Below, one piece after another: positions 1 to 64,000 of a stretch of 64,000 bases of DNA. The stretch is taken from contig JAIXMF010000002.1 of the NCBI GenBank assembly GCA_025201365.1, forward strand, positions 620,001 to 684,000, given 5' to 3'. The translations under genes and the position numbers were made by a program. The stretch's first letter is position 1. The number at the start of each line of letters is the position of its first letter. Origin of the DNA: Syncephalis plumigaleata. Lineage: Eukaryota; Zoopagomycota; Zoopagomycetes; Zoopagales; Piptocephalidaceae. Under the pieces are notes generated by a model. That model saw nothing but the letters and a program-made list of their open reading frames with translations. It did not search any database and was not told where the DNA came from.

Positions 1-2
1 TA

Positions 3-34
<32 letters not shown>

Positions 35-40
35 CATCTC
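1..40. repeat. TATCTCTC-type microsatellite
   Basis: The window opens with an irregular pyrimidine-rich simple repeat built from TATC and TCTC units. It lies in the upstream region of the first gene. No other signal is visible in it. Confidence 0.8.
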
Positions 41-289
41 ATTTCCCCAGTTTACAACGCGTGCGTGCGTCTTTCATCTACTACTACTACTACCACTACT
101 ACCGTAACTACAGCTCTTTCTCTTTAACTATCATTCATCTGACCTGTTTGTCGTCTGTTTGTTAGTTTGTGTTCACATATTATTGTTACCATCTATCTCT
201 TTCGCTTTTGAAGAGATTCTTTATTCACTTGCTTTCTAAGAAAGAAGAAAAGAAGAAGAAAAAGGAAACTACACTTGATTATTGCCAAG

Positions 290-1804
290 ATGTTGATGAA
301 AGAGTTTCGCGTTGTGATGAACTGTACCGAGGCCGAGTACCAGGTCGCTCAGCTCTATGCCGTGGCTGAACAAAGTAAAGAAGAAACGGGCGCCGATGGA
401 GATGGCGTTGAGATCACCAAGAACGAGCCATACGATAATGAGCACGGCAAGGGTCAATATACCTATAAGATCTACCATTTGACCAAGTAAGTTATTATCT
501 GTACGGTGGTGGTGGCGATAATAGAAGTGGTATAGTATGATTTCATTGCCATTCATAATCATAACACGCGATGAATTGCTGCGATGCATTATGCGTTGAT
601 GGCAAGTGGACTTGCAATGGCAATGGCTCTCTTAATGTCTTCTAAGGTCATGTGGCAACAGATCTGCATCGGATACGTGTATCACGCGCGTATCATATGC
701 ACTTGTCGTGATATCCGTCACTACAGGTCACATGCATCCAGCAAGGCGAATATGCATCAATGTTATTGTGCAAACATTTGCTAACTGAAATGTGTCTATG
801 CATCAATGATAGCAAAGTACCTGGATGGGTTCGTGCATTGGCTCCATCTGGTGCATTAGAACTATACGAAGAAGCATGGAATGGCTACCCATACTGCAAA
901 ACTGGTGAGTACTACTATCGCTATTATTATCACAGTATAAATATTGATTGCTAATCTATTGTCAAATTGAACTATAGTACTTACGGTAAATATCACAATG
1001 CTTAATAAGCATATAGTATGCAACATACTAATAATGATAATAATGAATAGAACGGTTATATGAAGGATAAATTCAAGTTGATTATCGAGACACAGCATGT
1101 CGATAATAGCCGTGGTGAAATTGATAATGTAAATAGATTCACGTTGAAATACATCATAACACAATCACTAATTAGTTTATTGTTGCTGCTACTACATCAT
1201 AGGCACTTAACCTTACAAAAGATCAACTTGCCAAACGGGAAGTAGTGCTATTGGATATTGCAAAGGAAGAGGTATCCAAGAAGGACTATCGTGAAGATCA
1301 AGATCCTACAAAGTTCAAGAGTGAAAAGACAGGACGTGGTCCTCTTACCGGTGATTGGATTGTAAGTAGACACCACCACTATTACTACTACTAGATCACG
1401 AGTAACAGCTAACAATGCCACATTAGAAAACCGTTGATCCAGTCATGACATGCTATAAACTGGTCACCATTGAATTCAAATGGTTCGGTCTTCAGGGTAG
1501 AGTTGAAAGCTTCATTGCCGATGTAAGTAACATTGTAATTACTACATTATATGACATTGATTAACAATATACACAATAGGCTGTTCGTACATTATTTGTC
1601 AACTTTGGACGTAAACTCTTCTGCTGGACCGACAAGTGGTACGGCATGACTATGGAGGATATCCGAGCATTGGAAGAAAAGACAAAGCATGATTTGGATG
1701 AGGTAAGTCTAGATATATATATATACATATATATATTAATACTCTATCTTTATGATAAATAGAAACGAAAGGCTAAAGCAGCAGCAGCGGAAGCTTCATC
1801 TTAA
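290..1804 (+). CDS. Phosphatidylinositol transfer protein (class I PITP)
   Basis: Cytosolic START-like lipid carrier that exchanges phosphatidylinositol and phosphatidylcholine between membranes. The spliced product is 264 aa, close to the 270 aa of animal PITPs. It begins [18 protein letters not shown] and keeps the family blocks [29 protein letters not shown]-like FKWFGLQ and [15 protein letters not shown]. Exons read from splice signals and frame are 290-486, 813-904, 978-985, 1051-1128, 1203-1361, 1427-1522, 1580-1702 and 1763-1804. The third exon is only 8 nt but is needed: it supplies the codons joining CKT to NGYMKDKF in frame. The first intron (326 nt) is long for this window. The start was chosen at the first ATG matching the family N terminus. 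The identity is secure; which membranes it serves is not visible. Confidence 0.93.
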
Positions 1805-2257
1805 GCATATCATTGTTATGGTCATCTAGATTATGCCATATTTCTCACCCATTCTCATTCTCACTATAAATCATGATAATACGTCGTGTGCAGTGCTTTC
1901 TATAGACGCTTTAAGCAATGACCCATTTATCTTGAACTACTTACTACTACTACTATTACCATTATAATGGATAAGACTGCAATCCATTATTAACATCTCG
2001 CCCCTTATTGATTTTCAAATACACTTATATTTTCGAATACATTTCTAATTATTGTAGCGTATACTAAATGATAATATGAATAGAGAATAAGCATGTGTAA
2101 CATCTATATGACAATCTATCAATCATCTTTTTCTTTCTTGATTATTTTCTCTATGCTGGTTTTACTGTATTTTACTACTATTTAATATTTCCCTACAGCA
2201 TAGTATAGAGTATTCAGTACTGATTGCATTAGACTTGTAACGGATTCCACACGTAGT
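1805..2257. other. Intergenic, no gene seen
   Basis: AT-rich spacer between two genes on the + strand. It must hold the 3' end of the PITP transcript and the promoter of the next gene. I see no coding potential, tRNA or repeat in it. Confidence 0.6.
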
Positions 2258-4568
2258 ATGAGTGATAATGAGAATGACGAAACAAATACAACAGCAGCAG
2301 CAGCTAGCACACCAATAACGTTTATCGATCTTGTTGGCGATGAATCAATAGTGGAACAAGAGAATGTAGAGGAGAGAAGCGACGATAATGATAGTGCATT
2401 CCAAAGTATCGAATATGCCATGGAACCGACTAATATTGGCAACTTGACACGTAAACGACCTCGACTAGAGGCAACTGAAAATGATAATGACGATGATGAC
2501 GCAGCACAGTGTAGCATCTGCTTTGATCAATGGACACAACTGGGATCACATCGTGTTGTCTCACTTGCTTGTGGACATCTTTTTGGAGACAGGTAATAAT
2601 GAATGATGACATGCAATAAGACTCATCAACTAATAGAATAACAAGTTGTATTCGAAAGTGGTTAGCTAGTGATAGTCGTGGAGCATCAGCTCGTGGTAAA
2701 TGTCCACAGTGCAAGTAAGTGATTCTGTGCATTGTAATATCAATTCGTGTATAATGCACCGCTAATCAATGTCGTGAATATAGTCGTCGATGTGCACGTA
2801 AAGATATTCGACCTATTTGGATGCAACGTGCTATAGCTGTTGATAATTCGGAAGTAGTTAAAGCACAAAGAGATCTAGCAGATGAGCGTGATCAACGAGT
2901 AAACCTCGAACGAGAAAAGGCTCGATTACAATCTGCTTATAAAATGGCATTGGTGAGTGACTATTACGATATTGTAAATGGAAAGAAAGGAACAATTACT
3001 CACTCATATGTGCAATAGCGTGATTTGGAGGAGACTCAGCATGAGTTGGCATTATTAAAATCACGAGCAGAAAGGTAAATGAACATGATGTTAATTAGTT
3101 AATAACTTCCAATAACTGATATACTCGATTGAACAAACTAGTGGATTGACCATAGTTGATTCAACTGGGGATGTCGCGATAAACAGCCATTCATCACGAT
3201 CTAACTTGGCTGTAAATCTTGATAATCATGTCAATTTTGTATTGGAACAATCGATACCATTTACTCAGGTAATCATTATGATGCTAGTTGAAGATAATCA
3301 TGATAAAAATACTAATAATGACATGCTTAGACTGATTCATTACTAAAAGTATTAGCTTTAAGACCTAACTCGAATCTCGCCTATGTAGGATGTCGTATTC
3401 CTTCCCAGTCTAGTTCACAGAGTAAGAATAGTTTCGGTATTGTACAATTTGAACTCGACACATCCACGCAGAGCCAGTCCATATGTCATTCTCAACAAAT
3501 ACGTAATATATGTACACATACGCTTGATCCACTTGTTATGAGTGTTAGCACTGATTGCACACTTCAACTATCATCATTCTCTACGGCATGTCATTCCGTA
3601 CAAACGTGAGTAATGTCGAATATGCATATTCATCGTGACATTGCTAATAGGTGATTCGTTAGATTTGAATTGGGAATACCCGGATGGTCATGTGCATGGC
3701 ATCCGCATAATCCAACTATAGTGGCTGCTGGCCTAATCAACGGTAGTATCCTGTTATTCGATCGTAGACAGCCTCGACTACCCTTGGAACGATTGAACGG
3801 TAAAGATTGGCTGGGAACAAAGCCGGTACACTCGCTTAATTTCTTCGAGTCAAGCAAAATTCATTTAGCGGCAGCTAATCATGATCATGCCTTTGCCTGG
3901 TCGTGGGATGAACTACACATTAACGCGAATACAGAACATGCAAATAGTCATTTATTATGTAGGCCACCTTTAGGTAAGTGTAGTTGTAATATTACATGAC
4001 ATCTATACTCGTCTAAACTATGCAAATGACAATAGGAACATTTTGTTACGATATGAACATTTATTCTTCAACTGATCATGAATCTAAACAAGTCTACGCT
4101 ATCTTCTCGCATAAATCCAGTCAGCCTAAGCAATCTATATATTGTGTAGGTTCTATTGTATGTGCGACAAACGACGAGAATGCATTCTCAGTTACAAAGT
4201 CAAGCTTTACCGAAGAACAACGCTATATATTTCCTTACTCTCATAAATCGTCAACTCGCAGTACTATCTTTCCTCTACCCATCTCGAGACATACTAGTGA
4301 GCAGTCATTAGTTGCTGCTCTACCGATGGATTTCCATCATTCGGTAGGTGATTATGATGATGATGATGATTTAAGCATGTAAGATACTAATCGTTGAACT
4401 TGATAGTTGAAGTTTTACAATGTACAAAATCAAACCCTTTTACCATCTACACTCGTATTCTCCGATTGTACATCCATATTAGCAGTTCGTCATCAGCAAC
4501 AACAAGAGCAGCATCGTTTAGCTGTTCTAACTAATACGCATCTCTACACTTATCGAATAAATGATTGA
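2258..4568 (+). CDS. RFWD3-like RING and WD40 E3 ubiquitin ligase
   Basis: Likely E3 ubiquitin ligase of the RFWD3 family, which in animals acts on RPA at stalled forks and in crosslink repair. An acidic N-terminal region (about 85 aa, with a DLVGDE stretch) is followed by a RING finger: CSICFDQW, CGHLFGD, CIRKW and KCPQC. A coiled coil (QRDLADERDQRVNLEREKAR) comes next, then a WD40-type region with WSCAWHPHNPTIVAAGL and LLFDRRQP. The gene has several short introns. The last one opens at GTAGGT just after DFHHS, and the final exon ends LTNTHLYTYRIND at 4568. The acceptor after the first exon is ambiguous (AATAG or ACAAG, both in frame). The RING, coiled-coil and WD40 order supports the call; the repair role is inferred from the family. 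Confidence 0.82.
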
Positions 4569-4811
4569 CTACTCTCCACCTCTCACTTACTTACTTTCTA
4601 TGTTGTATATACAATCGATGTATTAATAACATAATCATTGCATGAAATGATTATGAATCTGAATTGAATTACAAGATCACAATGAAGAGTAATGATTTTT
4701 CTTTTTTTTCCACTTTCCATTTCCTTTTGTATAAACTAAAGTTAAAAAATAACCAAATTCCACGCTCGTCCCTTTCTCTTCACTCGTTCATAAAGGAATA
4801 TACACGTCAGT

Positions 4812-6044
4812 ATGTTTTGCGATTTGGCATTGACACTGCAGAAGAACAGCACGACAGCGCAGCATGTTCAACTGTTGTCTACAGCCTATGAATGTAAGCT
4901 TATACTCCTATTTGTATATTCATATACTTAATTAGTGTAGTAGGATATCGTGTCGTTGCTTGTCATCAGGAAATATCAAGTAAAGAAATTACCAAGAAGG
5001 TAATGAATATGAATAAGAGGAGATATAAAGAAACACTAGAGTAACGAGCAAATACACCATTGATATCGTTATGACAATGGTAGACGTTGCGTCCTGTCAC
5101 TATCCCACAGGAAATAACTCGTCCGCGTGCATTATCACGATTAACCGTGGTATTAGAGGCAGCCGACAATAATTATAGTATGGTATCTAATTAAATGGAT
5201 ATACACGCGTAGACACACGACTAAACATTGTTGCATGTTGTATCATTGAATAAGGGTTCTGGTAATGCTTTGTTGGCACCATTCGATATAATAGCGGTAC
5301 GGCCTACTACAGAGAAGGCATTACAGATTGCTTGTAGCACGCTGGATGTAGATATCATTTCATTGAATCTATCAAGTCGTCTTCCATTCTACCTCAAGCA
5401 CACGCTGATTAATCAGGCAATTTCTCGTGGTATTTGTTTTGAGATCACTTATGCACCAGCCATTCGTAGTAAGTATAACTAGTTTCGATTAATCTCGACA
5501 CTATTGTCCTCCTTGTTATTGACGTGCAACCACCACCACCACTAGATGCTGCATCACGACGACAACTTATATCCAATGCGACATCATTGGTACGCGTCAC
5601 ACGAGGACGACATATTATTGTGGCAAGCGATGCTGCAACTGCACTGGAACTACGCGGTCCCTATGATATCATTAATTTGTAAGTTATAACCCCATTTATT
5701 TCCATGCTAGTCGTATACATGGACTGACACCCACATCATCACTAGTTGTTCGCTTTTTGGCATGAATCAAAGTGCAGCACGCGATTGCCTTACGCATAAT
5801 GCGCGACAAGTACTTTATCATGCTGGTAAGTAGCTGTCTCTATTGGTAAACGTGTAATCATCTCGTCTAATGATATCATCCCTAATTAATAGCTACAAGA
5901 CGTGCTGTTCATAAAGGCACAGTTGCATTGGCCGATGATATTGCTAGTGCATTAGATGAAAAGCCATCAATATCCATTGATACTGATGCTATTATGAATG
6001 ACAATGATGATGATGATGATGATACTATGGATGTGAAAGAGTAA
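4812..6044 (+). CDS. Ribonuclease P/MRP protein subunit RPP30
   Basis: TIM-barrel protein subunit of RNase P and RNase MRP, which trim tRNA 5' leaders and process pre-rRNA. The first exon reads MFCDLALTLQKNSTTAQHV. The next restores ELGYRVVACHQEI. Later exons carry the family blocks FDIIAVRPTTEKALQIAC, LDVDIISLNLSSRLPFYLK, ISRGICFEITYAPAIR and RGPYDIINFCSLFGM. Six introns fit the frame; the intron before GSGNALLAPFDIIAV opens with GTATCT and ends in AAG. The C terminus is an acidic tail with a run of Asp (about residues DNDDDDDDTMD). Length and domain agree with fungal Rpp1/RPP30. It converges with the MUTYH gene on the opposite strand. Confidence 0.92.
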
Positions 6045-6574
6045 AGTTTATTATTACGTCAGTTATTTCTATTTTAATTAAAGAAAGAAGAAAAGGACAT
6101 ACTATTAGACATGAAATGATTCAATTATAGAATAGATTTATTGTAGTAGTAGTAGTAGTAATTGATGATGAACTCATGATATCAACTTGATAGATCAAAA
6201 TCAATCAAGGTGACCTTTAGCTAGGCCTGAACTATATCACGCGTTGGATTGGAGGCTCTATCCTTGTAAACCATGATATCCAAATGATAATGTTAGTATT
6301 GCGCAGAATAACACACTACGAATGACCTACTTTTACTGTTCAGATCATCATGCAAAATACCAATACTATGCAGGTAGGATAATCCTATCATAAGCGATAA
6401 TGGTACGCAAACAATGTGCTATACAAAATAACGTTGCTTGCGAGAACTCTTGTTGAATAGTTTGTTTATTATTGAGAGTATTAGCGAGTTAGAACGGAAC
6501 ATAATACAAATAGTGTTTAGCTAATAGTAATGGTAATGGTAACAAGAATGACTGGATAAAAGTGTGATATGTGC
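6045..6574. other. Convergent intergenic spacer
   Basis: About 530 bp between the 3' ends of the RPP30-like and MUTYH-like genes. It contains a short run of GTA triplets near 6145 and no convincing coding segment or RNA gene. It probably holds the two transcript ends. Confidence 0.55.
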
Positions 6575-8931
6575 TTATATTGCTTTTGTAAAATAACTTA
6601 GTATAGTATTCGATGTGGATGTTGTAGTCCTGCTTTTAGCTATCCCTTTGCCTGACTTGTTCACTTTCTATTGAGGAACTATTAGTACAATTGATAACAA
6701 TACATTGCTCACTACTTACCTGTAGTCTATGCTTCTCTAATAATTTATAAGCCTTTTTGAGGGCAGTGGGTATTGCTTCGTCGAGTAGATTAGATTGCGG
6801 TATCCAGCGATAGGCTTGATCGGTTGGGCCAGCAACTGCTGCTGCCATCCTATTGTCGTGTAGTTGCAACCATTCGACGTGATAAGTCTTGCGAATATGC
6901 GTAAACAAATGAGTGACACTACCGAGCGAGGTACACGTCCACATGCTTTGATCATCCAGTTCATAACTTGTAATGTATCGCTTGAGCCAGTCGATCAATG
7001 CTTCATCAGGGATGGATGCCTTCTTTTGTTCATCCGGATGGCCCAGCTCCCAAGTTGGAAACTCCCATAATCCAGCCAGTAATCCTGATGAATCCAAATA
7101 ATTAATCAGTACGACATATAGTACTACTACTGCTCATTCATTTACTTACCGTGATTAGGTCGACGTACAAGTAGATACTCTGAAATGGTATTCGATTTCG
7201 ATTCTATCTCATCGACATCATGCTTATTGCGTTCTATAATATAAACAGTGCAAACTACTTGATAGTTAGTATCAACTGGTGATGCATTAATAATACAGCT
7301 TAGATTACCTTCTTCTCGTTGTGCTTTCTTGACACCTTTACATGGATAGAATGCAACATGCGGAATAGATTCGACATCCACTTTTGTATTAACATACGGG
7401 GATGTCGCGCAAACACTGCAATCTATTCATTGTTTAGCATAGATCATTGTAATAATAAACATGTACATATTAACATATACACACCTGTATCATTGTCATA
7501 TTTATGATGCTTAATAATGTCTTGATCCATTGTTGTATGATCATTTTCCACTTGCTTATACGCTACAACCTTGAATCATTCGAATTAGTACAAGAAGGTA
7601 AAGCATACTAATATCAACTTACCTCTGCATAGGCACGACAACGTGTTCGCAATGGACATGCATTGCAATCGGGATTGACGGGTGTACAAATAGTGGCACC
7701 CAATTCCATTAATGCTTGGTTGAAATCACCCGGATGTTTACAATTGGCTACAAGTACACCGGCTAATTGCCTATATTGTTACCAGTGACAATGAGTAAGT
7801 ACATACACAAAGTAGTGAGCATGACCTACCAGAATAATTCTACGGTTATCGATTGCTTCATGTCACCTGCAATTGATCTCAATCGTGATATTACACGCTG
7901 TACATTACCATCAACAATGGGCACCGGTTGATTGTAAGCAATAGATGCAATAGCACCTGATAATCGTATTATTATTACTACATAAGATGGCATTGTATGA
8001 TGATCACACTACTTACCAGCGGTATAACGACCGATACCCGGCACTTTCTGTTCAAGTATCGATACATCTGTCGGTAGTATACCATCATATAATTGTACGA
8101 GCATCCTTGCTGCTTCATGAAGACGACGTGCTCGCGAGTAATAACCGAGACCTGCCCAGATCTTATTCACTTCCTATATTCCTGTAAGTTATACGACACT
8201 CGAATAACTTGGATTACTTTACCTCGATATCAGCATTGGCTAATGTTTGCACTGAAGGCCAACAGCTCATCCATCGTTTATAATACTCGACTACCGTTTT
8301 AACTTGCGTCTATTGAATTGATGTCCATTATTTATCATCATCACTTTATTCGCAATACTCGTATTTACCTGTTGCAACATTATCTCGCTCACCCATACTA
8401 TATTGTCATTGTAAGCTAATCATACTAAATGATTGCCATCCCATTTTACCTTCATAGGCACGCTGACCGAGTTGTTGTTGTTCTTGATCCTTCATAGATG
8501 ATATCTATTGCTCACGCTTTTAGCGCGTAACATTGTTACATATACATTTGTATTTACCTCTGTCGTGGGAGGTATTCGCCAGGGTAGTGTACGCGCTACT
8601 CTACGATACCATTGCAGTAATTCCTGTTGAATTACCTTTTGTTCCTCAATAGAGAATTCATGTAATAATTCCGAGTGTCGATAGCGATAACGTGGCTCTC
8701 TGAGACGTAACACTCGTGCGGTATCAACCAGGTCTTCTATGTCAGTAAGCGACGACGTGCATACTGAATCAGTACGAGTTACTCGACTTTTCGTATCTTC
8801 TCGTCTACGCTTTAATCCCACTTCACTGTCACTATGTGGTAAGCAAGTGATTAGCACTATTGTTGACTTCTTATAACTCGCGTATAGTATTACTCTTTTG
8901 TATTCAAACGTGCACGACGTCGTGTCTGCAT
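6575..8931 (-). CDS. Adenine DNA glycosylase (MutY/MUTYH)
   Basis: Removes adenine mispaired with 8-oxoguanine in base excision repair. The spliced protein starts [12 protein letters not shown], a basic stretch. It then shows the catalytic-core motif [11 protein letters not shown] (catalytic Glu), the helix-hairpin-helix [17 protein letters not shown], and VDGNVQR with the catalytic Asp. The iron-sulfur ligands are C-x6-C-x2-C-x5-C in [17 protein letters not shown]. The C-terminal NUDIX-like domain contains GLWEFPTWE and a VTHLFTHIR block. The reading frame continues past LLEKHRLQ, but a strong GTAAGT donor sits there. A 52-nt intron then leads to a short last exon ending [12 protein letters not shown] at 6575. 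That tail resembles the PCNA-binding peptide at the MUTYH C terminus, although the usual Gln is absent. The glycosylase call is secure; the tail is inferred. Confidence 0.93.
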
Positions 8932-10268
8932 TATTGCTACCAACAAATAGTGTGAGTTCAACAATAGAATAGCGAGAAAAGAATTTTATGATGAATTCGA
9001 CAAAACTCTATTATGGCAATCCATACTTAAAAACATTATATATGTCAAACGCCGTACAGCAATTGTACAATCCTCTCTTCAATCCTTCTATCAAAAATGG
9101 CAATGGCTATTATTAACATTGAATTTTGATTAACATTGATCTTGTTATCTTTATTTACATTACAAATGAATTTACTTGTATTCATCAATGAGAGAATAAA
9201 AAGAGTGAAATAACGCAATGTAAACTCTAGATGACAATTCATCGCTCATTAAGTGTATACTACGGATAATACATTATGCTTCCGTTCATTGATGTCATAC
9301 TCCCTGGAAGTATAGTCCCGCAACAGCATACGTTAGCCATTCCCCTGTTCACTTATCATGTCGTTCTCTAACCAATTTAGTCCATGAGATTAGTGACCCA
9401 TCTGTTTCTAACAATGCGCGGTTTTACAATAGGCAAGAATAGGAAGTGTGTGTATATGCGTGTTTGAGTGTGACGCCATTCAGAATAATCATAGAGTGTA
9501 TACCGCTTGTAACGTGTCGTTTCACAGTGAAAAATAGACGACGAACAAGTGTAATCATACAGTAACCGTTCAGCCTAATAAACATGTAGAATGGTCTGTG
9601 CCAACCTTGCACCACTCAGGCCAATATAGGACGTGTTACAATAGCACGAATTATTAGGTTGTTGTACACGCAACCTCTAAACTGTCCGTCATATGCCACT
9701 ACTCTATGTATTACCGTCATGCTGCCCCATATTATGTCATGGGGATTATATTCATAATAGTTATGATATGGATCAAGTTGTAGCGTCATTTTGCTCAATA
9801 GCAGCATTACGGTTACATTGCATATGTCAGCGTTAACTATTCTTGTGAATGGGCTTCAAACTTGCTTGTATACTAGTGTTTCAGGATACCTCTCGTCATT
9901 CATATATGATGTTACACGTATGCGATCTATCCTAGGACATTATTAACTTCTTGCTCATCGTTACGGCCTTATTCCTTTCGTATGGTATTAGATTGTTTCA
10001 AACTTTCTAATTGGTTGTTACCCTTAATGTAAACAGGTATGCTAATAATAAAGGCTTAACGCTTAGTATCTATTATACGCTCGTTCACTATAAATACGCC
10101 GCTGTTTTAGCAAGTAAATATTGCAACGATATCACCACCATTCAATACTATCACGTACCATCTTCATTCAATAACGGCCTGGCGCCTACGTTTTTACCCT
10201 ATTCGCTACATTTCTTCGCTTTCACTTCATCTACTGGCTTCTAACCTATAGGAACACCTCCATCAGTG
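8932..10268. other. Long intergenic region upstream of the LPMO
   Basis: About 1.3 kb with no open frame that resembles a gene and no tRNA or repeat that I can recognise. It separates the MUTYH start (-) from the secreted LPMO gene (+) and probably holds both promoters. A TATA-like TATAAATA lies at 10089. The length is unusual for this gene-dense window. Confidence 0.5.
10089..10096 (+). promoter_or_regulatory. Candidate TATA box of the LPMO gene
   Basis: TATAAATA about 180 bp before the ATG. A similar TATAAATAC-A-CGCC context occurs before the next secreted-protein gene (12411). The position suggests a 5' leader of roughly 150 nt. Inference from sequence only. Confidence 0.45.
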
Positions 10269-11567
10269 ATGCCATCATTAACAAAAATTGCCTTACTGGC
10301 CGCACTAGGTCTAAGCTCTCTGCAAAATGTGACCGCTCATTTGAATTTGTTCTCGCCAATTGCTCGTGGTGACTTCCGTATGGGAAGCAAATATGACATG
10401 GTCGATAACAATCTCAATGCACCGATCAATGCTGACGACTTTCCTGCCGATTTCCCTTGTCGTCATACAAAAGTGGGTCCAGTTACCGCCAAGTACACCG
10501 CTGGCAAGTCATTCGCCGTCATGTTCAAGCGAGGTAACTCGCATCGAGGTGGACATTGTCAATTCGCCATGTCCTACGATAACGGCAAGACCTGGGTGGT
10601 GCTCAAGAGTATCCTTGGAGTATGCTTCATGGATCTTGCCCCATGGACCTACCACATCCCACTGCCTAAGGGTGCCAAGAACGGCAAAGCTCTATTTGCC
10701 TGGGCTTGGATGAACGCCGAAGGCAATCGTGAATACTACATGAACTGTGCCGATGTCGAAATTGATGGCGGCAGTAAAAATGGCAGTCTCACCGGTCCCG
10801 AGCTATTTGTTGGCCAATTGGAAGGAAGGCCAAGACTTCCAGAATGGGCTTACAAAAAGGATCTCAAGCAGTGTGGAATTGACCACTTCATCAATCGTAA
10901 GGTTATCACCATCCCAACTGGTGCTAAACCCACCCGTGAAGGTACAGTGACTGGTGAAGCTTGCAACGGACATAAGGCAGCCAAGATGCCACCAGCCAGT
11001 ATTCCATGGAATCGTTTCCGTAACGATGATGGCGACGATGTGGATGAAAGTGTTAAGACATTCTTTATTGCCACTAGTGATAATCCAGGACCTGGTGTCA
11101 AGGGTGACAGTGAAGCCAAATATCCATATGTGAAGGGAGAGGATTATGTCATCCCAATTGACGGTGACACATCAGCACCATCAGCACCATCAACACCATC
11201 AACACCAAATAGCACGGTCACATACGGTAGCACCGAAGGTTCAAAGGATACATCTACCGATGCCACTGAAGGAGGCTACCCAACTGAGACCGACACTGCT
11301 CCTAAAGGCGACTCCAAGGATTCGTCTACTGACACTTACGGAGACGATAACGAGGACGATGGCGAAAAGAAAAATAAGGATAAGAAGAATAAGGATAAGA
11401 AGAATAAGGATAAGAAGAATAAGGATAAGAAGGAAGGAAAGAAGGACGGAAAGAAGAACGAGAAGGAAGAGTACAAGGAAGACAAGGACTATAAAGAAGA
11501 GAAGGAAGAGAAGGACTATAAGGAAGATAAGGAAGATAAGGAGGAGGAGTATAAGGAAGAGTACTAA
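10269..11567 (+). CDS. Secreted AA11-like lytic polysaccharide monooxygenase
   Basis: Copper enzyme expected to cleave chitin or a related polysaccharide oxidatively outside the cell. A single exon codes for 432 aa. Residues 1-23 are a signal peptide (MPSLTKIALLAALGLSSLQ), and cleavage after NVTA leaves His24 as the N-terminal residue, the first ligand of the histidine brace. The second ligand is likely in NSHRGGHCQFAMSYD. The block WAWMNAEGNREYYMNCADVEI is typical of AA11-type enzymes. The core ends near residue 240 and is followed by a Ser/Thr/Pro linker. The last 80 residues or so are almost only Lys, Asp, Glu and Tyr, with KNKDK repeats encoded by a 15-bp tandem repeat. No membrane anchor or carbohydrate-binding module is visible. 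The start is the ATG at 10269. Confidence 0.78.
   Translation: MPSLTKIALLAALGLSSLQNVTAHLNLFSPIARGDFRMGSKYDMVDNNLNAPINADDFPADFPCRHTKVGPVTAKYTAGKSFAVMFKRGNSHRGGHCQFAMSYDNGKTWVVLKSILGVCFMDLAPWTYHIPLPKGAKNGKALFAWAWMNAEGNREYYMNCADVEIDGGSKNGSLTGPELFVGQLEGRPRLPEWAYKKDLKQCGIDHFINRKVITIPTGAKPTREGTVTGEACNGHKAAKMPPASIPWNRFRNDDGDDVDESVKTFFIATSDNPGPGVKGDSEAKYPYVKGEDYVIPIDGDTSAPSAPSTPSTPNSTVTYGSTEGSKDTSTDATEGGYPTETDTAPKGDSKDSSTDTYGDDNEDDGEKKNKDKKNKDKKNKDKKNKDKKEGKKDGKKNEKEEYKEDKDYKEEKEEKDYKEDKEDKEEEYKEEY
11373..11432 (+). repeat. Four tandem copies of a 15-bp coding repeat
   Basis: Four perfect head-to-tail copies of AATAAGGATAAGAAG inside the LPMO gene, each coding for the five residues NKDKK. Such repeats change number easily by slippage, so the tail length may vary between strains. 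Confidence 0.9.
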
Positions 11568-12410
11568 ACGAGTGAACGCTAAGCTGTTTATTGTTGATGA
11601 TCTTATAATCGAGCATTACAAGTATAAATACGTCTTCTATAGGCAAAATAAAGATTGATGCTGGACATCATTGTTTTCTACTACATAAAAACGATTGCAT
11701 ATTATAATGATGAATTGAATATCCTCCTTAATAAGTGATGTTTTTTATTTCGATGTTTGTATTGACATGCGTTGTATTGTAATGACATCATCCAGAATGG
11801 ATGATATCTATTTGTGATCTGATGATTGACAAATTCGAAGCATGAATCCTGAAATAATCCACCAGTGTTCCATAATAAATGATCGAGATATGCGTGTCAC
11901 TTGAATAGTGAAATGGAAACAAGCACTTGCCGAAATAAGCAGATATATGTATCTGTTTGATACAGTAACGACAAGTGAGCAGTATTCTAATGCATGCATC
12001 AATCATTGTTGTTACGAGTAAATAGTTGACTTTCCCTTATCCCATATGTATTTGTATTGTCAATAGTGAATGCGTATACCGATAATCACTACTGCTCTAA
12101 GAATAGCTTGTATCGAATGCGATCAATTGTATAAAAGTGATCATTGTCCATTACTTTCACTACTCCGTATTTAAGAGAATGCCATGTGGTTGTTTCAACA
12201 TTCCATGACATCTGCTAATTTAAGATTATTGTAACTCTGACCAAAACAAAATCTGGTTTTTTACACTCTATGGAAATATTGATGGCCAATTTCAGTAATG
12301 TTCGCGTGTCAATAAACTGAAATAGATGGTGTCGACATGTTCTCCGAATCAATCCATCGTGATATGGAGGAAGCATCCAATATGCTTGCATTGCTATCTG
12401 TCCAATTCCC
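11568..12410. other. Intergenic, no gene seen
   Basis: Spacer between the LPMO gene and the next secreted-protein gene. It is AT-rich and has only short, unconvincing open frames. It holds the 3' end of the LPMO transcript and the upstream region of the gene at 12544. Confidence 0.55.
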
Positions 12411-12418
12411 TATAAATA
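12411..12418 (+). promoter_or_regulatory. Candidate TATA box
   Basis: TATAAATA 133 bp before the ATG of the secreted protein at 12544. The surrounding TATAAATACACGCC resembles the TATAAATACGCC before the LPMO gene. Confidence 0.45.
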
Positions 12419-12543
12419 CACGCCTCATTTTCATGCAAATAGCTATTTTTTATTCATTCTTTCTCCACTGCTCTTTCACGCTACACTACTGCCATTCTAT
12501 ACGAGCGCTTCACGATTTACATCAATAGACTTACTATTTCATT

Positions 12544-13581
12544 ATGCACCTCAATTTGTCCATTGCTACTGCTGCATTATTGCTGTTGGCCTCCACGACA
12601 TCAGCTGCAAGCTTGGGGAAACTTCTGCCTAAACTTGATTCTCGTAAGTTACCGTAGCATTAACATCACACTGTGATACTAACCAATTGCCATCATTAAT
12701 AGCACCAGTTCCTAATAATGACTATCCATCGAATAAGTGGGAATCGGCAGCAGGTTTTGATTACATAATCACAAGGAAGCTAGGAGCAATAGGAGATGTC
12801 GAGTATTTGGAAGGCCAGATAGCCCAAGGAAACATGATGGGCATTGTTAGATCAAATGTAAGACCAGCTACATTTACATGTGTATTGGTGAAAGAGAAAA
12901 TGACCACGCAAGTTCCTCGAATTTATCAGGTAATACAACCATTGCACTATGATGTTCCATGCTAACATACACATAATCATAGATTCTTGGTCATGAGCCT
13001 GAGCCAACTCCACAGAATCCTGCAGATCATGTCGCTCATAGGATAGGAGGGATGTGGCTTGCACCACAGAAGCACTGCTATGTTAGCACAAAAGTTTGCG
13101 CAAAATCATACGATAAATACTATGATGCAGTAAAAGATAATCAAGAGTTGAGCGATACTGAGTTGAAACGTATTGCTGAAGGACATATAGATCAGGTTAT
13201 ATCAGGTAAGGATACGATATTAACTTAATTGTAAAACAAAGACTAATGCTGTTACTTAGTCATCAAATACTTGAAGAGTAAGAAGCTAGCATATAACTTT
13301 AATAGAGAGAGTAAGTGCATAATAAATAAATATGAAGCAACTAACTAATACATTCAATAGATGTATGCTTTGATAACAATAATCAGTTGGTATTACTACG
13401 ACATGATCAGACAAAGATTGTATCAAAGGAAATCATGACACTTTCCGAATTGAATGTAATCAACAGAAACATTCAAAATATAATAAAGGGCTTGGTTCAC
13501 TTGAGTAGTAGGACCTATAATCCCAAAGCGAAGGACTATATTGAGCGTAAATACAAAGATGCCAAGTACCCATCATTATAG
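12544..13581 (+). CDS. Secreted protein of unknown family
   Basis: I do not recognise this family. The spliced protein starts with a clear signal peptide (MHLNLSIATAALLLLASTTS) cleaved near AAS. It is built from five exons joined in frame by short introns, each ending AATAG, CATAG or TTAG. The mature part has about four cysteines (in TCVL, HCYV, VCAK and NVCF), enough for two disulfides. It has a Tyr-rich middle (KSYDKYYDAVKDNQELSD) and a Lys-rich C terminus ending AKYPSL. No membrane segment follows the signal, so it is probably released. Its neighbour upstream is also secreted, which hints at an extracellular role such as substrate attack or host contact, but nothing in the sequence proves this. 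Confidence 0.72.
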
Positions 13582-14503
13582 GGAGACAAATCATCTCCTT
13601 TCGTTATATTCTAGCCTTACTTTGACCAGTAATCGAGCTATCCTCATAATCAAGCATCTATTTCAAATTGAGCATTTGACTGTATGGTTTATGCCATCAT
13701 GACTAGACCAACAAGAATGATAGCAATAAAGATGTGTTTCAATGAGCATTCGATAAGGTGCATATATTGCTAGTTATCACATAATGATTTACCATTGCGA
13801 TTGGATTGATATAAATGATACGTTGCTTGTCATAAGAGTGTTATGTTGCAAGTGGATTTCCACAAAACAACGACTGCGTTAATATTCACTAGATTGTAAA
13901 AAGATTATGCATGACGTGTAATCCAGTTGACAAAGCACAGTGCAGTAAAGGGGCAAACGACAGGTGAGATAAGGGGCAGGAAGAATGCACGAGAAGCAAG
14001 CATTCAGGAGAGATCAACTAGCACTACATTCTATGGTAATACTCGTACTAAACACTTGTTCATTAACTAATATTACAGGTCAATACACTATCAATACTAC
14101 CGCTGGTGTGTTCTGTATTGCTTCCATTCTAGTAATAATAATAAACAGAAGAAAAAAAGATAGAACAGAAATGGAGATCATGTAAACGTGCAATGCTACA
14201 CATGTAACATGCATGCATGCATGCACCATTCTCATCTTTTTTTACTATTCGCGCATGGCATGTACATCATGATTGCCTTTTTGTCAAAAGGTAGTCTTGT
14301 CATTCACTCACTCGCCTAGCATTATCATCACCATCACCATTATTGCACTAGCAATTGACAGCTCGTCTTATTTGTCCATTTTTTATCATTTCTTTATGTA
14401 GTAGGCCAAGCATATTTAACTTTCAGTTGAATTGATTGATATCAATTGATTGCTAATTCCTTTTGGCATAGCTTTCGTAACTCGTACATTCGATAGAAGA
14501 ACC
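13582..14503. other. Intergenic region
   Basis: About 920 bp with no supported gene. It contains a short ATGC tandem run near 14207-14224. A 66-aa open frame at 13985-14185 lacks support from splice context or composition. Confidence 0.5.
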
Positions 14504-15435
14504 ATGTATCGATCTAACCAAATGATTTCTACGGCATCATTTACAATGACCAATCATGCCGTTAACTGTTTAAAGCATGATGGTCGTGCAAACTTGGTAC
14601 GTGCGTCATGTTCATTATCGTAAATAATACACTAATAGAATGATTATACCGCTATGCCATTTGAATATATATATACCAATGTCAAATAGCACTGGTTAGC
14701 GTAAGTGCAAGTGATTTCATTCGTACATTTGAGCATAACTAACGAGTGACGATTGATATGTGTGTTTGTGTACGTAGACTGCTCAATATTGCTCTACTAC
14801 TTGTGGCAGCCTTGTGTTCCATTGCTGCTCTATTCCTTTACACGCGACAGAACGAGTTTCGTCGTCTTAGTTTGCCATTAATCGCGGACTACAAACTAGC
14901 AAGTGATGCATCAAATAATATTTCTGCTGTCTACAATAATGAAGAAGCAGAGAAAGAGGAAAAGAAATCGAAACGACATCATCGTTCTAGACTTGGTACA
15001 AATGGACTATCGCTGAATACCATTTGTCTTGCCCTTACCGGCAATCTAATTGTTATGGGCATTCGTCGTTATCAAACAGCCAGTGATGCAAGCCTACTGG
15101 AATACAGTGTACTATTTTCAATATTAGACATCTTACTTTTGGTGAGTTTCTCGATTGCTAGCTCGTCCTAGATTATTGACACGACGTTCTAGTTACCAGT
15201 GGTCATTGTAAGTTGGTGTACTCAATCATTCCACGACTGGACATCTTCCGACAAAAAGATCCTATTCTTACTAGGTTTGAGCTTTAAACTTTTCGCTTTA
15301 GCAACGATCGTCGAGTTCTTTTTCCAATTGAATAGTTGGAGTTTCGATCTTGCTAATGAGACCAGTCAGCATGTATTTATTCGTCTTTTGTCAACGGGTA
15401 TACTATTCTATAGTACTACTTCATTGACACATTGA
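14504..15435 (+). CDS. Multi-pass membrane protein of unknown family
   Basis: Unrecognised integral membrane protein. Exon 1 (MYRSNQMISTASFTMTNHAV to ANL) ends in phase 0 at a GTACGT donor. An 11-nt exon at 14690-14700 (coding HWL plus two bases) is flanked by AATAG and GTAAGT. It restores the frame into exon 3 at 14778 (LLNIALLLVAALCSIAALF). Hydrophobic segments follow at that point, at LSLNTICLALTGNLIVMGI, at EYSVLFSILDILLLLPVVIV, at ILFLLGLSFKLFALATIVEF and at FIRLLSTGILFYSTTSL. So there are about five passes. A charged loop with EEAEKEEKKSKRHHRSR separates the first two. The last intron opens with GTGAGT after DILLL. Location and function are unknown. Confidence 0.7.
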
Positions 15436-15651
15436 CACTTTTTGCTATTTATTCCAATAAACACAATCGATGAAACTACACGCACAATGTCCACATTATC
15501 ATTATCATCATTATCATTATTGACATGGTAATACAAGAATATACTGTCACGATTACTCTTAGATTGTACTATCTTATACGAAGATGAAGCATCAAGACAT
15601 AGTAGACGATTATCGCTAAATGTTAATATCGTGTGCATTTTATTAATAAAG

Positions 15652-17564
15652 TTATGCCTCTATTTTTGCACGCTTGACCATGTTCACATCAATCTGAGCT
15701 GCAGCTTCAATAGATTGACGTGCCATAGCCATAGCACCTTCCTTGGTATGATTACCTAGTCACAATTATAGTTCATATTAAACATTTAGCGCACTGATCA
15801 CGTCATCAAATCATCACACTTACCACCAATGAATCCACTATGATGGACAAAAACACAACCCTATACCAGTGTCAATGTCAATATCAACATATATATATAT
15901 ACTATTGCTACTTGTTTGTATGCTTACAGGAATACCAGATTTGCTGCTTAGTTCTTCATCACGGATACCACGCCAGCTAATTCATTATATATTACTATTG
16001 CTATTGCTATTATGATCGATCCTTGTCAATCACTTACTCTTCCGCCAATGGCAATCGAGACGCAAAGGAGTCAGGCGAAGTAGGAATGGCCTGTACTCGC
16101 CAGCATTTCTTTTCATCCTCGTACAACACGTATAATGGACGATTCGCCGTAGTATCAGTGATACCTTGCTCCTTTTCCAATTCAAATAGATGTTCCTAAT
16201 AGTATCAACAAAGTAAATCACTCGTATTCACTGATTACGGTAATCTTATACGATAAAGATGATACACGCACCTTCCATGGACAGAAATGTTCCAGACAAA
16301 GAATGGCACCAGAAGCATCCACCTCTAGTCGTTGTTCCATTGCTCTTTCAACGAGGGCACGTGCCGGTAGCCAGGCAAGTCCTAAATAGCGAACACGATC
16401 TAGGAATTCCTCGCCGGCCATCTCCATAGCCTTAAAGAATCGTGCCTATTCATATTATACTCGATAGTCAGCCAATGGATCAATAATAGCGTTTAATGGT
16501 AACTTGCATCTAGATCGTCATTCGATTGATTCCACCATGGATTAAGACGGCTTACACGCGATGCCAGATGAGTACGATCAACGTAGGCTGGCTCTACGTT
16601 TGCCGGATACTGCTGAATACCATTGTCAATGCCTAGCCATGTATTATTAGTTTATATGATTGTTATCGACACTAGGCTATTACCATCTAATGCCTCGATA
16701 AAGTCCTATTCAATATGTTTAGTATATATACATATACCTAAATAAATGTCATAATATCAAACATCACGTTACCTTGTATATCTTTTGATATAATAGTTCA
16801 ACTTTTTCATCCGATTCTTCCAGTTGCAACTGAAGGGCAATGACTTGTTTGCCGAAATGCCTAATTAACATCACAGGTAAGTTGATCGTAGTAATAGAAC
16901 ATAAGCGAATCACACCAACCACTTACTTGTAAACGAGACCGGCACTGCTAAGCTTAGTGCGAGTAGTATTGCTGAATGTCTCGGCAAAATCTCTCTATGA
17001 ATGAATTAACCATCTGCGCTGGCTGCTTATCCGCTCATTTGCCTATTTATTTACCTGATGATGATCGAAGCGACATTTCTCCGGAATATACTCGCCACCG
17101 ACATCCACTACTGCGTCGCACTGAGCTAGAATGCTAGCATCACGCGTTCTGCGTATTTCTACTCGAGTAGCAGCATTGATATCCAAGAAGTTAACATGAT
17201 AATATCACTTTTATCTTGTCTGTTTATTCTATACATGCCTGCATCTTTGAATTCCGGTGTTTGCCGTAGAATAAATAGCGCTAATGCCTCATCACTACAT
17301 GAAAACCAATCAATCAATCAATCAAGCTAGTTAGCACTACTACTATCCACGCTTTACTATCTATGCTCACCAGTGGAATGTACCGTCGTGTGTGCCAATG
17401 ATCTAGTTTAATCTCGTTAGTGCCTCAAGTCATTACGCTACCGATCACTGGCCTACTTTAGTCATAGTGGAGAAACTGGTTTGTTTAACTAGACGGGCTA
17501 TTGGACGACAGTATCTTGACTGAGAAATGAAGAGAGCGCGACGTGATAAGCGATATAATAGCAT
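15652..17564 (-). CDS. MYG1 exonuclease (mitochondrial/nuclear)
   Basis: MYG1-family 3'-5' RNA exonuclease of the DHH-like fold, which in animals processes RNA in nucleolus and mitochondria. The first exon is mitochondrial-presequence-like: [19 protein letters not shown], basic and rich in Arg and Ser. A short intron ending CTAG leads to [13 protein letters not shown]-type sequence, the metal-binding opening of the family. Later exons give AGLVYK-type sequence, [10 protein letters not shown]-like text, the block [20 protein letters not shown], and the C-terminal [20 protein letters not shown]. The gene has many introns. Its start lies 186 bp from the start of the divergent PPIL1 gene. Family identity is secure. 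Confidence 0.9.
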
Positions 17565-17750
17565 GAACGCAAAACGGAGTTTGCATTTTGTAGAATGGTC
17601 TTTTTTTTAATTTATTCCAGTTCGTGTGTCATTTATGAAGTAAACATTGATTTTCTGTGATAAATCAGCATATTTACTCTTACTCTCCTTCTCTTTTCTT
17701 TACTTGCCAAGTATCTGACAAATCTGCCTAGATATTATTTATTTACTATT
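17565..17750. promoter_or_regulatory. Short shared promoter of MYG1 and PPIL1
   Basis: The two start codons point away from each other with 186 bp between them. All 5' leaders and promoter elements of both genes must fit here. It contains T-rich and pyrimidine tracts; no TATA box is evident. Confidence 0.55.
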
Positions 17751-18236
17751 ATGAGTGAATCAGAGAAGCAGGTTCTACTTCACACGTCGTTGGGTGATAT
17801 CACCTTTGAGTTGTACTGGGATCACGCGCCGCGTACTTGTGAAAACTTTTATGAACTTGCCAAACGCGGCTACTACGATGGCGTTATCTTCCATCGTATT
17901 ATCGAGAATTTCATGATTCAGGGCGGTGATCCCACCGGTACTGGTCGGGGTGGCTCCTCTATTTACGGCGGCAAGTTCAAAGATGAAATTACATCGGAAC
18001 TAAAGCATACTGGTGCCGGCATTCTTAGTATGGCGAACGCCGGTCCCAACACCAATGGTAGTCAGTTTTTCATTACACTCGCCCCGACCGACTGGCTAGA
18101 CGGTAAGCATACGATATTCGGTCGTGTGATATCCGGCATGAGGGTGGTGCAACGACTAGGTGTAGTGGCAACCAATACGGAAAATCGTCCCTTGGAAGAT
18201 GTTAAAATTATTAAAGCGGAAGCACTTGGAATCTAG
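17751..18236 (+). CDS. Spliceosomal cyclophilin, peptidyl-prolyl isomerase (PPIL1/Cyp1)
   Basis: Single-domain cyclophilin of 161 aa in one uninterrupted exon, which is unusual among its intron-rich neighbours. The active site is intact: [36 protein letters not shown] and W-D-G-K-H-T in [17 protein letters not shown]. The short N terminus ([20 protein letters not shown]) and the lack of a signal peptide match the PPIL1 group, which sits in the activated spliceosome through SNW1/Skip. Other small cyclophilins cannot be fully excluded, but the [11 protein letters not shown] block fits PPIL1 best. Confidence 0.93.
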
Positions 18237-18463
18237 GCATAGTCTCCTCTCCTCCACGATAATACTATGTTACTTTGTACAAAATAAAGTATGCTATCAT
18301 GATTTGCAGCGTGTATCGTCTCGGTTCATAACGGTATAACTCATACTAGCCAGCATCAGAGTATATCCTGAATACAACAAGCGAGACTACATAATAATAA
18401 AGTGTGCATTCACGTACCGTCATCGACAATGCTTTATTACATACTCAATATTGACGTTGTTTA

Positions 18464-21400
18464 TTATGCTGTGTTTCTATGCGTTTTCGTGTTGTTATTA
18501 TTAGTAGTAGTAGCAGTCTTTGACATATGATATATTTGGTGTATATAATGATCGCGAAGCATCGAGTCAACGCGCACTAGTCCGGATGCACCACCGCTGG
18601 CTATCCAATGCGATGCCGAACCTGGATTCTGATTCCATCGTGCCTATAACCGAGCAATCAACAATAGTTAGTTTAGTGTTTATGGCAGGAAATCAAGCTG
18701 AACATACCCGCTGCAAGGACATTTTCTTGTGGAAATCAAGTAGCATCCAAGAGCCTTTTTCTTTTCGCATTTCCTTTCATCGCCAGTAAGATAACAATAT
18801 CAACATGAATGTTAAACGACTACACCTACCTCGATAAATGGTTTATCGTTAAATACGTACACGTTGCTAGTTTCATCGTAGCTCAATCTATACACCGTAT
18901 ACTGGGCAATACGCTATATCATAGTATGAGCACTACTGAATGATTTCTAATCTAGAATTACACTTACTGGCATTTCATCTGGATTTCTAAATGGATTATT
19001 CACTTGTAATGTACCATCAGCGCCCACACTAGCCGCGTATGGATGTCGATCTGATACACCTATGTCCTATAGATGAAGCATTGTCAAATAGATGATTCTC
19101 CCGCATAATCCGTATGCTTACCCAAGCGACAGAGTTGTGCGACATGATATACTGCCAATACGGGCCGAATATTTGTGTATTTCTAACCATATACTCCTGA
19201 TCGGCGTATAATACCACAGAGGCACCGGGTGGCCATACTCCGCATACCAGCATGGCTAGCAAACGAATCGTGTTTATGCATTAGTATCTTGTATTCATTC
19301 AATGAATTTGTACATCAATACTTACCTCGATTCCGTTGCAGACAGTAGGGTTGCCATGGATAGCGACGATCGTTAATGTTGATGCGGCCATCGTAGCCAA
19401 CCGTAATAAATTGTTGATAAGCATCCATGTCGATTTGTGTCATTACACTCTGTCGCATATCACGTACACTTTCTACATGTTTACTAGCATTCTTTTTAGA
19501 TGTTGAATTTGAATAAACATCTTGAGCACTGGTCATAATATCAGATAGAATGGGGCGACGCCACTCCAACGAACGTATTAGACAGCCATGTGATACAAAT
19601 CGAATTAATGGCACGCCTAGTTTAAACATCATTTAGCCACTTTGCTCATTTGTCTATATACATATATACATGTATATATATAGCTTACCAGCTGTTTCTA
19701 AGACCTCCTCATCTTCATCAGGACTAGTCGTTTGACTAATAATCTCATTCAGATCCCATAGTACAACGGTACCTAATCATTTGTTGCAGTAATGTTTAAT
19801 ACCAGCAACACTAGTGTATAATGACGATCAGCGTATTGCTTACCATCGGTACATGCGCTAGCCAGTCGACCATCATTGTCCCAACGAGCAACTATATAGC
19901 ATGCATTTGAAAGTGACACATCCAATAGTGTGGTAACTATCTCGACTAGTAATCATTTCATATCGTGTCATTAGCTTTCATATTCATAAGTTATTACTTT
20001 GCTCGTTTGTTCACCTACAATGTACAGGCTGACTATCCGGTGTATTGTGTTGATCCCTTAACTGTTTGATATTCGGTACGACAACAACTCTTAAATGTCC
20101 GTCACCGCAACATAATGCTAATATTCCCTGACGTCCATGATTACTATCCGATTCCTATGACTCGACATTAGCTTACATGTATATATGTGTGCGTGTGTTA
20201 ATTAACCCATCATTACCTCTGCTATTGTTGTTGCTGCTTCAATGTCACTTGATCCCGGGCACCATGCCATATCCCAGATGGTTCCCCATTTATGAAGCAT
20301 TATTGCATCCAACATTGGTGCCACCTTATTCGCATCTACCTCGCCATCATCAACGGGTATCCGCCAGAATTGTAGTTGATTCCAATCCGTATTAGATTCA
20401 GGCAGACCGATGGCGCGTGGTATGACATCAGTAGCCGGTAGACCGGCGATGGCCAAGTATTGCCACGCTTCAATGGTATGACGAGGACACCATTCCATCG
20501 CCCATACGTTGATGCCAGTATTAATGATGAAACCTGTGATATCAGCTATTATACGATTATCCTATTAGTTTCGAACATGTATACAACTATGCTACATACG
20601 AATCTTTGTATTGCCATGAAGAGCAATCGATTTCACTGTTTCTACATCTTGTGCGAATGCTATATTGATAGGTAATTCTGCTGTTATGCTGTTGATACAA
20701 TTTGTTTGTTATAAAGGCAAAATAGTATTACGTCGTTAATCCATCACTTACTCTTCCGGTATAGTCTCTATAATTTGATACATTGCGGGTGTGGCTACCA
20801 CTCTTTCAAATGGATCCGGTCGTACTAATGGCAATAAATGTACGGGAATAGCATTGTAATACACGGTAGAACTGCAGAAAAGACCGGCATGTCGTCGAAG
20901 AGCCATGGTACATCGACGATTTAGTTTCCTGCCTAGAATCGAGTCGAATAGTCCCTCTTCGTGTTTGTTTATTTTACCAGTGGGTCGTTTCTGTTTAGTG
21001 GCAGCGCCTGATGTGCCACTATTGTAGACCAGTTGATTGAGTTGTGTATCGTAAGTTGTCGCAGTAGGAAATGATAGTTTCTTCCATTCGGCGTTAGCAT
21101 ACTTTGATTTAGAAATTTGACTTTTAGATTTCACGTCGAGTTTTATCAAACCGGTGAATTTACGCCCACCAGATGAGCGAGTCTTCTTATTTAGCTTCTT
21201 GCTACTGCTACTTGATGATACTGGTCTATTCGATTTACGTTGCACTTCTTCGTAGGTGTCCTCCTCCTCCTCCTCTTCCTCTTCTTCTTCTTGATTGTCA
21301 TCCTCAATATCTTCCTCTTCCTCCTCATTACTTTCCGCTTTATATTCATCCTCAGTATCATTCTCCTCTTCTATCTCCAATGTCATCGATTGTCGTTTCT

Positions 21401-22253
21401 TATTTCCTAGAATACTGGCTAGTCGTTTTCGCTTTCCCGTTATTACCGGTGATGTCTCCTTCGGTTCCGTCATACTACTGGCGTGCTCGTTCTTTCCATT
21501 AATCCTAACCGATCGAGAAGGAGTGCCAATAACGCGAATCTCATTAACCGGTGCCACTTCCTCGAATATACCATCTACCAGTACTGCAGTACCCGCTTGC
21601 AACATATGAGCATGCCTATACAATGCCTCCTTTATCTGTTCACGGTATCGACGTATCGCTACCTGTTTCTTCGATGGTGTCCCCGGTGGACGACCACGTC
21701 GAGCACATCGCACACCGAATGGTAGATCGGGTACTTTGCCGTCGACCACCTCTTTGGCAAGAGCCGTCAAGTCGAGAGCAGCAATAATGGCTTCATCGGC
21801 AGGTGATATAGTGTCGGCATAACGCGTAGATGTTTGCTGCACGTCTACTTTATCATCTGCATCATTATCCGTCTTCAATACTGATATGGGCGATTTCTGT
21901 ATTCGTTGACTTCGTCGGGATGGCGTCGATGGTACTTCATCATTATAAACCTCTTGCTCACTAGTATCCAGCCGGTGACGTTTGCTCGCCCTCCTCTTGG
22001 TTGGTGTTTCACTATTCGTATCGGTATCGCGTATGTCGGGTGTATCTGTTTCCTTACGAGTTAAGAACGAGAATATCGATGTTTGTCGCGTGGTTCGTTT
22101 CTGAGGTGTCGTCATTGGGCTCCTACTAACATTGCTACTATCATTACTCGACATAGTAGCGGTTGAAGACTTTGAATCCGTAGAATGAGAGGTATTCAAC
22201 TCGACATCATTATTGTCCTGAGCTCGAGTTTGCCGTCGTGTCAGTCGTGACAT
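18464..22253 (-). CDS. TFIIIC WD40 subunit (Sfc6/Tfc6/GTF3C2-like)
   Basis: Probable subunit of TFIIIC, the factor that binds the B box of tRNA genes and recruits TFIIIB and RNA polymerase III. The long first coding exon (501 aa from MSRLTRRQTRAQDNN) is disordered and charged. It has an AT-hook (RRGRPPGTPSKK) near residue 190 and a Glu run near 320. Later exons form a WD40 region: MEWCPRHTIEAWQYLAIAGL, HKWGTIWDMAWCPG, IRSLEWRRPIL and VGYDGRININDRRYPW. The last exon reads ARWNQNPGSASHWIASGGAS, the closing blade usual in this family, and stops at 18464. Splicing of the last intron (GTAGGT to TTATAG) keeps the frame. Identification is by architecture, so moderately sure. Confidence 0.68.
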
Positions 22254-22444
22254 TGCCTCGATTAGCTTATACTAAGCGTATTACTACTGCCAGTCAGTCA
22301 ATCGACGTCACTTTAGATATTCGGTGCAAGTTCAAAACCAAGAAAGCATAAATTTAAAGAAAAAGAAAAATAAATAAAACAAATAAATAAAAATATCGAA
22401 TAGTTGATTAATTTTTATTATTGTACAATCGTCTGCCTAAGTAT

Positions 22445-23667
22445 TTATTGCTGATAAAGATGCCATCGCCAGAGTGCCATTACTAGTGCGGTTGTTTCTC
22501 CGGAATATAGTACTGCTAGGTTTAGTGTATGTTGACTAGACTTTCGTAACCCTAATGCTGCTCGCACCATTCTAATATCTTGCGCATTTAGCATTCTACC
22601 TAAATTGAAAACTGGACAATGTTCCGTTACATCAATGTTATCTTGTTCTTTCGTTAATTCCAATGGTTCAGGTGGAATAACCAGGTAGGCTGAATGGTTT
22701 GACGGTGTTGTCGCACTCCATGGCATATCGATTGTATCGAATAAAGCATCTGGCATTGGCTTGAAAAGACACGGATTAGGCTGGTTTACCACTGATTTCC
22801 CTGTTTTAATCAATGCTGGCCCATCTTGTTCTTGTTCTCGTTCTTGTTCTTCTTGATTAGTTGGTTTATTAACTAGTTTCTGAAGACGCAACTGCTTAAT
22901 AATACATGCTTGAATGCAACGTCTCAATTCCAATGCGATATCATGAGCTAGTAATGAATCGATAAAATCGGCCATGTCAGGACGAATGAATCCATTACCG
23001 GTAATACGCGCTTGAACATCTTTATCGTAGTAATGATTAATGCTCCTACCTATTCTGTTGGTTGCGTATATTAATGTAGCTTACATTTCTCATTTAGCAT
23101 GTTCATAACTGTACGGCGGGCTGATACCCAATGACCAATACCACCACGTCGTGGTTGTCCACCTATACCATCGGGTACTAGCCAGGTTTGATCCCTGTCA
23201 TTATCTCTAACATGAATAAAGCGTATCATAAATCCTAATAGTGTATAACAATCATATGTTAGCAACAATAGCGGTTACTACTTTTTCTAGTTAAATTACC
23301 ACTTGGTTGTATTCGTCGTGAAAACATACACAATCGCAACGGTGATTTAAGTAAGGATACTTGAATAGTAGTTAGACTCGGTTGATAGATAGCATATTGA
23401 TTTGTGAATTAGCTCACCAAGTGGATCCACCGCTATTTGTTGTTCGGTCGTTGTAAGCGACGACGGTGATTTCGGCGGTAATAGCTGCGCTCGCGTGTAT
23501 TTATAACTACGCTTGCGATAAAAGTTGCCTGACTTGTATCGACATTGCATATGACTACTGTTCATAAATGACCACGGCGACATTCCATATGCACTCATTC
23601 TATTACCGATAACCGGTGAACGCCAAAGAGCAATCATTGTTGCTCTACACCGGCCGAATAAATTCAT
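22445..23667 (-). CDS. Unknown, probably mitochondrial protein
   Basis: I cannot name the family. The N terminus (MNLFGRCRATMIALWRSPVI) is hydrophobic and basic with no acidic residue for over 60 positions, as in mitochondrial presequences. The next exons read SPLRLCMFSRRIQPS, then the striking block RDQTWLVPDGIGGQPRRGG with GIGHWVSARRTVMNML, which looks conserved. After two more introns comes ARITGNGFIRPDMADFIDSL and a charged helical region. The C terminus ends with a hydrophobic stretch (NLAVLYSGETTALVMALW). Introns are short with GTAAGC or GTAATT donors. The gene is followed closely by a methyltransferase on the same strand. A mitochondrial assembly or translation factor is possible but only a guess. 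Confidence 0.7.
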
Positions 23668-23747
23668 AAGGAGAAGAAGGAAAATAAAAATTAAAAATAT
23701 TCGCGCAAGGCTAGTGTATTAACATTTAATGTTTTTATTAGGTAGAT

Positions 23748-24491
23748 CTATAATGCTAATTTACGATGTACATAGATGTAATGATGTATAACGGGACGTG
23801 CCACATAACTATCACTCGCTGATGTCGATGCTTGGAATGGCGCTTCAATGGTGCGTACCGGATCACTTTGCCATCGCCAGCCTGTCGAGTTATCGCTTGG
23901 TTGTTGCAAGGGAGTCGATTGAAATACAGGTCGATGCGACGAACAAGAGATAACTACCCAGCGACCACCTATGGATAGCACACGACCAGCTTCCTCGGCC
24001 ATTTGAGCGTAGGCAGTACCTGTAATAGGATGTGCATTCCCTGCACCATCATAAATACTAGTCTCGGTGTCGGTGTCACCGCAAGCGATGGCGTCCATTA
24101 CCGCTTTGTCCAGTATGACATCCACCGAGTTGTCTGGAATGATACCACGCATATCAGTGACATCCGATTGATACCATTGCAGGCGTGCGTTAAGTTCGGA
24201 TGGCAGTTGCGTTTGCGAGTATGTCCTGCCACGCTCAATGACGATACTCGATAAATCCGTGTTAATCACCTGGGCACATCCATATCGTGCCATAGCCACA
24301 CCTAGTTGCGAACTACCACATCCTACGTGTAAGACACGATCCTTTGCAGATATAATTGCACTATTGCTCGGTTCGAACAAGAGTGGCTTCAGTTGTTCAA
24401 AGTCGAATAGCCATTCAAATTGGGTCTCCTCACGAAATCGCTCATTCCAATAGTCGGAAGAGTCGTAAGACACGGTTGGCAATGAGGACAT
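23748..24491 (-). CDS. EEF1AKMT4/METTL13-type lysine methyltransferase
   Basis: SAM-dependent seven-beta-strand methyltransferase, likely acting on a lysine of elongation factor 1A. It is a single exon of 247 aa from MSSLPTVSYDSSDYWNERF. The YWNERF and EWLFDFEQLKPLL opening, motif I VLHVGCGSSQLGVAMA, motif II INTDLSSIVIERG and the post-II segment VDVILDKAVMDAIACG match the EEF1AKMT4 family. An upstream in-frame ATG at 24518 would add nine residues (MFFSLISYN); the start at 24491 fits the family better. The substrate is inferred. Confidence 0.85.
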   Translation of the reverse strand: MSSLPTVSYDSSDYWNERFREETQFEWLFDFEQLKPLLFEPSNSAIISAKDRVLHVGCGSSQLGVAMARYGCAQVINTDLSSIVIERGRTYSQTQLPSELNARLQWYQSDVTDMRGIIPDNSVDVILDKAVMDAIACGDTDTETSIYDGAGNAHPITGTAYAQMAEEAGRVLSIGGRWVVISCSSHRPVFQSTPLQQPSDNSTGWRWQSDPVRTIEAPFQASTSASDSYVARPVIHHYIYVHRKLAL

Positions 24492-24677
24492 ATTGTACGA
24501 AATAAGGCTAAAAAACAAAGAAGCAAAAAAAGATGAAATAATGAAGGGGAATAAAAGACAGTAATAATATGCATAACTCTATGTTGTTTTATTAAGGACT
24601 GTATAGCAAGTATTCCAGCATAACAATACAACATTGCCATAGGTAGATTGGAATTGCATTCAATAGCTCTATTTCTT

Positions 24678-25031
24678 CTAGTCGCGAACACAATATTTCA
24701 ACTTATTCCAGTTGGAAGAATTAGAGTATTTCCCCTTGTTGGCTTGATGCCAGCCATCGGGACATGAAGCGCAATTTGTGCCAAACATATTACAATAAAC
24801 CATGTAGTAGGGCGCACCTTTATCTGGAGTACACGTTTTGAATTCAGCATGGACTTCACCCATCTGGTGATAGCCATCGGGACATGCTGGACATCCGAAT
24901 GCTGGAAATGCGCAATGGATTTCCATATTTCCCGGCTCAACTCGTGTCTTGGCTGAAATGGCGTCTACCATAACGCTTCCGATTAGCGAGGCTACGACAA
25001 GTGAAAATGTGCTGGCAGTTGATAGCTTCAT
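24678..25031 (-). CDS. Small secreted cysteine-rich protein, copy 1 of an inverted pair
   Basis: Family not recognised. It has 117 aa: a signal peptide (MKLSTASTFSLVVASLIGSV) and a mature part with eight cysteines in two similar modules. Module 1 is C-x6-C-x2-C followed by PDGYHQ and a later Cys. Module 2 repeats the same spacing, followed by PDGWHQ and a final Cys near the C terminus (LKYCVRD). The paralogue at 26115-26468 points the other way. Signal peptide, 5' leader and TATA region are nearly the same in both copies, while the mature parts differ widely. An upstream in-frame ATG exists, but the signal peptide and the conserved leader favour 25031. Likely an extracellular toxin-, effector- or adhesin-like molecule; unproven. 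Confidence 0.8.
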   Translation of the reverse strand: MKLSTASTFSLVVASLIGSVMVDAISAKTRVEPGNMEIHCAFPAFGCPACPDGYHQMGEVHAEFKTCTPDKGAPYYMVYCNMFGTNCASCPDGWHQANKGKYSNSSNWNKLKYCVRD

Positions 25032-25118
25032 GATAATGTTTATCGTGTATAGTAAGGCGATGACAAGAGGATGATTGTAATGAGTAATGTATGATTGTGT
25101 ACGGATTAGCATCGTCTC

Positions 25119-25126
25119 TTTATATA
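25119..25126 (-). promoter_or_regulatory. TATA box of secreted copy 1
   Basis: TATATAAA on the minus strand about 90 bp before the ATG, at the same place as the TATATAAAA of the divergent paralogue. The transcribed leader downstream is almost unchanged between the two copies. Confidence 0.6.
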
Positions 25127-26020
25127 CTGAACAAACAAGCAGGTAACATGCTATCGAATCTATATCGTGGTCTAGACCTACTTGCTTGCTTTAGGCCATG
25201 CAGCACTAGAATAAAATCCTGGTAGATTTTATCATTCCCTCGGTATATAGGCCTTTATTCAACTATTCTTAGACCCTTTACTTGAGCACTGTATTTGTTG
25301 TCATTTATTCCATAATACGATATTCTATCCATACATTGTATAACACTGGCCTAACAGAAACATGAATGATTGCTTGACTGACTATCACGATAATCTCATA
25401 GATGTGCTTTCATTATTGAACTCTAATTGGAAATGATCGATGAAGTAAGCACATTGCTTCAACAAACTAAATATACGCTGGATCTGTAGGCAAAGGCAAG
25501 AGGAATAGGCCATTCCAATAGACGACGATGACAGGTTAATCCAATGCTGCGGTTACATCCTACGCTATGCTAAATGATCCATCTGCCTATTCAATATCTT
25601 CTCATTCCCTTTTTCACCTATAGCAACCCAACAAACAATTGATACCATTAGATTATTACATCGCTGATTGGATGATTAATCAAACTTGAAATAGCTGCTA
25701 AACTATTGTGTGCTAGTCAGCCATGCTAATACGAAACAATACGATGCCATTTTATAACAAGTGGAAGTAAAGGCAAAGGGCATGTATATTAAATGATGCT
25801 TTCCACTTTTTATCCATTATGTAAAACAAAGGATATATCCGGCTTATTGGATCAACGTAGCAGAGTCGGTTAAGACGATCCATTATTATTGCCAACCGCT
25901 AGAAAGAACATAGGCCTAAAACGAATAGAACAGCACCAGTAAGCATGGTTCTATTTATAAATACGCTACTAGAGCGAGTATACCTTGACCAAATGCTTGA
26001 CAAACTACTAGAGCGTCTTC
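25127..26020. other. Spacer between divergent secreted paralogues
   Basis: About 0.9 kb between two TATA boxes that fire outwards. No gene is visible. It is the natural place for shared upstream control of both copies and marks the centre of an inverted duplication whose arms have diverged. Confidence 0.5.
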
Positions 26021-26029
26021 TATATAAAA
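26021..26029 (+). promoter_or_regulatory. TATA box of secreted copy 2
   Basis: TATATAAAA 94 bp before the ATG. The sequence downstream (GACGATGCTAATCCGTACAC and on to the ATG) is shared with copy 1 except for scattered changes. Confidence 0.6.
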
Positions 26030-26114
26030 GACGATGCTAATCCGTACACAATCATACATTACTCATTACAATCATCCTTTTGTTATCGTTTTACCATACA
26101 CAATAAACATCATC

Positions 26115-26468
26115 ATGAAGCTATCAACTGCCAGCATTCTCTCACTTGTCGTAGCCTCGCTAATCGGAAGCATTATGGCTGGCACTATTCCAGCTCCAAA
26201 GTCAGATATAGTTCAGCCGCAAGACATGAAGATCGTATGCTGGTTCAAATCTATCGGATGTCCGGCTTGTCCCGATGGTTATCACCAAGTGAAGCGTGAA
26301 GGATCAACTAAATACTGTATGCCAGATGAAGGCGCACCATTCTATATGGTTCCCTGCCCATTTTTCGGTAGCAAATGCATGGAATGCCCAGCTGGCTGGG
26401 AATGGGATGGTAGGCGATATGCCACATCTACAGATACCAGTGGCTACTTGTACTGTAGACGCAAATAA
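26115..26468 (+). CDS. Small secreted cysteine-rich protein, copy 2 of an inverted pair
   Basis: Paralogue of the gene at 24678-25031: 117 aa, signal peptide MKLSTASILSLVVASLIGSI, and eight cysteines with the same two-module layout. C-x6-C-x2-C appears as CWFKSIGCPAC and again as CPFFGSKCMEC, followed by PDGYHQ and PAGWEW. Between the cysteines most residues differ from copy 1, whereas the signal peptide differs at only a few sites. No intron is present. That contrast suggests fast change in the mature protein. Function unknown; the secreted, disulfide-rich build fits an effector, antimicrobial or surface protein. Confidence 0.8.
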   Translation: MKLSTASILSLVVASLIGSIMAGTIPAPKSDIVQPQDMKIVCWFKSIGCPACPDGYHQVKREGSTKYCMPDEGAPFYMVPCPFFGSKCMECPAGWEWDGRRYATSTDTSGYLYCRRK

Positions 26469-26677
26469 TCCTATGATAACTAGTTATTCATAGAGCTAAT
26501 AATAATAATGTAAAAGCAGCTTAGCAAGTGTACACCAGAGAGTATTCACTTGGAAGGCTAGAATGGTTGCTTATTCAATAAAAACAACAAGTTACAAAAA
26601 TAGAATTTTATTAGTTACATACGCATATATATTTCCAATACTGCTGTTGGGACTAGTAATTCTAGTATCCGGGAATG

Positions 26678-28286
26678 CTAGATATTACTTGCAATGCCGT
26701 GGCATTTGTCATTCCAACTGATACGCCACAAAACCTAGTACATTGATCAGTTGGTTAATTAATGATAATGGTACATAATGATATTCGGCTATCATACCAG
26801 ATTCTCATTACGCGTGTAGGCGAATCGTTGTGGAAGTGTACTAATAGGTAAATCGGTGTCCACCTGTAAATTTGGATAATTACGCAACTCACGGAAAAAG
26901 TGGTCATGTGCCACGGCAGTAACGCGTAGTTCATCCAGCGAGAAGTTTATTCTATATTGCACGCATACTTAGCATGAACGGTACCAATACACTTGTCGTA
27001 AACACGTACCTTTTCTCTGAGGCCACATAAAATAAACGAGTAGCATTACCCTTGACCATTGATGATGGCTTCAGCAGTTGATTGACCATGCTGAGAAATG
27101 CACTGGTTGCCTCATTGTCGTAAATAACTGAATAATCAAACGTTAAATGATATTGTTTCCCGTTTATTTTACTATTACTTGACTAACCATCGGCTGCCAC
27201 AAATATTTGAGTATCTGATCTTATACGAACAATATCCGATTCTTTCCAATCGAATTCTAATAAATCCAAGTAAATCAAATTGTACAATTTCGTATATTAA
27301 TATAAAATAGCTACCTTCCAATGATTCTACTATGTTATTACTACTACTATCATCACTAAGCCATGCTGGTGGGTGTTGCCAATCCAAATGACGTACAAAT
27401 ACACCACCATTATCTGTGCCATCCGATTGATTATACTTGACATTATAGTCACAATTACGTAGAACTTGCTGTTGACCATCTGGCATTAGTTATTAGCATT
27501 CTACTCTGCCATTATCGATCGACTAGCTTACCTGTACAAAATACGTATGGAACACCCAGTCGATGCAGTAGAATACTACATAATCCGGTACCGGCACCTA
27601 GCTCCAACACTGTCGCTGCTTGTTGCTTGCTGAATAGAGCGGTATGGTATGCTATGAGATAGTCGGCCAACAATAATGCACCTGTCCATACTTGTTCCCC
27701 TATTTGTAATACATACATATGTATATAATTAATGACTGCATGATAAGTGCCTTTTTATTATCGTTAGTGAGTACGCATGGAACATACCGACTGTTTGTAG
27801 ATCAGTACCGAATCTAAATCGTATCACCATTGGCTTGTCGACTGAAGTAGCAATCATTTGATCGTATTCTTCGTCGCTTAACGGTGCAGACCGTGTCTCT
27901 CCCGTCCATTGAGATACTGTTTCATTCTGATTGTTTCTATCATCTTCCATTGATGTTGATGTTAGAATCCACCAACGCCACTCTCCATCTACCGATCCAC
28001 TTTCAGGCGCCAAATGAACATCCGATAAATATAAATCGAGCCTATTGTCATCGTTATCTTCATTATCTTCTTCCTCTTTATTAATATCCAATCTTTCTGA
28101 CTCGAGTACTCCTTGTGTTTTGTCATGTTCGATATCAGTTGAATCTTCTATCAATTCAGAATCGTTACTGCTCAACTGGTCTATAGGACGACTAGTGCCT
28201 GATAGACGACGTTTACGATATCCATTGTCTTCGTGATCACTTTCATCCATCTGCGTGGCATATGCTCGTTTCCTAATGGTCACCAT
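26678..28286 (-). CDS. METTL22-like protein lysine methyltransferase
   Basis: SAM-dependent methyltransferase of the METTL22 group (substrate in animals: the Kin17 protein). The start is MVTIRKRAYATQMDE at 28286, followed by an acidic disordered region. DLYLSDVHLAPES, MVIRFRFGTDLQTVG and EQVWTGALLLADYLI lead into motif I, VLELGAGTGLCSILLHRLGV. Further exons give FVRHLDWQHPP, DIVRIRSDTQIFVAADVIYD, LFYVASEKR, INFSLDELRVTAVAHDHFF and a final LVLWRISWND ending at 26678. At least five introns are needed. The order and spacing of motifs match METTL22 well. Confidence 0.85.
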
Positions 28287-28511
28287 GATGTGGATATGCA
28301 ATAGTGTCAAGTGTTAAACGATAGGAAAGCGTGACAGACATGCTACAACGTGCAGTTGCCATTATTGACGTAGTTTCCCTTTCATCAACAATGATCAACA
28401 CAAAATAAATTGAAAACTTTTATGAAGTTTATTCTCTACTCTATCTCTATCTCTATCTCTTTTATTTGTGAGCATTACAAAGTAACAAAGTCTACGCTGT
28501 CTCATCCTAGA

Positions 28512-31500
28512 ATGCCAACAGAAGGTTCAGACCCGCCGTCAGGAGAGGATTCACCTGCCTCCTCCCTGAATACAAATGGACCAGCTAGTCTAGCTCTTCT
28601 TCAGCAGCTTATCAAACAAATGCCCAGTAAACCCAAGGTATTTTTGCCGCCAATACGATGACTAGTCAGTAATACTGATAGACTTGTTCACTACTTCCTC
28701 ATACTAGCAGCCACCTAGTTTAGATTTCACTTATGCTTCGGCAGGCGGTTTAATTCCCGAACTGAACGAATTCTACAGCTATGCCGAAAGTCGACAGTGG
28801 CTAGAGAATTATCAGCTATTTGCACGAGACTATAAGGAACGCAACAGTGAAGAGGTAACCGAGGAGTCAAACGAGGAACCACGCGATAAGGAACGGGCAG
28901 CTAGTAGTAAATGTAAATGAGAAACCAGCTGCCTGACACCTAACAAGCTAACGTCTACGAACATGCATATATATATATATATATATATGATCACTATCTA
29001 GCCACACCCATGTGGTATGCATTAACTAGGGAGGATCGCGCTAAAACGGTGGACAAGCTATTGTCGGCACTATCGGATCCTACACCGGGTGTACGTATGA
29101 ACTCGGCTAGGAAACTAGTCTATATTGCACAGGGTGCCTGGCATGAATGTCGATCGGGAGATCAGCAATTAGAATCGCTTATTGCCAATAATCGTTTATT
29201 ACTTGATCGAGGTGCACTGCAGATATACATTGATGCATTCGAGTATGCTCGCCAGTTATTACAGGATGCTCGGTAAGAATGGCAACCATACCACTAATGA
29301 ATATAAGATGTTTGTTGTTGTTAATGATAGTATAATTAGGGAGATGCCTACGGCCACAGCTACCGTAGTAATCGGTGCTGAGCGTATTTGTATTGAAATT
29401 GAATTGTACCTCACACTGATATACATGCTAATTGAATCATTACGTAATGAGCATGATCTGATCTATAAAGCTATGGGTGAGTGATATGAATAGACATCAT
29501 ACTACGTATTCCATATTCATTCAACTGCATCTCTATTATTATTATTATTATTATTAAGAGAAAAATGGTCCTGAATTAGCAGCGATACTTGTCGACACAG
29601 TAGCACGACTTATGGAGAAGAGTGTCAAAGGATTTCCCGTAAAGAAAGTAAGCTAGTCTACAATCTCTATAGTTCTTTTATTGATTGATTATTTCAATAG
29701 CTATTACTAGCACTATGGAAGGTCATGCTAGTTAGTTTGGGTGATTGGGAGGTGGCACACGAACTACGTGATGCTAAACGAGAACAACGAGGCTTATCGA
29801 TCATCACTGATCCATGTAAGCTACCATTATTATTATTATAACGTATTTATTAGCTCATGTGTCATCATTAGATAAACCAAAAGCATACCCATATGATCAT
29901 CAATACTTTTACGAGGAATTAGCCCTTAAATATCCCGTTCTAATGCCAGATATCAACATGTCGGATCGAACACGATATGCACTGGCTATGACAGCATCTT
30001 CCATGGGACCCGCTACTAATTTGCTACGACCGATACGTGATCGATCAGAACGATTCCCTATGCCGGCTGCTCTAGCACAAGATCCAGGCATGCCTTTCGT
30101 TATGCCATATTCACCGGCTACAAGTACAAATAATAATACGGCATTCCCTTCATTATTACCGCGAGCATTGGCTGAGGCTGAAAGCGTGTACGCATCTAGT
30201 CTGTATATTCCATTGTCAGCATTACAAATAGCCGAGACTGCTGCTGCCATGGATCGGGTGGAACGTCATCTACCGGCTACTTTGACAACATCGTCAAGCT
30301 TTTCCCATTTGGAATCTACCGACATTACCGGTACATTGCCAGATAACCTGATAGAAAGAGAACGTCGCATCAACATGTTTTACGTAAGTTTTATCATTCT
30401 ATATTGCCATAGAACACAGTAACGAATACTAAACGAACATGCATGCATACAATTACTTGTTTAGAAATTGGCTTTACCACGATTGGAGCCGGCAGTCATG
30501 TTCTTCTCCAAGGTTATGATTGCCACATTGCCTAATGGCAAGAATGCCTCAAACAAGTCGAATAGTATGGATAATGATTCATTACGTCAAGGTAAGATTA
30601 ATAGACATAACAAGATGTCCAAGCGTATTAATGAACGAGCGATGACTAGTCAATACGGAAGAGTTGGACGCTGCTCGTCACAAAGAGATTATGTGGAAAG
30701 CCGTATCGGCCATCCTACTTTTAATGCTTAAACTGTTCAAATCATCACGTATCCTTTACGATCAATGATTACATACAATGCTATTACCGTTATTCGTTAT
30801 AGCACTACATCATTTACCTTATAGATGCATTACAGCATGAACATATTAGTCAGTTATTGGTGGAGCATAACTTTCTACCATTATCGCTGAAACTATTAGG
30901 ACAACAAGATGCGGTTACTCTATGTAGAGCACAAAATGAGATTGATGCTTACTGGTAAGTAATGATGCTACCGATCATTTAATTATGTTACCACGATTAT
31001 ATTGACAATTGCTCACTGTGCATATAATAGTTTCATGAGTCATTGCACACGTCGTGTCAAGATTAAGCCTACAGTATCGCTGGAACCACCATTGCCCACA
31101 GATGCAGGCCAATCTCGAGCTTGTTGGCGCAACTGCTTTACCGTAATGAACTTTCTGCGTATTCTACAGTCATTGGCGAAACGGCGTGCTCAGCGCATTC
31201 TATTAATGCTGCAATATAAGGCACCGGCAGTATTAAAACGAGTACTCAAGGTACAACATCCGCTTATCCAACACTACGCCTATAAAGTGTGCAAGACATT
31301 TGTTCCCTATGCTGGTAGGAAATGGCGGTGCACAGTGGGTAAGTCATGTCGTTAATATACACGTTGAATAGTACATTTATTAAACATACACTCCAGCCAA
31401 TATGCGTGTTATCACAGGTGTCTACCTTCATTGTCGGCAGGATCTACGCGATGACTGGCTTATTGGTGGAGAACAAGAGATGGAGAATGATGAAGCATTG

Positions 31501-31989
31501 GTAAGTAGTCAATAGTAATAGTAATAGCATATGTATACTAATAATGATTGTCATTAGAATCAAGAACATGCATTACGTGCATTAGCCAACTTTTACAATG
31601 AACATCTACTTACAATACCCACCACATTAACTACTACTACTACAGCAACAAAAGCAACACTTAATAATACATCAAAGGATGATGATTTAACAGACATTGA
31701 TGCCCTTATCGCTTCATTCGATGAAGAATTATGGTTAGAAGATGAAGATACGTTACTACATGAATTGCCAGAACAACTAGAATTATATGAGCAATGGGCA
31801 CATAGTATAGCTGCATTGGATGAGGATGCTCCATCGATTGAGACATCCTACACATTGAATAATGTACTATTCCCGAGAACATCATGTAAATCTACAACGA
31901 CAACAGATCCAGCCATAGTCGATATTGCAGATCAACCATTCATTAATGGCAGTGAACGTGCACCAACACCGGCCCCTCATTTTAATTAA
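28512..31989 (+). CDS. Striatin-interacting protein (STRIP1/Far11), STRIPAK subunit
   Basis: Scaffold of the STRIPAK phosphatase-kinase complex, which in fungi controls cell fusion, septation and development. It begins MPTEGSDPPSGEDSPASSLN, then PPSLDFTYASAGGLIPELNE with FYSYAESRQWL, the opening of the N1221 domain. WYALTREDRAKTVDKLL, ARKLVYIAQGAW and GDWEVAHELRDAKREQRGL follow. The DUF3402 part includes RHKEIMWKAVSAILLLMLKL, ALQHEHISQLLVEHNFLPL and TVMNFLRILQSLAKRRAQR. About ten short introns occur; the one at 30749-30824 has a GTATCCTTT donor. The C terminus ends ERAPTPAPHFN. Family membership is firm. Confidence 0.92.
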
Positions 31990-32150
31990 TTTGTAAATAA
32001 ACATCATTACTAGTATTCTCTATGCACTTAGAGGAGACACATATCACATGCGTGTAATGTCATACGCTTTATCTATCCATCATTCATGACATCTACTCTT
32101 CTTTGTTAATCATCTTATACGTCAATTATAATTTAATATACATTTATGTT

Positions 32151-33623
32151 CTAAGCTTTAGGTATATGAATAACAACATGTAGGAAGTTATCGGCATATA
32201 CCAAATGTTGTGCTGCCCACAACAATGACATGTCCAATGGTAATTCGATACCGTGTAATACCGGATATAAAGATGGTAGTGACGCAGTGATGACAGAGGA
32301 TATCGTCTCACCTCCTATATTCATATTTCAATACTGCGTATTAGTATAATGATGATAATCAATTAATAAAATACTAGCATTATTACCTTGATTTGCATTG
32401 TCTTCAATAGTTGTCTTGCTAAATAGTTGAGGCAACAATTCGTGTAAAGCATCACCAAGTGTTTGCTCTTTACCTGTATCAAATGGATTAGTCATTGATT
32501 ACAGCATCATGGTATACAATAATTACCATCGGTATTGATTGCTAGTATGGGTTCCTGTATCACAGGACATTCCGGTAAGTAGATACGAAGTGGTATATAC
32601 TTTATAGTGCCTGCTACTGTTGTTGTTGTTGTTGTTGTAGCACTCTCTGTTGTATTTGTAGATGTACTTGCTACTGTTTCCTGTTCCGATGTAGTTGTGA
32701 CTGATGTCGTTGACACATTTGTTACAGTCACTAATTGTTCATTGACATTCCAGAAATGCTCGTAGTTCCCTAATAGTATTCAGTAACATCATAACAGATT
32801 ATCATCATCATAACAGATCATCATCATCAGTATTATTATTATTACTATTATTTAGATATCATGTACCATCAGCAATTGACTCCCATAACGCTGTTTGTTC
32901 TTGTTTCGGTAGACGCATCACTTTTTTAGATGAGCCATGACGTAAGAAATCCGACTAATTACATAATCATTATGGCTGTTATAGTGTTATATCTACTAAA
33001 CTAGTTACCTCTTTGATTAAGGCCATATACATGTCTTGCATCGTTTTAATACTAGGTACCGCCATTTTAAGACTATCCTTTGGATAATTCTGCGTATGAA
33101 CTGTTATCCTCCAAAGATGATCGTTGCCTGTTGTGGTTATTGCCGATGATGAATGATGATGATGATGATGCATGATGTACTTGTAAATCATATAATAATC
33201 CTATCGGATAATGCCTAATAGAATAGAATAAGAGTAATAATAAGCAGCAGTATTACTGGCAAGTCAACTTTATATTTACCATCGTAATGGTACATTATTA
33301 CACGAGTACCAAATATCCGAGTCTTCTCCAATAAACGGCAAATTACGCTGTACTAGTAGTTCTCGCACTAGCGGTGTGGTGATAGCCAAGTAACTACAAC
33401 GTCTCCTAGCATCTATAGTATATACAGACAAGAATATTAACAAGTGACATGGTAAGTGGCTAGTAGTAATACTAGTAATAACTAGATACGTTACAAAACA
33501 TGGCTCATGCGTAGTATCGGCTACACCGGCTGCCTCCAATTCCTGCCCATCAAGGTCAAACTGTACTGGTATCACGCCAGACCAAATAGATTGTGTGATG
33601 GTCAGAGTGTCTCTCGGCGACAT
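32151..33623 (-). CDS. Autophagy protein ATG5
   Basis: ATG5 is joined covalently to ATG12 and, with ATG16, directs lipidation of ATG8 on the growing autophagosome. The start MSPRDTLTITQSIWSGVIPV and QFDLDGQ match the family opening. SYLAITTPLVRELLVQRNLP leads to the WYSCNNVPLRWHYPIG block. WRITVHTQNYPKDSL, SDFLRHGSSKK, EHFWNVNEQL, IKYIPLRIYLPE and the closing VYADNFLHVVIHIPKA are also typical. Between the helical part and the second ubiquitin-like fold lies a low-complexity Thr-rich insert. Its promoter faces the TAF10 gene, and a small DNA transposon sits between them. Confidence 0.93.
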
Positions 33624-33729
33624 GACAGGAAACCTAAAGAATAACGAAAGGGAAAGATGACGCCACTAACTAATATTATGACAGACAATGACAATGACAA
33701 ATGAATAGGATTTAATTATCATTTTCTTA

Positions 33730-34269
33730 CAGACTTTTTCCATCCAATTTGCGCAGTTAGCCATTTGTTGTTACGAATAAATAATAATTATGTTAACACT
33801 TACGTATTTTTAGCGGAATATTGGCGATAACCACCGGTTAATTTGATTTTTGTTGTTTGGACCCCCGTTGTCCTTGTCCTCCTCTCTTTGAACGCTTAGA
33901 AGGAACGGCACCTCGTTGAAATTGTGTTGGAATACGACTTCCATTACGAAGACTAAGGATAATCTAAATGAAGTTCAGACATGCTGCCATATCCCGATTC
34001 CATACACGATAATCAATAGCTACTTGTAAGTACATGACATGGCAATATCCAACTATACTAGTACACTTGCATCGTCTACCTTATAGAATTGATGATGATA
34101 GTTATCGCTATCAATATAGGATCCATTACTAAACATGGATTGTTATTATTATACGCTATATCAATTGGCATTTCTGTGGTGATAATGATGTTAACAATTG
34201 TGTTAATCTATTTATTAATAAACAGCAAATGTTAAAGGATAAATGCGCAAAATGGATGGAAAAACACTG
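33730..34269 (-). mobile_element. Short TA-flanked DNA transposon, copy 1 (MITE-like, Tc1/mariner-type ends)
   Basis: 540-bp non-autonomous element. The left end CAGACTTTTTCCATCC and the right end GGATGGAAAAACACTG are imperfect inverted repeats, and the similarity runs inward for about 55 bp. Each end is bordered by TA, the target duplication of Tc1/mariner elements. A second copy of the same length lies at 46946-47486; by eye about nine positions in ten match. On the minus strand it keeps a coding remnant that resembles the C terminus of a Fanzor nuclease. No transposase is present, so movement would need one in trans. The copy lies in the divergent promoter between ATG5 and TAF10. Confidence 0.82.
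33838..34035 (-). pseudogene. Fanzor/TnpB-like C-terminal fragment, broken copy
   Basis: The minus strand of transposon copy 1 reads YRVWNRDMAACLNF, the form of the RuvC-III motif (N-R-D-x-x-A-x-x-N) of TnpB and eukaryotic Fanzor proteins. It continues IPTQFQRGAVPSKRSKR and a Gly/Gln/Arg-rich tail ending at 33838. One in-frame TAG interrupts this copy just after CLNF, so it is not translatable through. The other RuvC motifs and the full zinc ribbon are absent. It could instead be another nuclease-like transposon protein; the motif is short. Confidence 0.5.
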
Positions 34270-34347
34270 TATATTACTATTAAATATTCACTCTTTTGAT
34301 TTCGACTTGTTTTTGCTCATCGTTCATTACGCACCACTGTTACTACT

Positions 34348-34942
34348 ATGGCTTCCTCAACAGACGCTAATAACAATATGGATCTGGATACGGCGACTAC
34401 GGCCAACGTGTCATTATCTCGACGTGAAGAAGAGATGCTAAGACGTGATCGTACTTTAGCCGAGACACTATTGCTCATGGATAACTGTCGACCCATTGTA
34501 AGTTATAAGAGCAAGCCCTAGTAACAATGATAGTGTTACGTATACTTAGCATGGCATACTATGACTATATATAGATACCCGATGCTGTCACTGATTACTA
34601 TTTGTCACGGGCAGGACTAGATTGTCAAGATGTTCGCATGTAAGTAAAAATGAATAATATGCAATGAAATAATCGTTCATTAATGGTTCAATATCCTAGT
34701 AAACGTTTATTGGCATTGGCTGCTCAAAAGTTTATATCGGATGTAGCAACCGATGCCTATCAATACTGCAAGATTCGTCAGCAAAGTAGTCGTGATAAGC
34801 GTAAAGTAAGTATTACACACTATTATATTACTAGTACTAATAATAATAATAGGATCGTCGAACTGTATTAACTATGGAGGATTTGTCCTCTGCTCTAAAT
34901 GAGCATGGTATTAATGTGCGCAAACCAGAATACTATATGTAA
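34348..34942 (+). CDS. TFIID/SAGA subunit TAF10
   Basis: Histone-fold subunit shared by TFIID and SAGA. The start MASSTDANNNMDLDTATTAN opens a short disordered N terminus. The histone fold follows: ETLLLMDNCRPIIPDAVTDY, YLSRAGLDCQDVR, RLLALAAQKFISDVATDAYQ, YCKIRQQSSRDKRKDRRTVL and TMEDLSSALNEHGINVRKPE, ending YYM. Three introns with GTAAGT donors keep the frame. The ATG lies only 79 bp from the end of transposon copy 1, so the element must form part of its promoter or leader. Confidence 0.94.
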
Positions 34943-35049
34943 CTCATAGCTTCCTTTTACTACATCGTCTTTTTCTTTGGAATAAAAGAGACATTGACAT
35001 TTATTATCGCTTGTATCATTATCACACATACACACGCTGCATCGCAAAG

Positions 35050-37055
<2,006 letters not shown>

Positions 37056-37747
37056 GGCGTAAACAAATGCTGCTACAATAACGAGAAACCTTCGACGAAA
37101 GAGAAAGAGCTAAGGAAAAAGAAGAAGAAGAAGAAGAAAGGAGTAGTGCCCGTGTCCGAGTACAGAACACTTTTCTTTAGTCTACACTATGGGATGGGGC
37201 ACTTTTTAAATGATAAGATAGCTAGAGGCACGAAAGGCAATCGTGTAACCACACTTGTATGTGTTGACGCAAATATGTCTAAAACAGCCCAGTAGATGAT
37301 AAAGGACGTCGTTATCATAGAAATATCTGTATGTTTTGCCGTAAAGATACGATCAGCTAGATTAGACACACGATATTGATCGCGTATAGTGTATACTGGA
37401 TAGATGCATGGCTATAATCTATCATGTAGACAACTTGTTCGCGGAAGACGTCATAGTTACTACATGGTCAATGCACGTGGTCTCATTGGTGTATTGCCAT
37501 ATCAGTGAACACGTGCTACTATATCCATTTTCATTGTATGAATATTCCAGTATGCTCTATCATGCCTTATCACACCGTATTGATAGAATATAGATGTGTA
37601 TACTATTTGTTATGCAGTCATTGCATTTAATAAACAACTGGATTGTCGCTTATTGAATGTAGTGTCATGACAATCTCAACAAGTATTAGAATAGATGCTT
37701 TATTTGTATTAAATGACAAAGTAAAAAGTCAACACTCAAAACTAGAT
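37056..37747. other. Intergenic region
   Basis: About 690 bp between the UDP-glucose pyrophosphorylase start and the exchanger's stop codon, both on the minus strand. A purine-rich GAAGAA stretch lies at 37090-37140. No gene or repeat is recognised. Confidence 0.5.
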
Positions 37748-39159
37748 TTAAGATTCTGGATAGTAGAAGAATGCAACAGCAACAATTGCATACGTTCCTA
37801 ATAGCATGGCACCTTCAAGCCAGTTGCTCTTGCCATCCATGATAAGATAGTTGGTATCAATACCGAGACGAACAAGACTACCGTCTCGAAACCATGGAAG
37901 AACAAGGTCATCGGCTGACCGATAGCCCACCCAATAATGACGAGCAATGGCGTGACGAGTAGGGCATCTGCATACTGGAGCCAAGAGCAACACCAATGGC
38001 AAGATCCATCTTGTTCTTCATGGCAGTGGTAACGGCGTCATGTGTTCGGCGGCATTGCCAACAATCGGCAACAAGATTAGACCGACAAATGTGTCACTTA
38101 GAGTGCCACCCTTGGTGATTGCTTCGATGGAGCTAACAAGCATATCGGCGTGGAAGGAAACGAGAATAGTCACTAGTACCAGTGCAACTAACGAGAATGA
38201 TAAAGTCAATGTAGGATACTCGGTGTCCTCCTCCTCCTCCTGCTCCTTATACTGAGTGCTTTGTCCGTCATCCGACATGTCGTCGTGGCGTGATGTTGAT
38301 ACAAGATGACGACTATCCGTGACTACCTCCTCATTCACTGTTTCATACAAATGGGCATGAGTGTGAAGCTGGAAGTACAAGAAGAGTAAATATATAACAA
38401 GTAAGAAAACGGCGGAAATATGCGACAGTTGGAGTACGGCCTCGTTGGCCTTCTCTTGATCATCTGACGTCATCCAGAAAGCAGCGGGGATCAATAGTGA
38501 CAAGCAGCTAAGCGCAAGAAGCGAGGCATAGTTTTGAGCTGCAGTCAAGTTGAATGATTGCTCAGAGAATTTAAAGCCACCAGTAAGAAACAGAAGCCAA
38601 GTACCTAGCAATATTGATTGTTAATATTACTATACTAATATCGATGATGATGATGATTACTTACTAGTAGTAGATTGGACAGGATAGATCCGAGTAATGA
38701 TGCTTGCACCACACGAATTAAACCATCCTTCACGGCAACAATGGCAATGATCAATTCAACGGCATTGCCAAATGTGGCGTTCAATAATCCGCCAATGGTT
38801 TCGCCGAAGCGTAAGGCAATTTCTTCGGTGGCATAGCCAAGCATGCTTGCCAACGGGATAATAGCGAGGAAATTGAGTGTGAACACCCATGAACCACTCC
38901 ATCCGGCATAGTAGGCTATAAAACCCACGGGACTGGCCAGTAGTAGTATGTTGACATACGAGCCTAGGAAGAAATTATAGATTGATAAACGTAATGTAGG
39001 CGTTGGATAAAAGTATGCATCCATCACGCTTTGGTCGTCCGTCTCCGTCAATATCAAACTAGGCGAAGGCACCGAAATTAAGCCTGGCGAGTCTGGTCCA
39101 CGCGCTATCGAGGTAAGTCTTGCTAAGCGCGTAGCTTGTCGATTGGCTTCTCGACTCAT
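37748..39159 (-). CDS. Vacuolar Ca2+/H+ exchanger (CAX/Vcx1 type), frame interrupted
   Basis: Cation/proton antiporter that loads Ca2+ into the vacuole. [20 protein letters not shown] is a basic cytosolic N terminus. The first half contains [20 protein letters not shown] with [17 protein letters not shown], the first alpha repeat. The second half contains an acidic loop ([13 protein letters not shown]) and the second alpha repeat, GNAAEHMT. From there the conserved text is spread over three frames: [35 protein letters not shown] with [15 protein letters not shown], and [20 protein letters not shown]. Three single-base losses, each from a G pair on the coding strand (near 38035, 37964 and 37859), would explain this. 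Every segment between is well kept, so an assembly error is as likely as real decay. One intron is near 38615-38660. Confidence 0.85.
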
Positions 39160-39774
39160 TCTGACGCTGGCTAGACTAGATTGGAGGGAGACCAACGATG
39201 ACGGTCAAGCTAGTTATTGAAGGCGAGAAAAAGGGAAAAGACTATGGATTATACACGCTGGCCAGTTGATTATGACGTTCGCAAAAAGAAAAGATATACT
39301 GGTTAGAACGAGTTTACATTTAGCGGAATGGTAGTGAAAAAAATCAATCCATTACCTCTTTAACCCCGATAACTGATCATGGAATTCCATGAAGACGCCC
39401 ATTCATGGTTACACTACGGCATTATACATTTAAATATCTAAAAATATGTATTGAAAGCAAGCGTGATCCAGTATAATAGCTAAACTGGGTTATACACATG
39501 AACAACTCAAGAAGAAAGAAGGAAAGGAAAGGAAAGAAAGCGAATGTGTGTATAGTATTTAACAATCAATAGAAAGTTATTGCATGATTATTAGTTGGCA
39601 ATAAAGCAATAATACGTTGATTATACTGACATATTGGTTTATTTCTTGTTTAGTATAGCGTAGTTGCAGATGTATAGAGTAAATGATTACAGTATATCAA
39701 TACACCGAGCATTGGAATAAACCCATAATTCTGATTATAACAGTCAGATTTACACCCATTCTTCCCACACCCAC
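39160..39774. other. Intergenic region before the transposon island
   Basis: AT-rich spacer upstream of the exchanger gene with no supported gene. A purine-rich GAAAGGAAAGGAAAG run lies near 39520. The retroposon cluster begins at its right edge. Confidence 0.5.
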
Positions 39775-39788
39775 AAATTTATCTATAA

Positions 39789-40268
39789 TTTTTTTTTTTT
39801 CTTGTTAGAACATTTGGCTATACGCCTTCTTTATTATATCAAAGCATTAAACCAGATTTGTAATAAAAAAATTAGTAGCACATAGCTAATGCCCACGGAG
39901 TGAAATGTGTATAGCAGAAAAGGGACTAACTTATATGCTGCAGTACACGGTTAATAGCTGTGAAGAAGTTCGCGTGGTTCTATGTCGGGCTGATGGTAGG
40001 CGGCTGTTGGCCGAATGTCGTTAGATTACTATTAAATAATATTCTACCGAATCTGGCTACAGCTCCACCAGGATCATATGTAAACCACTGGCATGGAGGC
40101 GAGGTCCAGCACTGTTCGAACTTGTTCATAGTATTAGTAGTTTTGGCATGATAAAGATCGGCTCGAATCCGCCTTGTGATCTCGCTTTGCCAACGGGTGA
40201 ATATTGTGAAGGCACTGACAATCTTGTCGTCCCACCTCGCTTCCGTGTGTGCTCGATAGATTTGCCAG
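39789..40268 (-). mobile_element. SINE-like retroposon A with poly(A) tail
   Basis: On the minus strand this segment ends in a run of A after TTCTAACAAG. It is bordered by the direct repeat AAATTTATCTATAA at 39775-39788 and 40269-40282. Its 3' half matches retroposon B (shared blocks around CCGTGGGCATT, TGGTTTA and GGC-ATATAGCCAAAT). A partial B-box-like GATTCGAGCC lies near its 5' part, but no clear tRNA head can be folded. The right-hand repeat also serves as the left repeat of retroposon B, which suggests two insertions at one site. Confidence 0.6.
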
Positions 40269-40282
40269 AAATTTATCTATAA

Positions 40283-40690
40283 TTTTTTTTTTTCTTGTTA
40301 GAACATATTTGGCTATATGCCGTCTTTTATTATAAATGAATAAACCAGGGTTATAATAACAAACAATTTGACAAACAGCCCAATGCCCACGGAATGGAAA
40401 TGTGTCTTGCGAGTGCAGACCACGGTTGTGTAGCAGAAAACCAACTAGCATATATTTTTTTTTTTCTTTTAATATTGCCGTAGCTTATTTTATTATAATA
40501 AACCAAGTTGACAACATTCAAATGAATGAAACCAACTAGCATATAGTCGGTAGGTTAATAAATGTCAACATTTCTGTTAACTAGTTAGAAATGATACCTT
40601 TTTCCCTATGACGGGATTGGCAGGAATCGAACCCAGGACCTATTCGTCCGAGAAATAGAGCGTAACCACTTGGCTACAACCCCATCCTCT
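40283..40690 (-). mobile_element. tRNA-headed SINE B with poly(A) tail and target duplication
   Basis: Minus-strand retroposon. The 5' head (40613-40683) folds like a tRNA: acceptor arm GGGGTTG with CAATCCC, and anticodon stem TATTT/GAATA with loop CTCGGAC (anticodon CGG). It also has a T loop TTCGATT and A- and B-box-like promoter segments. The D and T stems carry mismatches, and no T-run terminator follows, so it looks like a tRNA-derived head, not a working tRNA gene. The body ends in an A-run (40283-40293 on the + strand as T). The repeat AAATTTATCTATAATTTT flanks both ends (from 40269 and from 40691). Without a nested insertion the unit is about 317 bp. Confidence 0.7.
40455..40528 (-). 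mobile_element. Truncated poly(A) retroposon nested in SINE B
   Basis: A 74-bp insert whose minus strand ends in an A-run, bordered by the 17-bp direct repeat AAACCAACTAGCATATA at 40438-40454 and 40529-40545. This is the mark of target-primed insertion by LINE machinery. Its end (AATAAAATAAGCTACGGC and an A-rich tail) resembles that of the copy at 40718-40825. Confidence 0.75.
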
Positions 40691-40717
40691 AAATTTATCT
40701 ATAATTTTACTCTATTT

Positions 40718-40825
40718 TTTTTTTTTTTATTATAATCCTGGGCCGTAGCCTAATTTTATTTAATAAAGAAGACATGGCACAAGATCGCGTAAATATACAA
40801 TACAATAGTTGTAGTGGAAGTTAGG
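40718..40825 (-). mobile_element. Truncated poly(A) retroposon with 20-bp target duplication
   Basis: A 108-bp insert with a minus-strand A-run. It is flanked by TCTATAATTTTACTCTATTT at 40698-40717 and 40826-40845. The segment AAATTAGGCTACGGCCC before the tail links it with the nested copy at 40455. Only a 3' fragment is present. Confidence 0.75.
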
Positions 40826-40903
40826 TCTATAATTTTACTCTATTTAGTAATTCAGTAAATATTAACAAAGTAATTCGAGAGTTCAAAAATTCCTTCAATT
40901 TTA

Positions 40904-41403
40904 TGTAACGCGGCAATTTGTTCTGCCTGAAATAATGTTACGATAGATTCGAGAGCTCGTGTTAAGATAAGACACTATGATAAGTTGAGAGAATTGTAGA
41001 GTAGAGGGTATTGTTCGATGAGTAAGTGTGTGATAAGATAATGTCTTTATTTCGTATAAATGTAAGTACGCTTATATAGCTAGAACAGCTATGAATGTAA
41101 AGAGGTACCAGCAGTAGATGTGAGTTTGCTACAGCGCATCTTTGCCGAGTTAGTCGAAGATGTACTAGTTCGCGTAGTACTTGTTGATGAGCGGGAAGCG
41201 TAGCATGGCGAATGCTACTTTATGTTGAATCGTCGGGTGGTTGTTGATTGTTTGTGTAAGGGAATAAGAGGCGAGTGGGTGATCGTTATAGATCCTGACG
41301 TAATAATGAGCAAGTGTATCATCACGTGATCAAATCTAGGTGGAGATTCGTTAAAGTGAGGAAATCCTACTGTGAAGTTCATATATCACAGGAGCGGATT
41401 ACA
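40904..41403 (-). repeat. 3' LTR of the Ty3/Gypsy element
   Basis: 500-bp long terminal repeat, TG...CA bounded, matching the repeat at 46064-46563 at every position I compared. It is the downstream LTR because the element lies on the minus strand. Confidence 0.95.
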
Positions 41404-41431
41404 TGCCCACACAAATGCTTGACGTCCTCGT

Positions 41432-44400
41432 TCAAGGTTGTCGGAAGCGGCGAAGAGTGGATCGTAGTTGGCTTGGTCGAACGACAGGTATCATTTGTTG
41501 ATATTCATGGTATGGTTTAAGTCTGTCGACGTGAACGATATCGAAACTCTTACCATCCGATATAAGGTAAGTACCGGGGTGTAATAAACGAATGACTTTG
41601 TACGGTCCATCATACAAGTTAGTGAATTTTCCGCTTGATGATACCATTACCCGTAATAAAACCTCCGTATTTGGTTGGAAACAACGCGGTTGAACCGTTC
41701 GATCGTAGCGAATCTTCTGACGTATCTGTGCAATTCGCGTATTCTCTTGAGCCACTTCTCGTAACTTCGGTAATTCGTACTGAATACTTTGTAAACGTTG
41801 ATCGTATTCTTCTTCGGAATCAATGAAACTATTCGTATTCAACGTCCATACGGCTGGCGTTTTGAGCTCATAACCATATAACAAACGACTAGGGGTAAAC
41901 TTCGTAGTAGCACTGGTCATGGTGCGAATAACTAATAAAGCTTTCCATAAATCTACATCCCATTGTAAATTGCCGTTAGTCAGTTTAGTTAGCTGCTCTT
42001 TCAATGTTCGATTTAACCGTTCTACTTGACCGTTCGCTTGTGGTCTATAAGCAGTAGTAGGAGTATGATGAATTCGTAAATACTTAAAGAATTCGTCGGC
42101 TAAATCGCTCGTGAAGTCGGCTCCTCGATCCGTAATTAACTGCTGAGGAACTCCATATAATGCCACAACATCTTCTATTAAGAAACGAATGACCGTCTCA
42201 GTGGTGATATCCTTGGTAGCTCGAGCAATAGGCCATTTAGTGAAGTAATCGATAGCTGTCAAAATATATCGATTTCCGGACGTACTGATGGGGTTGATGG
42301 GTCCCATGGCGTCAACACCGAGTAATTGGAATGGATAACTGGAACTGATAGAATGCATAGGTTCCTGTCTAATGGCCGTCGTAGTATTTCGCTGGCATAT
42401 GTCGCATCCTTTTACTACTTCTTTTACGACTTTGTATAAACCGATGCCGGCGAAACGCATCTTCACACGTCTCCATGTATTTTCGACACCATTGTGTCCT
42501 TCATTATGTATCCTTGCTATTTCCTCGTGAGCGTTATGCTCATGTAATACTTCCTTTTCCTGATTATTGATAACTTGATACAATTTATCATCGATAACCT
42601 TATACTTTCCTGCGATTCTTCGTAATCGCTTTCTTTCAATTTCCGTGGCGTTGGTAGGATAAACCATTTTGTTCACATAATCTCTAGTTGCGTTATAGAA
42701 GGTGAATGACATTGCAAATAGGTCGGTATGCTGTTCCATAGGAGCTGGATGTCGAGATAAGTAATCGGCCGGGTTTATCTTGCCTTTGATATGTTCGATG
42801 TCGTAGTCGTATTCCATTAACATTAATTGCCATCTAGCTAGTCGACCGGTGAGTGGTTCTGACGTCTTAAATAGCGATAATAATGCAGAGTGATCCGTTT
42901 TAAGCGTAAATCGTCGTCCATACAGGTAATGTCGGTAATGCTTTACAGCCCATATGACGGCGAGTCCTTCCAGGTGGGTGGGACTATAATTGCTTTCGGC
43001 TTGACTGAGACTACGGCTAGCATAAGAAATAACAACTTCCTTCTGATCGGGCAACCGTTGTTGTAGGATTGCTCCAAGACCTCGTCCCGATCCATCTGTA
43101 GTTAAAACAAAAGGTAAGTTCCAATCTACAAATCGTAGAATAGGAGCGTTAGCGAGTTTGGATTGCAACGTTTGAAACGCTTCTATTTGATCTTCATCCC
43201 ACGACCAGGGCGTATTCTTCCGCATTAATCGATTTAATGGGCGTGATATAGTTGCAAAGCCTTCCACAAAGCGTCTATAATAACTGGCCAGGCCCATAAA
43301 TGATCTAACTGTCGTAACGTTAGTAGGTGGTTTAGCATGTATAATCGCATCGATTTTGTTCGGGGTGGGTGCTAAACCATGAGCTGAAATTCGAAAACCT
43401 AAATATTCCAGTCCTTGATATCCAATGAAGCATTTAGTGGGAGATAGTTGAAGTTGAACTTTTCGGCATCTATCGAGGGCTATTTTTAGATGTTCCAAAT
43501 GTTCGTCCACATTCTTCGAGTAAATAATAATGTCGTCAATGAATACTATGACGTTTTTCCATAACATATCAGCGAACACACGTTCCATCATGCGTTGATA
43601 CGTTCCGGGGGCGTTTGCTAGACCGAAAGGCATAACTAAAAAGCGGTAAAAGCCTCCACCAGGAATTGCAAAAGCTGTTTTGTCGCGATCGTCTTCCGTA
43701 GCCAAAGGGACTTGCCAATATCCAGAACGCGCATCGAGTGTTGAGTAAACTGATGATCCACCTAAGGCGTCCATGATTTCGTCAATTAAAGGTAAGGGAT
43801 ACTTATCCTTTCTAGTGATTGCATTTAACTTTCGATAGTCGACACATAGACGTAGTCCACCGTTCTTCTTTTGAATGGGCACAAGTGGAGCACACCAGGG
43901 TGATTGCGCTTCTTCGATTACGCCACTTTGCTTCATCTTCTCGATTTCTTCTTTGATTTGACGTAGCATTGCTTGTGGTACACGGTAAGGTCGAATTCTT
44001 ACCGGCGAATGATCTCCTGTATCAATCGAGTGCGTTGCTGCGGTTGTACGTCCTAATTCCTCGATTTCCTCTGCGAAAACATCCTTAAAGTCGTCAACTA
44101 CCGCTTGTAACTGGGCTCTGTCGTCTTCCGGTAACGGTTGATAAGCAGTGGTTGGTGTAGTGACTGCGAGTCCAAACAGATCGTCCGGGTCCATGATATC
44201 GAGATCTGCATCGTTTCCGGAATCGCTTTGACTGTTCACGGCAGTTACTCCTTCATTTTGTACACTGAAATGTTCGAATAAGGTTTCAATGCTGGCGGTA
44301 TCCGTTGGAGGCGTGTCTGGAGCGGCAAATACGGGAGCGTCCTCTAATAGGGGGTCGATATCGTCGTACTGCTGCGTATTCATGGGAATTTCCATTGTTA

Positions 44401-45973
44401 TACCATCCTTTCGATAAATTAACTTGTTTTGAATGATATCTGGTGTAATGGAATTTCTCTTCATCCAGTCGATACCTAGAATCAGTAGATGACCTGTTCT
44501 TTCGAATACAATGATATCCGCGGGTAAAGTGAGGGGTCCAATACTTATGGGTAAGTCTTTCACCATATGCCGGGGAGTATGTCGTTGTCCATCTGCGGTG
44601 ACCAATACTCGATCAACGCGGTGTCTAGGTCGTATACCTAAGTGTGAGACCAACGCAGGGCTGATCACCGAGCTGGCAGCTCCAGTATCGATAATTGCCA
44701 TTACTTCTATACCGTTGATGATTACACGTCGTCGAGCTGAAGTGTAATTGTGACCAATTTCATCATCAAGATTGTTGGCATCCATCTCACGTCGTAAAGC
44801 TCGTGCTAACTGTTGTCTGATTGCCGGTGATTGGTAAATCAGTTGTGCAATCGAGATATTTGCTGGCGTCGAACGTAGTTGATCCTCAATCTTGTACGCA
44901 TTTCTGTCTGTCTCCAAATTTAGATTAGGAGGCATTCGTGGTTGCCGGGGAACTCTTGCAGCCACATTTCCTTCTTTCGCTGCGGGGGCTTTCCTTCGTG
45001 GTACATCCTTCGCTTGTACCGTTGGTTGCGCAACGTGTGTTGTTGGTACCGTCTGTTCTTGGATATCCATTTCCATATCGGTAGCAACGGCTTTTCTAGC
45101 GTTCTTCCTTGTAGCGGGAATAGCTATATCTCGTTCTTTCCTCTTTCCTAAGGGGAACAAATCATCTTCATTAGCATCGTTATCTAATAGATTCAGATTT
45201 TCTCCTTGTCTCTGGGGACATTCTCGGGCCATATGTCCTTTGCCTTGACAATTGTAACATCGTCTTTCGCTGAATGAACGCTCATTGTTTCGTTCCGTGG
45301 GTTTGTTCTTTTCTTGTACCATGGCTTGTATCATGTTGAGCGACATTTCTTGAAATCGCTCCATTAGACGTTCCATGCTGGTTTCGAGAGACTGACTCTT
45401 GCTTTCTTCGCTCTTGGTCCGACCAATTAACGCTGGTTGGTCGTAGGATGCCTTGATACTTGGTAAGATATCCTGCGCTTCTAAATCAAGACTTTCTTCT
45501 CGCAGTAATAACTCCTTGGCTCGTCGGTATGTATTTGGACCTTCCTTTCGAAATTCACGCTTGTACTCCGGTCGAATAGCTTGAGCTAGTAATTCCAACT
45601 TGACCTCGTCGCTTGTAATTTCCGCACGCTTGATCAGGCTATCCAATGTGGTGAGTAGCTCGTCGATGGATTCTTCTTTTCCTTGACGATACGAGAAGAG
45701 CTGCCTAGTTGCATGATGTTTATAGCCAACGGTAACATATTTACTACGGAAGGCATTCTCGAATTCTTGCCAGGTCGTAGTCACTTCTTCGATGGATTCA
45801 TACCATGCCTCGGCCGTCCCTTCTAAGCTGACTCCTGCCATTGCGATTGCTTGGTCGTCGAGCCAATTGTTTGCACGTTTGATCTTCTTGAATCGGCTCA
45901 GCCATTTCTCGGGGTCTTCACTCTTGCGTCCTCCGAAGGTAGGGGCTTCCATACATCCGATCTTGCCGTCCAT
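41432..45973 (-). CDS. Gag-Pol polyprotein of the Ty3/Gypsy element
   Basis: One frame of 1513 aa. Parts in order: Gag with a retrotransposon capsid-type region (residues 1-200) and a CCHC zinc knuckle (CYNCQGKGHMAREC, about 239-252). The aspartic protease has IIDTGAASSV near 428. Reverse transcriptase spans roughly 650-850, with FIDD near 812. RNase H has TDGSGRGLG near 959. The integrase has an HHCC zinc region (about 1147-1193) and catalytic D, D, E near 1220, 1282 and 1318. No chromodomain follows the integrase. Gag and Pol share a single frame, which many fungal Ty3 elements also do. The frame appears whole. Confidence 0.95.
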   Translation of the reverse strand: MDGKIGCMEAPTFGGRKSEDPEKWLSRFKKIKRANNWLDDQAIAMAGVSLEGTAEAWYESIEEVTTTWQEFENAFRSKYVTVGYKHHATRQLFSYRQGKEESIDELLTTLDSLIKRAEITSDEVKLELLAQAIRPEYKREFRKEGPNTYRRAKELLLREESLDLEAQDILPSIKASYDQPALIGRTKSEESKSQSLETSMERLMERFQEMSLNMIQAMVQEKNKPTERNNERSFSERRCYNCQGKGHMARECPQRQGENLNLLDNDANEDDLFPLGKRKERDIAIPATRKNARKAVATDMEMDIQEQTVPTTHVAQPTVQAKDVPRRKAPAAKEGNVAARVPRQPRMPPNLNLETDRNAYKIEDQLRSTPANISIAQLIYQSPAIRQQLARALRREMDANNLDDEIGHNYTSARRRVIINGIEVMAIIDTGAASSVISPALVSHLGIRPRHRVDRVLVTADGQRHTPRHMVKDLPISIGPLTLPADIIVFERTGHLLILGIDWMKRNSITPDIIQNKLIYRKDGITMEIPMNTQQYDDIDPLLEDAPVFAAPDTPPTDTASIETLFEHFSVQNEGVTAVNSQSDSGNDADLDIMDPDDLFGLAVTTPTTAYQPLPEDDRAQLQAVVDDFKDVFAEEIEELGRTTAATHSIDTGDHSPVRIRPYRVPQAMLRQIKEEIEKMKQSGVIEEAQSPWCAPLVPIQKKNGGLRLCVDYRKLNAITRKDKYPLPLIDEIMDALGGSSVYSTLDARSGYWQVPLATEDDRDKTAFAIPGGGFYRFLVMPFGLANAPGTYQRMMERVFADMLWKNVIVFIDDIIIYSKNVDEHLEHLKIALDRCRKVQLQLSPTKCFIGYQGLEYLGFRISAHGLAPTPNKIDAIIHAKPPTNVTTVRSFMGLASYYRRFVEGFATISRPLNRLMRKNTPWSWDEDQIEAFQTLQSKLANAPILRFVDWNLPFVLTTDGSGRGLGAILQQRLPDQKEVVISYASRSLSQAESNYSPTHLEGLAVIWAVKHYRHYLYGRRFTLKTDHSALLSLFKTSEPLTGRLARWQLMLMEYDYDIEHIKGKINPADYLSRHPAPMEQHTDLFAMSFTFYNATRDYVNKMVYPTNATEIERKRLRRIAGKYKVIDDKLYQVINNQEKEVLHEHNAHEEIARIHNEGHNGVENTWRRVKMRFAGIGLYKVVKEVVKGCDICQRNTTTAIRQEPMHSISSSYPFQLLGVDAMGPINPISTSGNRYILTAIDYFTKWPIARATKDITTETVIRFLIEDVVALYGVPQQLITDRGADFTSDLADEFFKYLRIHHTPTTAYRPQANGQVERLNRTLKEQLTKLTNGNLQWDVDLWKALLVIRTMTSATTKFTPSRLLYGYELKTPAVWTLNTNSFIDSEEEYDQRLQSIQYELPKLREVAQENTRIAQIRQKIRYDRTVQPRCFQPNTEVLLRVMVSSSGKFTNLYDGPYKVIRLLHPGTYLISDGKSFDIVHVDRLKPYHEYQQMIPVVRPSQLRSTLRRFRQP

Positions 45974-46063
45974 TGCGATACTTGATGTAGAAATGTAACT
46001 AAAATATGAAAAATAAATGTCTTAGTCTTAGCTAGAAGAACTCCCTGTAGTGAGCACCAAAAT

Positions 46064-46563
46064 TGTAACGCGGCAATTTGTTCTGCCTGAAATAATGTTA
46101 CGATAGATTCGAGAGCTCGTGTTAAGATAAGACACTATGATAAGTTGAGAGAATTGTAGAGTAGAGGGTATTGTTCGATGAGTAAGTGTGTGATAAGATA
46201 ATGTCTTTATTTCGTATAAATGTAAGTACGCTTATATAGCTAGAACAGCTATGAATGTAAAGAGGTACCAGCAGTAGATGTGAGTTTGCTACAGCGCATC
46301 TTTGCCGAGTTAGTCGAAGATGTACTAGTTCGCGTAGTACTTGTTGATGAGCGGGAAGCGTAGCATGGCGAATGCTACTTTATGTTGAATCGTCGGGTGG
46401 TTGTTGATTGTTTGTGTAAGGGAATAAGAGGCGAGTGGGTGATCGTTATAGATCCTGACGTAATAATGAGCAAGTGTATCATCACGTGATCAAATCTAGG
46501 TGGAGATTCGTTAAAGTGAGGAAATCCTACTGTGAAGTTCATATATCACAGGAGCGGATTACA
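46064..46563 (-). repeat. 5' LTR of the Ty3/Gypsy element
   Basis: Upstream LTR, same 500 bp as the other end. The internal sequence next to it reads TTTTGGTGCTCACTACAGGG on the element strand. TGGTGCTCACTACAGGG is the likely primer-binding site; I could not match it to a tRNA in this window. Confidence 0.95.
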
Positions 46564-46572
46564 TTTATCGTG

Positions 46573-46654
46573 GTCAGTGTGTCCGAGTGGTTAAGGAGTG
46601 TGACTAGAAATCACATGGGCTCTGCCCGCACAGGTTCAAATCCTGTCGCTGACG
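46573..46654 (+). tRNA. tRNA-Ser (anticodon AGA)
   Basis: An 82-nt class II tRNA. The acceptor arm is GTCAGTG with CGCTGAC, the D arm GTGTCCGAGTGGTTAAGGAG carries the A box, and the anticodon loop ACTAGAAAT has AGA. A long variable arm (TGGGCTCTGCCCGCA) is diagnostic of serine. The B box is GGTTCAAATCC. A TTTT terminator follows at once. There is no intron. The Ty3/Gypsy element ends 9 bp upstream. Confidence 0.96.
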
Positions 46655-46943
46655 TTTTGCTGCGCTGTAGCGCTCTTCTTTTTGCTAAAAAACAAAGTAA
46701 ATACGCTAGATCGATGAATAATACATGCAGTGTAAGAGGTTCAATGGCTAGGTGTTTATTTTGCTAAAGGGGAAAGATAATGCGTGATGTAATAAGTTGG
46801 TATGTGGAGGGTTTACACATCCAACAAGCAAGGAGGAAATCGTGAATATGAATGGCAAACATCTGTAAAGCGTTATCTTAGTTCTATTGATTAAATATAA
46901 ATAAAAATGCCTGTATTTACGTGTAGAATAGTAGAGATAAGTA
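46655..46943. other. Short spacer between tRNA-Ser and transposon copy 2
   Basis: AT-rich, with only the tRNA terminator visible at its left edge. No gene is supported. Confidence 0.5.
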
Positions 46944-46945
46944 TA

Positions 46946-47486
46946 CAGACTTTTTCCATCCAATTTGCGCAGTTAGCCATTTGTTGTTACGAATAAATAA
47001 TAGTTATAATAACACTTACGTATTTTGTGGTGTGGCAGCGATAACTCCACGGTTAATTTGTTTTTCGTTGTTTGGACCCCCGTTGTCCTTGTCCTTCTTT
47101 CTTTGAACGCTTAGAAGGAACGGCACCTCGTTGGAATTGTGTTGGAATATGACCATCAGCACGATGACTGCGGATAATCTGAATAAAATTCAGACATGCT
47201 GCCATATCCCGATTCCATACACGATACTCAATAGCTACTTGTAAGTACATGACATGGCAATATCCAACTATACTAGTACACTTGTATCATCTACCTTATA
47301 GAATTGATGATGATAGTTATCACTATCAATAAATGATCCATTACTGAATACTGAATTGTTATTATTATCGTGCTGTATCAATTGGCATTTCTATGATGAT
47401 AATAGTGTTAACAATTGTGCAAATCTACTTATTAATGAACAGCAAATGTTAAAGGATAAATGCGCAAAATGGATGGAAAAACACTG
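46946..47486 (-). mobile_element. Short TA-flanked DNA transposon, copy 2 (MITE-like, Tc1/mariner-type ends)
   Basis: 541-bp relative of the element at 33730-34269, with the same CAGACTTTTTCC and GGAAAAACACTG ends and TA on both sides. Similarity covers the whole length. It lies between the tRNA-Ser gene and DCP2. It too lacks a transposase. In this copy the Fanzor-like remnant stays open for its full length, so it may be the younger or less decayed insertion. Confidence 0.82.
47053..47250 (-). pseudogene. Fanzor/TnpB-like C-terminal fragment, open copy
   Basis: A 65-codon open segment with YRVWNRDMAACLNFIQII, then GHIPTQFQRGAVPSKRSK and a basic Gly/Gln tail to the stop. The N-R-D-x-x-A-C-L-N core fits RuvC-III of TnpB/Fanzor. 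It lacks RuvC-I and RuvC-II and most of the zinc ribbon, so it cannot be a working nuclease alone. The 107 bp from its stop to the transposon end is the stretch that in Fanzor elements usually encodes the guide (omega) RNA. Confidence 0.55.
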
Positions 47487-47488
47487 TA

Positions 47489-47923
47489 ATACTATGACTA
47501 GCAAAAGGGAAGTGATAATACGAACACATATTAAAATGATTCGTATTATGTAGTGGCGCATTTATTTCTCCTCACTCTTCTTTAACCGTTTAAATAATCA
47601 CTCTATCGCCTCATCTGTCAACATTGGTCGTCTGGTGTTATACTATACGTAGATAGCAGACATTCCCGAGTGTCTCGCGAGTTTCTACCCAGTTGTAAGC
47701 CATATAAAATACCAAGCTGGACTTTGGAATGCACGGTGCATTCCGTCTACCGAACAAAAAAGTCGTATCACTTTTCTTCAACTTTCAACAACCACGTCAA
47801 TCTGTGAATACATATATCTAGTCACGTTAGACCGCGTACATCCCCGGAGTATCTTTCTTTCTTTTTCTGTTTTCTGCATTGCACTAGCGAAGTAAAGGGG
47901 CAAGGAGTATTGACTGCGCTTAC
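47489..47923. other. Upstream region of DCP2
   Basis: About 435 bp between the transposon and the DCP2 start codon. It has pyrimidine tracts (CTTTCTTTCTTTTTC near 47850) and no gene. It probably carries the DCP2 promoter. Confidence 0.5.
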
Positions 47924-49980
47924 ATGATGGCATTTGCGACGGCAACCTTCGTGGAGGTACTCGATGATTTGTCAAGGTCAGTAATAATATGGGCACGCTT
48001 ACTCCTGTGCAATTATTAAATACGACAATGTAGTCGGTTTATTATTAATGTTCCCGACGAGGAACTTGCATCTGTGGAGCGAATCTGCTTTCAAGTCGAG
48101 CAAGCACACTGGTATTACGAGGACTTTATTCGAGAGCAAAATCCGAGTCTACCTAGCTTCTCGCTTAAACAGTTTTCCGCGAAAAATATCCTTTATATGA
48201 CGCGCATCATTAGCGTACATCTATTGCTAGAGAGCATCCTTAACTCGTAGCATCTACTTTTCCGACATTGTCCATTGTTGCAGCACTGGGCGGATGAACA
48301 TGAGAAAGCGTACGGCGATTTCCTTACCTATAAATTCCGCGTACCAGTATGCGGTGCCATCATTCTCAATGAGACGCTAGACAAGTGTCTACTAGTCAAA
48401 GGCTGGACCTCAAAGGCCGGATGGGGATTTCCACGCGGCAAAATCAACAAGGATGAGTCGTATGCCAGTTGTGCCGCACGAGAGGTGAGCATTACACCAG
48501 TGGATGAATCCGTAAATGACACATTCATCATCGTTAACGGTATAGACGATCATTCCACTAATAATAATAATAATTAGGTAATGGAAGAGACCGGGTTTGA
48601 CTTGTCGCCACTAATCGACGAGGAGATATACCTGGAGCGTACCATTCGAGAGCAGCATATTCGATTGTTCATCATACCAGGTATTCCGGAGAAAACTCAG
48701 TTTAATCCGCAAACACGTAAAGAAATCAGTGTATGTTTAATCGCGTGGATCCTAGAGCGTATCGATTAATCAGTTATATTGTAAAATAGAAAATATCATG
48801 GTATAAACTGTTGGATTTGCCAACCTATCGTGTTAAACGCGATACAAATCAGAATACAAATGTAGCATCATCGACAGCGGCGGCAGCAGCAGCAGCTCAC
48901 GGTGCAAATAACAATAACAATAATCGTAATCGATTCTATATGGTGATTCCTTTTGTAAAGTAAGTATTCGTAATAATGGCTAGTAAATGATAATTTCTTA
49001 CCATTTTGTTTCACCTTCTCATTACTACCATTAGTGACTTGCGTCGATGGATTGAACGTAGGCGTCAGGGCGATGCTGCGTCCAGTGCATCTGCTTCTAG
49101 ACGTGGCTCATTAGCCTGTACCGTGACATCTAATGTCTCTAATGCAACTAGCCATGTAGATGTCGATAGTGAGCGGATACAGATAATGCAGAATAACAAG
49201 AATCGTCAAGGCGGACAGGGCAAAAAAGAGCATCGTAGAACGCGTAGTAAATATCAAAATGAGCAAACGCACATGCAGCAATTGGTGGAACAGCATGCAA
49301 CACATCCAGTTGATAGTAATGCTGCCCTACTAGAATACCTGAATAAGATGTCTAATAGTTCCACATCCAAGACCAATACTACCAATGCGTTATTCCAATT
49401 GAACGGCTTATCTGACGATGTAAACATGTCGAATCAACACTTACATCCTCATCAGCAAAGAGTATCACCGGCGATACTGCCCATTACTCATCAGATACCA
49501 ATTAATGACCAGTCTAATAATGCAGGTGATCGATTACTTGCAGCACTTCAAGGTAAACCTGTAATGGATAACGTTGCTAATTATTCGATGCCACCACCAC
49601 CACCACCACCGCCGCCATCGCAACCACAAGCATCTCCCTTAGTATCTCATGTTCCCGTAAATCTAGTAGAATCAGCACATGGCAATAATAGTAATGCCAT
49701 TGCGTACAACACACCAGTATATAATTACTCGCCAGGACATGGTCCATCTGGACAGTATTCACATGTTTACGCATCATCAGAGACATCATTACCGCAGTTA
49801 CCACCATCTCTACCGCAAAATAATTATCATGCATACGGTGTTCAATTCTCCTCTAGTAATAATGCTGTAGCTCATGGTGTTGCCACTGATGGTATTAGCA
49901 ATAATAATAGTAGTAATAATATGCCATCAGCATCAACATCGACTGCACTGGCATTGCTGGATATTCTACGTCCAAAATAA
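47924..49980 (+). CDS. mRNA-decapping enzyme Dcp2
   Basis: Catalytic subunit that removes the m7G cap in mRNA decay, with Dcp1. Six exons give 566 aa: 47924-47976, 48034-48185, 48258-48484, 48578-48730, 48790-48959 and 49035-49980. The regulatory domain reads VDDL-type [40 protein letters not shown] and [15 protein letters not shown]. The Nudix box is [20 protein letters not shown] followed by VMEETGFDL. Box B includes [20 protein letters not shown] and [18 protein letters not shown]. The long C-terminal tail is low complexity with a proline run (near 49592). The second intron starts AT and ends AC (see separate entry); all the others are GT-AG. A working enzyme is expected. Confidence 0.95.
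48186..48257 (+). other. U12-type AT-AC intron in DCP2
   Basis: 72-nt intron beginning ATATCCTTT, the exact consensus of minor-spliceosome AT-AC donors, and ending AC. The branch motif TCCTTAAC (48237-48244) lies 13 nt from the end, the usual distance. Splicing here gives FSAKIFRHCPLL, which agrees with fission yeast Dcp2; no GT-AG alternative restores that frame. The genome should therefore code for U11, U12, U4atac and U6atac snRNAs. Confidence 0.92.
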
Positions 49981-50166
49981 TATTCGGGATTCAGGATATT
50001 GACCGATACTGTTGCGCTTTTCATTGTATGTAGCTTAGGAGCACTTGATAGCACTAATTAAAGTATTTTACACGCTTAAGCATCTTTTATTCCTATTGAT
50101 TAAGCGTAATAGATGATATAATTTGATAAGATCATAATGATTTCTTGTAATCAAGTGTAAGCTAAA

Positions 50167-51174
50167 TTATAATGTGGCCAAGAATGCTTCCACCGGATCT
50201 ATTACACTTTCTGCCCGACGACTCTCCTTGCTGTATCTTCGTACACCCATCAAGGGCGGTGAATACACAATAGGTGCAGCTATCGTTGCTAGACACGCTG
50301 GCATAGGAGTGGTATGTCGCTTAGATTCATTTGTCCTGGGGATATGTGGAATGGTAGCAGTAGCAGCAGTAGTAGCAGCAGTAGTAGCAGGAGCAGCAAC
50401 AGTAGCAGGAGCAGCAACAGCAGGAGGTGGTAGTTTTTTAGTAGTATCAATCTCATCATTACTCGTAGAATGAGGTTTGTCGTATGTAAAATGTTTATCT
50501 TGCTTAACGACCGGGTTTGATCGAATGTAATTCTTCTCGGCATATCCGAGGCGACTGATCATCTCGGTTAATGATTGTTTAAGTTGCAGTTTGGCCGCAC
50601 TGATTAGCTCTTTCCTTGCTCCACGATAAATCGCTAAGCGTTGTAGTAGATCGTTGCACTCGGTATTGGAGTTGATACGTTGACATAGACGACGTACGCG
50701 GTAACAGAAACTTTCTACGGATTCATTCGAATCTTGCACGGTATTCAAAAGTTCCTCGTCCCATATCTCAATCCAGTAGAGTGTACAGAAGCGCAATCGG
50801 AACTGTTCCACGAATCCTGGCTCATCTAAGGATCCCGAACACCAAACCAATGTGGTTGACTGATTATCACATAGCTGAGTCCATGCATAGGCCGTTTCTT
50901 CTAGGTAGAAAAAGACGTAGTATAGCTTCGTAGCGTCGTTCCAACGATTAAAGCGTGCCACTCGCTCGTATGCCTCTAGCCAATTCATTGGATCCTCGTC
51001 AGGTCTACCGTGAAATACGGGTGGCGAAACAAAATTGGGCAGACTACCACCTAGTTTATTCATATCTACTGTTGGCCATTGCAATACGCTATTGTATCCA
51101 TTGACTCTAGCGGGACTAGCACACTCGGTGGTTGCTGCCATTATAGTTGCAGTTGCTTCGGTAAGGTTATCCAT
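50167..51174 (-). CDS. Lone retroelement-type Gag gene
   Basis: An intact 335-aa frame starting MDNLTEATATIMAATTE. Residues 55-215 or so look like a Ty3-type retrotransposon Gag region: VFHGRPDEDPMNWLEAYERV, FYLEETAYAWTQL, FVEQFRLRFCTL and a SVESFCYRVRRLCQRI helix. An Ala/Thr/Pro-rich stretch follows, and no zinc knuckle, protease or polymerase follows. I see no LTR around it, and it differs from the Gag of the Ty3/Gypsy copy nearby. It appears whole. It is either a fossil Gag left after loss of the rest, or a domesticated capsid-type gene; I cannot decide from this window. Confidence 0.75.
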   Translation of the reverse strand: MDNLTEATATIMAATTECASPARVNGYNSVLQWPTVDMNKLGGSLPNFVSPPVFHGRPDEDPMNWLEAYERVARFNRWNDATKLYYVFFYLEETAYAWTQLCDNQSTTLVWCSGSLDEPGFVEQFRLRFCTLYWIEIWDEELLNTVQDSNESVESFCYRVRRLCQRINSNTECNDLLQRLAIYRGARKELISAAKLQLKQSLTEMISRLGYAEKNYIRSNPVVKQDKHFTYDKPHSTSNDEIDTTKKLPPPAVAAPATVAAPATTAATTAATATIPHIPRTNESKRHTTPMPACLATIAAPIVYSPPLMGVRRYSKESRRAESVIDPVEAFLATL

Positions 51175-51998
51175 GTTGCTTAATGATAATATTCTGCACG
51201 ATCTAGTATGCACTATCAACCTTAGTAATTCAAGAAAGAATGGAGGTGGAAACCGATGAGATACCAATGAGGAAATGCTTGTACTTGTAATTCAAAAATA
51301 GGTATTGAAAATGGCAAGGGAGCACAACAAGTACTACGATAACGTGCTAAATTTATTCGCAATGCTTATTCGACTGGTATCACAAAATGATGCTTCCCAT
51401 AGTGCCCATCCCTACATGCACTATAATGCAACAGAATGCAGTGTGTCTATCATTCTTCTATACACACACAAATAGATAGATACACAGAGAGATAGATAGC
51501 TTTCAATGGGATAGAACTGTGAAATTAGTGGTAAGCATATTTTTATGTAGTAATTATAAATAAAACTAACATTATCATCATAGTGTAGCGAGTAGTAGAT
51601 TCTAGTTTATATTGATTTCTTTTAATGCATTACTGCAACATACTAGTAGTGAATACGTAATTAGTCAAAAGGGGAATGATATACTACCGATAATTATAAA
51701 ATGGAATTGCTAAATTGCTAATAGTGTGCATTATCAATCTGCAGGGGGAGGGAAGAGGAAGGAGGAGAATAACCAAATCTCAATGTAAGTTCCCAATCTT
51801 AGCATTATTTAATGCATTGGCTCATACGTACAATAAAGACACAATCGTTAACACGTATTGCATGTTGCAATATTCTAGTAGCAGCAAGTTTGCATGTAGA
51901 CTACAGTGATTATTGTTCTGTGAACATGTATAATAAGCAAGCATTATGTTTGATTATGATTACAACAGTGTTAATGATTTATTCGATCATTAATCAAT
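51175..51998. other. Intergenic region
   Basis: About 820 bp, AT-rich, with a GATAGATAG-type simple repeat near 51473-51499. No LTR or gene is recognisable. It separates the lone Gag gene from the oxidoreductase. Confidence 0.5.
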
Positions 51999-53906
51999 TT
52001 ACATCTGATCAGCTGTTAGTGCATTACTAGCAATAAATTTACCGAGCAGTACATCAAGCAGTCCATTGTAGTCGTCCTTTACATACTGGCTTTGAGATGC
52101 CTTGTTGGATTCAGCATGAATCACTTTCTTGTTGAGCAATCGTTGAGCAAGTAACTGGCCACATCCGAGTGCCATCATTACACCATGACCACTCAGTGCG
52201 CCGCACACCCATAGTCCACTTAGTTCATGCTGCTTATTGTCATGCGAAACTGCGCCTATCATAGGATGGTTGTTATTAGTTTTACAATAATAGCCGGTAT
52301 GAATGGAATGTACGCAGTCTAGCATCTGATCGGGTGACCAATCATCTGGCATGTATGCTTTCAATCGAGGGAACAAGGGCAGTAATCCTTGTAGGACGTT
52401 GGCAGGGTATTCATTTGGTACTTTTGGTGGAATAGTAAACTCTTTATCCATTACTGCATTTTTTAATTTCTCTTCTGATGATGAGGAGTATGCTTGTCGT
52501 TGAGTATCATAAGTCCATACCGCAGTAAATTGTCTAGTTGTTGTTGTTAGTAATAATATGACTGTAGTATCATGTTCATCTTACCTTGACGCCATAGTGC
52601 TATTCTTCATTTGTGCAATAGGTGGACACCATGGACGACAGTGTATATTAGGAGGGAAGACACTGGTTGCTTCAGGATTATTTCCCGTTTGTACTTTAAT
52701 TGGATCCGACCAGTATAACCAGGACCGCCATGATGATGGTCCAGCAGCTAAAGGATCATTGAATAGTACCTAATTTACAATCGATTACGATGAATGATTA
52801 CTATATGTCTTTTTCTTCCTACTTACACGACCGTGCGGCTCATTGATTACTGCAAAGTCAATATCGAGCTGCTCACCTAGAATTGGCAGGTAAGGACCTA
52901 CAGCAAGTATAATGGTGGCTGTTTGTATAGTTTGCTCTTTATTTGTAATTTCATCACGAACAGCTGCTGCTACCACTTTCTTGCTCTAAAAAACAAGTCC
53001 AAATTGATCAGTTAACTAATTATAGTGATGCTATTCACTCGTTACCTTATTTGTCATGCTATTATGATGATTATCCGACTCATAGATGATATCGGTCAAT
53101 TTGATATTCGTGGCTATTGTGACATTTCCTAGTATCTTGGCACGCTCTGCTATGTAATGTCCAAATGCGACTGGATTCAAATGTCCAGCATTGCGTACAT
53201 GTAGCATTGCGCGTACGTCATCCAATGCAAGATCTTGATGATGAGTGTCATCTTCGGTACTCTTTATTCCAGACGAGCTATTTGACGTTTGTTGCTTCTG
53301 AAGCACTTGACGAATAATGCTCCTACAACTGATAACGTCAATGCCGTCATGTCGATTGAAATAGGCATCAAAGTCGAATGTATCCTCTGGATTACCCTCC
53401 AAGTGGATAGGGCTACCTGGTTGCCATGGATGACCATTCAGCCATATTGGTCCTGTACACTAATTAGTTATTTACAAATAGCTGATACAATGCCACGTAC
53501 CACCACCATTGGCACTTGCTTTCGATGCTTGTTCAAGATAGACCAGAGTATGCTCGGTACGAGCACTTAGCATGGTATAACCATCGTCTAGGAACTCGAT
53601 CGATGTTGCATCGCCATCATTGATTTCCTCTCGCATTAATGCGATACTAGTACGCGCTAGCCTTCCCATCTCGGCACTTTCCGGCCACCAGCAACGAAAT
53701 CCACCACCGGCTGCAGCCGTGGTTACGGAACATATTGTCGGTGCTTGTTCTACCACTAGAATACGACATGATGGCTGGATACGTGCTATTCCATGGGCAG
53801 CAGCAAGTCCAGCAATACCTGCACCTATAATGAGTATATCTGTTGCGTTGGGTAGTTCCACGACTGGAATGGAGGATCCAGCGGATGAATCAATATTGAA
53901 TAGCAT
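51999..53906 (-). CDS. FAD-dependent oxidoreductase (DAO family)
   Basis: Flavin enzyme of the D-amino-acid-oxidase/sarcosine-oxidase type. Near the N terminus the dinucleotide-binding fold reads DILIIGAGIAGLAAAHGIA, and RILVVEQ supplies the acidic end of strand 2. AGGGFRCWWPESAEMGRLAR forms the flavin-side loop. Further exons include AMLHVRNAGHLNPVAFGHYI, TIILAVGPYLP, a PIWLNGHPWQPG segment, and the C-terminal GLWVCGALSGHGVMMALGCG that closes over the FAD. Four or so short introns occur. There is no clear targeting signal (MLFNIDSSAGSSIPVVEL). The substrate cannot be read from the sequence. Confidence 0.85.
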
Positions 53907-53934
53907 TTTGAACTTAATTGACAAGCAATATGGA

Positions 53935-53967
<33 letters not shown>

Positions 53968-54858
53968 CTAGCATGATTAAATAAAGTCCATTAGCTAGCT
54001 AATTCGTAAAGGGGCATGCACTGCTGACGTAGCATTTTCAATGATAATGTAACCATCTACCTGTCACGCTGAACTCATTAGGTGATACAGTAATAGTTAC
54101 ACGATAGTGATTAGTTAAAACATCAAGAAGTTGGGGTAATCCTTCTTTCTATTGTAGATACAAGTGCGCCATTTCCTTTATTTCAGCTTTATCAATACAT
54201 TTAGAATCAATTGCTTGTATCATCATTGCATCATGTAGTTGTTATTGGGAAACTAAGCAATGACGAGTTGCTTCTATCAAGTGTTCACATGAACGAGAAA
54301 TAATAACAATCTTTATTACAATGATGACGATGATGTTGATATTGATCGTAATATACAATTCTTCATAAATACTTGTACTTACACGACACGACCATCCATT
54401 TCTACGCGTATCCGTTTACTTCGAATCGACATCTAATAAACTGCATATTAAAACTGCCAGAAACTAGCCTCACGTGGCATGCTTCTCGTTTTGAACCAAT
54501 CAAGTCGCGCCGCGAATCCTATCCAATACGAGCACTGGCCTTTCACGTGTCGAGACGCACATACACGCACATACACGCAAGCAACTCATAAATCTACGTC
54601 GATTCAGGGCCATTCTTATTAGCGTTTGGCTTTTTCTCTCCCGTTTTCTACCTATACTACTTCACCTATATTACCTCTTTCCACTTTACTGTTAGTATTG
54701 TCGTTATTATCCATCAAATACTAAAGTCGACAATATACTAAGCTTCATACCTATCCTCTCACTCACCCAAACACAAACACAAACACACACATATATACAT
54801 ACACACTGCTGGTCTGTATATCGTCGGGATATTCTTGTAAAGTTTCCGTTTGTTTGCT
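53907..54858. other. Intergenic region with GAT repeat
   Basis: About 950 bp between divergent genes. A (GAT)n tract runs through 53935-53967, just upstream of the oxidoreductase start. CA-rich microsatellites lie near 54770-54800, before the next gene. No coding segment is convincing. Confidence 0.55.
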
Positions 54859-57453
54859 ATGACCGAGGCGCGAAAACGCAATAGACGTGCAAAGAAACAG
54901 GGAGACAAGGCCACGCCTCCTACCTCTCCCTTACTTGGTGAGTTTATAAGCTAATTGTGTGGAGACGTTGGTAGTATGATTTGAGATGATCTACTACTAC
55001 TAGTCGTGTATCTGTAAAGAAAATGATAACACGACCAAGACTAGTTCGTCTAATAAACGTAGCATATCACTGTTCAATATTGCCATCAATGATACATTGC
55101 TTCTTCTTCTGCTTCTTCTTCTTCTACTAACAATAATAATGATGTCATTTGTTTATTTATAGATAAATCGGATATCCTAGACATTGCCCAATCCCCCTAC
55201 GAAGAAGTTGATAGTTCATCATCTGGCATGGAGAGTATGCGTCAGACAACAAAAGGTAAACGCAACAAGTCGGCGCCGGTGCCGACTAAGCGTAAACGTT
55301 CCTGCGGATGTCGTCTCTTCACGTTCCGTCGCTTGTTCCTTGCCTTCGTGATTCTGTCGTTTTACGGTGCTTCCGTCTGTCCGCCTGTTGATCAGCTAGC
55401 TTCCTACGCTAATGATCCGGATGTTCCTGAGGTTTGCTCGGTAGTAGCTTACATACCAAAGTTCAACGTATTCCAAGCGTGGTATCAAAGTCGATTGGGT
55501 CCAAAGGTTGAACGCGTCCACGAGGAACACATCAAGCCAGCGATCACTCATGCCACCCAGATCTACAAGGATTCCGTGGAACCGCATGTTGTTAAAGTAT
55601 GGGAATCAGAAATTGCACCCACTGTTGTGCCAATCTACAAGGACAACATCGAGCCAAAATTGCAACGTGCCAGCAAGCTATGGAGTCAACGTTTGCAACC
55701 CGTCTACGTTAATATCGAGAAATATTCGACGCTTGCCTACAACGACTACTTGTACCCTGCGGCGGACACCATCTCTCGTACATTCGCGGAATACGTTAAG
55801 CCACAGCTAGATACCCATGTATGGCCCAGCTACCACCAGTATGTGGCACCGCACGTTCATCAATCAATTGAATGGGCGAATGCTCGTGTCCACGAACAAG
55901 TTCAGCCATGGCTCAGCGATGCCCATGAATATTATCTTGCGAATGTTGCTCCTCATGTCAACAAACTGGTTGCCGATACTACGAAGGTGTATCACACCCA
56001 TGTAGCACCTACCGTGTCGCATGTCTACAAGGAATACGCACATCCTTATGGTAAAAAGGCCTACACCGTTACCAAATTCGTTGTTGTCAACCATGTTAGT
56101 CCCGCTGTACGCGACTATGCTGTTCCAGCAACAAAGCAGGCCTGGTATGGTACTAAGCACGTTTACACGCAGCACTTGCATCCACATGTACAATCGGCCG
56201 GTCAAAAGGTGGTCGAATTATACAATGAACACGCAGCGGCAACCCTGGATCCATATGTCGAGATAGTTCGCAATCGAGGCTATGATGTAATCGCCTATGC
56301 TGGATTTGTCCCAACACAAGCAGAGATTGAAGAAGAAAGAGCAATGCTTGAGGCCGAGGAACGTGCAAAGGCTGAAGCTCTTCGTAAGCAGCGTGCACGC
56401 GAGGAAGCCGAACGCAAAGCTAAGAAGGAAGCCGAACGTAAGGCCAAGGAAGAAGCAGAGCGTAAGGCCAAGGAGGAGGCAGAACGCAAGGCCAAGGAGG
56501 AAGCCGAACGTAAGGCTAAGAAGGAGGCAGAGCGTAAAGCCAAGGAAGAAGCCGAACGTAAAGCTAAAGAGGAAGAAGAACGCAAAGCCAAAGAAGCCAA
56601 AGAAACCAAGCGTAAGGCCAAAGAAGCTGCTGAACGTAAGCGAAAAGAAGAGGAGCTCAAAAAGGAAGAAGAACGTAAGGTCAAAGAGGAAGCCGAGCTA
56701 GAGGCCGAGCGCAAGAAGGAGGAAAAGAAGAAGAAGGAACGCGCTACAAAGAAGACTAAGCAGACGAAGGAAACCAAAGAGTCGCCAGTGAAGGCTGACA
56801 AGAAGAATGATGCTGCTAAGAAGCAAAAGAACGCATCAAAACCAGCTAGCAAGGAAAGCAAGGACACACCAGCTGCTAACAAGAAGAAGGAAGACGCACC
56901 AGCTGCCAAGGTTGATGCTGAGCAATTGAAAGATCTGAAAAAACAGCTAGAGTCGCTGGCCGACATTGTTGAAAAAACAAAGACCAACAATGATGAAGCT
57001 GGTGATAATCCAGTCAATGAAAAGCTCAACGACCTTTTAGGCGATGCCGATTTCAGTATGGAGAACATCTTGCAAAAGGCCATGGATGATGCCATCGCAG
57101 AGCAACGTACCGAGAGTTACAAGGCTTTGAAGAAGCGACAAAAGGAAGCAGAAGAGGCGGGTGAAGAGTTTGATCTGGAAAAGGAGGAGGCTAAGATGGA
57201 AGAGGAGCTGAAGGAAGCAAAGAAGGTGCTTGGTGGTATTTTCAATGAACAGCTACTTGGTAATCTAGGAGCTGATACTGCTGCTGCTGCTAATGATGAG
57301 GATAAGAAAGAAGAGGTAGCAGCTGAGGAAAAACCCAAGAAGGTCAAGGAAGAAGAGGTAAAAAAGACGGAAAAGTCTTCCAAGTCAAAACCACCAGCAG
57401 CATCTGCCAACAAGAAGAAAGCAAAGAAGTCTAAAGCTGGTACTGCTGCTTAG
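54859..57453 (+). CDS. SHE10-like single-pass membrane protein with long coiled coil
   Basis: 789 aa in two exons (54859-54937 and 55163-57453). After a basic N terminus (MTEARKRNRRAKKQGDKATP), one membrane segment lies at RLFLAFVILSFYGASV. About 330 residues follow that repeat a loose pattern of aromatic, Pro and Val helices, such as HIKPAITHATQIYKDSVEPH and VAPHVNKL. The layout recalls fungal SHE10, an ER/cell-surface protein of spore-wall assembly. The second half is a highly charged helix with EERKAKEEAERKAK repeats, then more Lys/Glu-rich sequence ending KAGTAA. The SHE10 link rests on architecture and may be wrong. Expected place: the endomembrane system, with most of the chain on one side. 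Confidence 0.6.
56400..56620 (+). repeat. Tandem coding repeat (AERKAKEE)
   Basis: About eight imperfect copies of a 24-bp unit that codes for eight residues, AERKAKEE. They form a continuous charged helix or coiled coil in the SHE10-like protein. Third codon positions vary, so the repeats are not very recent. Confidence 0.8.
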
Positions 57454-57568
57454 AGCACATTCGAATTGAGGTTTATATTCAATAAATTGTGTTTAGTTTT
57501 CATACATACTACGATTAATGTAAATCGTTTACAAACAAATATGTTATGAGTGAATCCTTCTTATGTTA

Positions 57569-58981
57569 TTACTGTTTAATAAGTGTATTTATTCGTTGTT
57601 TAATAGCATTAAATATTGTATCAATCATTGGATTGTCTTCTGTAGAATGAATAGTTAAGAATACTTGAGCATCTATCATCGATGACAAATAGTAAGAATA
57701 AGAAGGATACTCATAATTGACATATTACTCACCATTACGAGTTAATGCCAATGAGACTGCTGTATTACAACCAGGAAAGTAGCATTGTGCGTAGTGAGCA
57801 CTTTGTATTATTTGAGCCAATTCCTCCCTAATGGATATTAGTATAAAAGAGCCATTTGTTATATACGATATACTTACTGAGTATGGTGTTCACCTAGTAT
57901 TAATGCTAGAAGCATACAGTATATTTGATCCATGTTTAATAGTAGACCATCTGTTATTGCTTTGTATCGATTTAATTGCTCTGTTAATGATGTTAATGAT
58001 ATAGATATCATACGTTGACTATCTACTAATGTCATATTGTTATCCCTCCATGATTTCCCTGCCATTAGATTAAATTGCCGTTTCAATTCTAGAAAACGAG
58101 CAGATACTGTTGACTCGCTTTCATCATCATTATTGTTATCATTATTGTTATCATTAGAATAGTTAGTTGGAGAGGCAAACGGTAATAGTTCCATATTGAG
58201 AACAGTTAACGGCAATGATACTTGAGATGGGTTAGTACACGTCAAGTAAATATTCCTTATATCCTTCACTCACCACTCTGACCATACTGCATCCAACGCG
58301 TCAATTGAAGATGAATCTCGAATGGTGGCGGTATCCACTTAAAGTCTACAGACAATATTCTATCCCTATTTATTACTATTTAATAGTCATATCATTCATT
58401 TGCACAGATGTATACCTACCAGCTATCATTGGGTTCAAGCATTGGTAATGGAAATGTATAGCGAGTATGTCTACTCGAGTCGACTCTGCTTATTAGATGA
58501 ACATCCACTAGATGAGCATATCAATGAGTTAATGATATCGTGCACTCTAGGATTACAACATCATTTCTTATCATTAGCTAATAAGAAAGGATACATAGCC
58601 AACCATCGGATATTGGATAGATGGCGGTCAGACGAAGTCGTAGACCAGATGATATTGCTGTCACCGTACTACTCCAGTTGGTAGTTGTATGTGCTTTCTC
58701 GCTATTTACACGATGCACGAAAGCCTCGCATCGCATTAATCGTCGTGTACCATTTGCGTCTAGAGTGGCACGAGTCTTTTGATAGGATTGTTCACGTAGT
58801 AACCAAGTGATAATAAGACCTAATTCTATTAGTGCCGTGTCTAACGACTAGCATAACAGTTACAGCTAACTACAAGTATTTGCTAATAAGCACCTACTTG
58901 ACATTTAGCAAATAGTTGCTTTTGTCGATTCTCTGCTTGTTGCAATTGCTGCAACGATTCTTTCACTTGGTGCCAATTCAT
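57569..58981 (-). CDS. Unknown intracellular protein
   Basis: Family not recognised. It starts MNWHQVKESLQQLQQAENRQ, a helix, then SLDTALIELGLIITWLLREQ. Next come FKWIPPPFEIHLQLTRWMQY, and VLNMELLPFASP with an Asn/Asp run. ARFLELKRQFNLMAGKSWRD, ISISLTSLTEQLNRYKAITD and LLLNMDQIYCMLLALILEEL follow. The last exons give YFPGCNTAVSLALTRN and FLTIHSTEDNPMIDTIFNAI. Exon junctions use AG acceptors in frame. The intron 58594-58346 opens GTATCCTTT, like U12 donors. A 94-aa frame on the other strand overlaps this intron (58400-58684) and is not preferred. No signal peptide or membrane segment is evident. The middle of the model (58346-58700) is uncertain. Confidence 0.6.
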
Positions 58982-59091
58982 TTCTAGTGGTGGTAAGGGG
59001 AAGGAGGAAATAATGGAAATAAACTACAGTGTTTCTCTTTTTTATTTGTTAAACACGCTCAAAAGTTGCTATTCTACTTTACAGTGTCAAT

Positions 59092-62000
59092 ATGGCTTCT
59101 AATAACTCGGATAGTGATAGTGAATTCTCGCTTATGGACGAGGATGAGTATGCGGCACAACAAGAAACGCAAGAGCAAAAGGAGACAACCTCTGGCGATG
59201 AAATGGAGACTTCCATGACGTCACACGTCAACACCGTAGAGAAGGATGCGTCGCCGTCTACTAATATCGAGCATGCAATCACCATTGAGACTATGGATAC
59301 TACGGCTGATGAGGAATACAAGAAAGAAATAGAGCAGCTGGAAACACATGTAAGCTAATGATTTGTAGTAAAAGCTATTGGCAATAACTAACCGCGTGAA
59401 ATGTACTATTAGATTAGTCAGGACATTTATCAGTATGATGCTCATGTACGTCTCATTGAATTATTACGCAACAATCAACGATGGTCCGATTTGCATTTGG
59501 CACGCGAACGAATGCATAGTATTTATCCATTGACTGAAGGTATATAATAGATGTATATATATATATACATAAAGTGTGTACAGGTTGCATTCTAATACAC
59601 GATCATTGTAATTAGCAATGTGGCGTCAATGGATAGAAGATGCCGTGATGATTGAACAGGCAAATAATGCTGCAACTATTCAATATGGGTGGATTCACGA
59701 CAATATAGATAAGCTTTATGCAAGGGCCATTTGCGATTATTTATGTAGGTCAAGTCGTGATATTATCTAGACGTGTGTATACAAACTAACATTGTATTGC
59801 ATGCTATAGCGGTTGGATTATGGCATGATCGTATTACGCGTATTATACCGGAATTCAATAGGAAGCTAGAGAGTATTAGTGGGACATTCGATATTGAAAA
59901 TAGCTTTATTACCGAAATACGATCTCAACTATTTAATCCTGCCCTGGATCAAGTAATGTATCATGTAGCCGAGGCAAGTAATTAGTATTAGTATGCATGG
60001 CATAGTTATATGACAACTATGATTGATAGAGTGCCAAAGTATGGGATTTAATCATGGATGTAGAAGTCTCGATTCTCAAGGTAATTCGAAAGTGACATTG
60101 AGTAGACTTGTGGTCTAATGCAATGATGATATAGAAATTAAATAGGTAACACGTTAATGAAATACTGAGTGTTCTATTACGATATACCAATGCTGTCTAT
60201 TAGTGAACAACAATTCAAGCATATCTTAGCAATGTTCCATCAACGTTTGACTATTGGTCATGCAGGTAAGGTGTATATAATGAATTACTATTAGAGGATA
60301 ATTAACACTATTGGCAATAACTAGAGTTACAAGAGACATTCTATCGATTATCTCCATTGGTGACAGAATACGGCGGTGATCAATACGAGACAATTATGGC
60401 GGAAGCTAGTCAGAAGAAACAATTGGGAGAGAATGCGTATACACTACGTGAACCATCGGAATTGCAACTGGTAAGAGACATCGCTTGCACTGTCTATGCT
60501 ATTATACTAATCCACAATGTGCAACAGGTATCGAGTGGTTATAGTCAGCAAGCATTTGAGGCATACATTGCATTCGAGAAGAAACAACGACCACCCAATC
60601 CATCGTATATTTGTACGATGTATGAACGAGCATTGATATATCATTGCTTGAATCCATTGTTATGGGAGCAGTATTTGTTATACATGGTAGGATAGAGTAG
60701 TACATTGTTGTTTTTATTACTAATATCATCTTAGACAACACGCGCAGAATCAAGTAGTGAAGATATGATGGCTTTATGCAAGCGTGCAATTAGGAATTGT
60801 CCATGGTCCGGTGAACTATATGGACATTATATTCGAGTATTAGTAAGCATTAGTGTAATGAGATACTAATTGAATATTGACATTGCTGTATGATTAGGAA
60901 CAAGCTAATGTTGACTACAAGCATATACACGGTAGGTTATTCAACGTGTCAATGATAATAATCAATCAATCAATCAATCAGTTAACTAATTGAATTAATA
61001 TCGATGATAGATATATATGAAAAAGCACGACAATCTAGCGTGGTTCAAATGAATAAAGCTGAACTGGTCAAACTATGCTTAGCCTATTGTTCCTGGGAAC
61101 GACGTCGATACGTATTAATGTCATCAGGTAACTAATTGCTACTACTACTACTAATACTACTAAGCGTATTTGATGTATTCTCGACTAAATAATTGTATAA
61201 TAGAAAGACAACCGGAAGATCTTGCCAAGATACTAGGAGATACCATTAATTGGTTGGATACATGTAAGGAAATGAACATGATATGCAAATAGACAAATAG
61301 AAAAAACAGTGAAATAACCTATTGATGATCGGTTAGTGTTCCCCGAGGGAGATGCCACCTATTCATTGTTGGAATTCTCTGCACAAGTCTACGTGAGTTG
61401 TTCATTTATTAGCAAAGGTTTAAGCTTTAGCTAACATGTCATTGTAGGCATCAACGCTGAATAACGTGGATATGGCCCGGCAATGCTGGTCATCTATCAT
61501 AAAGAAGCGGTCTGTCGAGGCTGATGCCTGGCTTGCTAATGTTCAATTTGAGCAGTAAGTGATTATGATACTTGATGCTAATAGAGCATGCCCTGATCTC
61601 ATTGTTATTCCAGACAATATGGTGATGTAGCACGAGTGCAAGCCGTGTTTAAGCAAGCGTGTTTCCGCGTTGGTGACTGGCCAGAACGTGTGTTCTCCGC
61701 ATGGATCGCCTTCGAACAACAGCATGGTACGGCGGATAGTTTAACGCTAGCCTATGCTCGTACTCGTCATCAAGCAGCAGTGTTGGCTTCACGTTTGAAT
61801 GAGGTAAACAGTGGAGGAGGAGGAATGGCAATACTCATACTGATCATTGAATGCTTGACAGGCAGTCTGGATTGAACAACAACAGCAACAACAAAAGAGG
61901 AACAAGGCACAAGAAGCCAAATTGGTAGGCAATTAATACATGTATATATATGTCAAGTATCGGTAGATAACATAGATGTAGCTTAAGAAAATGCAAATGA

Positions 62001-64000
62001 CTCGACAAAAGGAGCAGCAAAAACGAAGATTGGATAGTCAAGAACAGGAGATGGATACTGGTAATGAAATCACGAACATTGAATCTAATAATGCAGAAGA
62101 AACGCGAACAAAGAGAACCAAACGTAAGCTATCGATATATATATAAATGAACAACTATACTAACACGTTTAATAGATCAAATGGATACAGAAACAGTTGT
62201 GGAAGGCACATCATCAGATATTGCGACAACCATGGAAACTACGACGACAGATAATGCGACAGCTGTGACGGAGAATGCTAATCCACTTGCTGAAGAACAA
62301 CCAAGGTATGTCACTAATTTAGTATAGAATGTGTCATTGATTGATTTCGTAATTAGAAGCGACAAGTCTTGCACTGTACTAGTCAGTCCTTTAACGACAA
62401 GTATAACTGAGTCGCAATTGACTGAACTATTCAAGCAGGTAAATTGATGAGATGCATTTTACTATTGATGCTTTAATTGTTCTTCTCTTCCACTTCTTCT
62501 ATAGTTTGGTGAAGTCAAGAGTGTATTGCTAGTGAGGGAACAAACGGGTGAATCCAAGTCATACGGATATGTTACATTCAAAGCACTTGTAAGATGATTA
62601 TAGAATTGAAACGGCTAATGAGCTAAGTAACAATTTATATGACACATGAATAGGCCGGTGCGATAAAAGCATTGGATCAAGGTCAGATCACAATGAAGAC
62701 TGATTCTACGGAGGAACTAGTAATAAAGATTAGTGCTGCCTCTCAGCAACATGCCAATCCAACAACACTTTACGTGTGCAACTTTAGCAAGCAAATGACC
62801 AAAGAACGACTACACTCGTATTTCTCACCGGTAAGTATGGTCATACTAGATTAGAACGAAGCGTACTAATATCAATATGAATAGTATGGCAACATTGTAT
62901 CGATTCGTTTACCTGCAGCTCGTCAGCAGAAAGCACGCCAATTTGCCTATATCGAATATGAACAGCCGGTAAGTTTATTCGTTCATTCACGGCACTATGG
63001 AATGTCAGTCAAACTAACCGGCAATGCTATTATTCATTAAATGTACACTAGTCCGAGGCACAGCGGCACTCGTAATGAACGGACAATGGAATGCAGAAGA
63101 GAACCGAGCATGGTCGGTAGCTATTTCCGATCCATCACGCAAGTCGAATAGACAAGCAAGAGAGCAGGATGGGTCATCAGCCACCTCCTCATCCTCATCT
63201 GCAGACGCTCGTCAGTTGTATGTTTCCAATTTTCCTCATAGTACAACGAAGGAAGAACTCGTTCAACTATTTGGACAGGTAAGTGTTTTGCTAAACATGA
63301 ATGTAACACGTAATAACCAATAGCATGGAATACAATTAGTTTGGTGGACTATGCGATGTACGTATTCTACTTAATAATCAAGGGAAATCCAAAGGATGTG
63401 GATTCGTCGAGTATTACACACAGGTAAGTTTCTTGAGAAAGAGAAAGAGAAAGAAAGCAATCAATCATAGCATAGTTTAACTTATGCATGCTACTCTCCT
63501 TATAGGCCAGTGCTCAGGCTGCTCTTGCCCTTAACGCACACCTTATGGGTGGTCGACATTTATCGGTAGTCCCAGCCGATCCTAGTAAGCGGTAATGCAC
63601 TATTAGTACATGTCATGACAATACACGCTAACTTTCAACTCTAGTGGTCATGGCAAACGAGACACTGTCACACCACCGAATCATTTGACGGGAACGCTTA
63701 GGATTACCCAACTACCCGATGATATCACCGAGGAAACAGTAAGGGACCCTTTCCTTGGTAAGTTATACCCTACTCAACCAGTTTAATTACATGCATCTAA
63801 ATGATATATCAAGCATGGACAAGTGCTTAAGGTCAAGCTATTTGGACACGGTGGAGCAATGGTCAAGTATGGTACAGATGAAGTAAGTGGTGACTCTATT
63901 TGACATTGACTGTCTCCTTGCTATTTCCTCATTGTCAATAACACGGTAAATGATAGGAGGCCAATCGAGCTGTGCTAGCCATGAACGATTTCGAGATTGT
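59092..64000 (+). CDS. U6 snRNP recycling factor Prp24/SART3, runs off the window
   Basis: Protein that anneals U4 and U6 snRNAs. The start MASNNSDSDSEFSLMDEDEY opens an acidic tail. HAT repeats follow, with RLIELLRNNQRWSDLHLARE, MWRQWIEDAVMIE, AFEAYIAFEKKQRPPNPSY, CKRAIRNCPWSGELYGHYI and VFKQACFRVGDWPERVFSAW. Four RRMs come next: CTVLVSPLTTSITESQLTEL, TLYVCNFSKQMTKERLHSYF, RQLYVSNFPHSTTKEELVQL and TLRITQLPDDITEETVRD. Four RRMs after HAT repeats match fission yeast Prp24; animal SART3 has two. In RRM2 a single G seems missing near 63062: reading S-E-A-Q then A-A-L-V-M-N-G-Q needs CAGGCGG where CAGCGG is found. In RRM4 the frame joins only with a weak GTTATA donor. The 3' end lies outside the window. 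Confidence 0.9.

What the first reader, a model, noticed from the sequence alone, without database searches (positions are those of the whole stretch)
48186..48257. A bona fide U12-type AT-AC intron in the decapping enzyme gene
The second DCP2 intron starts ATATCCTTT and ends AC, with a TCCTTAAC branch motif 13 nt upstream of the end. Removing it gives FSAKIFRHCPLL, matching fission yeast Dcp2; without it the frame fails. AT-AC introns are very rare in fungi and lost in most lineages, so this one points to a retained minor spliceosome in an early-diverging fungus, and to possible control of mRNA decay by it.
Basis: partly seen in the sequence, partly recalled or inferred. Interest (0 to 1): 0.8.

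Follow-up and report, generated by a model that had tools for sequence, protein, structure and literature searches.

The report
Minor-spliceosome intron in fungal decapping gene
The gene for the mRNA-decapping enzyme Dcp2 in this parasitic fungus contains a rare AT-AC intron of the kind removed by the second, "minor" splicing machine, and traces of what looks like the same intron sit as annotation errors in the Dcp2 proteins of other early-branching fungi.

Summary
The intron is real as far as sequence can show. Window 48186-48257 starts ATATCCTTT, carries TCCTTAAC and ends AC; removing it gives a Dcp2 that aligns without a gap to solved S. pombe Dcp2. The motif pair occurs once in the window and in 0 of 100 shuffles. 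The species is Syncephalis plumigaleata: its deposited Dcp2, P0132, is reproduced letter for letter from the window. The genome holds U11 (53.7 bits, cut-off 39), a borderline U6atac (33.7, cut-off 33), a U11/U12-25K gene and seven further AT-AC candidates, four confirmed by homology across the junction. U12 and U4atac RNAs were not found. New: of 175 Dcp2 proteins listed by two searches, ten read Y/N-I-L at this codon, the translation of ATATCCTT kept as exon, and eleven lack the segment; all 21 fall among 69 from Syncephalis, Glomero-, Mortierello- and Mucoromycotina, none among 106 others. So the intron is probably ancestral to these groups and often mis-annotated; their DNA was not read. 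P0132 itself uses a 36-nt GT-AG intron, which I judge an artefact. Control of mRNA decay is unsupported.

The parts
47924..47976 (+). Dcp2 exon 1 (deposited model starts at the second ATG, 47927)
47977..48033 (+). Dcp2 intron 1, GT-AG (GTCAGT..TAG), 57 nt
48034..48185 (+). Dcp2 exon 2 (box A domain, ends ..FSAK plus the first base of Ile)
48186..48257 (+). U12-type AT-AC intron, 72 nt, phase 1
   Evidence: same site marked in Dcp2 proteins of other fungi
48186..48194 (+). 5' splice site ATATCCTTT (minor-intron consensus RTATCCTTT, recalled; RTATCCTT in PMC2846911)
48237..48244 (+). branch-point motif TCCTTAAC
48256..48257 (+). 3' splice site AC, 13 nt after the branch motif
48248..48250 (+). 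in-frame TAG met if the intron is retained (89-aa product, no NUDIX domain)
48215..48250 (+). 36-nt GT-AG intron of the deposited S. plumigaleata protein P0132; judged an annotation artefact
   Evidence: P0132 reproduced exactly with this intron and with reading into intron 5
48215..48283 (+). second in-frame GT-AG alternative (69 nt, GTACAT..TTGCAG); replaces IFRHCPLLQ by [10 protein letters not shown]
   Evidence: box A 107.4 vs 125.5 bits
48258..48484 (+). Dcp2 exon 3 (end of box A, start of NUDIX)
48485..48577 (+). Dcp2 intron 3, GT-AG, 93 nt
48578..48730 (+). Dcp2 exon 4 (NUDIX)
48731..48789 (+). Dcp2 intron 4, GT-AG, 59 nt
48790..48959 (+). Dcp2 exon 5
48960..49034 (+). Dcp2 intron 5, GT-AG, 75 nt
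49035..49980 (+). Dcp2 exon 6 with stop codon ending at 49980 (566-aa product)

Best explanation
Window 48186-48257 is a U12-type AT-AC intron in the DCP2 gene of Syncephalis plumigaleata. U11 RNA (and later U6atac) recognises ATATCCTTT, the U12 particle recognises TCCTTAAC, and the minor spliceosome joins base 48185 to base 48258 in phase 1, giving ..FSAK-I-FRHCPLL... If the intron is kept, translation stops after 89 residues, so active Dcp2 needs minor splicing. Shown by sequence: the motifs, the restored conserved protein, U11 and U6atac genes, a 25K protein gene, other AT-AC introns. Inferred: that U12 and U4atac exist but were missed; the splicing itself; and that the intron was inherited from the common ancestor of Zoopagales and Mucoromycota, where gene models that want GT-AG left Y/N-I-L scars or deletions.
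For: Motif pair once in the window, 0 of 100 shuffles. Spliced protein gap-free with S. pombe Dcp2 chains, E about 1e-88; S. fuscata Dcp2 reads [15 protein letters not shown] exactly. Box A 125.5 bits spliced vs 107.4 with the 69-nt GT-AG alternative. A second copy on contig C187 has the intron identical, while the four length changes in Dcp2 exons are 3 nt each. U11 53.7 bits (cut-off 39), U6atac 33.7 (cut-off 33). PF18036 34.4 bits (cut-off 22.8) and a solved U11/U12-25K chain at E 4.1e-9. Genome pattern TATCCTTN{20,50}TCCTTRAC: 31 hits vs 8 for the reversed pattern; ATATCCTTN{20,50}TCCTTAAC 12 vs 3. AT-AC junctions agree with homologues in XDH, AIP1, a DHHC and a zf-HIT protein; the deposited zf-HIT protein P0176 of this species is identical to the AT-AC-spliced reading across the junction. 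Scars: ten proteins with [YN]IL right after FS[AE][KR]; six Y, all in groups whose normal members have Phe there (35 of 35), four N, all in groups whose normal members have mostly Ile (12 of 13), as a phase-1 ATATCCTT demands. With eleven gapped models, 21 of 69 in the four groups vs 0 of 106 elsewhere, Fisher p 4e-10.
Against: No RNA reads. U12 and U4atac RNAs not found by Rfam model or motif searches. U6atac is barely over its cut-off. The species' own deposited Dcp2 model uses a 36-nt GT-AG intron instead, although the same annotation carries an AT-AC-type junction in the zf-HIT gene, so its pipeline could represent one. A scar predicted beforehand for a second gene (zf-HIT) was seen in 0 of 22 homologues. 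Scars are protein evidence; no DNA of the other species was read. 48 of the 69 related proteins look normal, which may mean a correctly annotated intron or none. Proteins of related species are not independent.
Confidence: 0.93

Rival explanations
1. The major spliceosome removes a 36-nt GT-AG intron (48215-48250), as in the deposited protein P0132; [13 protein letters not shown] is then a species-specific stretch in box A.
For: It is the deposited model, reproduced exactly from the window, and keeps the frame. The same annotation has an AT-AC-type junction in another gene, so AT-AC was not ruled out by the pipeline.
Against: Puts 13 residues in place of one at a site where S. fuscata and S. 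pombe have none. Donor GTACAT lacks the G at +5 that the four other GT-AG introns of Dcp2 have, and 36 nt is shorter than those introns (57-93 nt). The same model runs into intron 5 and stops (..FVK), so it is unreliable. It leaves the U12 motifs and the scars in other fungi unexplained.
Confidence: 0.04
2. The major spliceosome uses GTACAT (48215) and TTGCAG (48283), 69 nt, replacing IFRHCPLLQ by [10 protein letters not shown]; possibly as a minor isoform competing with U12 splicing.
For: In frame.
Against: Loses the conserved HCPLL segment; box A score falls by 18 bits. Donor lacks G at +5.
Confidence: 0.03
3. The intron is U12-type but arose separately in Syncephalis, and the scars in other fungi are unrelated annotation noise.
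For: No DNA from the other species was read; 48 of 69 related proteins look normal; the scar idea failed for a second gene (0 of 22).
Against: Ten scars sit at the same codon and phase with the first base expected from the local residue; 0 of 106 proteins outside the four groups show one.
Confidence: 0.08

Closest known systems
Minor (U12-type) introns of Rhizophagus irregularis, 205 predicted, with U11, U12, U4atac and U6atac (PMC10639083; section 34 read, passages)
   Same: Same splice-site class and machinery, fungal; one R. irregularis Dcp2 entry (P0080) is among the gapped models here
   Different: Zoopagales, not Glomeromycotina; in this genome U12 and U4atac RNAs were not found; of the ten candidates I kept from the strict pattern eight begin AT and two GT
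U12 introns of Rhizopus oryzae and Phycomyces blakesleeanus (PMC2846911, passages seen)
   Same: Same intron class in Mucorales; AT-AC members in both
   Different: No DCP2 intron is named in the passages seen; Rhizopus and Phycomyces Dcp2 models show a gap at this place here (P0129, P0130, P0139)
Minor introns of Basidiobolus meristosporus, 249 predicted (PMC10639083, passages seen)
   Same: Zoopagomycota with minor introns
   Different: Another lineage; Dcp2 of B. ranarum (P0015) looks normal, so the DCP2 intron is undecided there

Membership tests
U12-type (minor) AT-AC intron | 5' splice site RTATCCTTT | tested here: met
   9 of 9 positions, 48186-48194
U12-type (minor) AT-AC intron | branch motif TCCTTAAC shortly before the 3' end | tested here: met
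   48237-48244, ends 13 nt before the intron end
U12-type (minor) AT-AC intron | AT-AC termini with exons that join into the conserved protein | tested here: met
   gap-free with S. pombe Dcp2, identical to S. fuscata at the junction
U12-type (minor) AT-AC intron | spliced at the predicted junction in RNA | not testable with these tools
   no RNA reads; the deposited protein model disagrees
Minor spliceosome in the same genome | U11 snRNA | tested here: met
   53.7 bits, cut-off 39, C329; the whole-genome search alone gave 35.7, below cut-off
Minor spliceosome in the same genome | U6atac snRNA | tested here: met
   33.7 bits, cut-off 33, so borderline; C1, with AAAGGAGAGA and CAAGGACGG
Minor spliceosome in the same genome | U12 snRNA | tested here: inconclusive
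   0 hits by model; two motif searches gave only hits at or below background; no control genome rang
Minor spliceosome in the same genome | U4atac snRNA | tested here: inconclusive
   0 hits by model and by a pattern complementary to this U6atac; no control rang
Minor spliceosome in the same genome | U11/U12-25K (SNRNP25) protein | tested here: met
   PF18036 34.4 bits, cut-off 22.8, plus a neighbouring exon at 20.1 bits; joined protein vs PDB 8r7n_B E 4.1e-9
Minor spliceosome in the same genome | U11-48K protein (CHHC finger) | tested here: inconclusive
   best 20.0 bits, cut-off 21.1; the family also rang in 2 of 14 control genomes, prokaryotes
Minor spliceosome in the same genome | several minor introns in other genes | tested here: met
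   8 distinct AT-AC candidates including Dcp2: 5 agree with homologues across the junction, 1 weakly (below Pfam's cut-off), 2 rest on open frame only

The most novel reading that the evidence does not exclude
The DCP2 AT-AC intron has been held since the common ancestor of Zoopagomycota and Mucoromycota because it makes decapping capacity depend on the minor spliceosome: slow or reduced minor splicing, or use of the overlapping in-frame GT-AG sites, lowers or alters Dcp2 and so slows mRNA decay globally.
Probability: 0.08. Interest if true: 0.75.

Novelty: new member of a known kind. Interest (0 to 1): 0.45.

Why it matters
It places minor splicing in a mycoparasitic Zoopagales lineage and points to one AT-AC intron kept in a core RNA-decay gene across two fungal phyla. 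It also shows that 21 of 69 public Dcp2 models seen from these fungi are damaged in box A, ten of them with a readable peptide scar, which may help find hidden AT-AC introns from protein data (it worked for DCP2, not for a second gene tried). The authors of PMC10639083 name unannotated minor introns as a possible bias and think it limited (passage); DCP2 is a concrete case.

Tried and rejected
U12 snRNA: Rfam model over the genome, 0 hits, with no control ringing. A 20-mer of the U12 branch-binding region (recalled) with 3 mismatches gave 16 hits against 25 for the reversed pattern; Rfam found no U12 in the stretches around 12 of the 16, the other 4 were not scanned. AGTAAGGA plus an Sm-like site gave 2 hits against 3 for the control. 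U4atac: model 0 hits; a pattern complementary to this genome's U6atac 0 hits.

snRNA promoter idea: U11 and U6atac share TCCCATAATWTGATCAT upstream. It is exact only at these two places, by construction; with up to 3 mismatches it is at background (342 vs 386 reversed), and Rfam found nothing in 20 further loci scanned.

U11-48K: PF05253 hits all below cut-off. Not claimed.

Second-gene scar: I wrote down beforehand that zf-HIT homologues should show CGYP; 0 of 22 do. The scar idea is therefore shown for DCP2 only.

Candidates set aside by my judgement after as coding repeats or chance: L065, L066, L067, L077, L079, L084, L085, L088, L089, L090. GT-starting candidates L068 and L082 were left open. 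The regex also flagged P0042, which is ordinary sequence variation, and that missed P0063 because of its long N-terminus; one search shows both ungapped there, one search confirms P0063.

Structure prediction was not used.

Full report
WHAT IS THERE. The DCP2 gene runs from 47924 to 49980 on the + strand in six exons. Introns 1, 3, 4 and 5 are GT-AG (57, 93, 59, 75 nt). Intron 2, 48186-48257, is 72 nt, begins ATATCCTTT, carries TCCTTAAC at 48237-48244 and ends AC. The pair of motifs occurs once in the window and in 0 of 100 shuffles. Spliced, the protein aligns without a gap across the junction to solved S. pombe Dcp2 chains (E about 1e-88) and equals S. fuscata Dcp2 there. Pfam finds Dcp2 box A and NUDIX.

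SPECIES. The deposited Dcp2 of Syncephalis plumigaleata (P0132) lies on a contig of 2,349,014 bases, the length of window contig C112, and all its 263 residues are reproduced from the window. A second protein, P0176, lies on 372,952 bases, the length of C113. A second copy of the locus on the small contig C187 has the intron unchanged, while the four length changes in Dcp2 exons are 3 nt each.

ALTERNATIVES. Retention gives a stop after 89 residues. Two GT-AG readings keep the frame. One, 48215-48250, is the deposited model, so 'without it the frame fails' needs that correction. I judge the deposited model wrong: it puts 13 residues in place of one at a conserved site, its donor lacks G at +5, its intron is only 36 nt, and the same model reads into intron 5 and stops. 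Against my judgement: the same annotation shows an AT-AC-type junction in another gene, so the pipeline could represent one. The other reading costs 18 bits of box A score.

MACHINERY. The whole-genome U11 search gave 35.7 bits, below cut-off. Scanning that locus gave 53.7 bits against a cut-off of 39, with the 5' end AUAAAGGGG and an AAUUUUUUGG stretch at the Sm site. U6atac scored 33.7 against 33, borderline, and keeps AAAGGAGAGA and CAAGGACGG. Both have a shared 17-nt element 49 nt (U6atac) and 58 nt (U11) before the modelled RNA start, a possible snRNA promoter element, though with mismatches allowed it is at background. A U11/U12-25K gene matches in two neighbouring exons. U12 and U4atac RNAs were not found. 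U11-48K is undecided. PMC10639083 calls minor introns present at three or more called minor introns, two or more minor snRNAs and a limited minor fraction (passage); the first two are met here, the third was not computed.

OTHER INTRONS. TATCCTTN{20,50}TCCTTRAC gives 31 hits, 8 for the reversed pattern. I processed 23 of the 31. Eight distinct loci are AT-AC candidates: Dcp2, xanthine dehydrogenase, AIP1, a DHHC protein and a zf-HIT protein, a CRM1-C-like protein below Pfam's cut-off, and two without Pfam match. Two more begin GTATCCTTT and are unconfirmed. The deposited zf-HIT protein P0176 is identical to the AT-AC-spliced reading across the junction; no GT lies at that 5' border.

SCARS IN OTHER FUNGI. 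Of 175 Dcp2 proteins returned by two searches (each listing only its best 120 of 1849 and 1360), ten read Y-I-L or N-I-L immediately after FSAK, FSAR or FSEK: Funneliformis, Mortierella antarctica, two Actinomortierella, Acaulospora, Entrophospora (Y); Lichtheimia ornata, Cokeromyces, Radiomyces and S. plumigaleata itself (N). Y or N is what [T/A]AT gives and I-L is what ATC-CTT gives: a phase-1 base plus ATATCCTT. The six Y are in Mortierellomycotina and Glomeromycotina, whose normal members have Phe next (33 of 33 and 2 of 2); the four N are in Mucoromycotina and Syncephalis, whose normal members have Ile (11 of 12, the exception being Jimgerdemannia, and 1 of 1). GT instead of AT would have given Cys or Ser. 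Radiomyces also shows I-L-N before the join, a possible reading of ATCCTTAAC. Eleven further models lack the segment and resume at or near HCPLL: S. pseudoplumigaleata, R. irregularis, Diversispora, Parasitella, Mucor saturninus, two Rhizopus, Phycomyces, Choanephora, Blakeslea, Circinella. In total 21 of 69 in the four groups, against 0 of 106 in Dikarya, chytrids, Kickxello/Dimargaritomycotina, Basidiobolus, Calcarisporiella and unnamed sources (Fisher p 4e-10; the script listed one chytrid, P0063, as other, but searches show it intact). Group labels are mine from the printed names, and related proteins are not independent. R. irregularis, Phycomyces and Choanephora cucurbitarum each have one normal and one broken entry, as expected if the intron exists and only some pipelines handle it. 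This is protein evidence; the DNA was not read. The same idea, predicted beforehand for zf-HIT, failed (0 of 22).

WHAT IS KNOWN. Minor introns are in print for Rhizophagus, Basidiobolus, Rhizopus and Phycomyces. I found no paper on minor introns in Syncephalis or in fungal DCP2 by these searches, judged from listings: 'Syncephalis' with 'minor spliceosome'/'U12', any two (328 papers, 10 listed, none of the ten with Syncephalis); 'DCP2'+'minor intron' (1, a review); 'decapping'+'U12-type intron' (13, 10 listed); 'Syncephalis'+'introns' (1, on secondary metabolism); 'Zoopagomycota'+'minor spliceosome' (2). 'Syncephalis' does not occur in the main text of PMC10639083; its supplement and database were not seen.

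FUNCTION. By sequence, splicing is required for active Dcp2. Control of mRNA decay through it remains an idea.

Noticed in passing
window 40904-46363 (- strand ORF 41432-46021): Ty3/gypsy-type retroelement (by eye) with two identical 300-nt terminal repeats, about 210 bp from a tRNA gene (46573-46654). The second copy of the locus on contig C187 lacks it, so the insertion looks recent and present in one copy only.
   Followed up: partly
G000 C112/C187, C61/C223, C113/C333, C112/C344: Several loci occur twice with no or slight differences: the assembly seems to hold two haplotypes in part.
   Followed up: partly
L013 and L014, upstream of U6atac and U11: Shared element TCCCATAATWTGATCAT 49 and 58 nt before the modelled RNA starts: possible common promoter element for snRNA genes.
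   Followed up: partly
L014 1501-1698: This U11 carries an insertion of about 70 nt near its 5' side; the whole-genome search matched only the part behind it and scored below cut-off.
   Followed up: no
deposited Dcp2 proteins P0002, P0052, P0080, P0127-P0130, P0132, P0139, P0143, P0151, P0162: Public gene models of Dcp2 damaged in box A; the Rhizopus arrhizus and R. microsporus clusters stand for 16 member sequences each.
   Followed up: yes
window 50167-51291 (-): 374-aa ORF resembling a retrotransposon Gag (by eye).
   Followed up: no
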